Source: a virus
Length of the DNA: 33,639 nucleotides
Direction: 5' to 3' (one strand)
IMG/VR virus record: IMGVR_UViG_3300005613_000239
Span: 1-33,639 of that record
Part shown: positions 1-33,639 of the stretch, one piece after another
Layout of the letters: every line of letters starts with the position of its first letter
Position numbering within the stretch: the first letter of the stretch is position 1
Notes under the pieces: generated by a model
What the model saw: the letters and a program-made list of their open reading frames with translations, nothing else
Database searches by the model: none
What the model was told of the DNA's origin: nothing
Program-made: the position numbers and the translations under genes

Positions 1-123
1 GAACTTGAAGATTCTGTACTTGTTGAACTTGAAGAACTATATTGGTTTGAAGAAGAGCTTTCGCTACTTTCACTTGTACTGCTACTTGTTGAAGATGAAG
101 AACTATAAGCTATAGAACTAGAA
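1..123. repeat. Terminal direct repeat, copy 1 (circular closure)
   Basis: These 123 bases are identical to the last 123 bases of the window (33517-33639). A serine-rich reading frame runs through both copies in the same phase, and joining the ends gives one uninterrupted gene. The simplest reading is an assembly overlap of a circular or circularly permuted molecule of 33,516 bp. A true short terminal redundancy is less likely because the repeat lies inside a gene. Confidence 0.95.
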
Positions 124-1343
124 CTTAAAGAGGTACTACTACTTGAACTATACAAATTGGAACTAGAAGAACTTAAGCTACTGCTACTTGAATTACTAGA
201 GGAAGAACTATAAAGAATAGAACTGCTAGAACTTTCATCAGGAGGTGCTGCACTTTCGCTAGAACTTTCAGATGTATATTCTTCTTCATTTAAAAACATA
301 CATACCAAACGATTATTCCCATCTAAAAACGTAAAGAATGGGTTTAATTCATTATCACAAGCAAAGGAAGGAGCATCAGAAATAGTTATTTGAGCACTAC
401 TAGCCAATGCTCTTTCTAAACTCCAAGAAGATCCTCCATAAACAGCATATGTAATTGTTGAAACCCCGCCAATAGTTGCTAAATATCCAGCTTTAACAAT
501 ATTACCTTTAGCAACAATACCTCCTAATTGTGGGTTTGTTGTAGGTGCTCCATCTATTTCGGTTTCAGTATCTACCCAAGAACTTGTATCATTAAATGCA
601 TATATTACATTTTTATTTTGATCACCATATAAACCATAAACATTATTATTGCTATCAACGCTTCCACATAAATATACAGGATTTATAGTACCAACATATT
701 CTGAACTCCAACCCCCAGCACCATCATACCAATGTTTACACCTACTATTAGTTCTATCTTTACCAAATATATGGGCATAATTATCGGAATCTACTCCGAT
801 AACTTTTCCTTTATAATAAAAACCGCCTTCTACCTCTTCTATTTTTTCTGTATCCCATGAGCTTCCATTCCATTTGCTATAATAGGTATCATCATTTGTC
901 CAATCACCCCAACAAACATGCTCATTTCCATCGGTATCAATTGCAACGGAAGGATAATAACCATCTTGTACTCCTTGTGAAGTGTGAATTGCACCTTGAT
1001 CATCCCAATCGGTTCCATCATATCTTGCATAACGAACCAAATCATTTGCTTCATCTCTGTAAACAATTGTCGGATAACCATTATTTTCATTAACAGCAAT
1101 AGAAGTGTTTTGATTGGCAGTAATAGTTGTAGAAGAATCAACTGTAGTGGCATTATCCCAAGTATAGCCCCCATCTATAGATTTAGAATAGTATAAATCT
1201 CCGGTACCTTCGTTATACCAAGAAACGTGCATAGAATTATCACGTTGATTAATGGCTAAACAATCACGAGTAAGTGCCGATGCACCACCATTAGCAATGA
1301 TGCTTACCTGCCACCTTCCCCCACTACTACTTGAACTTGACAT
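1..1343 (-). CDS. BNR/Asp-box propeller poly-serine fibre protein, N-terminal part (gene continues across the window ends)
   Basis: This is the first part of an 811-residue protein that starts at ATG 1343, runs off position 1 and continues at 33516 down to 32424. The total length, 2,436 bp, is an exact multiple of three. Residues 9 to about 350 look like a beta-propeller of the sialidase/BNR type, with an Asp box SIDGGYTW at residues 55-62 and repeated W-D/Y-Y strands. After about residue 355 come serine runs broken by Tyr, Leu-Tyr or Gln-Tyr. The start overlaps the stop of the methyltransferase gene by one base (TAATG), so translation is probably coupled. I infer a tail-fibre or adhesin role; the acid residues of a true sialidase active site were not identified, so enzyme activity is not claimed. 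Confidence 0.8.
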   Translation of the reverse strand, partial: MSSSSSSGGRWQVSIIANGGASALTRDCLAINQRDNSMHVSWYNEGTGDLYYSKSIDGGYTWDNATTVDSSTTITANQNTSIAVNENNGYPTIVYRDEANDLVRYARYDGTDWDDQGAIHTSQGVQDGYYPSVAIDTDGNEHVCWGDWTNDDTYYSKWNGSSWDTEKIEEVEGGFYYKGKVIGVDSDNYAHIFGKDRTNSRCKHWYDGAGGWSSEYVGTINPVYLCGSVDSNNNVYGLYGDQNKNVIYAFNDTSSWVDTETEIDGAPTTNPQLGGIVAKGNIVKAGYLATIGGVSTITYAVYGGSSWSLERALASSAQITISDAPSFACDNELNPFFTFLDGNNRLVCMFLNEEEYTSESSSESAAPPDESSSSSILYSSSSSNSSSSSLSSSSSNLYSSSSSTSLSSSSIAYSSSSSTSSSTSESSESSSSNQYSSSSSTSTESSS

Positions 1344-2038
1344 TATTTATTCCTTTTTCCTATAAAAGTAATTGCCCACTGTTCCAACCATCCACCCATA
1401 GAATCAATAGGAACTGTATCTTTGCCTTTTCCAGGATGCCCAACTCCATTTAATCTTCTATTTGGAATACAGTAGGTTGCACATAAAGTTTCCATTTTTT
1501 CTGTTCTTTCAAATAAATAACTTAATCCTGTATGGGTATATCTATAACAATCTACTGGACAAGGATGATATCTCCATGAAAATAAAGTTGTATGTATATT
1601 CAAACCACCTTTTTTTGTTATACGAACACATTCTTCTGAGGCTTTCCAAGGTTCTTTTATATGTTCGAAAACACTATTGCTATAAACAATATCATATGTT
1701 TCATCTGGTATTTCATAACAATTACAAACATCTGCAACTATCATCTTACCATTCTTTATTTTCTTATCTTTAAAATGTTCATCGTTTTCTAAGAAATCAC
1801 ATTGATATCCTTTAATCTCTTTACAATGCCTACCTGCCCCGATATTTAAATATGTAAGATTTTTTCCATGTTCTTTTTTATAAATGTTCAATGCTTTTTT
1901 GACCAATATATCATCTTGACACAATATAATATCAGATGCAAAAGGTTTAATAGAAAACTGATTTCTATATTCGTTCAGTTTTTCTTCACTACCATCAAAC
2001 ATTTCTTGTAGTATGAAATTCTTATTTAATCTACTCAT
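1343..2038 (-). CDS. Class I SAM-dependent methyltransferase
   Basis: The 231-residue protein has a Rossmann-type methyltransferase core. LNIGAG at residues 64-69 is motif I for S-adenosylmethionine, VADV at 101-104 ends the next strand, and YDIVYSNSVFEH at 115-126 is the post-II strand typical of the Methyltransf_11 group. The segment CPVDCYRYT near residue 160 resembles the D-x-Y-R-Y-T signature of sugar- or LPS-associated methyltransferases. The gene overlaps the upstream sulfotransferase-like gene by four bases (ATGA) and the downstream fibre gene by one, so all three form one translationally coupled unit. The substrate is unknown; the fibre context suggests modification of virion proteins or host surface glycans (inference). 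Confidence 0.85.
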   Translation of the reverse strand: MSRLNKNFILQEMFDGSEEKLNEYRNQFSIKPFASDIILCQDDILVKKALNIYKKEHGKNLTYLNIGAGRHCKEIKGYQCDFLENDEHFKDKKIKNGKMIVADVCNCYEIPDETYDIVYSNSVFEHIKEPWKASEECVRITKKGGLNIHTTLFSWRYHPCPVDCYRYTHTGLSYLFERTEKMETLCATYCIPNRRLNGVGHPGKGKDTVPIDSMGGWLEQWAITFIGKRNK

Positions 2039-2301
2039 ACTACTTCTCCTACCTTTTCCTCATATCCACTTAAATACATTTCGAAAAGAACCGGATAGTT
2101 TTTCTTAATATAATCATCTATTTCAATTCTTTCCTTCTTATTTAAAAATTCACTTGGTTTCTTTTTAGTACTATTCAACCAACTATCTTTATATATACAG
2201 TATCTTAACCATGTATTTGCAGAACGTGGATAAGAAAGTAAAATATTTTGGATGGGTAGTTTTCTCCATCTCTTTACTTTTCTGTATGGAATCTTAGACA
2301 T
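2035..2301 (-). CDS. Sulfotransferase-like N-terminal fragment with PAPS-binding loop
   Basis: The 88-residue protein carries NILLSYPRSANTWLRY at residues 19-34. This matches the 5'-phosphosulfate-binding loop of sulfotransferases (consensus Y-P-K/R-S-G-x-T-W), with Ala in place of the usual Gly. Full sulfotransferases are about 250-300 residues and need a later 3'-phosphate-binding segment that is absent here, so this is either a truncated remnant or a minimal partner protein. A strong AAGGAGG site lies 8 bases before the ATG, and the stop overlaps the methyltransferase start, so the gene still appears to be expressed. No continuation was found in the other frames. Confidence 0.5.
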   Translation of the reverse strand: MSKIPYRKVKRWRKLPIQNILLSYPRSANTWLRYCIYKDSWLNSTKKKPSEFLNKKERIEIDDYIKKNYPVLFEMYLSGYEEKVGEVV

Positions 2302-2324
2302 TTGCAGTCCTCCTTAAATTAAAA

Positions 2325-3281
2325 TTAACTAGAAGAAGAACTGTAATTATCCGAAGAACTTGAGCTACTAGAAGAACTGTATTCCTCCGAAGAACTTGAG
2401 GAGGAAGAAGAACTGTAATAGGTTGGACCACCTGTACTCCAAGCACCATCACCCCATACAGTCATATATTGATTTGCAGTTACTTGTTTTATCATAACTG
2501 AATTTGGAATACCATAATTTCTTATACTATATTTTGTTCCTGCATCTCCTGAATCATCTATGGAATTTCCTTCTTGAGTTTGTAAAGTGATTATATATGT
2601 ACTATCTTCTCTTAAAAATCCGAAGTGCCTACCTATCGTATCACTTGAATCAACTAATGGAAGTATGAATCTAAAATCACAAGCTATTGAAGAAGGTATG
2701 ATAAACGTTTTTGCACTATCTTCAATTGCTACAGTATAAGGAGATTGATCACAACTTGTAATAACTACAGTTTCATTACTTATAGACCAAGGAACTAAAC
2801 CTGTGTTATTAATTAAACTCCAGTTAACCGTTTCTGTAAGCACTAATGTTGTATAAGTACCAGAAATAGGAGAAGCTTTAACATGTAACATACCTGGGCC
2901 AAACGTATAAATATAACTAGTAACAGGATCGGTAAATCTTATTTCACAAAAGTAATCACCAATTTGTCCAATATCAGCTTCGGTACAAGGAAAATCTACG
3001 TAATTCTTATCTTCTTCATCCGTTTGGGAACTAGAAGAGCTATCTGCATTTGCTATTACACCGTCAATAATCACTAAAGATGTTGAATATTCTTCGTTTT
3101 CACCATAACCCAAAACACATGTCCAATTACTAGGTGGTACCCATTGTTGTCCACCTTCGTATAGGTAAGCTCTTATGGTTGGATTGGAAGCACAAGCGAC
3201 CGTTATATGGAACATGCGATTCGGGTGCTGCATATCCAATTTTGAGGAAAATTTAGGTGTGGTATTATCTATTGTACTCAT
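2325..3281 (-). CDS. Poly-serine-tailed baseplate/fibre protein
   Basis: Of 318 residues, about 20-135 form a beta-rich domain (FHITVACASNP... GDYFCEIRF... GMLHVKAS) whose layout resembles the BppU-type N-terminal domain of phage baseplate proteins. A second beta domain follows to about residue 285. The last 33 residues are three serine blocks separated by EEY and DNY, ending YSSSSS-stop like two other proteins here. A short SSSSS run also interrupts the first domain near residue 80. It is probably a tail-tip structural protein. It has its own promoter-like block upstream (3338-3366). Confidence 0.6.
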   Translation of the reverse strand: MSTIDNTTPKFSSKLDMQHPNRMFHITVACASNPTIRAYLYEGGQQWVPPSNWTCVLGYGENEEYSTSLVIIDGVIANADSSSSSQTDEEDKNYVDFPCTEADIGQIGDYFCEIRFTDPVTSYIYTFGPGMLHVKASPISGTYTTLVLTETVNWSLINNTGLVPWSISNETVVITSCDQSPYTVAIEDSAKTFIIPSSIACDFRFILPLVDSSDTIGRHFGFLREDSTYIITLQTQEGNSIDDSGDAGTKYSIRNYGIPNSVMIKQVTANQYMTVWGDGAWSTGGPTYYSSSSSSSSSEEYSSSSSSSSSDNYSSSSS

Positions 3282-3337
3282 ATTACTCCTTTATTAGAGA
3301 TTATATAAATATAACCATCTATTGAGTTCTTAAAAAC

Positions 3338-3367
3338 GTTATCACTAATAGATGATATTGTGTCATT
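3338..3367 (-). promoter_or_regulatory. Conserved phage promoter, copy 1
   Basis: On the minus strand, ATGACA (3366-3361) and GATAAC (3343-3338) are separated by 17 bases, as in a sigma-70-type promoter. The block 3341-3367 matches 14521-14547 at 23 of 27 positions, and both copies sit about 50-60 bases upstream of a gene for a poly-serine protein. Conservation of both hexamers and the exact spacing supports a promoter; the -10 match to TATAAT is modest. Confidence 0.6.
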
Positions 3368-3434
3368 CTTTACTTGATTTTAAGAATTTTATTGTTATAC
3401 TATCATTATGGAATTTGCTAAACTTAACTTTCCA

Positions 3435-4655
3435 TTATGAAGTGAAATTCCAACGAAAAATATGATCCGTTTGAGAAACTCTAGTACCCCCATCAGAACC
3501 ACTTGGAGGTACTGATGTACATTCTCTACTTGTTTGTAAATCCATCGGAAATGCTTCTCCAAAGTATATTTCATTAGTAGAAGTAACATCTTCAGAACTT
3601 GAACCTGCTATTGTATCCCATAACTTTCTTTGTTGATTAGTCCATCCCGTAGAATCTAAATCCAAATTATCTCCTGCTGCCGGTTGATCGATGCTTGTTT
3701 GTAATGATACTACCCAATCATAAGTGCAAGCATTGGGTACTTGTATTCCTCTATATACAGGATAACTTCTTGTTCTATAAACACTACTCCAATACCAAAC
3801 ACCCGAAGAATCCATTAATCTATACACATAATAATAATATGTTGTATCTGTTGAAGCACTCCAAGCTTCTGCATTATATTTTGTTTCACATCCATCTCTA
3901 GCACGTTGACAAGGATCCGGCAAACCTGTTTCAAATTGTGATGCATTCCTAGATTGTTTAGAAGAACATCCACCTCCATCTCCTGAATTCTTTGCATTTT
4001 CATCTTCATCAAATGTCCATTTCATTGCTGTTAATGCTGTACAAATATCTTCTGCAATCCAAGGACCAACTATATCTCCTGTTTCAGCTTGTCCATATTT
4101 TCCACTACCCAATGCTAACCATACAGGATCAGCAGGTGGTTCCCATACCTTTGCTCTTCTAAATCCATATTCACCTAATCCATTTGTTAATCCAGCATTA
4201 GAACAGAAAGCATCCCAATCAGAAAAAACAGGAAATTGAGTAGTTGTATAATTAGTTCCATCAGGATTATAACTTTCACCTTGATCGTCCATAAATTTGT
4301 TCCATAAAAGATATCTAATATCATATTGCATTCTATAAAAGCATGACCATGTAGCTTGGTATTCTTTGGTATGACAATCTTCATCCCGCCCGGTTCCTAA
4401 ATCAGTTACAGAAGTATCATACCATTTTTTCCATTTAGAAGAATCAAAAGATGCACCACTAGTATGAGCAGTAATACAATAATATAAAAAACCATTATAG
4501 AAACGAACTTGGGTAACTGAATAATAAGTAGAAGGTGCCCAAGCTGAATGTACTTTTGCCGCTATAGATCTTTCTGTAAACCCAAGAGTTACTTCATTAA
4601 CTAGAGTAGAATTTTGTAACCAATCTTGTCCGGTAGGTATTGGTGTAAAAGCCAT
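3435..4655 (-). CDS. Tail-tip/fibre protein with CBM5/12-like motif
   Basis: This is a 406-residue protein rich in Trp, Tyr and Cys. Residues 38-79 (SAWAPSTYYSVTQVRFYNGF, then YYC...KWKKW) fit the chitin-binding CBM5/12 pattern W-x(3)-T-x-Y-x(4)-V-x(3)-G-x-x-Y...W-x-x-W, which is common in phage and bacterial carbohydrate-binding modules. The rest is not recognised; it has several Cys, unusual for a cytoplasmic protein. It lies between the poly-serine baseplate-like gene and a duplicated-domain structural gene, so a virion role in host-surface binding is likely (inference). AGGAGAACTAA precedes the ATG. Confidence 0.55.
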   Translation of the reverse strand: MAFTPIPTGQDWLQNSTLVNEVTLGFTERSIAAKVHSAWAPSTYYSVTQVRFYNGFLYYCITAHTSGASFDSSKWKKWYDTSVTDLGTGRDEDCHTKEYQATWSCFYRMQYDIRYLLWNKFMDDQGESYNPDGTNYTTTQFPVFSDWDAFCSNAGLTNGLGEYGFRRAKVWEPPADPVWLALGSGKYGQAETGDIVGPWIAEDICTALTAMKWTFDEDENAKNSGDGGGCSSKQSRNASQFETGLPDPCQRARDGCETKYNAEAWSASTDTTYYYYVYRLMDSSGVWYWSSVYRTRSYPVYRGIQVPNACTYDWVVSLQTSIDQPAAGDNLDLDSTGWTNQQRKLWDTIAGSSSEDVTSTNEIYFGEAFPMDLQTSRECTSVPPSGSDGGTRVSQTDHIFRWNFTS

Positions 4656-4665
4656 TTAGTTCTCC

Positions 4666-5832
4666 TTAAGCGTGGAATCTTACCCAATCAGCTTGCCATG
4701 TATCGGTTGCTCCATCTGCTTTCCAACTTAATACTTCATATTGATAATCACCATCAGGAATTGTAGCAGTATATTTCCATTCTAATTCATTACTACTATT
4801 TAAATAAGCATATTTTTCTTTACTAGCAGCTAAATGTGCATCTCTTAATCTTTTCCAATGTCCGGTTGAATCTTCTTCTATTGTTTTAGTTGTTGGTGTT
4901 CGTAAAGTAGTAGGTGCATCATAATAATCTGAATCACCCATACATTCAGAATCATCAATATCTCCACCGTTATATCCTTGATTGATTTCAGAAACGGCAC
5001 CACTACTTGCAAATACTTCTCCAATCATGATATAGATGTTTCCGTTATCATCATCTCCACTTGGTCTAGTTGTCGATTGAGTTAATGTTGCTGTAGAAGG
5101 AGCTAGTGGATCGTCTAATTCTATATATATGTAGGTAGTATCATTATCAGCAACGGTAAAATTTTGAATTGCAACTGTTAACCAATGTCCATTTCTTTCA
5201 AAGTATCCACCTAATACTTCTATACCTAAACCACCCGCAAGAGAAGGAGTTATTCTAAAACTAAATTCTTCGAATACATCATCAATATCACCACCATGTC
5301 TATATTGATCGATCTCCGTAATTGCTTGAGAACCTGATACCGTGTCTAAAGTTACTGCACCAAGTATGCATCTTACATTTCCCCAATCATCTGTAAATTT
5401 AGTTATATCTGTAGTTGCATATACGGATAAATTATTTGGTGAATAAGGATCATCAAGTTCAAGATATATATAATTTGTATCGGAAGCGGTTAAAGAAGCA
5501 TAAGATACGGTTTTATAATTATATCCTGGATCTGGAGATAAATCTTCTTTCTCTCCATTTCTTGTCCAACTACCTACTATTACTTGAACGGTTGGTTGAT
5601 CGCTATCATCTAATGAACCTAATAATTTAAAATGAAAGATTCCACCATCTTCTCCTCCCATACCTGAACCTGAAATAACTATAGAAGAATTAGTGATATC
5701 AACATCTATTCCATCTTTTCCAGAAATATTATCAAGCATACGAGCTAAACGATTAAACTCATCTTTGCTTACTAATCCATTTTTAGTGTATGAATCTTTA
5801 AAAAATGGACCTCTACTATTTACATCTGTCAT
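4666..5832 (-). CDS. Virion structural protein with duplicated domain
   Basis: The 388-residue protein contains two related modules, about residues 66-185 and 190-294. Each has a W/E-R-N-G strand, then T-Y-I-Y-(L/I)-E-L-D-D-P, then a strand leading to I-x-E-I-(D/N)-Q and a final G-G-D-I-D-D. The N-terminus (residues 1-60) looks like a short helical attachment segment. Such duplicated beta modules are typical of tail fibres and minor tail proteins. It is packed two bases after its upstream neighbour in the tail operon. Exact function is unknown. Confidence 0.6.
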   Translation of the reverse strand: MTDVNSRGPFFKDSYTKNGLVSKDEFNRLARMLDNISGKDGIDVDITNSSIVISGSGMGGEDGGIFHFKLLGSLDDSDQPTVQVIVGSWTRNGEKEDLSPDPGYNYKTVSYASLTASDTNYIYLELDDPYSPNNLSVYATTDITKFTDDWGNVRCILGAVTLDTVSGSQAITEIDQYRHGGDIDDVFEEFSFRITPSLAGGLGIEVLGGYFERNGHWLTVAIQNFTVADNDTTYIYIELDDPLAPSTATLTQSTTRPSGDDDNGNIYIMIGEVFASSGAVSEINQGYNGGDIDDSECMGDSDYYDAPTTLRTPTTKTIEEDSTGHWKRLRDAHLAASKEKYAYLNSSNELEWKYTATIPDGDYQYEVLSWKADGATDTWQADWVRFHA

Positions 5833-5833
5833 A

Positions 5834-6631
5834 CTATAAACTCCAATCTAATTCAGCCCAATCTGGCCCTTCTGCTGAATAAGTATATCTGATTGTATTT
5901 AATTTTCCACCAATTCCTTTGTATGGTACTATTTCATATGATGTTCTAAACCAACCATAAAAATCACTTGATAGTGTTAATTCAGAAGTTGTACTATTTC
6001 CTCCAACAGAACATGTGATACTCGAAAGAGAATATAGTCCACTTACTAAATTTGTAATTGACGTAATATTTTCAACTGTTCTTTCTGCTGTTACTATATA
6101 TCTATTTCTATAATCTTCTGAATTTGGATCTGTTTTACTAGTTCTTGTTTGAACTCTACTTTGTAAACTAGATAATATTAAAGGATCTGTAAAATAATCA
6201 GTAGTTATAGATGGATCTCCTCCTGTTCCTGTTCCTCCATTTTTCCAACTAAAATCAACCCATTCACTTACTGTTGCCCATTCTTGTTGTTGAGCATTTA
6301 CTTCTACTCCGTTCTCATATATTTTACCTATATTTTCACCAACAAGTTTAAAATATGGATCAAATCCTGTAGATGGAACAACGGTTACAACACCTCCACC
6401 ATTAAATTTTAGATTTACTATTCCTGAACCACTTGCATCTGTCAAAGTATTATCCATTGATATTGCACCACTAACTTCTGACAAATTCCTATAAGCAGAT
6501 ACTCTTAATATATTTCTAAATTGATCAGCGGTACCCGAACCACCTGATGATTTAAATTCAGTATCCAATGATAAACGATTACAATTCCAATAATCCCAAG
6601 GAGTTTTGGTTTCTATACTTATTTCACCCAT
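5834..6631 (-). CDS. Probable distal tail/minor tail protein
   Basis: This 265-residue beta-rich protein has no recognised motif. It lies immediately after the tape measure gene (2-base gap), the slot usually held by a distal tail or minor tail protein in siphovirus-like operons. It has no signal peptide or membrane segment. The assignment rests on position and composition only. Confidence 0.45.
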   Translation of the reverse strand: MGEISIETKTPWDYWNCNRLSLDTEFKSSGGSGTADQFRNILRVSAYRNLSEVSGAISMDNTLTDASGSGIVNLKFNGGGVVTVVPSTGFDPYFKLVGENIGKIYENGVEVNAQQQEWATVSEWVDFSWKNGGTGTGGDPSITTDYFTDPLILSSLQSRVQTRTSKTDPNSEDYRNRYIVTAERTVENITSITNLVSGLYSLSSITCSVGGNSTTSELTLSSDFYGWFRTSYEIVPYKGIGGKLNTIRYTYSAEGPDWAELDWSL

Positions 6632-6633
6632 AA

Positions 6634-8019
6634 TTATTGTGCCTCCAATCCATTTGCCGTTGCCGTATTAGCTTCTAAATTCTTTTGAGCAATTTTAAGA
6701 GCAGGATTGGTTGGAATACTATCTTTAGGTAATGCTTCTAATGCTTTTCCTGTTTTATCAATTGTTCCAAATATATCTTTACCTTTAGAGAACATTCCAT
6801 TCAATTGACGGTTTAATCTTTTTTGCTCCTTCATTTGTTGTTCAATTAATCTATCTGTTTGTTTAGATGTATAACTTGAAGACCATTGCCCACGAATATT
6901 TTCTATTGCACCTACCTTTCCTTCAGCCGCTAATTCACTAAGAGCTGCCGATCTTTCACCCAAATATTTACCTATCATATGTGGGATATTTACCATACCT
7001 TTTACGATTAAAGCACCTACTTCTTCCGCACCTGCTAACAATATTTCCAATGCTGTTTCACCTATAATAGAACCCATATCAGCAAATCCTTGAAGTGCTA
7101 TCTTGCGTTGTTCTCCACCTTCAAATAATGCAGCAATCATTTTTGTTAAAGGTTTTATTGCATTTTGAATTTTCTTAACCCATTCTAGTGTTTCCATTGC
7201 CCACTCTTTAATCTTTCCACTCTTTCTAAGCTCTTGTATCTTTACAATTAACTTTGCAATATCATCCTTTGCTAATATCTTAAACTGATCACCAAAATCT
7301 TTTATCGCTAATACCCAGTTATCTCTTAAGGTTGACATCAAACCATTACCTGTTTTTGACATCTTTACCATACCACCTCTATACCTTTCCATATCTTTAG
7401 TAAGAACTATCCAACCTTTATCGAAGTTTTTAGCGGAAAGAGCAAATTTATCTAACTTTTGTTTTGTATCATTAGTGATAACACCCATTTGCATCATTCT
7501 TCTTGTTGCTCTTCCTACCGGAGCACCTGATTTTAAACCTGCATAAACTCTACCAATATGTAATGCAAGTTCTTGAAGAGGAACATCCATAACAGCAGCT
7601 GCGTCACCCATTAACTTCATAGATTCTGCTGTACCCATTGCTCCTCTTGTTAACACCTCTAATTGTTTTGAAGCTGCCGCAATATCTTGAATTTGAAAAG
7701 GAGTTCTTGCACTAAATTCTGCTAAATCTTTCATTCTATCTTTTGCCTTTTCTACCGAACCTAACAATACTTCAAACTGTACTTCTAGAGTTTCAAAATC
7801 AAAAGATTTTTTAATAGTATAAGCCAATCCAGCTAAAGCCGCTCCTGCAACCATTGTAAGCTTTCTAAAAGCATTTCTAAGCATTCCGAAACCTTTAGAC
7901 AATCCACGAAAAGCACCTTGAGCAGAATTTTTAAATCGTTTTAAATCACTAGCGGCCGCTTTGAATCCCATTTTGGTTGCATTAATAACTTTTATCTTTA
8001 ATGTAAGTTCTTCAGACAT
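6634..8019 (-). CDS. Tail tape measure protein
   Basis: The 461-residue, lysine- and alanine-rich helical protein has a hydrophobic stretch near residues 55-69 and the phage tape measure core around 75-230 (F-E-T-L-x-V-Q-F...T-P-F-x-I-Q-D-I-A-A-A-S-K-Q-L...G). The family sets tail length; at about 1.5 Angstrom per residue this would mean a tail of roughly 70 nm (inference). The start overlaps the previous stop by one base (TAATG) with AGGAGG just upstream. Length is short for a tape measure. It follows probable tail chaperone genes, as expected. Confidence 0.85.
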   Translation of the reverse strand: MSEELTLKIKVINATKMGFKAAASDLKRFKNSAQGAFRGLSKGFGMLRNAFRKLTMVAGAALAGLAYTIKKSFDFETLEVQFEVLLGSVEKAKDRMKDLAEFSARTPFQIQDIAAASKQLEVLTRGAMGTAESMKLMGDAAAVMDVPLQELALHIGRVYAGLKSGAPVGRATRRMMQMGVITNDTKQKLDKFALSAKNFDKGWIVLTKDMERYRGGMVKMSKTGNGLMSTLRDNWVLAIKDFGDQFKILAKDDIAKLIVKIQELRKSGKIKEWAMETLEWVKKIQNAIKPLTKMIAALFEGGEQRKIALQGFADMGSIIGETALEILLAGAEEVGALIVKGMVNIPHMIGKYLGERSAALSELAAEGKVGAIENIRGQWSSSYTSKQTDRLIEQQMKEQKRLNRQLNGMFSKGKDIFGTIDKTGKALEALPKDSIPTNPALKIAQKNLEANTATANGLEAQ

Positions 8020-8780
8020 TATTCATTCCTCCTTTTTTCAATAGAGAATATTAAATCCTTGAACTGTTTGAATGCTATTATGCTAGGATCATTAGCTACA
8101 TTCTCTTCTTCGGATCCTTGTAGCCTACCAATATTTCCAATTAACTCATTACAATAATCTCCTGCTGTTTCCCATATCCATTCTTCTTCTGTTTTTGAAG
8201 GAAAGAAATGCATCAACGCAGATAATGCCGCAGCTATACTTCCATTACTCTCATCTTCATCTTCAGCTTCTAGATATTTGATTGCATTCTTTAAATCTAA
8301 TTGTTCAGGATGCTTCTTTATCTGATCTATTAAATCACTTAAAATTTCTTCAGCAGAATCTTCAATAGTATCGATTTCAAATTGACTAATAGCTTTTGCA
8401 ATTTCTTCCTGAGTAACATTTAATTTTTTAGCCCATTTAGTAATTGCTTTCTTACATTGTTTTGCATCATCGAATTTAAATGCATCTAGGTTCTTGGAGT
8501 TATTGTATGCATAAAGAACGGATAAAGATAAGGATTGATTATCTTCTAAAAACCATACTCCTGCTGATTCTTTCAACCATAATTTTGCACCAATAGTAAG
8601 AGGATAAAGATAAATGTCACCTACCTTTATACCCATATAGAAAGATAATATAGAACTAACTGGATGCTTCGATTTTTCTGCTAGATCATTTAATGCTACT
8701 ATCTCGTCAACATTAAGATCTATTCCTTTTTTATTTAATTCTATAATAGCTTCTTTAGCAAGTTTATTGGCTTTCTTCAT
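8019..8780 (-). CDS. Probable tail assembly protein before tape measure
   Basis: The 253-residue, mostly helical acidic protein contains YLYPLTIGAKLWL at about residues 57-69. This resembles the P-(I/L)-T-(I/F)-G-x-x-L-W-L segment of some phage tail-assembly proteins encoded just before the tape measure. It follows a 65-residue gene that has a possible -1 frameshift site. This gene is in the same phase as that 65-residue frame but separated from it by two stops, so it is not a simple frameshift fusion partner. GGAAAGG lies upstream of the ATG. I infer a chaperone role from position. Confidence 0.5.
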   Translation of the reverse strand: MKKANKLAKEAIIELNKKGIDLNVDEIVALNDLAEKSKHPVSSILSFYMGIKVGDIYLYPLTIGAKLWLKESAGVWFLEDNQSLSLSVLYAYNNSKNLDAFKFDDAKQCKKAITKWAKKLNVTQEEIAKAISQFEIDTIEDSAEEILSDLIDQIKKHPEQLDLKNAIKYLEAEDEDESNGSIAAALSALMHFFPSKTEEEWIWETAGDYCNELIGNIGRLQGSEEENVANDPSIIAFKQFKDLIFSIEKRRNE

Positions 8781-8813
8781 TCAACCTTTCCTTCTCTTGC
8801 GACAGAAGCTTTT

Positions 8814-9011
8814 TTAATTCTTTTCTTCTTTTGCTACATCCGCCGCATCTTCTTTTTTTTCGTTTTTTTTTGGTGCTTCTACTTTTACTTTACCTTCTTT
8901 GATCTTCTTTATTGCATTTATAATTGCTGATTCTGATTTATCATCAATTTCAGTAACATGGGATAAATGAGATAAAGCTATCTCCAACATCTTTTCAGAT
9001 TGTCTATTCAT
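8814..9011 (-). CDS. Small protein in tail chaperone position, possible -1 frameshift
   Basis: The 65-residue charged helical protein sits between the major tail protein and the genes before the tape measure. That is where tailed phages encode gpG-type chaperones, often with a programmed frameshift. Near its 3' end is an in-phase heptamer A-AAA-AAC (8868-8862), followed by a second run of eight A (8860-8853). A -1 shift at the first heptamer would replace the last 14 residues with a 32-residue tail containing RRCGGCSKRRKELKKLL and end at 8764, inside the next gene. Frameshifting is inferred, not proven. Confidence 0.6.
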   Translation of the reverse strand: MNRQSEKMLEIALSHLSHVTEIDDKSESAIINAIKKIKEGKVKVEAPKKNEKKEDAADVAKEEKN

Positions 9012-9032
9012 ATCAAACTCCTTATATTTCTA

Positions 9033-9707
9033 TTATGTTCTAAGTACTAATTTTTCAGCAGTAATAGTACTAACATCAAAAGCTTCATTAGAATCATCGA
9101 TGTTGTATCCAGTAACTGTCCAATCAGCAATAGTAAATGTTGCAAGAGTTCCGATATAAGTGCAAGATATTGTTTCCATACCTTTAACGTTTTGTCCAAC
9201 CCAATGATCGCCTGTAGAACAATTAGCATCTACATGATCCAATGACAACGTATAATTAGAACTTTGAACACAAATATTTCCACTTGCTAATCCTGCAAAA
9301 TCATAAGCACCTTGAGCACCCGTAATAGCAGATTGTATAGCCGCTGAAGGAGCATATTCATTTCTATCGTCAGCATGAGCATTGGCACCATGATTATGTG
9401 CTGTGAAATTAGCAATAGGATAAGCATCCCAACTAGTATCAACGGATATCTCTGTTATAAGATATGCATTTTCAACCGCACCAATACTAGGTAGAGCTGC
9501 ACCCATTCCTGTTATTGCACTATACGTATAAGGAATTGTAACTTCGGTAATAACATCATAAGTGCTACTAAACTTCTGATAATCACCATTAGCTTTTACC
9601 ATTTTAATATTACTCTGTGATGTACTTACTGAACTAGATTGAGGTATCCAATTTCCTCCTAAATCTAATACATCTGCCGCTTCTAATGCTACTGTTTTAT
9701 CTGTCAT
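9033..9707 (-). CDS. Probable major tail tube protein
   Basis: The 224-residue, beta-rich protein is low in charge and rich in Ser, Thr and Ala. It lies between a terminator-like tail protein and the chaperone/tape measure genes, the usual place of the tail tube subunit. The C-terminal part (TYIGTLATFTIADWTVTGYN) has the alternating strands of a tube protein. No family signature was recognised, so the name rests on order, size and composition. AAGGAGATAG precedes the ATG. Confidence 0.6.
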   Translation of the reverse strand: MTDKTVALEAADVLDLGGNWIPQSSSVSTSQSNIKMVKANGDYQKFSSTYDVITEVTIPYTYSAITGMGAALPSIGAVENAYLITEISVDTSWDAYPIANFTAHNHGANAHADDRNEYAPSAAIQSAITGAQGAYDFAGLASGNICVQSSNYTLSLDHVDANCSTGDHWVGQNVKGMETISCTYIGTLATFTIADWTVTGYNIDDSNEAFDVSTITAEKLVLRT

Positions 9708-9721
9708 AACTATCTCCTTAT

Positions 9722-10270
9722 TTATTCCTGATTAGAATTATATACTATTCGAAAATCAACACGAACCATCCAATACATTTTCTCTTGTTTTTTTCTACCA
9801 TCACTTCTGTCTGATGTACTACTTGCCGATGCTACTTCTACCATTCTACTAAACAATTCAGGATGATTAGTATTTTCGAATAACTCTACATTAGGTGGTA
9901 TTCCTCTTTCTTTCATATAACCACTACTACCTAAATCTCCTGGATTTCTTTTATCATTATAAGCTGGCATTTTATTCAATATCATTCCCGCTAATCCCAT
10001 TGCATCTTTCATATTTTCATATTGTCCAAGTAATGAAGCTTCTGCATACCATTTATTAGAAGGAACAGGATGTTGGAAGTTCTGAATTTGCTGACCACCT
10101 CCACTTACTATAAATGTCCAAAGATTATATTTAGTATCCCAAAGTATATCACCAAGAAAAGCATCGGTTCCTTCTGTACTATTCGTTGATTCAATTAGAT
10201 ATTTAAAACAAGCATTCTGAGCATCCCACCAAGCTGTATCTAATCCACTATTTAAATTTTCAGTTACCAT
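9722..10270 (-). CDS. Probable tail terminator/completion protein
   Basis: This 182-residue protein is encoded between the HK97-gp10-like gene and the tail tube gene. In siphophage order this slot holds the tail terminator. It ends with a strand MYWMVRVDFRIVYNSNQE, reminiscent of the final strand of such proteins, but I see no definitive motif. There is no signal peptide or membrane segment. The assignment is positional. Confidence 0.45.
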   Translation of the reverse strand: MVTENLNSGLDTAWWDAQNACFKYLIESTNSTEGTDAFLGDILWDTKYNLWTFIVSGGGQQIQNFQHPVPSNKWYAEASLLGQYENMKDAMGLAGMILNKMPAYNDKRNPGDLGSSGYMKERGIPPNVELFENTNHPELFSRMVEVASASSTSDRSDGRKKQEKMYWMVRVDFRIVYNSNQE

Positions 10271-10278
10271 AATATACC

Positions 10279-10671
10279 TTATAACATTTGAAATACTGTT
10301 TTAGTTTCATTTACAATCTCATCTTTCTCATCTCTTATAGCTCTATGCATATACATTCTTCCTGCTTTACTTCCTTTCGACTTTGTTCCAGCACCATAAT
10401 TATAAATTTCCTGTTCTCTTATCTGAGCATACTTACCGGCTTTAGAACTTGGAGGAATATATATGTCTACAAAATCCTTTCCAACTTTAAACGTAATAGC
10501 ATTCTGTAAAGTACCACTCTTATAAGGAGCATATTCTTTTGCTCTTTTAGAAGCTATAAAACCAATAGTTTTTAATTTTCGTGCCAATCTTCTATCTATT
10601 TTTTTAGGTAGATTTTTTAACTTATTAACTATTCGTGTATAACCTATTAAATCTAAAAAGAACTTAATCAT
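10279..10671 (-). CDS. HK97 gp10-like head-tail/tail completion protein
   Basis: The 130-residue basic protein fits the HK97-gp10 family. An N-terminal helix (RLARKLKTIGFIASKRAKEY) leads to A-P-x-K-S-G-T-L-Q-N-A-I, then V-x-I-Y-I, then Y-A-x-I-R-E-Q, and a C-terminal G-R-M-Y-M-H-R-A-I segment. Family members act at the head-tail junction or tail completion. The ATG lies inside the 3' end of a small upstream gene (8-base overlap ATGATTAA), suggesting coupled translation. Confidence 0.75.
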   Translation of the reverse strand: MIKFFLDLIGYTRIVNKLKNLPKKIDRRLARKLKTIGFIASKRAKEYAPYKSGTLQNAITFKVGKDFVDIYIPPSSKAGKYAQIREQEIYNYGAGTKSKGSKAGRMYMHRAIRDEKDEIVNETKTVFQML

Positions 10672-10816
10672 TACGTTTTCTTTCCTTTATCGATTCTTCA
10701 ATCCTCATACCTTGTCTTCTTGCTTTAAATCTTGCTAATTTTCTTTCTCTTTCATTTGTGTATGTATAGCACTTTCCTAATTCACCCCATCTAAAAGCAT
10801 GTAATCCGTCTTCCAT
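10664..10816 (-). CDS. Small basic protein in head-tail connector cluster
   Basis: This 50-residue reading frame (MEDGLHAFRWGELGKCYTYT...) fills the gap between two connector genes and ends overlapping the start of the gp10-like gene. It is strongly basic and helical in its second half (ERERKLARFKARRQGMRIEE). No ribosome binding site precedes the ATG at 10816. The frame is open further upstream, and AGAGG lies about five bases before an in-frame ATT at 10840, which would add N-terminal NRFLQQC. The real start is therefore uncertain. Function unknown. Confidence 0.55.
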   Translation of the reverse strand: MEDGLHAFRWGELGKCYTYTNERERKLARFKARRQGMRIEESIKERKRND

Positions 10817-10841
10817 ACACTGTTGTAAAAATCTATTAATA

Positions 10842-11225
10842 TTAACCTCTTACTACTTTAATAGTATTCAGTGCAAAATATTGTTTAGCTTCAGGTGCAA
10901 TACTAATTCCTTTCCTTTTAATTTCTATCTTCTCATCAGGATCGGATATATCAACCACTGCAGCTGCTCCTCTTTCTTTCTTACGAGGAGTATTCTCTAA
11001 TATGTAAAGTGCTTGTTCAAATACAGCATAATCATCTCTGTAGGTATCATCATCTGAATCTGGATCAATCATTTCTCTACCTAAAGAAACTTGTAATTCT
11101 CTTTGAGCTTGAGCTAATGCACCCGTTCTTAATACCGTATCGAAACCAGTCCAATCATAACTTTTTAAATGGTTATCGGATTTAAAATAAGTATTAGCAT
11201 CATCTATATCTTTTGTATAAGCCAT
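10842..11225 (-). CDS. Head-tail connector (gp6/adaptor-like)
   Basis: The 127-residue protein has the layout of phage head-tail adaptors: A-Y-T-K-D-I-D-D-A-N-T-Y-F near the N-terminus, a helix with R-T-G-A-L-A-Q-A-Q-R-E-L, then D-Y-A-V-F-E-Q-A-L-Y-I-L-E-N. The second half is a beta-rich extension. Adaptors of this type form a ring under the portal. It lies two genes after the coat gene, as expected, and its stop is 26 bases before the next small gene. Confidence 0.65.
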   Translation of the reverse strand: MAYTKDIDDANTYFKSDNHLKSYDWTGFDTVLRTGALAQAQRELQVSLGREMIDPDSDDDTYRDDYAVFEQALYILENTPRKKERGAAAVVDISDPDEKIEIKRKGISIAPEAKQYFALNTIKVVRG

Positions 11226-11227
11226 AA

Positions 11228-11488
11228 TTAAATCCTTTTGTTATTCTGTTTAGCTTCTTCTATCTTTTTAGTGCTTTCAGATAAAATATCTTTATCATTC
11301 TTCCAACCATGTATCTTCCATTCATCATATTCTGAAGCAGGAATCGTAACCTTAAAAGCATCTTTGAAAATAGGAAAGGATCTCGTGTCTTCAATCTTGA
11401 CAGTTTCGCCATCGATCTGAATATTCACCTTGCCTGACGAAGATGTTCTAGATGGTTTAGATAGTCTAGATGGTCTAGATGGTTGCAT
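11228..11488 (-). CDS. Small protein downstream of coat gene
   Basis: I choose ATG 11488 (86 residues, MQPSRPSRLSKPSRTSS...) because the longer frame back to 11530 would start inside the terminator hairpin. The N-terminus contains a short PSR/LSK tandem repeat made of nine-base units. The C-terminal part is a small mixed fold (VNIQIDGETVKIEDTRSF...). No clear ribosome binding site precedes this ATG, so expression may depend on read-through and coupling. Possibly a decoration or connector protein; function unknown. Confidence 0.5.
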   Translation of the reverse strand: MQPSRPSRLSKPSRTSSSGKVNIQIDGETVKIEDTRSFPIFKDAFKVTIPASEYDEWKIHGWKNDKDILSESTKKIEEAKQNNKRI

Positions 11489-11501
11489 AATAGATAATAG
11501 A

Positions 11502-11540
11502 TAAAATTGAGTGGGGCCAAATTGCCCCACTCAATTTTAT
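11502..11540 (-). terminator. Intrinsic terminator after the coat gene
   Basis: A perfect 15-bp stem (AAAATTGAGTGGGGC with GCCCCACTCAATTTT) closes a six-base loop, starting just after the coat stop codon at 11548 and followed by a short T stretch on the minus strand. It should end or reduce transcription after the coat gene, keeping coat and scaffold more abundant than connector and tail genes. The near-symmetric flanks would also allow weak action on the other strand. Confidence 0.85.
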
Positions 11541-11547
11541 TTCTACC

Positions 11548-12672
11548 TTATCCTTGGAATACAGCCCCACCTTTTCTTTCAATAACTTTAGCACCAACGT
11601 AGGTATCGAATACAATCTGATCACTCAAAGAACTAGTAGAAGAACTAACAGTCGTTCTAACACCAACTCCATTCATGAACGCAACAGAAGATCCAACTGC
11701 CAAAGGAGCAGGAGGAACAATTGCAGCTGCCAATGCATTAGGAACATAAACTATATTACCAGTTGCAGCAGATTTCCACGTAATATTATCACCATCATCA
11801 ACCGTAGCAACAACAGCAGGCCCAACAGTCAAAGTAAATACACCACCGGAAGCAGTAGTATCACCAAGAACCGTATAAACCGTACTATCTCCAGCAACTG
11901 TGAATCTTGAACCATCAGTAATAGTTCCCGTTGATCCACCAGCATTGTCATCCAATACTATGGTCGTTGAACCAATAACACCACTAACACCATCAGTAGC
12001 ATTAGCGATATCACCTCTAGAAGCTGCAATAGCATTCTGAGTTGCAAACATAGTTACACCGGAGATTTTACCGATGATTGCTTCACGCATTGCCATTGGA
12101 CGATCTTCACCATAATCTACAGAACTTACCTGAGCAAGCTGCAAATATGAAGCTTCGGCAGTCGTATTCATAACAGCTACTCTATTTTCAAGAGGACAAC
12201 CGTTATCCTGTAACAATTTTCTACCAGCAAGCAAATGTGCCCATGTAGAAGGATTATTACCATCAGTTCCAGCAAGATATCTACCGAAGCCATTCAAACC
12301 TTTCTTGAATATATAAGCATCACCGGCATCCTTAATAGCAATCATAGCAGGTTCAGTAACAACAGTATTAAAATCATCTAATTCCAATGATTTTTCTTTT
12401 GTAGTCAAAGTATGAGCTACATAAGGTTGTTCACTTAACTGCAAACTAACAGATGTTTCAGTGATGTTGTTATCAGTTACAGAGCTAGAATCATCAATGA
12501 AATCTCTAGCAGTTTGTTGAGGTGGAACCTTAATAGAAATACTGTCACCAACTTTTCCACCAAATTGGTCTTCATGATTTCTATTACTTAACTGAGCCAT
12601 AAGCATGATGTCTTCAAGAATTATAGAAGCATCTCTTACAACTAATGATGTGTTAACAAATGTATTTGACAT
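11548..12672 (-). CDS. Major capsid protein, P22 coat-like
   Basis: The 374-residue protein begins MSNTFVNTSLVVRDASIILE and continues with V-G-D-S-I-S-I-K-V-P-P, the N-terminal pattern of the P22 coat family (HK97 fold). A glycine- and threonine-rich stretch at about residues 220-305 looks like an inserted Ig-like or I-domain module. It follows a coiled-coil scaffold gene and ends before a strong terminator. AAGGAAGG lies upstream of the ATG. It forms the icosahedral shell. Confidence 0.85.
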   Translation of the reverse strand: MSNTFVNTSLVVRDASIILEDIMLMAQLSNRNHEDQFGGKVGDSISIKVPPQQTARDFIDDSSSVTDNNITETSVSLQLSEQPYVAHTLTTKEKSLELDDFNTVVTEPAMIAIKDAGDAYIFKKGLNGFGRYLAGTDGNNPSTWAHLLAGRKLLQDNGCPLENRVAVMNTTAEASYLQLAQVSSVDYGEDRPMAMREAIIGKISGVTMFATQNAIAASRGDIANATDGVSGVIGSTTIVLDDNAGGSTGTITDGSRFTVAGDSTVYTVLGDTTASGGVFTLTVGPAVVATVDDGDNITWKSAATGNIVYVPNALAAAIVPPAPLAVGSSVAFMNGVGVRTTVSSSTSSLSDQIVFDTYVGAKVIERKGGAVFQG

Positions 12673-12704
12673 TTTAACCTTCCTTATTTATATTAATTAA
12701 CGAA

Positions 12705-13379
12705 CTATATCTTTCTAGAAGCTCTTTGCCTCTTTAAATGCATAGCTCTTTCAGAATCACTTTGTTTATCAGGTGATTTTCCACTACCATCGGATACCTT
12801 AACCGTTTTGTTTTCCCCCGTACCTTTAGCTGTTCCTTCACTCACTAGAACACCTTTATGGTTTTCCTTAAACGATTCAATAGCATCATTAATAGCATCT
12901 TCATCATCGAGATCTTCAATTTCAGCAAACGCAGCTTCAACTTCTCTTTTAGCCATTTCTTGAGGTATTTGATCAAGGAACTTTAATTCCTTATTCATTA
13001 TATCAGTAATTTTATGATTCCTCTTTGTTTTAGCATACTTAGACTGTATCTCATTTATCTCAGCTTCCTTCTTTTCCAAAGCTTTCTGTGCCTTTTCGAT
13101 TTCTCTTTGGGCCTTTTCAACTTCAGACATACTACCAGTTTTTGCTTCTTCCAATTGAGCTTCAAACTCCGTAACTTTAGTACGTGCCTTATCTCTTTCG
13201 GTAAGAATTCTGGATTGAGCAGCTTTCGATTCCTTCAATTCAGCTTTCAACCTTTTATTCTCAGCTTCCATTTTTTTACCAATATCCCCATCTACAACTT
13301 TATTTTCGTTGTTTTCGTTTTCGTTGTTTTCGTTGTTTTCGTTGTTTTCGTTTACTTCTATTTTATTTTCATCTACCAT
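12705..13379 (-). CDS. Capsid scaffolding protein
   Basis: I start at ATG 13379 (224 residues) because AGAGGTG lies six bases upstream; the longer frame to 13421 has no such site. The N-terminus is a run of Asn-Glu units built from nine-base repeats. Residues about 35-150 are a long Glu/Lys/Ala coiled coil, and the C-terminus is basic (MHLKRQRASRKI). A basic helix-rich C-terminus after a coiled coil, directly upstream of the coat gene, is the hallmark of scaffolding proteins, which bind the inner coat surface during assembly. Confidence 0.75.
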   Translation of the reverse strand: MVDENKIEVNENNENNENNENENNENKVVDGDIGKKMEAENKRLKAELKESKAAQSRILTERDKARTKVTEFEAQLEEAKTGSMSEVEKAQREIEKAQKALEKKEAEINEIQSKYAKTKRNHKITDIMNKELKFLDQIPQEMAKREVEAAFAEIEDLDDEDAINDAIESFKENHKGVLVSEGTAKGTGENKTVKVSDGSGKSPDKQSDSERAMHLKRQRASRKI

Positions 13380-13454
13380 TTTATCACCTCTGTAATTTGC
13401 GGCATTACAAGCCAATCGCATACTTTTCGGTAGTATGTTAACCTATCGGAACAT

Positions 13455-13483
13455 ATTATATGGTTGTTCCTTTACCATCTTAA
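13455..13483 (-). promoter_or_regulatory. Putative promoter for scaffold and coat genes
   Basis: A perfect TATAAT (13460-13455) lies 17 bases after TTAAGA (13483-13478), about 75 bases before the scaffold start. The -10 is embedded in an interrupted inverted repeat GGAAC...GTTCC (13448-13470), which could be an operator. The -35 match is only four of six. Confidence 0.45.
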
Positions 13484-13493
13484 TTAACTAGAA

Positions 13494-14471
13494 TTAACTA
13501 GAACTTGAACTATAATTATCCGAACTGCTACTAGATGAACTAGAACTAGATGTACTACTACTCGAAGAACTAGAACTATATTGATTACTAGAACTTGAAC
13601 TTGAACTTACAACACAAGAACCTTCGTAAACAACTCCATCCTCGGTTGACCATACACCATTTGGACATGCATTAGGAACATCGATTGAAGATATCCATTG
13701 ATTTTGAGGATCTCCAATAGTATTACTCATAGCCCAATAACCAGTAACGGATTCATACCATATAAAGTAACTACCGTTTGCATAAGTAGGTTTACTGTTA
13801 TATGAAGTATCTCTATCAGCATAATTTCCATTTGCTAATGTAGTGTTAAATCCTTCTGCACAGTAAGTTGGGAAACAACCTGTACTTGAACTAGAACTTG
13901 AAGAACTATATCCATTCGAACTGCTAGAAGAACTGAAGTTATCAGAACTAGAACTTGAACTTGAAGAACTATAAAGAACACTAGAACTTGAACTAAACGA
14001 ACTATAAAGAACACTAGAACTTGAGCTAGAACTTGAGGAACTATAATCACCACTTGAACTTGAAGATGATTGTTCTATTAAACCAAATGCAAAATCTGTC
14101 CATGTAGGCCCAGTTCCAACAGGTTCATATGTAGTAGTTAACCAAACATTAACATTTTCAGTTAATCCTGCACCAAAGTTAATCTGAAGCCTATCTCCTG
14201 ATTTCACATATATATTATCAACTAAAATCGAATCTGATTCAGTAGAAAGAGTATTTGTTGCTAATTGTGACCATAGTCCATCTCTTTGAATCATTATTCC
14301 TATAATACCCGAAACATTAGCCGCAAACGTAAATGCAATACTAGAAAGCCATCCTTCTACTACTTCGTTTGTTCCTGGGGTGGATCGAACAGTTACTACA
14401 TTCAAATTAATATATCGATTACTTGCTGTTCCTAATAGACTATACCTAACTCTATCTTTGAAGTCACTCAT
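13494..14471 (-). CDS. Poly-serine head-region protein (decoration or head fibre candidate)
   Basis: This 325-residue protein is encoded between portal and scaffold. Residues 1-130 form a beta-sandwich-like domain; 131-205 are serine blocks with Tyr punctuation. Residues 206-285 are a Cys-containing domain (CAEGFNTTLANGNYADRDTS...W-A-M-S-N...G-S-C-V-V) related to a domain near residue 980 of the 1,742-residue fibre protein. The last 40 residues are serine blocks ending DNYSSSSS. It lacks a recognised family. Its position suggests a capsid-attached fibre or decoration protein. It has a dedicated conserved promoter upstream. Confidence 0.6.
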   Translation of the reverse strand: MSDFKDRVRYSLLGTASNRYINLNVVTVRSTPGTNEVVEGWLSSIAFTFAANVSGIIGIMIQRDGLWSQLATNTLSTESDSILVDNIYVKSGDRLQINFGAGLTENVNVWLTTTYEPVGTGPTWTDFAFGLIEQSSSSSSGDYSSSSSSSSSSVLYSSFSSSSSVLYSSSSSSSSSDNFSSSSSSNGYSSSSSSSSTGCFPTYCAEGFNTTLANGNYADRDTSYNSKPTYANGSYFIWYESVTGYWAMSNTIGDPQNQWISSIDVPNACPNGVWSTEDGVVYEGSCVVSSSSSSSNQYSSSSSSSSTSSSSSSSSSSDNYSSSSS

Positions 14472-14517
14472 ACCTTACTCCTTTTTATATTATTGCTTTA
14501 TTCTCTCTCGAATAACA

Positions 14518-14547
14518 TATATCACTAATAAATGAATATGTGTCATT
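14518..14547 (-). promoter_or_regulatory. Conserved phage promoter, copy 2
   Basis: ATGACA (14546-14541) and GATATA (14523-14518) are 17 bases apart on the minus strand, 47 bases before the poly-serine head-region gene. The surrounding block is nearly the same as that at 3341-3367. It lies in the otherwise empty gap after the portal gene. Confidence 0.6.
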
Positions 14548-14566
14548 TTATAAACTAAATTTTCCT

Positions 14567-16126
14567 TTATATCCTTCTATCTTCCTCTATCATTCTACTA
14601 ATCCTTTCAGAACGTATAGTATCTTCAGCATCCTCATCTACCATTGTATTCATGTCAATATCATCACCTTCATCTTCCAATTCTTCTATTTTATCAATAG
14701 AATCAATAGAATCAATAGAACTTATAATTGATTCTTTATCTTCATCACTAATTTTTATCTTCTTATCTAAAATATGAAGAATATGCTTTTGAATCTGTTG
14801 TTTCATTTCTATAGGAAGATTACTATCATTTGCTTTTATTAATGCTTCAATATCTTCCTTGAAATTTGTTATATTAAAATCTGAATTATATTCCGGATCC
14901 CATTCAGGAAATTCAGGATCCCATTGCATACTTATCAATACAGCTTTTCTTTCTGCATCTTGTAATATGGATGCTCTTTCTTTCATTACCTGTTCTACAT
15001 CAAGGTGATCCCACGCTTTACTTTCTGCACTTGCTACTTGTTTGGTATCTTGCTGTAACATTAATCCAACACTATTAAATAATTCATTTCTTAAACTATC
15101 TAATTCGGTTCTCATTGTTCCTATTGTAGAAGCATCAGGCATAATAAATCCTGGAGTTGCATCACCTTCACTTAAGAATATAGGATAATTATAACCGACA
15201 ATCATATTAACAGCTTCTAGAGCATCTACATTAAATTTCTGCATTACAACATCTAGTAACGAAGCAGGAACATACATTTGAGGAAATACAGAATTATAAA
15301 AGTTCTGTCTATTACAACTTTCAAGATCTAAAATTGTTCTATTAATACTTTCTAAATTATCAAATCCAATTGGTTCTGTATCTAATTTTCCAACCAATAC
15401 AAAAGGAACTATATCTTTTAGTGAAATTTCCATAACCTCTTTAGAAACTATTTTATCATTGCTTTTTGGATCATATAAATATTTAGTCACTATTCCACCT
15501 AATTCCCATAACTGACGATATCTTTGAGAATAAGGAACTTCGTATGGACTATCTGCAACATAATCCCATCCTTCCGTTAAAACCCATAATATATTTCCTG
15601 TTGAATCTATTTTCCAATCAACTACTTCCAATGCAGAATATACTTTCCAATATGGTCGAATTTTTTCCATTTCCTTTTGTTCTTGGGATATTTGTTCTTC
15701 CGGTGCTATAAAAGGTGCATCTATACCAAGCCAACACCAACCATTAACCGTAAGATATGAATTAGCTAACTTCATTATTTGAGTTACTGATTCACCATTA
15801 GCTGATATATCTTTTTCTACCTCTTCTGATATGCCTTCTCTTTTTGGATTAACACCTAAAACATATTGATTAATCTTTTCTACGATTCTTGTTAAATGAG
15901 GAACTACATGTGCTGTTTCTTTTCTTCCTTTAAATACGGAACCATCGCTTCTTGTTCCACCATCCCAATCTTCAGTTGCTTCTCCTGGGAATCTTGTTAA
16001 CCGTTCATCTATATAAGGAGTTCCACCTTTCCATCCCAATAAATTTATAAAGTTATGTGTTTCTCTTGAATCATATATTTCATTACTTCTTTCGGCAATA
16101 ATTTTGAATTCTTGTTCATTATTCAT
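14567..16126 (-). CDS. Portal protein
   Basis: The 519-residue protein lies directly after the large terminase gene and has the features of phage portals close to the DUF4055-type group. These are an N-terminal region with AHVVPHLTRIVEKINQYVLG, a wing with many aromatic residues, and a long helical C-terminal part (FNVDALEAVNMIVG...SLRNELFNSVGLML). The C-terminus is acidic and contains three tandem Ser-Ile-Asp units encoded by nine-base repeats. It forms the dodecameric DNA entry channel. AGGAG precedes the ATG. Confidence 0.8.
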   Translation of the reverse strand: MNNEQEFKIIAERSNEIYDSRETHNFINLLGWKGGTPYIDERLTRFPGEATEDWDGGTRSDGSVFKGRKETAHVVPHLTRIVEKINQYVLGVNPKREGISEEVEKDISANGESVTQIMKLANSYLTVNGWCWLGIDAPFIAPEEQISQEQKEMEKIRPYWKVYSALEVVDWKIDSTGNILWVLTEGWDYVADSPYEVPYSQRYRQLWELGGIVTKYLYDPKSNDKIVSKEVMEISLKDIVPFVLVGKLDTEPIGFDNLESINRTILDLESCNRQNFYNSVFPQMYVPASLLDVVMQKFNVDALEAVNMIVGYNYPIFLSEGDATPGFIMPDASTIGTMRTELDSLRNELFNSVGLMLQQDTKQVASAESKAWDHLDVEQVMKERASILQDAERKAVLISMQWDPEFPEWDPEYNSDFNITNFKEDIEALIKANDSNLPIEMKQQIQKHILHILDKKIKISDEDKESIISSIDSIDSIDKIEELEDEGDDIDMNTMVDEDAEDTIRSERISRMIEEDRRI

Positions 16127-16135
16127 TTTAATCTC

Positions 16136-17551
16136 CTATTGTCTAATAAAAATACTTGTACGTGCTTTTAAGGATTCATTATAAACTATTGAACAAGCAT
16201 CACAAATATCGTCATGTCTACCGTATGGAAATTCTCTGAAGTGCTTAAGGAACATTTCAACCCAAGGAGCATCTTTAACTATGTGTATATTTCCTATTTC
16301 AAATAAAGGTTCCATAGGTGCAACTTTGGCTGATTTATCTCCTGACATTCTTGATTTCCTAATAATTCTTTGTCCGAGTAATAATTCCTTTAGTGTAGTA
16401 TATGCATCTTTATAAGCGGCAAAAGCTTCTATGTAAACAGGAACTGTAGCTGTATCGTTATTCGTAACCATCTTTATTATTCTATCTCGTTTAGGTGCTT
16501 CCCATTGTCCAACTACTATATTCTTAATCCAAAGATGTTTTAATCCATCTTTCTGAGTAACACCACCTAAAACTCCAACCGTAAAATCAGGATCATCTTT
16601 ATTCCGTTCCTTTGCGGTTGAAGCCAAATCCCATGCTCTTATATACTCTATATCAGGAAATTCTCTTATATCATGCTTTTGAACATTGTCTACATTAAAC
16701 CGATTACCACCTCTTATTGTTGGTTCTCCTTGATATAAAGCAGACCATTCAAAAGAACCCATTGCTTTCTTTTTTCTTTCCAATTCTTCAATGGGATACT
16801 GAATGGGCCATAAAGCTTTATTATCACTAATAGCCGGAAGTGTGACAATTTCCCATGTTTCCCCATCTTCTTCTTCCATTTCTTTTATCAATGTTCCAAT
16901 TAAATCATCAATAGCCCATCTCGTAGCAATAATAATAATCGATGCATTTTTCATTTGTCTAGTATAAAAAGTACTTCTATACCAATCCAACAATCTTTTC
17001 CTACTTGCTTCACTATCTGCTTCTACTCTATCTTTGTAATAATCATCTATTATTCCTATATCAAATCCTCTACCTGTTAAAGCACCTCCGATACCTACAC
17101 TAAAATATTTACCACGTTGAGTAGTTTCCCATTCTAAATCAGATGTTTTAAATTTCTTACTGTTTAAGGATGGTGTAAGATTGGGAAATATAGATTTATA
17201 TTCACTGGAATAAAAGCAATCTTTAGCTTTTCTAGATTGATCACTTGCTATACTTTGAGAATATGAAGCAAGCACTACAGATTTATCAGGATTTTTACCA
17301 AGGAACCATGAAGGAAAGCGAACAGAACATAGCTCAGATTTGCCATGACGTGGTGGCATTGATACTATTAATCTTCTACATTCTCCTTTCTCAACGGCTT
17401 CAAGTTTTTTACAAACATCTTTTAAATGATTAGATTCAATAAAGTTTTTCTTAGTGTATTCAAAGAAATCGTATAAACTATTCCTTGCTTTCCTTCTTGT
17501 CTGAAGTTCCTTTGCTGCTTCTTTTGATGATATCTGACAGTTCTTTGTCAC
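16136..17551 (-). CDS. terL: Terminase large subunit
   Basis: The 471-residue packaging motor has an ATPase domain with Walker A PPRHGKSE (residues 66-73), Walker B IGIIDD (165-170) and motif III ATRW (209-212). Its RNase H-like nuclease domain has candidate metal ligands D308 (RAWDLAST), E375 (YIEAF) and H446-D447-D448 (YGRHDD). All key motifs look intact. The start is GTG at 17551, chosen because AGAGG lies six bases upstream; it overlaps the TerS gene by 74 bases. It cuts and translocates DNA into the prohead. Confidence 0.93.
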   Translation of the reverse strand: MTKNCQISSKEAAKELQTRRKARNSLYDFFEYTKKNFIESNHLKDVCKKLEAVEKGECRRLIVSMPPRHGKSELCSVRFPSWFLGKNPDKSVVLASYSQSIASDQSRKAKDCFYSSEYKSIFPNLTPSLNSKKFKTSDLEWETTQRGKYFSVGIGGALTGRGFDIGIIDDYYKDRVEADSEASRKRLLDWYRSTFYTRQMKNASIIIIATRWAIDDLIGTLIKEMEEEDGETWEIVTLPAISDNKALWPIQYPIEELERKKKAMGSFEWSALYQGEPTIRGGNRFNVDNVQKHDIREFPDIEYIRAWDLASTAKERNKDDPDFTVGVLGGVTQKDGLKHLWIKNIVVGQWEAPKRDRIIKMVTNNDTATVPVYIEAFAAYKDAYTTLKELLLGQRIIRKSRMSGDKSAKVAPMEPLFEIGNIHIVKDAPWVEMFLKHFREFPYGRHDDICDACSIVYNESLKARTSIFIRQ

Positions 17552-17903
17552 TTAATTCCTCTACACCTTTATCAATATTCACTATAATTTCGGATTCAAA
17601 ACCTTGCATCTTACTTGCTTGATGGATTGCCGCAATTATATCTCTGTTACTGCCTGTCATATCTCTAACAATTCTACCTAATTCAATAAGCATTTCTTCT
17701 TTGGAAAGCAAATAACGTTCTGCTATTTCATTCTGTAATTCTTTTATACGTTCTGCTATTTTAGTATTCTTTAGTAATTTATCTGCATTCTGTCCGGCAA
17801 ACTTTTTTTCATAACCTGCTTTAATATAAGCATCTACGTGTTTGGATCCATTAGATACTTCTTGTGCGAATATTTCCCATTTAACTCTTTTAAGTGCTGG
17901 CAT
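17478..17903 (-). CDS. terS: Terminase small subunit
   Basis: This 141-residue protein is encoded just before terL. Its N-terminal half has the helix-turn-helix layout of the Terminase_2 group (FAQEVSNGSKHVDAYIKAGY...NADKLLKNTKIAERIKELQ), followed by a helical oligomerisation region and a charged tail. It recognises the packaging site and recruits TerL. The start is preceded by three tandem AAAGGAGT units, each a full ribosome binding site. Confidence 0.85.
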   Translation of the reverse strand: MPALKRVKWEIFAQEVSNGSKHVDAYIKAGYEKKFAGQNADKLLKNTKIAERIKELQNEIAERYLLSKEEMLIELGRIVRDMTGSNRDIIAAIHQASKMQGFESEIIVNIDKGVEELSDKELSDIIKRSSKGTSDKKESKE

Positions 17904-17904
17904 A

Positions 17905-17932
17905 TTACTCCTTTACTCCTTTACTCCTTTAC
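17905..17932 (-). promoter_or_regulatory. Triple tandem Shine-Dalgarno before terS
   Basis: Three adjacent copies of AAAGGAGT (8-bp period) lie between the end of the small membrane protein gene and the terS ATG. The upstream copies also encode the end and stop of that gene. The copy nearest the ATG is correctly spaced for initiation; the others may act as standby sites or be slippage products. Confidence 0.7.
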
Positions 17933-18088
17933 TTCTTTCTTCTCTTTCCTTATTATGCTTCCCCCATATACTGCTGTTGCAATAACTGTGTCTACTACGA
18001 ATGCTAAACTAAGTGCTACATACCAGCCCACACTTGCTTCTTTTGTAGTGAGAGCAAACAATAACCCAATTAAAATCATCAATTTCAT
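17921..18088 (-). CDS. Small two-helix membrane protein (holin candidate)
   Basis: The 55-residue frame encodes an N-terminal hydrophobic stretch (MKLMILIGLLFALT), a short polar turn with KEAS, a second hydrophobic stretch (about residues 21-43, GWYVALSLAFVVDTVIATAV) and a basic C-terminus RKEKKEVKE. AAAGGAG lies nine bases before the ATG and a good promoter is right upstream. Two short membrane spans with a positively charged tail fit small class II-type holins, but the position before terS is unusual for lysis genes, so another membrane role is possible. Confidence 0.65.
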   Translation of the reverse strand: MKLMILIGLLFALTTKEASVGWYVALSLAFVVDTVIATAVYGGSIIRKEKKEVKE

Positions 18089-18102
18089 AATCTATCTCCT
18101 TT

Positions 18103-18140
18103 ATAATATGTAATTTTGTGTCAATTTGTCAATTTGTCAA
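18103..18140 (-). promoter_or_regulatory. Promoter with triplicated TTGACA before the packaging genes
   Basis: On the minus strand TTGACA occurs three times with an 8-bp period (18140-18135, 18132-18127, 18124-18119). The middle copy is 18 bases from TATTAT (18108-18103), giving a near-consensus sigma-70 promoter. It should drive the membrane protein, terS and terL. The extra copies look like 8-bp tandem slippage. Confidence 0.7.
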
Positions 18141-18144
18141 TATA

Positions 18145-18405
18145 TTAAATCCTAACGTTCTTTCCACTCTTGTAAGATTCATATTCATCTATAATCAGTT
18201 GGATATATTCTTGTTGAGTAACATTTAATTCTGTTTTTAATTCGTTTATAGCGTTTATAGCATTTATATCTATATCATCGCCCGTTCCTTTTTCATATAT
18301 ATCAATAATTATTTTTTCTAATTTATCTATATGTCGTTTCTTATTTCTACTGATTGTAAGAATATCTTCATTCCTCTGTACTTTTGCTGATGTCTTCGTC
18401 TTCAT
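18145..18405 (-). CDS. Hypothetical charged helical protein
   Basis: This 86-residue protein is not recognised. It is rich in Lys, Asp and Ile and predicted helical, with a tandem I-N-A run near residue 50 encoded by nine-base repeats. GAAGGAG lies upstream of the ATG, and the start overlaps the end of the HTH gene by 38 bases, so it is in the same transcript. Confidence 0.6.
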   Translation of the reverse strand: MKTKTSAKVQRNEDILTISRNKKRHIDKLEKIIIDIYEKGTGDDIDINAINAINELKTELNVTQQEYIQLIIDEYESYKSGKNVRI

Positions 18406-18757
18406 AATATTCTTCTTCTCCTTCTTTTTCGTTAATATATTTATAAGGTGTTAAGAAAGCAAGATCTTCAAACTCTGCAATTTTCTTATAATTTCTATAT
18501 ATCTCTCTTCTTAAACACCCAACACTATCTGCAATTTGTTGACCAGTAAATTCCGGATGAGTAATTTTTACTGCAATTATATCTCTTTGTAAACTGTTTA
18601 ATGACATATATAATTTTAAAATACGAGATAATCTTTGAATATCTTTATCATTCAGCTTCAATATGTCGATAGAGCTGCTAGAAGACGTATTAAAAGCCTT
18701 ATCTATCTGTTTCTCGAGGCTATATAACACTTCTTCATTATAGTGAATATTAGACAT
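18368..18757 (-). CDS. Sigma-70 region 4-like HTH protein
   Basis: I use ATG 18757 (129 residues, MSNIHYNEEVLYSLEKQ...), which overlaps the end of the upstream gene; the longer frame to 18856 lies wholly inside it. Residues 63-106 (LYMSLNSLQRDIIAVKITHP...QQIADSVGCLRREIYRNYKKI) have the layout of sigma region 4 or a related helix-turn-helix. The C-terminus is highly acidic. Just upstream of the packaging and structural genes, it could be a late-gene activator, but this is inference. Confidence 0.55.
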   Translation of the reverse strand: MSNIHYNEEVLYSLEKQIDKAFNTSSSSSIDILKLNDKDIQRLSRILKLYMSLNSLQRDIIAVKITHPEFTGQQIADSVGCLRREIYRNYKKIAEFEDLAFLTPYKYINEKEGEEEYYEDEDISKSTEE

Positions 18758-18995
18758 TCTTTTGCTTTTTATTCCTATTCTTTCTATGTTTTCTATGTTT
18801 TTCGTAATAATCCCAACCTTCATCAAATTTGCTTTTATTACTCCTGTCAGAATCACCTTTACCTACTTCTGATTGACGGAGTTGACTGGGAGGAATTACT
18901 TCTTTATTAGCATCACCCGTTTTAATATTATTTCTAAATATTTCTGCATTCTTTTGTCGAAGATATTTTTTTTCTTTAGCTGATAATTTTGCCAT
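18750..18995 (-). CDS. Hypothetical small basic protein
   Basis: This 81-residue lysine- and asparagine-rich protein begins MAKLSAKEKKYLRQKNAEI and ends in K-H-R-K-H-R-K-N-R-N tandem units. GGAGAATTAAT precedes the ATG. It is two bases from its neighbour and part of the early operon. No domain recognised; nucleic acid binding is possible from charge alone. Confidence 0.55.
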   Translation of the reverse strand: MAKLSAKEKKYLRQKNAEIFRNNIKTGDANKEVIPPSQLRQSEVGKGDSDRSNKSKFDEGWDYYEKHRKHRKNRNKKQKNV

Positions 18996-18996
18996 A

Positions 18997-19188
18997 TTAA
19001 TTCTCCTCCAAATAACTCATAAAATCATTGATACTTTTAATTAATCTTGCTTTTGATTTTTGCCTATTTTGACAATCACATCTTTTCTTATGTTTTATAT
19101 CTGCATTATTTCTTTCTAAAACATATACTCTTTGTTCCAGCTGTTTAATCTGATATTCTACATCTTTCATATCTTTCATATTTTTCAT
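18997..19188 (-). CDS. Small coiled-coil protein with CxC motif
   Basis: The 63-residue protein starts with M-K-N-M-K-D-M-K-D tandem units (nine-base repeats), then a leucine-type coiled coil (IKQLEQRVYVLERNNADIK) and K-R-C-D-C. A complete AAAGGAGGT lies before the ATG, the strongest ribosome binding site in the early block. Function unknown. Confidence 0.6.
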   Translation of the reverse strand: MKNMKDMKDVEYQIKQLEQRVYVLERNNADIKHKKRCDCQNRQKSKARLIKSINDFMSYLEEN

Positions 19189-19290
19189 ATTTACCTCCTT
19201 TAAATCGTGGTGGCCAAGTAATTTTCATGGCTTAAAAATCACTTTTTTAAAGGCTGGTTGACGGAGAATCATGCCTACCACCGGGTATTA

Positions 19291-19647
19291 TCATTTACAA
19301 TATTTTTTTCTATAAGCTTTCCCACACGAATTACATAGCCATTTAAAATCTAATGGATCTGAATAACCATGTAACTGAATTGCTAATATTCTTGTTTTAG
19401 TTTTACATTTTGGACATTTATTTGGACGGTTAATTATTCCTTTTTCGGTTGCAGTTTGAATAGCTTTATGTGCTTTTATTTTACCTGGGTTTAAAAATGC
19501 ATATTCCTTTTTATATTGTATTTTCGATTCTCTATTTTCTCTATACCACTGTTTCGAATATTCTCTTTTGCAACTGTTACAAATCTTAGAATATTTTCCA
19601 CTAAAAAATTTCTTATTTCTATTCTTATTACAAACTGAGCATTTCAT
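19291..19647 (-). CDS. Degenerate HNH-type zinc protein
   Basis: The 118-residue protein has two Cys pairs. C3-C6 with C23-C26, then a W-Y-R-E-N-R-E helix, resembles the N-terminal half of phage endonuclease VII-like or HNH proteins. C78-C81 with C105-C108 surround QLHGYSDPLDFKWLCNSCG, which matches the phage HNH pattern H-H-x-D-Y-x-K-P-L-x-V-x-W-L-C-x-x-C-H, except that the catalytic His pair and Asp are replaced (L-H-G-Y) and the final His is Gly. It is therefore probably a non-cutting zinc-ribbon DNA-binding relative. The stop overlaps no gene; the start overlaps the end of the next upstream frame. Confidence 0.65.
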   Translation of the reverse strand: MKCSVCNKNRNKKFFSGKYSKICNSCKREYSKQWYRENRESKIQYKKEYAFLNPGKIKAHKAIQTATEKGIINRPNKCPKCKTKTRILAIQLHGYSDPLDFKWLCNSCGKAYRKKYCK

Positions 19648-19973
19648 ATTTTAACCTCTTGAAGTTTCTTTTTGTTATCAAAATCGTAAAGATAAGTTTT
19701 ATTATCCTCTGAATATAAAATCAAATCTATATTATTATTTCTTTTTGGTAATACATTAGTAGCGAGAACCCAATGGGTATCTTTTAATATTTTGTTTCTT
19801 CTATTGATAACTATTTTATTTGAATACATTTCCTTTCTTTCTAGAACCTCTTTTCGATTTATATTAAGTTTTATCTGTTTTATCTGTTTTATCTGTTTTA
19901 TCTGTTTTATCTGTTTTATCTGTTTTGTCTGTTTTATCTGTTTTGTCTGTTTTGTCTGTTTATTTTTTTTCAT
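19644..19973 (-). CDS. Hypothetical protein with N-terminal Gln-x-Lys tandem repeat
   Basis: This 109-residue protein starts with about ten Q-(T/I)-K units encoded by nine-base tandem repeats (about 19869-19960), then a globular part of about 70 residues with HWVLATNVLPKRNNNIDLILYSEDNKTYLYDF. The globular part looks like a small beta-alpha domain but is not recognised. It lies just downstream of the HNH endonuclease gene, overlapping it by four bases. Confidence 0.55.
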   Translation of the reverse strand: MKKNKQTKQTKQIKQTKQIKQIKQIKQIKQIKQIKLNINRKEVLERKEMYSNKIVINRRNKILKDTHWVLATNVLPKRNNNIDLILYSEDNKTYLYDFDNKKKLQEVKI

Positions 19974-20794
19974 TTCTCCTCCGTCGTTTTCGTTTCCGTT
20001 TTCTCCAGTTGTTTAATTATTTCATTTCTATGTATATACAATTTTTGAAGTAGTTTCTCTTTTTTGGGTAATGAGATATTAATTATGTTCCATATATTTG
20101 AAGGATATCTACCAATCATTTTAGCAATATCTTTGAAATATAAACCACTATCTCGTAACTCTTTTATGTGTTGATATTTCTTTAAAACTGATTCGTGATA
20201 AAATATTCTTCTACTAATTTTTTTCAAAGCTGTTTTTGCTTTTTTACTTTTTCCTTTCTCTGTATTCCAAAACGTATCTAGAACTCCTTGATGATCAGCT
20301 AACTTTAAATTATCTATAGAATTATTTAAAATATTTCTATCAATATGAATGATTTCCATATTATCTTTAAATCCTTTTATAAAATATTTTGCTACCAATC
20401 TGTGTAATTGACAGGTTTTTAATTTATTATTTTTTTGCAATCCGATTACAACGACATTTCTATTGCTAATAGTTGGACATAAAAGCTTCTCCTGAAAAAT
20501 GGATGTGCGGTAATAATATTTTCGTTTTTTAATTCTTCCTTTATTTGATATGAAATAGATATATTTATGAGTTTGTTGTTTGGAAGAAAAACCACCAAAA
20601 CCTTTACATTCTTTCCATTCTTCATTTACATGGTTTTTAACTTTAGATATATCAAGTTTCTTTTTAGATTTTTTAACCTTAAAGTTACCATCAGCATATG
20701 TTCTACAAACATACATTTGTCCGGTTTTATCAAGGTAGTAGTTTCCAAAGAAAGTTCTGATAAGTATTTTGTTTCTGAATTTTATTGTTGCCAT
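19970..20794 (-). CDS. HNH homing endonuclease with NUMOD4-like and HTH parts
   Basis: The 274-residue protein has a NUMOD4-like segment at about 58-90 (E-E-W-K-E-C...Y-I-Y-F-I-S-N-K-G-R-I-K-K) and an HNH core at 131-165 with H131 (HRLVAKYF), H150 (IIHIDRN) and N157/N158. A C-terminal helix-turn-helix of NUMOD type follows at 205-240 (IKELRDSGLYFKDIAKMIG). The catalytic histidines are present, so activity is plausible. Such enzymes are free-standing mobile endonucleases in phage genomes. It has its own promoter after a terminator, suggesting independent expression. Confidence 0.8.
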   Translation of the reverse strand: MATIKFRNKILIRTFFGNYYLDKTGQMYVCRTYADGNFKVKKSKKKLDISKVKNHVNEEWKECKGFGGFSSKQQTHKYIYFISNKGRIKKRKYYYRTSIFQEKLLCPTISNRNVVVIGLQKNNKLKTCQLHRLVAKYFIKGFKDNMEIIHIDRNILNNSIDNLKLADHQGVLDTFWNTEKGKSKKAKTALKKISRRIFYHESVLKKYQHIKELRDSGLYFKDIAKMIGRYPSNIWNIINISLPKKEKLLQKLYIHRNEIIKQLEKTETKTTEEK

Positions 20795-20822
20795 AATATC
20801 TCCTTAAAATAGAACTACGTAT

Positions 20823-20828
20823 ATTATA
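20823..20828 (-). promoter_or_regulatory. Putative -10 for the HNH endonuclease
   Basis: TATAAT at 20828-20823 on the minus strand lies 29 bases before the ATG, between a terminator and the gene. Its context, TTGTATAATATA, is the same as at the promoter near 24741. The -35 is weak. Confidence 0.4.
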
Positions 20829-20859
20829 CAAACTTTACACTAAAAATCCTTTATTAATA

Positions 20860-20912
20860 TTTTAAAAACAAAGAGCATGTAGGAATGTCAGTAACCTACA
20901 TGCTCCTGCCGA
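20860..20912 (-). terminator. Intrinsic terminator between early genes and HNH gene
   Basis: An 11-bp perfect stem, GAGCATGTAGG with CCTACATGCTC, closes an 11-base loop and is followed on the minus strand by TTTGTTTTT. It should end transcription coming from the genes above 20987. The rest of the gap 20795-20986 holds only the HNH -10 and AT-rich sequence. Confidence 0.8.
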
Positions 20913-20986
20913 ACAACTGGAACCCTATCAAAAGTACAGTCATTCTATAAAAAAATTACAAAAATTACAGGTACATACTAATTACC

Positions 20987-21316
20987 TTATATTTTAATTC
21001 TATCGAAAGCATTTTTTATTTTTACTGGTGGACGGTTAAGAGAAATAACTTCCATTTGTAATTTTAGAAGTTTTTTATCTTTATTTTTTACAACCTTCTC
21101 TTTTTCTGTAAAATGCTGATCAGGAAACCATTTGTGGATTTCTTTTATTATATCATCCTGCATGGCTTTTCTATACCGTTCCCTTGTGTCTATTTTAACC
21201 GTAATAGGTTGTTGTTCTTCTTCTTCTCCAAGATGTTCTAATACTTTATCCCGAATCATCTTGCAAATACTGTCTATCATTTTATCCCATTTTTCTGTAT
21301 TTCTTTCTTTTATCAT
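20987..21316 (-). CDS. Hypothetical charged helical protein
   Basis: This 109-residue protein is not recognised. It has an N-terminal helix (WDKMIDSICKMIRDKVLEHL), an acidic loop, ITVKIDTRERYRK, then a basic Lys-rich region. The start overlaps the preceding stop (ATGA), so it is coupled to the small gene upstream. It is the last gene before a terminator. Confidence 0.6.
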   Translation of the reverse strand: MIKERNTEKWDKMIDSICKMIRDKVLEHLGEEEEQQPITVKIDTRERYRKAMQDDIIKEIHKWFPDQHFTEKEKVVKNKDKKLLKLQMEVISLNRPPVKIKNAFDRIKI

Positions 21317-21471
21317 ACTATCATCCCGTTTTCATCTATTTTTACTTCTACTGGCCACAAAACAGGTGATTTCCTTTTAAGCCTTTCATCTATACCTTTA
21401 TAAACATCATCTAATATTTTCTTACTATCTTGTATCTCTTTCTTCGTATCTCTTTCTTTATTCTCTTTCAT
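21313..21471 (-). CDS. Hypothetical 52-residue protein
   Basis: This short frame (MKENKERDTKKEIQDSKKIL...WPVEVKIDENGMIV) has a very strong GGAAGGAG site seven bases before the ATG and ends overlapping the next start by four bases (ATGA). An N-terminal charged helix is followed by a beta-hairpin-like end. No function recognised. Confidence 0.7.
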   Translation of the reverse strand: MKENKERDTKKEIQDSKKILDDVYKGIDERLKRKSPVLWPVEVKIDENGMIV

Positions 21472-21508
21472 ATTATCTCCTTCCAATCCTTCATTCTATT
21501 AATTTCTC

Positions 21509-21841
21509 CTATTTCATTTCTCCTAGTTTTTTCAAACAGAAATTAGCTCGGTTTTCTTTTCTCCAACCCGTTCCACCATCTATATAATCTTCTAGTATCC
21601 ACATCACCTTTCTTTTTTCCGCACGATAATCTGGAACTTCATTCAGACCTAGATTTCTTAGCCATTGAAAAAATTCATCCTCTGATTCTTTTAATGGCAC
21701 TTCTCTGATGGATATGATTTCTATTTTACCATCATATTGTTTCATAAGAAGTTCTTTAGCTTCTTCTTCACTATTGGCTTCAATTTTTACTACATCTTCT
21801 GCTTCTACTGCTTCTACTGTAATCTCATACGTTTCCATCAT
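21509..21841 (-). CDS. DpnD/PcfM-like small protein
   Basis: In this 110-residue protein, residues 4-45 (TYEITVEAVEAEDVVKIEAN then SEEEAKELLMKQYDGKIEII) follow the beta-beta-alpha-beta pattern of the DpnD/PcfM family, whose signature is V-x-A-x-S-x-E-E-A. Those proteins occur on phages and plasmids; their role is unclear. The C-terminal half (WLRNLGLNEVPDYRAEKRKVMWI...) may be a separate helical part. AAAGGAGGT lies upstream; either of two adjacent ATGs (21841, 21838) could be used. V-E-A tandem units come from nine-base repeats. Confidence 0.5.
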   Translation of the reverse strand: MMETYEITVEAVEAEDVVKIEANSEEEAKELLMKQYDGKIEIISIREVPLKESEDEFFQWLRNLGLNEVPDYRAEKRKVMWILEDYIDGGTGWRKENRANFCLKKLGEMK

Positions 21842-21857
21842 CGATACCTCCTTTGTT

Positions 21858-22394
21858 TTATTCTTCTCCAGTTACATCAGTTACATCAGTTACATCAAAT
21901 ACTAAATTATCTTCATCTATTAAATTAAATAGATCTTCATTATCATCTTCATCTGTTTCATCTGTTTCATTTACTTCTATAATTTCTGTAATAGCTTCAT
22001 CTCTTACTCTATCAAAAGAATTCCTTTGAACATTTACAAATCGGAGCTTTTCTATTAATTCTTCTCTGGTAATTTCTTTTCTATCCCAAAATATTCTATC
22101 GTTTTCCTCCGGCACTCCATTTTTAGTGGTTTGTAGGAGATGCAGACCAAGATAATTATCATCTTTTAAGTGTAAAATATGTTCGTGTTCTAAAAGTTTC
22201 CATTGGCATTTAGAAGGTTCATGCATCCATCTTTTTTCTTCGATTATCATATATTTATCATCTATTGTATTTTTCCAAATTAAATCTATATCGGTTGCAA
22301 CATAACCTAAATCCGGATCTAATTTAATCTCTGTTCTTACCCAGTTTGTAAAAGCAGTTCCTTTATCATCTTTTCTTTTAAGCATTATATTCAT
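21858..22394 (-). CDS. PD-(D/E)XK-like nuclease
   Basis: In this 178-residue protein, residues 31-58 read Y-V-A-T-D-I-D-L-I-W...K-Y-M-I-I-E-E-K-R-W-M, matching the D-x(n)-E-x-K core of PD-(D/E)XK nucleases (candidate D37, E52, K54), followed by a Gln-containing helix (CQWKLLEHEHILHL). Phage proteins of this layout act in replication or recombination. The C-terminal 45 residues are an acidic tail with T-D-E and V-T-D tandem units built from nine-base repeats. It overlaps the upstream small gene by 17 bases. Confidence 0.65.
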   Translation of the reverse strand: MNIMLKRKDDKGTAFTNWVRTEIKLDPDLGYVATDIDLIWKNTIDDKYMIIEEKRWMHEPSKCQWKLLEHEHILHLKDDNYLGLHLLQTTKNGVPEENDRIFWDRKEITREELIEKLRFVNVQRNSFDRVRDEAITEIIEVNETDETDEDDNEDLFNLIDEDNLVFDVTDVTDVTGEE

Positions 22395-22533
22395 CCTCCA
22401 TCTCTTGAATTTTTTCTAGTTCTAAAAGTTCATACATATCTCGTAGAAATTCTTCATCTGTTTGTTCCGAGAATAGTATACTAAGTTTATATTTCTTTAA
22501 GTTATTCTTCTTTGGATTCTTTAGATTTGCCAT
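22378..22533 (-). CDS. Hypothetical 51-residue protein
   Basis: This frame (MANLKNPKKNNLKKYKLSIL...) is basic at the N-terminus and acidic and helical at the C-terminus (DEEFLRDMYELLELEKIQEM). AGGAG lies six or seven bases before the ATG, and a promoter with perfect TATAAT lies just upstream, so it is probably the first gene of the transcript that also carries the PD-(D/E)XK-like gene. Function unknown. Confidence 0.65.
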   Translation of the reverse strand: MANLKNPKKNNLKKYKLSILFSEQTDEEFLRDMYELLELEKIQEMEDEYNA

Positions 22534-22550
22534 GTTCTTCTCCTATTAAT

Positions 22551-22578
22551 ATTATAGTCAATAATTCTTAAAAATCAA
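22551..22578 (-). promoter_or_regulatory. Promoter for the early gene block
   Basis: TTGATT (22578-22573) and a perfect TATAAT (22556-22551) are 16 bases apart on the minus strand, about 18 bases before the ATG at 22533. This would drive the genes from 22533 down to the terminator near 20880. Confidence 0.55.
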
Positions 22579-22593
22579 GTGGTATTTTCCGTT

Positions 22594-22713
22594 TCAATCC
22601 CCATGTTCAATAGAAACAACTACTGTGCCTTTTAGTTCCTCCAAATCTTCTATATCGTTTACAATTTGAATAGACCGTTCAATAGTTCGTTTAGATTTAC
22701 CGTTCCTTAAAAT
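22594..22713 (-). pseudogene. 3' fragment of a gene interrupted by the TnpB module
   Basis: The open stretch encodes ...KSKRTIERSIQIVNDIED... and ends V-V-V-S-I-E-H-G-D-stop at 22594. It has no start codon and begins after a stop inside the end of the tnpB gene. If the module between the two 8-bp TAGATTTA repeats (22692-22699 and 24046-24053) is removed, this frame joins in phase to the open fragment at 24046-24091, giving G-Y-F-K-E-N-G-L-L-T-V-D-D-K-S-K-R-T-I-E-R. That makes an ancestral gene split by the insertion likely. Function unknown. Confidence 0.5.
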
Positions 22714-23822
22714 CTACAAAAATCTAAATGTTCAGTAGATACTAAAGGTTTGTAACAGGAACCGTATTTTCCTGTGACGAATCGCTCCAAAATATTTCTA
22801 GCAGCATTTATGTCTGCATTGTCAGAGTGACCACATTCCTGACATAGAAATGTTTCTCCCAAACGATTCTTCCTATCAGTGTGACCGCATTTGGAACACT
22901 TCTGACTGGTATAGTGAGGAGATACAGACCTGAACGAAACACGGTTTAGCTCACACTGTTGTTCTAATCTCGTCAACCAATAAGAATAATTCCAACTACC
23001 AATAGAACGCCTAATATTTTTACTCAATAGACGTTTGAGTTTCGAGTTCTTACCCAAATTCTTTAATTTCTCAACCACAATCATGTCTGCCTCATTGATT
23101 ACTTGTTTTGCTACTTCATCTATTCTTTGTCTTAAAGCTCTTCTTGCTTTTGTTTGCCCTTTTGAACCATGCTTGCATCTCTTAATCCTTTCAATACCTG
23201 CTTTGATATCTTGCCCCAACTGTTTCCCTTTGGATGTAGTCGCTAATGCATTAATTCCTGTATCTATTCCAACAAGAGATTTGACTTCTTTCTTTTCTCC
23301 TGTCTCTATTTCAAAACAGAACTGAACATATTTATCAGTGATGATGTATGAGTTTAATCTCTTTCCTCTTTCTTGAAGTTGATTAAAGTGCTTGTGGTAT
23401 CTTACAGGAATATCTATTCTGATTTTGTTACCTATAGAAGCAAGATGTAACCACCCATCGAACTCTTTAGTTTTTCTTAATGGTTGAAGTTCGGCAATGG
23501 TGCATGAAACATTCATTCTCTTACCTTTATGTGATGGCATCTTCATTTTATCAGGATTATCTTTCCATCTTTTCTTTGTAGCCGATACCATATCTAAAGC
23601 TTCTCTAGCAGCTACTTTTCTTAAACGAGCGGATAACCAAGTTTCAGGAATATCAACTATAGGTTTTAGGAGTTTTACCTTAGATACTTCACCATTTTTC
23701 CAAAAGTAGTCAATAAAAATATTAACAACACGACCATATTCGGAAAGAACTATCTGTAGTTCTTCCTTCTTTTGATTTGTAGCAAATTTGAGGCTACATT
23801 TAGTTGATCTTATTATCTTCAT
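22707..23822 (-). CDS. tnpB: TnpB-like RNA-guided nuclease
   Basis: The 371-residue protein has the full TnpB/Cas12-type nuclease core: RuvC-I LVGIDTGINALATT with D187, RuvC-II MIVVEKL with E251, a zinc finger C309-C312/C327-C330 (QKCSKCGH...FLCQECGH) and RuvC-III NADINAARNI with D337. The N-terminal half is a wedge-like beta domain. TnpB enzymes cut DNA guided by an RNA encoded at the 3' end of the gene. The ATG overlaps the upstream RHH gene by 23 bases. All catalytic residues are present, so it is probably active; it could equally be domesticated by the phage, as no tnpA is near. Confidence 0.88.
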   Translation of the reverse strand: MKIIRSTKCSLKFATNQKKEELQIVLSEYGRVVNIFIDYFWKNGEVSKVKLLKPIVDIPETWLSARLRKVAAREALDMVSATKKRWKDNPDKMKMPSHKGKRMNVSCTIAELQPLRKTKEFDGWLHLASIGNKIRIDIPVRYHKHFNQLQERGKRLNSYIITDKYVQFCFEIETGEKKEVKSLVGIDTGINALATTSKGKQLGQDIKAGIERIKRCKHGSKGQTKARRALRQRIDEVAKQVINEADMIVVEKLKNLGKNSKLKRLLSKNIRRSIGSWNYSYWLTRLEQQCELNRVSFRSVSPHYTSQKCSKCGHTDRKNRLGETFLCQECGHSDNADINAARNILERFVTGKYGSCYKPLVSTEHLDFCRF

Positions 23823-23964
23823 TTTCTAATTCTTGATATTTTTTTTCCAAAGCATTCCTTATCACGGCAGAGATATTAAGTTGATATCTTTCTCTCATGA
23901 CTTTTATTTTTTTAACCAATTTATTATCTGCCATGTAAATCATTCTGTTATGTTTTTTATTCAT
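23800..23964 (-). CDS. Ribbon-helix-helix DNA-binding protein
   Basis: The 54-residue protein has a beta strand RMIYMADN (residues 7-14) and two helices, LVKKIKVMRERYQ and NISAVIRNALEKKYQEL. The S-x-x-I-R-x-A-L pattern is typical of Arc/CopG-type ribbon-helix-helix repressors. It overlaps the start of tnpB by 23 bases, so the two are translated together, and it could repress the pair. The short length is normal for the fold. A weak ribosome binding site precedes the ATG. Confidence 0.75.
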   Translation of the reverse strand: MNKKHNRMIYMADNKLVKKIKVMRERYQLNISAVIRNALEKKYQELENEDNKIN

Positions 23965-24034
23965 GTCTATTCATGTATTCTATAATTATTTACCTATTTC
24001 CTTCTTTTTTCTTAAAAATTTTCAATAATTTTTA

Positions 24035-24091
24035 CTAAATTTTTGTAGATTTATCGTCAACGGTCAGCAACCCGTTTTCTTTGAAGTATCC
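24035..24091 (-). pseudogene. 5'-side fragment of the interrupted gene
   Basis: The open frame G-Y-F-K-E-N-G-L-L-T-V-D-D-K-S runs from 24091 into the 8-bp repeat and then hits a stop inside the module (24037-24035). It is in phase with the fragment at 22594-22713 across the repeat. It has no start codon of its own: a stop lies at 24094-24092, next to a terminator hairpin. Confidence 0.4.
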
Positions 24092-24095
24092 TTAG

Positions 24096-24128
24096 AAAAG
24101 CTAAACGACAACTTGTCGTTTAGCTTTT
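24096..24128. terminator. Strong hairpin terminator after the replication gene
   Basis: A 16-bp perfect inverted repeat, AAAAGCTAAACGACAA with TTGTCGTTTAGCTTTT, is separated by one base; in RNA a small loop would form. T runs follow on both strands, so it can work both ways. On the minus strand it lies about 60 bases after the replication gene stop and insulates that gene from the TnpB module. Confidence 0.8.
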
Positions 24129-24185
24129 TCGTCATATCTCCACCATTTTTACTAATGCATTATTCATAACAATCCTTTTTTTAAT

Positions 24186-24587
24186 CTAGTATTTCAATAA
24201 TTCAATTCGTCTAGTATTTAACTTCAGACATCCTTTCCTGCCTTTAGATTTAGTTCTTCGTATATATGCTGTTTCGTTTTTTATCTCCTTTGTAATTTTA
24301 CGTCCATCTTTTAATCTTCTTTCTTCATATGCTTTTCTACCTTCAAGTTCATCAAGATAATTTTGTATACTCTTCTTCATGCAATTACCCATTTTTTTAC
24401 ATAGATCCTCATTACGAACTTTTACCCATCCATCTTCTATCTTACCAAAGAAAGTTGCCATATAAATTAGACCATATAAACGAACTGCACCATGAGAAAG
24501 ATTTTTATCAGTTAAAATATCCCATGGTATTTTAGCAAATGGTTTCTGCTTTTTTGGTTTAATGTAACTTCCTGAATAATCTTTCAT
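24186..24587 (-). CDS. Winged-helix replication initiator-like protein
   Basis: In this 133-residue protein, residues 20-95 have the layout of the winged-helix domain of plasmid and phage replication initiators: I-P-W-D-I-L-T-D-K-N-L-S-H-G-A-V-R-L-Y-G-L, then W-V-K-V-R-N-E-D-L-C-K-K-M-G, then an S-I-Q-N-Y-L-D-E-L recognition helix. The C-terminal part is basic. AGGAGG lies just before the ATG. The gene is preceded by a structured attenuator-like leader and lies beside an iteron-bearing region, which supports a replication role. It lacks a helicase-loader or primase domain. Confidence 0.65.
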   Translation of the reverse strand: MKDYSGSYIKPKKQKPFAKIPWDILTDKNLSHGAVRLYGLIYMATFFGKIEDGWVKVRNEDLCKKMGNCMKKSIQNYLDELEGRKAYEERRLKDGRKITKEIKNETAYIRRTKSKGRKGCLKLNTRRIELLKY

Positions 24588-24622
24588 CCTATCCTCCTAT
24601 AAAAAAAGCAACTGACCATGCA

Positions 24623-24631
24623 TGATATAAT
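24623..24631 (+). promoter_or_regulatory. Putative antisense promoter (extended -10)
   Basis: TGATATAAT on the plus strand is a perfect extended -10 (TGnTATAAT). Transcription would start near 24638 and run through the complement of the whole leader, producing an antisense RNA to the replication mRNA. No -35 element is evident, as is common with extended -10 promoters. Confidence 0.5.
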
Positions 24632-24637
24632 CCGGGA

Positions 24638-24730
24638 AGAAGATAACATGAACAAGCTAGAAGAGCTAGTCAGTTGCTTAAAATGTTTATATATTCTGTT
24701 CATGTATTTATTCCTCTTCCCGTTATCATA
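24638..24730 (+). ncRNA. Candidate antisense RNA to the replication leader
   Basis: This is the predicted product of the extended -10 promoter at 24623. It would contain GAAGAAGATAACATGAACA near the 5' end and its partner TGTTCATG...TCTTCCC near the 3' end, so it would fold into a stem-loop and pair with the mRNA leader. The 3' end is uncertain because no good T run follows. A 52-codon plus-strand frame with a hydrophobic stretch overlaps it, but has no ribosome binding site at its first ATG. Confidence 0.35.
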
Positions 24731-24735
24731 CATAT

Positions 24736-24741
24736 ATTATA
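24736..24741 (-). promoter_or_regulatory. -10 of the replication gene promoter
   Basis: TATAAT (24741-24736) in the context TTGTATAATATATG lies about 150 bases before the replication gene ATG and just before the attenuator fold. The -35 match is poor. The same context occurs before the HNH gene. Confidence 0.5.
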
Positions 24742-24774
24742 CAAGAAAATTCCAAAAGTATCCTTCTTTCTTTT

Positions 24775-24919
24775 AAAATATTTCAATATTTATAGGCGGT
24801 TTATCAGATTTCTGTGGAACCGCTCCTCCACCTTCTTTCTGCTTTTCTAAGAATCAAGACGAAGATCTTCGTCTTGATTCTGAAATGGCATTTGCTTCTT
24901 TGGAAAATATTTCAATATT
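24775..24919. repeat. 16-bp direct repeat flanking a palindrome
   Basis: AAAATATTTCAATATT occurs at 24775-24790 and again at 24904-24919. The two copies bracket the perfect palindrome at 24850-24881. They are candidate binding or unwinding sites in the origin region. Confidence 0.75.
24850..24881. repeat. Perfect 32-bp palindrome
   Basis: Two 16-base arms meet with no spacer, centred on GAAGATCTTC, with outer arms AGAATCAAGAC and GTCTTGATTCT. It lacks a T run on either side, so it is more likely a protein-binding or cruciform site of the origin than a terminator. Confidence 0.8.
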
Positions 24920-24951
24920 ACAAATAAGCACTATTTTATTACAATTTTTCT

Positions 24952-24998
24952 AGCGTAAAAATAGCACCACTATGTCAGCGTAAAAATAGCACCACTAT
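24952..24998. repeat. Two 22-bp iterons, candidate replication origin
   Basis: Two identical 22-bp units, each starting AGCGTAAAAATAGC and ending ACCACTAT, lie at 24952-24973 and 24977-24998 with a 3-bp spacer, giving a 25-bp period. Tandem units of about 20-22 bp beside a winged-helix replication protein gene are typical initiator-binding iterons. An AT-rich stretch follows directly. Confidence 0.75.
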
Positions 24999-25056
24999 AT
25001 ATATAAGAGTATAAAGAAGGAGTGGACCGGAGTAAATCTTAGATAATATTAAATAA

Positions 25057-25091
25057 TCCAATAAATCGAAGGTATTCCGAGATTTATTGGA
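25057..25091. repeat. Inverted repeat in origin region
   Basis: TCCAATAAATC (25057-25067) pairs with GATTTATTGGA (25081-25091) around a 13-base loop. It lies about 60 bases from the iterons and may be a hairpin or terminator for plus-strand transcripts. Between it and 25280 is AT-rich sequence with four CTTCGTT motifs, which I cannot interpret. Confidence 0.6.
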
Positions 25092-25290
25092 CCATTTTAT
25101 GTTTTCAATTTTTTTTAGGTTTTTACCGTTTTTTTTCCACTTTTTTAATTCACTTCGTTCATGGGTCGAATCTGCACTTCGTTTGATTCATCCCGCTTCG
25201 TTGCTTCCGTCCATATTTCAATCAATTCTTTCGTATAAACTAATTCAATTAACAAACCTATACATTGTTACAAAATAACCATTTAAATCG

Positions 25291-25327
25291 TTTTAAACGT
25301 ATTCTAGAGCCTTTAAACGTACTTTAG
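25291..25327. repeat. Degenerate tandem repeat, 20-bp period
   Basis: TTTAAACGTATTCTAGA and TTTAAACGTACTTTAGA follow each other with a 20-bp period. A weaker TTTAAATCG lies just before. They are further candidate binding sites in the control region. Confidence 0.6.
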
Positions 25328-25386
25328 ACAGTAGTGCTTAACCTTTCTAAACGAAGATTTGTATCATCAAAATCTAAAAGCGTTTT

Positions 25387-25507
25387 TCTAAATTTGCTTT
25401 AATATTTATAAATCCTTTAGTATCAATAACTTATGAATATTTGTATATACATCATATTTTATAAATCCTTTAGTATCAATAACTTGTCAAATCTAAATTT
25501 ACTTTAA
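25387..25507. repeat. 28-bp direct repeat nested inside a second repeat
   Basis: An exact 28-bp unit, starting TTTATAAATCC and ending ATCAATAACTT, occurs at 25405-25432 and 25458-25485. The pair is bracketed by TCTAAATTTGCTTTAA (25387-25402) and TCTAAATTTACTTTAA (25492-25507). The nested order suggests operator or partition-type sites between the origin and the plus-strand module. Confidence 0.75.
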
Positions 25508-25527
25508 CTATATTAATTGTATGAACT

Positions 25528-25556
25528 ACCCAGACACTAAAGATGTCTGGGTTTTA
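25528..25556 (+). terminator. Intrinsic terminator upstream of plus-strand module
   Basis: ACCCAGACA and TGTCTGGGT form a 9-bp stem around a 7-base loop, followed by TTTA on the plus strand. It would stop plus-strand transcription coming from the origin region and insulate the module that follows. Confidence 0.75.
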
Positions 25557-25585
25557 CGGCTCCTTAATAAAAATAAAAAAAGTTC

Positions 25586-25613
25586 TTGATTTATTCTTAT
25601 TTTTTGATATAGT
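25586..25613 (+). promoter_or_regulatory. Promoter for the plus-strand module
   Basis: TTGATT (25586-25591) and TATAGT (25608-25613) are 16 bases apart, with TG one base before the -10 (TTGATATAGT), making an extended promoter. It lies about 90 bases before the first plus-strand gene. Confidence 0.65.
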
Positions 25614-25701
25614 ATTAACATGATAAACAAAATAATAAACATAACAAACTAAACGAACAGATAAACTTAGTGGCGTGGGTGACGAAGTTAAAGGAAGAAC
25701 A

Positions 25702-25974
25702 ATGAAAAAAACAGCAGTAAATAAAAAGCTTATTAATGCATATGAGGATAATTTTACCGGAGTTCATAAGATGGGTAAGGATGGAGTTCAAGGTTACTGC
25801 GGTTATGTATTCAAATGGAAGAACGTTTCGTCTAAACTATTAAAAAAAGATTTAAGTAATTTAATAGTCAAGTGTTCCGATTGTGGTAGAATTCTTGATG
25901 ATGATGAAATAGTTTATATTGATCTAAATAAGTTAACCGAAAATTGCTTTTATTGTCATAGTAATAGTAACTAA
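25702..25974 (+). CDS. Zinc-ribbon small protein, first gene of plus-strand module
   Basis: I start at ATG 25702 (90 residues, MKKTAVNKKLINAYEDNF...) because AAAGGAAG lies just upstream; a GTG at 25675 lacks such a site. The C-terminal third has K-C-S-D-C and C-F-Y-C-H, four cysteines placed like a zinc ribbon. The N-terminal part has a short beta-rich region (GYCGYVFKWKNV). It may bind DNA or protein; no family recognised. It is transcribed away from the replication gene. Confidence 0.65.
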   Translation: MKKTAVNKKLINAYEDNFTGVHKMGKDGVQGYCGYVFKWKNVSSKLLKKDLSNLIVKCSDCGRILDDDEIVYIDLNKLTENCFYCHSNSN

Positions 25975-25988
25975 ACGAAAGGAAAGAG

Positions 25989-26231
25989 ATGAAGAAAACG
26001 AAGAAAACGAAGAAAACAAGTAGAAGAATTAGAGTATCGAGTACATTGAAGAGATTGCAGAAAAGTGGTGAAAAAGCTATACATGTATGCAGATTAAAAG
26101 GTGCCGATCTATTTTGTATATGGAATGAACCGGAAGACTGGACCTGGTATAAAGAAATGGATGAACTTCAAAATTGTGGTGATCATCATTGGACAATAGA
26201 TAGACAGATGTATGATCGGTTTAGTAAATAA
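25989..26231 (+). CDS. Hypothetical protein of plus-strand module
   Basis: This 80-residue protein starts with K-K-T tandem units (nine-base repeats) and a basic stretch, then KAIHVCRLKGADLFCIWNEP with a Trp-rich middle (EDWTWYKEM) and CGDHHWTIDRQMYDRF. AAAGGAAAGAG precedes the ATG. Not recognised. Confidence 0.6.
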   Translation: MKKTKKTKKTSRRIRVSSTLKRLQKSGEKAIHVCRLKGADLFCIWNEPEDWTWYKEMDELQNCGDHHWTIDRQMYDRFSK

Positions 26232-26265
26232 AACAATGAAGAAATAATAACGAAAAGGAGAAAGC

Positions 26266-26601
26266 ATGCAATTAGAACTAGTAAGAATATCAGATAACCA
26301 ATACCGAATAATCTCTAGAAGCAATAAGAAACATTTTGCACTGGGTATAATCGGAAGATTTCTACTACAATACAATAAGATAAATACTCCTAAAATTGGG
26401 TTATTTTCTATCTATCTTAAACCTTTCAGTCAAGAAGCAACCGTTTACAGTTATCTTTCTGGTAAAACTGTAAAGATGAATAGAATAAAATATCAGAAGT
26501 GGATGAATGGTACAACTAAAGGATTGGTCAGCAAGAAAGATCAGAAGATAAATAGTTGGTTATCTAAAGGAGCTATTAAAAAAGAGAAAGCGAAGATATA
26601 A
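26266..26601 (+). CDS. Hypothetical protein of plus-strand module
   Basis: This 111-residue basic protein opens with MQLELVRISDNQYRIISRSNKKHFALGIIGRF, a beta-hairpin-like start, and continues with IGLFSIYLKPF and a Lys-rich tail. AAAAGGAG lies before the ATG. No domain recognised. It is one base from the next gene. Confidence 0.6.
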   Translation: MQLELVRISDNQYRIISRSNKKHFALGIIGRFLLQYNKINTPKIGLFSIYLKPFSQEATVYSYLSGKTVKMNRIKYQKWMNGTTKGLVSKKDQKINSWLSKGAIKKEKAKI

Positions 26602-26602
26602 A

Positions 26603-26794
26603 ATGATAAAACATCGAATTAGAAAGAATATTGATGGTAAAACAAAAATAGTAAAATTAACCGCAAGAAAAGCAATATTAGCAAATTGTAGAGAATGTAT
26701 GGGATTTAACGCTAATGAAGTTCGTAGATGTACTTCTCCATTATGTCCACTATTCCCATTTAGAACTGCTGATACTCCTCAGGATACCGTTTAA
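26603..26794 (+). CDS. Conserved-type phage Cys-rich small protein
   Basis: The 63-residue protein contains K-A-I-L-A-N-C-R-E-C-M-G-F...V-R-R-C-T-S-P-L-C-P-L-F-P-F-R, a four-Cys pattern (C-x-x-C, C-x(4)-C-P-L-x-x-x-R) that I recall from many small phage proteins of unknown function. It is the last plus-strand gene and converges with the holin-like gene; no clear terminator is seen in the 26795-26953 gap, only AT-rich sequence with an interrupted 8-bp inverted repeat TTGGATAC/GTATCCAA. Confidence 0.65.
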   Translation: MIKHRIRKNIDGKTKIVKLTARKAILANCRECMGFNANEVRRCTSPLCPLFPFRTADTPQDTV

Positions 26795-26953
26795 TATTAG
26801 CACATAGACGATTTTAAATATATAGAAATGATTTAAATGGTAAATAGATACTTGGATACCGTTCTATATAATTTCTTAATTCTTTCATATATAATAACAA
26901 CTAGAATAACCGATACCAACCATATCTCAAACAGTATCCAATTAATATTTTCC

Positions 26954-27178
26954 TTACAAAGCTTTAAAGACATATGCAATTGCTCCGGTTACAAATGCTA
27001 TATAGATAACCCCAATCAACCAACATGTTAATTTAGAACGTAAACTATTCCTTTCACATTTTACAACCAATCCTTCACTTCCATTTCCTTCTAACACCTT
27101 AAGGATTCTTTTTACGTTCTCATCTATCTTTTCTATACGATCATCTTCTAATTTTTCTACTCTATCTTCATCACTCAT
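26954..27178 (-). CDS. XhlA-like holin/haemolysin membrane protein
   Basis: The 74-residue protein has an N-terminal charged helix (residues 2-30, DEDRVEKLEDDRIEKIDENV), a short linker, and one membrane span at about 51-71 (TCWLIGVIYIAFVTGAIAYV) ending close to the C-terminus. This amphipathic-helix-plus-one-span layout is that of XhlA-type phage lysis accessory proteins. It is the last gene of the long minus-strand late operon, the normal place for lysis genes, but no endolysin is next to it. Confidence 0.6.
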   Translation of the reverse strand: MSDEDRVEKLEDDRIEKIDENVKRILKVLEGNGSEGLVVKCERNSLRSKLTCWLIGVIYIAFVTGAIAYVFKAL

Positions 27179-27192
27179 TACCCACCTACCTA

Positions 27193-30100
27193 TTAACTTG
27201 AACTTGAACTATAAATTCCAGAACTGCTTGAACTGCTTGAAGAACTATATTGAATTGAAGAACTGCTAGAAGTATTACCTACACTTTCACTACTACTAGA
27301 TGAAACCTGTTCTACAACACCATATCCTACATCACACCAAGTTTCTACTCCTTTTCCAATCCAATATGCTACAAAATCTCTTCCTCCGGTTGCAGCATCT
27401 CCTGTATTTAATTGGGATAATGTAGTTGTTGGTCTAATAGCAGTTGTAATATCAAAACATTCAGCGGCAGAAGCAAGAGGAGGTGCCCATGTTCCGGTAT
27501 CGTGATTGTGTTCTCTATGGCAAATTTCTTCATCCTCTTTCCAACATACAAATAATCCGCCTTCAAATGAAACTATTCCTACACCACCACGTTCTTTTGT
27601 TTCTGAACTTAAAATTGATTTAGCACTCCATACACTTGCTGGACCACTTTCTCTTTCTTGAAATGTTATATTACTATTTTCATCGGCATATGCAACTGTA
27701 ACATTAACGGCTCCATCTACAGTTTCTTGCTCTAGATCAAATATTGCCTTTGTTGGATAAAGATCATTACAAATAACTTGTTTCGTTTCCCAAGTTCCAG
27801 CATCGTGGTATCTTGAATAAAAATTTGCTGTTGATTCACCTGTCTTTTTTTGTTTCCATACCATTATCATATCACGTTTTTCGGCCGCACCATCACCGGT
27901 TTGACGAATAGATACGCCTAAAATTTCATCATTTGTTGGATCTATCAAATCTTCATCTTCACTCCATGTAGTTATATCTAAAGGATCCGAAAGATAACTT
28001 TTTATGGTTTTACTTCCTGTTCCCCCACCACTACCTGAACTTGAAGAACTTTCGTCGGCATCTTTATTAAAAATAGCTACAACCCACATCTTAGGAGAAG
28101 CTTGATTATCGGATGCCATGTTTACATATTTTAAGCTTCCACCTAAAGCACTAGCATCCATAACCGTTGTAGTATTTTGCCAGGAGAAAGTATTTGTGTT
28201 ATTATCCGAATCGGCAACAATTACATCATTACCATTTAGATAGCAAATTGTAAATGTCCATCCTTTCGTCGGCATTCTAACGGTAAAATCGCATTCATCC
28301 CATTGTTGTGCTTTATTTATAGAAATTCTTGCATTGGTATTTTCTGTAAATCCAGCTTCTAAACTAGTTGCATACCATCCTTCTATCCTATTTTCTGAAG
28401 GATTATAAATGAAATACCAGAATAATCCTTCAACACTTTCGTAACCAGTTTTTCTTTGCCAATTACCTGCAAGCATACGTTCACAAGCAGCAACATAAGA
28501 ACTAGAAGAACTAGAAGAACTAGAACTATATGCAATACTACTACTTGAAGAACTAGAAGAACTATAAATTCCAGAACTGCTTGAACTGCTTGAACTGCTT
28601 GAAGAACTGTAAAGAACAGAACTAGAACTGGAAGAACTAGAACTATATGCAATACTACTACTTGAAGAACTAGAAGAGGAACTTGAAGAACTATACAAAT
28701 TACTACTTGAAGAACTTGAAGAACTATACAAATTACTACTGCTACTACTTGAAGATGATGATTGTTCTTCACATGTCATTAACGCATAAGTTACTCCTAA
28801 TCCTGCATAATAGATATTAACAGTTGCATAAGATTTTCCTGTTGCATCTTCTAATGCTACTTCGTGCCATAAAGAATCATCTGAAATAACTGCTCCACCG
28901 TATGCAAGATAATTAGTTTCAGCTTGTGCATCTTCTAAACTCTTATACAAATAGATCCAGAAACGATTATAACCGCTAACAGGATAGGAAACAACTTCGT
29001 GTCGTAACCATAAATTACATTGGTCAGTATCATTTTTATATGTTGTCACTAGAGTATCTAATCCTTTAACTCTATCGCAAATATCAGCATGTGTTCCTGA
29101 GTTATAAGAACAATTATAAATGTCACAAATACATTCTTCATTACTAGAACTCGAAGAACTAGAACTTGTATTTCCTACGGATTCAGATGATGTACTACTT
29201 GAAGAAACTATGCAAGATCCTTCTATCATCGTTCCTGTATCTGTTCCGGTCGAATAAGTACCTTGAGGATAAGTATTAGCAACTAACTGATAAGCAATAG
29301 GTGTAGAAGCACATGATGAACTATTTATAACCCATCTCATTGATCCTAAATGCATATAGAAGTATAAGTATCTATCACTTTCTCCATTATAATAAACAGG
29401 AAGCTCATTACAATATGAGGCTGTTTTATCATAATCTCCATTTATGAATACTTCTGTAAATCCTGTAACGCAATAAATGTCGTTCAATTCTCCGCTACTC
29501 AAACTAGATGAACTTGAAGAACTGCTACTAGATGAACTTGAACTATAAAGAACAGAACTAGAACTGCTTGAACTATACTGAATAGAACTGCTTGAAGAAC
29601 TAGAGCTATATTGTTCGGAACTAGATGAAGTACTTGAAGAGCTAGAAGAACTTGATTTACTACTAGAACTTGAAGAACTATATGCAATACTAGAACTTGA
29701 AGAAGAACTGCTGCTTGAACTGCTACTATAAAGTTCAGAACTAGATGAAGAATAAAGTTCGGAACTAGAACTGCTAACTCCATTTGTACTACTACTTGAA
29801 GAACTAGATGAACTTGTTTGATCTGAAGAACTGCTTGAACTTTGAGATTTTCCAAATGAGCTAGATGAACTTGGACATAAATCTTCACATGTTATATCTT
29901 CAAATGTTCCACCTCCACCTGATTGTGCAGTCCAACCATTACATTGATTACCATCTATCCAATTATAAGGTTGAGTTACGAAACCACTTCTTGGATGGAA
30001 CATATATTGAGAATAATCATCATCCCAATAAACGCATGGTTCATCGGTTGTATTGTAATTTGATTCCCATCTTTCGTTAGAAGAATTGAATATCATCATC

Positions 30101-32421
30101 GTTCCATTATAATCTAACAATGTGCAGAAAGGCCCGTATGATGCTTGGCCTTGATTTATTGCAAAAGGATGAACAGTAAGATAAACTTCACAACATCCTG
30201 CTCCTCTACTTGAAGAACTGCTAGAACTTTCATTACCAATACTTTCAGAACTTGTACTACTAGAAGAACTGTAAATTCCAGAACTTGAAGATGAAGTAGA
30301 AACATCGCAATAATCACAGCAAGGTGTTGGGAATGCTCCATAATTCCAACCAATACCACCGCAACCATCTACTCCGTTTGTAAGATAACTGAATTTCAAG
30401 AACCATTGAGTACCTTGATGATCATTAAATGTCCATGAATTAAATGGAGCACCCGAGTAATACATTTTAGGATTATTATTTCCATCAGATTCCCATTGAT
30501 TAGTATTTACGTTATACAACATCTTCCATTTTGTTCCAGCATTATTCCATTCATAACAGTAGCATGCTTGAGTTGTAGAAACTGAATTATAATCAACAAA
30601 TGCAGGTGAAACTGTAACATCACAACATCCCCAACCTGAAGATGAACTTGTGGAACTTGAAGTATTTTCTACACTTTCAGAACTTGACGAAGATGTAGAT
30701 GAACTTGAACTATATTGTTGAGAAGAACTAGAAGAAGAAGAAGAACTGCTATACAAATTAGAACTTGAACTAGAAGAACTATAAAGATTAGAACTGCTAC
30801 TTGAAGAACTATAAAGAACCGAACTGCTAGAACTTGAAGAGCTGCTACTACTTGAACTATATTGTATTGAAGAAGAACTAGAACTGTAAATTAAACTACT
30901 AGAACTTGAAGAACTAGAAGAACTATAAAGATTAGAACTGCTACTAGATGAACTTGAACTATACTGTTGTGAAGAACTAGAAGAACTATACAAATTACTA
31001 CTTGAAGAACTAGATGAACTATACAAATTACTACTTGAAGAACTGCTAGAAGAACTTTCACTTCTTCCACCCGATGTACTACTTGAAGAACTTGAAGAAG
31101 AGAATTCAGTAGGTTTCAATCTATGATCCAACCAACTATATCTTCTTTCTCTTCCATCAATTAATGTATATACAACCGCCCCATCAGGAACACCAACATC
31201 TTCTCTTGTTTTAATACGAGAATAAGCAACATATAAATTTTCTATATATGAACTTGAAGAAGAACTAGATGAACTTAAACTACTAGAACTTGAAGAACTA
31301 TACTGAATAGAAGAAGATGATGATGTTGATTTGCCCAAAGATGATGTGCTAGAACTAGAACTATATTGTTGAGAAGAACTAGATGTACTACTACTGCTTG
31401 AAGAACTAGAACTATATTGTTGAGAAGAACTAGAAGTAGAAGAAGAAGAACTAGAAGAACTCGTAGATGAACTTGAACTATACAAATTAGAACTTGAACT
31501 TGAAGAAGAACTATAAAGATTAGAACTAGAAGATTCGCTTGATTGACTATATTGATTCGAAGAAGAACTTGAAGAACTATAAAGATTACTGCTACTACTA
31601 CTTGAACTGCTACTAGATGAACTTGAACTATACAAATTTGAACTGCTACTAGACGAACTTGAACTATACTGTTTACTAGAACTTGAAGAACTATATTGTC
31701 CAGAAGAAGAACTAGAAGAACTGTAACCCCCAGAACTTGAACTGCTACTGCTACTAGATGAACTTGATGCAATAGTATTATCGTTTATATCTAATGTTAA
31801 ATCAGAAATAGTCCATATAATTGCTCCACCCGAAGAAGAAGAACTTGAAGAACTATACAATTCAGAACTCGTACTACTTGAACTAGTACTGTACACCAAA
31901 CTACTTGAAGAACTAGAAGAAGAAGTATTACCTATTGATTCAGAACTTGTACTACTTGAAGAACTAGATTTAGCACCTATACTTTCAGAACTTGTCGAAG
32001 AACTTTGAGAGGAACTAGAACTAGAACTTTCGGTAGAGGAACTAGAACTAGAACTTTCAGCACTTGCACATTCTCCTAGTGTTAATGTTCCATTTGTCCA
32101 ATTACCTGCATCTGGATTTTCAGGAAGATCACCAATATCATAATCATAATCAGATTTAGTATTGATAACAGCGGCATCACAAGCTGAGTTTGTCAAGCAC
32201 CAATAAGCTAACCAGTTAAAAGGAGGTCCTGGATTTTGTGTTATTCTACATGAAAGATAATAATAATTACCTGATACCGGGCCTAAGAAAGTACTTCTAT
32301 ATCTTCCACGATATATAGTACCCCATCCACCGGTATAGGTACATGTGCCTATTAATTCATAGGTACCATCCCAATCCTTTGAGGTATATCCTTTAAAACA
32401 ATAATTACTTTCGTATGCCAT
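27193..32421 (-). CDS. Giant modular poly-serine fibre protein
   Basis: The 1,742-residue protein has globular domains at about residues 1-118, 394-440, 594-708, 737-851, 979-1070, 1095-1222, 1310-1454 and 1470-1705, joined by serine runs punctuated by NLY, QQY, IQY, VLY, IAY and E-S-(I/V)-G-N-T. The 594-708 and 737-851 domains are duplicates (G-x-G-C-C start, then N-x-W-E-S). The 1470-1705 domain resembles a BNR-type propeller. It ends YSSSSS-stop. It starts two bases after the origin-spanning fibre gene, so the two form one fibre cluster. I infer a long flexible multi-domain tail or side fibre. Confidence 0.75.
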   Translation of the reverse strand: MAYESNYCFKGYTSKDWDGTYELIGTCTYTGGWGTIYRGRYRSTFLGPVSGNYYYLSCRITQNPGPPFNWLAYWCLTNSACDAAVINTKSDYDYDIGDLPENPDAGNWTNGTLTLGECASAESSSSSSSTESSSSSSSQSSSTSSESIGAKSSSSSSTSSESIGNTSSSSSSSSLVYSTSSSSTSSELYSSSSSSSSGGAIIWTISDLTLDINDNTIASSSSSSSSSSSSGGYSSSSSSSGQYSSSSSSKQYSSSSSSSSSNLYSSSSSSSSSSSSSSNLYSSSSSSSNQYSQSSESSSSNLYSSSSSSSSNLYSSSSSTSSSSSSSSTSSSSQQYSSSSSSSSSTSSSSQQYSSSSSTSSLGKSTSSSSSIQYSSSSSSSLSSSSSSSSSYIENLYVAYSRIKTREDVGVPDGAVVYTLIDGRERRYSWLDHRLKPTEFSSSSSSSSTSGGRSESSSSSSSSSNLYSSSSSSSSNLYSSSSSSQQYSSSSSSSSSNLYSSSSSSSSSSLIYSSSSSSIQYSSSSSSSSSSSSSVLYSSSSSSSNLYSSSSSSSNLYSSSSSSSSSSQQYSSSSSTSSSSSESVENTSSSTSSSSGWGCCDVTVSPAFVDYNSVSTTQACYCYEWNNAGTKWKMLYNVNTNQWESDGNNNPKMYYSGAPFNSWTFNDHQGTQWFLKFSYLTNGVDGCGGIGWNYGAFPTPCCDYCDVSTSSSSSGIYSSSSSTSSESIGNESSSSSSSRGAGCCEVYLTVHPFAINQGQASYGPFCTLLDYNGTMMIFNSSNERWESNYNTTDEPCVYWDDDYSQYMFHPRSGFVTQPYNWIDGNQCNGWTAQSGGGGTFEDITCEDLCPSSSSSFGKSQSSSSSSDQTSSSSSSSSSTNGVSSSSSELYSSSSSELYSSSSSSSSSSSSSIAYSSSSSSSKSSSSSSSSTSSSSEQYSSSSSSSSIQYSSSSSSSVLYSSSSSSSSSSSSSSLSSGELNDIYCVTGFTEVFINGDYDKTASYCNELPVYYNGESDRYLYFYMHLGSMRWVINSSSCASTPIAYQLVANTYPQGTYSTGTDTGTMIEGSCIVSSSSTSSESVGNTSSSSSSSSNEECICDIYNCSYNSGTHADICDRVKGLDTLVTTYKNDTDQCNLWLRHEVVSYPVSGYNRFWIYLYKSLEDAQAETNYLAYGGAVISDDSLWHEVALEDATGKSYATVNIYYAGLGVTYALMTCEEQSSSSSSSSSNLYSSSSSSSSNLYSSSSSSSSSSSSSIAYSSSSSSSSSVLYSSSSSSSSSSSSGIYSSSSSSSSSIAYSSSSSSSSSSYVAACERMLAGNWQRKTGYESVEGLFWYFIYNPSENRIEGWYATSLEAGFTENTNARISINKAQQWDECDFTVRMPTKGWTFTICYLNGNDVIVADSDNNTNTFSWQNTTTVMDASALGGSLKYVNMASDNQASPKMWVVAIFNKDADESSSSSGSGGGTGSKTIKSYLSDPLDITTWSEDEDLIDPTNDEILGVSIRQTGDGAAEKRDMIMVWKQKKTGESTANFYSRYHDAGTWETKQVICNDLYPTKAIFDLEQETVDGAVNVTVAYADENSNITFQERESGPASVWSAKSILSSETKERGGVGIVSFEGGLFVCWKEDEEICHREHNHDTGTWAPPLASAAECFDITTAIRPTTTLSQLNTGDAATGGRDFVAYWIGKGVETWCDVGYGVVEQVSSSSSESVGNTSSSSSIQYSSSSSSSSSGIYSSSSS

Positions 32422-32423
32422 AA

Positions 32424-33639
32424 TTAATTAATTCCTGTTACTTTAATTTGAAAATATCTATTATCTGTATTAAATGGTTCTGTATATTCGAACCAAGAAG
32501 GAATAATAGCATCATAATCAAAAGGTGTTGTAGAGCACCTAAAATAAATTGTTCCTTCCGTTCCACTTCCTGTTCCGCAAACCGTATCATAAGAAATTAT
32601 TACTCTCTTATCTCTTAACCCACCCGAATCCTTAACATCGGATACAAAAGCATCTGCATACTTTAATTCTAATTCACCATATGCACCCGAATTTCTTGCC
32701 TCTTCTACGGAATTCTCATAGTGCCACACCTTCCAAGAAACGCCTGTTGTTTCTGTAGGATTTTCACATCCCCATGTCCAACCATCATCTAATTGAGAAC
32801 TTGAAGAAGAACTATATTGATCAGAACTAGAACTGCTTGAACTAGAACTATACTGATTAGAACTTGAAGAAGAACTATATTGATCAGAAGAAGAACTTGA
32901 AGAACTTGAAGAACTTGAAGAGGAACTATATTGATCAGAAGAAGAACTTGAAGAACTAGAACTATACTGATTACTAGAACTTGAAGAAGAACTTTTGGAA
33001 CTTGAAGAAGAACTATATTGATCAGAAGAAGAACTTGAAGAACTTGAACTATACTGATTAGAACTTGAAGAAGAACTATATTGATCAGAAGAAGAACTTG
33101 AAGAACTTTTGGAACTAGAACTAGAACTATATTGATCCGAAGAAGAACTGCTTGAACTAGAACTATACTGATTACTAGAACTTGAAGAAGAACTTTTGGA
33201 ACTTGAAGAAGAACTATATTGATCAGAAGAAGAACTTGAAGAACTTGAACTATACTGATTACTAGAACTTGAAGAAGAACTTTTGGAACTAGAACTAGAA
33301 CTATATTGATTACTAGAACTTGAGCTACTACTTGAACTATAAAGATTGCTAGAACTTGAAGAAGAACTGCTACTATATTGTTCCGAAGAACTTGATGTAC
33401 TACTGCTACTGCTAGACGAACTATACAAATTACTACTTGAAGAAGAACTTGAACTATACAAATTACTAGAACTAGAGCTACTACTACTACTTGAACTGCT
33501 ATACAAATTAGAACTTGAACTTGAAGATTCTGTACTTGTTGAACTTGAAGAACTATATTGGTTTGAAGAAGAGCTTTCGCTACTTTCACTTGTACTGCTA
33601 CTTGTTGAAGATGAAGAACTATAAGCTATAGAACTAGAA
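32424..33639 (-). CDS. BNR poly-serine fibre protein, C-terminal part (gene continues at 1343-1)
   Basis: This is the remainder of the 811-residue protein whose ATG is at 1343; bases 33517-33639 repeat 1-123 and are counted once. About residues 355-688 are serine runs with D-Q-Y, N-Q-Y, N-L-Y and S-K-S spacers, repeated in blocks of roughly 100-130 bases at the DNA level. Residues 689-811 form a C-terminal globular domain (QLDDGWTWGC...YFQIKVTGIN) with three Cys. An ATG at 33506 inside the serine run should not be taken as the start. The stop is two bases before the next fibre gene. Confidence 0.8.
   Translation of the reverse strand, partial: SSSIAYSSSSSTSSSTSESSESSSSNQYSSSSSTSTESSSSSSNLYSSSSSSSSSSSSNLYSSSSSSSSNLYSSSSSSSSTSSSSEQYSSSSSSSSSNLYSSSSSSSSSNQYSSSSSSKSSSSSSSNQYSSSSSSSSSDQYSSSSSSKSSSSSSSNQYSSSSSSSSSDQYSSSSSSKSSSSSSSDQYSSSSSSNQYSSSSSSSSSDQYSSSSSSKSSSSSSSNQYSSSSSSSSSDQYSSSSSSSSSSSSSSDQYSSSSSSNQYSSSSSSSSSDQYSSSSSSQLDDGWTWGCENPTETTGVSWKVWHYENSVEEARNSGAYGELELKYADAFVSDVKDSGGLRDKRVIISYDTVCGTGSGTEGTIYFRCSTTPFDYDAIIPSWFEYTEPFNTDNRYFQIKVTGIN
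33517..33639. repeat. Terminal direct repeat, copy 2 (circular closure)
   Basis: This copy is identical to positions 1-123. It should be removed when the genome is circularised. Confidence 0.95.

Follow-up and report, generated by a model that had tools for sequence, protein, structure and literature searches.

A predicted transcription attenuator of two interleaved, mutually exclusive hairpins upstream of a putative helix-turn-helix gene in an uncultured tailed phage

We analysed an IMG/VR virus record of 33,639 bases with a GC content of 32.8% (the window, in what follows, is this whole stretch). The record carries a direct terminal repeat of 123 bp, and thus probably represents a complete, circularly assembled tailed-phage genome. 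Head genes were recognised for the large and small terminase and, by similarity to related records, for the capsid and portal proteins. None of the phage proteins scanned was recognised as a DNA polymerase, helicase, integrase or partition protein. Proteins of the tail region (27193-33506 and 1-3281) consist largely of serine runs interrupted by short motifs such as NLY, DQY and QQY, and comparable serine-rich proteins occur in three related records (L030, L033 and L035). Midway through the head operon, a perfect 17-bp inverted repeat with a 6-nt loop (11501-11540) separates the major capsid gene from the one that follows and forms a very stable hairpin.

Additionally, the record encodes a TnpB-family RNA-guided nuclease (22707-23964 region) whose gene overlaps a small ribbon-helix-helix gene (23800-23964). 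Just 3' of the TnpB gene lies GTTTCTATTGAACATGGGGATTGAAAC (22617-22591, minus strand), a CRISPR-repeat-like sequence that could be the 3' end of the TnpB guide RNA; a search of the window found no second copy of it and no other target for the bases that follow it. As a pointer to the host, the TnpB protein returned only distant matches, with bacteria and archaea mixed. Sigma-70 promoters and the rules of intrinsic termination are assumed throughout.

The locus of interest is a 133-aa gene on the minus strand together with the leader that precedes it (Table 1). Profile matches of the protein are weak, comprising PF13730 HTH_36 at E 0.006, which falls below the Pfam cut-off, and, with E 4e-4, phrog_19047 'transcriptional regulator'. 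Searches of viral_contigs, genome_contigs, phages and plasmids brought up no homologue, nor did 22 related phage records, mostly fragments, that were reached through the capsid and portal proteins. These related records share head genes, with full-length or near-full-length capsid matches about 38-66% identical and a few partial ones lower, and they share none of the early-region genes beyond one marginal match. A PDB sequence search with the protein gave nothing meaningful, and its single-sequence structure prediction (pLDDT 58) is not usable. Searches with the DNA patterns of the terminator arms and direct repeats found no match, and no similarity emerged when the leader was compared with phages or the gene and its upstream region with plasmids. 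A relative with this locus did not turn up in any of these searches. Next to the gene lies a 1.1-kb non-coding region with direct repeats and palindromes, and no further candidate for a replication function was recognised; calling it a replication gene is therefore a reasonable guess, but 'regulator' is equally possible.

Table 1. Features of the leader and of the 133-aa gene, listed along the minus strand.
Feature	Positions	Strand	Basis and remarks
Predicted -10 box TATAAT of the sense promoter	24736-24741	-	Exact TATAAT; no good -35, no TGN extension; predicted role
5' arm (A) of the enclosing antiterminator hairpin	24697-24734	-	Minimum-energy fold; helices 24724-24734, 24712-24722, 24697-24705
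39-codon leader ORF (MNRIYKHFKQLTSSSSLFMLSSSRIISCMVSCFFYRRIG)	24584-24703	-	ATG at 24703, GAGG upstream; stop overlaps next start as ATGA
First arm (T) of the predicted terminator stem	24669-24679	-	Sequence; AAGCAACUGAC (24679-24669), also given as AAGCAACTGAC
3' arm (A') of the enclosing hairpin	24617-24654	-	Fold; helices 24646-24654, 24633-24643, 24617-24627
Extended -10-like TGATATAAT, possible antisense start ~24638	24623-24631	+	Sequence; chance frequency in the window
Second arm (T') of the predicted terminator stem	24606-24616	-	Sequence; GUCAGUUGCUU (24616-24606), also given as GTCAGTTGCTT
T run of the predicted terminator, seven T, two inside the stem	24601-24607	-	Sequence
Ribosome-binding site AGGAGG of the downstream gene	24594-24599	-	Sequence
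133-aa protein, putative helix-turn-helix; initiator or regulator	24186-24587	-	Weak profile matches
Perfect inverted repeat of 16 bp, a likely terminator 3' of the gene on either strand	24096-24128		Sequence

The GC skew changes sign within the adjoining 1.1 kb. A 22-bp direct repeat, AGCGTAAAAATAGCACCACTAT, is present there in two iteron-like copies 25 bp apart (24952-24998), while 25405-25507 hold a pair of 33-bp repeats flanked by 16-bp ones. Positions 24781-24930 belong, on both strands, to the most structured sequence of the record (z about -6 to -7) and contain a hairpin at 24795-24824 and a perfect 32-bp palindrome at 24850-24881. This stretch lacks a T run and is thus not an obvious terminator; possibly it is an origin or operator element.

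On the minus strand, arms T and T' of the leader form 11 perfect, GC-containing pairs around a 52-nt loop, with Us next, and the stem abuts both the T run and the ribosome-binding site of the rep-like gene. The initial annotation had described an 11-bp stem plus seven T. Stem and T run are both present, but two of the seven T are already paired in the stem, and the count is therefore 11 bp with five U or 9 bp with seven U. When both strands of the record were scanned for perfect stems of at least 8 bp, with loops of 3-60 and ending at a run of at least five T, only three such features were found in the whole 33.6 kb, among them the leader terminator and the 24096-24128 hairpin, which flank the 133-aa gene. 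Dinucleotide shuffles of the leader (n=2,000) yielded no stem of this kind longer than 8 bp, leaving the real 11 bp unmatched. The stem is a plausible transcription terminator, and we infer that it would terminate transcription in vivo; with 52 nt, its loop is rather long for intrinsic termination to be efficient, which counts against attenuation at this site.

The minimum-energy fold of the leader is a different structure, in which A pairs with A' through three helices of 11 (24724-24734/24617-24627), 11 (24712-24722/24633-24643) and nine pairs (24697-24705/24646-24654). Arm T lies unpaired within the loop of this hairpin, near a small inner hairpin of 4 bp (24664-24667/24655-24658), and the computed fold agrees with the earlier description of a three-part hairpin enclosing the first half of the terminator stem. 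Arm A also contains the SD-like GAGG and the ATG (24703) of the leader ORF. The fold of the 140-nt leader (z = -4.1) beats 200 of 200 shuffles and ranks 17th among 960 windows of the genome. Sixteen of these windows score still better, and the presence of equally or more strongly structured windows elsewhere in this AT-rich record is a point against an attenuator.

Read along the minus strand from 24735 to 24601, the segments follow in the order A, T, A', T'. For a transcript starting near 24730, the A-A' (read-through) fold has an energy of -32.8 kcal/mol against -23.1 for the T-T' fold, a difference of about 10 kcal/mol, and the modelled terminator probability of the unconstrained transcript is 0.00. 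In shuffles that kept T, T' and the T run and randomised the remainder (n=4,000), an alternative fold beat the terminator in 4.9% of cases, and did so by the observed margin in one. The two folds, their exclusiveness, their energy order and the rarity of that order in shuffles were all computed directly. The interleaved helices had originally been read as either competing or forming a pseudoknot, and both the interleaving and the competition were borne out, the folds being mutually exclusive. A pseudoknot of both stems was rejected: helix 1 ends at 24617 and T' starts at the adjacent base, 24616, so that no linker separates them. Without a linker T' cannot cross the ~31-bp stem to reach T, and on this geometry competition is therefore far likelier than a pseudoknot.

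Folding of successive prefixes shows A-A' complete before T' is transcribed. Forcing either A or A' to be unpaired raises the modelled terminator probability from 0.00 to 0.97, and the state of the leader would thus depend on A being free when A' emerges, with A as the probable sensing arm. The outcome also depends on the start site, for which we infer a position near 24729 from the exact TATAAT. With a start at 24720 the folds are nearly equal, and with a start at 24716 the terminator wins; a true start further downstream would narrow the margin, and mapping of the start site therefore matters.

Because only one of the folds can form at a time and the enclosing one is favoured by about 10 kcal/mol, a margin equalled in one of 4,000 shuffles, an attenuator with read-through as its default is likely. 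We thus propose, with moderate confidence, that the leader acts in cis as a transcription attenuator of the 133-aa gene and consists of two interleaved, exclusive hairpins (A-T-A'-T'). As polymerase moves leftward, A would pair with A' once A' emerges, some 30-40 nt before T' is made. The A-A' pairing would trap T in its loop and place T' at the foot of a long stem, where T and T' could not meet; with T so trapped, T-T' would not form and transcription would therefore continue into the gene. An occupant of A at that moment, such as a ribosome on the SD-ATG, a bound protein or a short antisense contact, would free T and A', and T-T' would then form beside the T run and halt transcription. The predicted attenuator is placed directly 5' of a strong AGGAGG-ATG and the gene then has its own downstream hairpin, an arrangement like that of a regulated monocistronic unit. 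The switch stands as a well-supported prediction of RNA structure in a single uncultured genome.

One candidate for the occupant of A is a translating ribosome. The leader ORF starts inside A and reads on through T, A' and T' to a TGA that overlaps the ATG of the next gene, and control by a leader peptide would have the ribosome on these 39 codons set the fold and reinitiate at ATGA, as in R1 tap-repA (with or without an antisense RNA) or in amino-acid attenuators. The SD-like GAGG and ATG lie within A, where A-A' pairing would hide them, and an ORF of at least 30 codons in frame with an SD arose in only about 0.1% of shuffles, a rough count, as SDs were miscounted for ATGs very close to the 5' end of the leader. 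A modelled ribosome footprint promotes the terminator when placed at codons 1 and 2 (0.97 and 0.59) and prevents it when placed at codons 4-16. Codons 13-16 are four Ser codons in a phage that makes Ser-rich proteins, a run that may merely reflect the pyrimidine-rich arms of the RNA. Codon usage speaks against translation: that of the leader ORF is below all 114 same-length windows of early-type genes and no better than that of shuffles. As this usage is not coding-like, translation of the ORF is uncertain. We therefore treat the leader peptide as a lead, short of a finding, and regard control by it as unlikely.

A second candidate is an antisense RNA that binds the nascent leader, blocks A-A', promotes termination and so controls copy number as in pT181 and pIP501. 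The initial annotation had an extended -10 at 24623-24631 driving the opposite strand. The motif TGATATAAT is indeed present, but a promoter role gains nothing from its frequency: about 4.8 copies of TGNTATAAT are expected in the window and four are found, no more than by chance. An RNA from this site would start inside the leader and run back across its 5' end like a countertranscript, and antisense pairing confined to A gives a modelled terminator probability of 0.97. The same RNA would complement T as well as A; pairing along the whole overlap would therefore hide the first terminator arm and prevent termination, and masking 24638-24730 indeed gives a terminator probability of 0.00. Short early contacts may act ahead of full pairing. 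A 1994 study on pIP501 reportedly found that partial, fast contacts suffice, a precedent that we count in favour of antisense control.

Other properties of the putative antisense RNA offer little to this proposal. It is predicted to be not notably structured (z -0.64), and no convincing terminator was found 3' of it. Rfam gave no gathering-level match in the window and no plasmid countertranscript family at E up to 5. A search of the leader for a direct antiterminator found no segment pairing with T or T' beyond 5 bp with one G-C pair. The earlier claim that antisense RNA tips the choice to termination in the manner of pT181 or pIP501 thus fared poorly, given the chance-level motif, the terminator probability of 0.00 for the full duplex and the missing direct antiterminator, and we judge antisense control of this kind to be distinctly unlikely. 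As a separate observation, the putative antisense RNA would begin with a 42-codon ORF (24648-24776; MNKLEELVSCLKCLYILFMYLFLFPLSYIYYTRKFQKYPSFF) whose product would, with its hydrophobic stretch, recall the small toxins of type I systems; codon usage lends no support to this ORF.

The record contains five copies of the nonamer ACATGAAYA, and four of them lie in the leader arms (24646-24654 and 24697-24705) and directly before the ribbon-helix-helix gene (23966-23976); it could be a shared operator or mere shared start-codon context. Very doubtful, in our view, is that the inverted repeats act as DNA, as operator or origin palindromes beside a plasmid-like origin with the RNA folds incidental: the 22-bp direct repeats, 33-bp repeats and perfect 32-bp palindrome of the adjoining 1.1 kb, the rank of 24781-24920 near the top of the record's windows for structure, and the presence of ACATGAAYA in both leader arms and twice 5' of the ribbon-helix-helix gene all favour it, but it leaves unexplained both the terminator stem and T run directly 5' of the ribosome-binding site and the energy competition.

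If the predicted attenuator works as a switch, it would add a leader attenuator to the means by which phages may set the dose of an early DNA-binding protein. Should the gene be a replication initiator, the locus would connect copy control in phages with that in plasmids in a way open to testing. The fullest version of this idea, in which a phage replicon gene lies under an attenuator of topological enclosure, tipped by antisense RNA or a leader ribosome, and so under plasmid-like dosage control, is an improbable one that we offer as speculation. As to a possible phage-plasmid state, a repeat-rich region and a rep-like gene are present, whereas in the proteins scanned no partition gene or integrase was recognised, but no DNA polymerase or helicase either.

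Extrachromosomal mycobacteriophage prophages, which rely on RepA and RNA-based systems, are a precedent for tailed phages that control replication as plasmids do, through a protein or an RNA (PMC7157519); those prophages carry parABS, whereas no partition gene was recognised in the window. Like copA-tap-repA of plasmid R1 (compare PMC5717011), the locus has a short ORF that precedes and touches the main gene and whose start region may be covered by an antisense RNA. R1, however, regulates translation and not termination, whereas the phage leader has a predicted terminator, and translation of the phage leader ORF is unsupported by codon usage. The likeness to repR/RNAIII of pIP501 (compare PMC4981023) consists in a predicted sense promoter that converges with a putative antisense one, and in predicted attenuation in the leader. 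It differs in its shorter leader (about 140 nt against 329 nt in pIP501), in having neither a CopR-like gene upstream nor an RNAIII-like structured antisense RNA, and in a gene product unrelated to RepR by any search made.

As in pT181 repC, a leader with two exclusive folds precedes a small gene, here a putative replicon gene, with a predicted terminator just before the gene and a possible antisense promoter inside the leader. The pT181 antiterminator base-pairs with the 5' portion of its terminator stem and is itself sequestered by the antisense RNA (PMC4878617). The first terminator arm of the phage leader, in contrast, is predicted to be merely enclosed in a loop and not paired by an antiterminator as in pT181 (PMC4878617), and the putative phage antisense RNA would cover that arm too. 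Thus, if it works, the enclosing architecture would be a new element compared with textbook plasmid attenuators.
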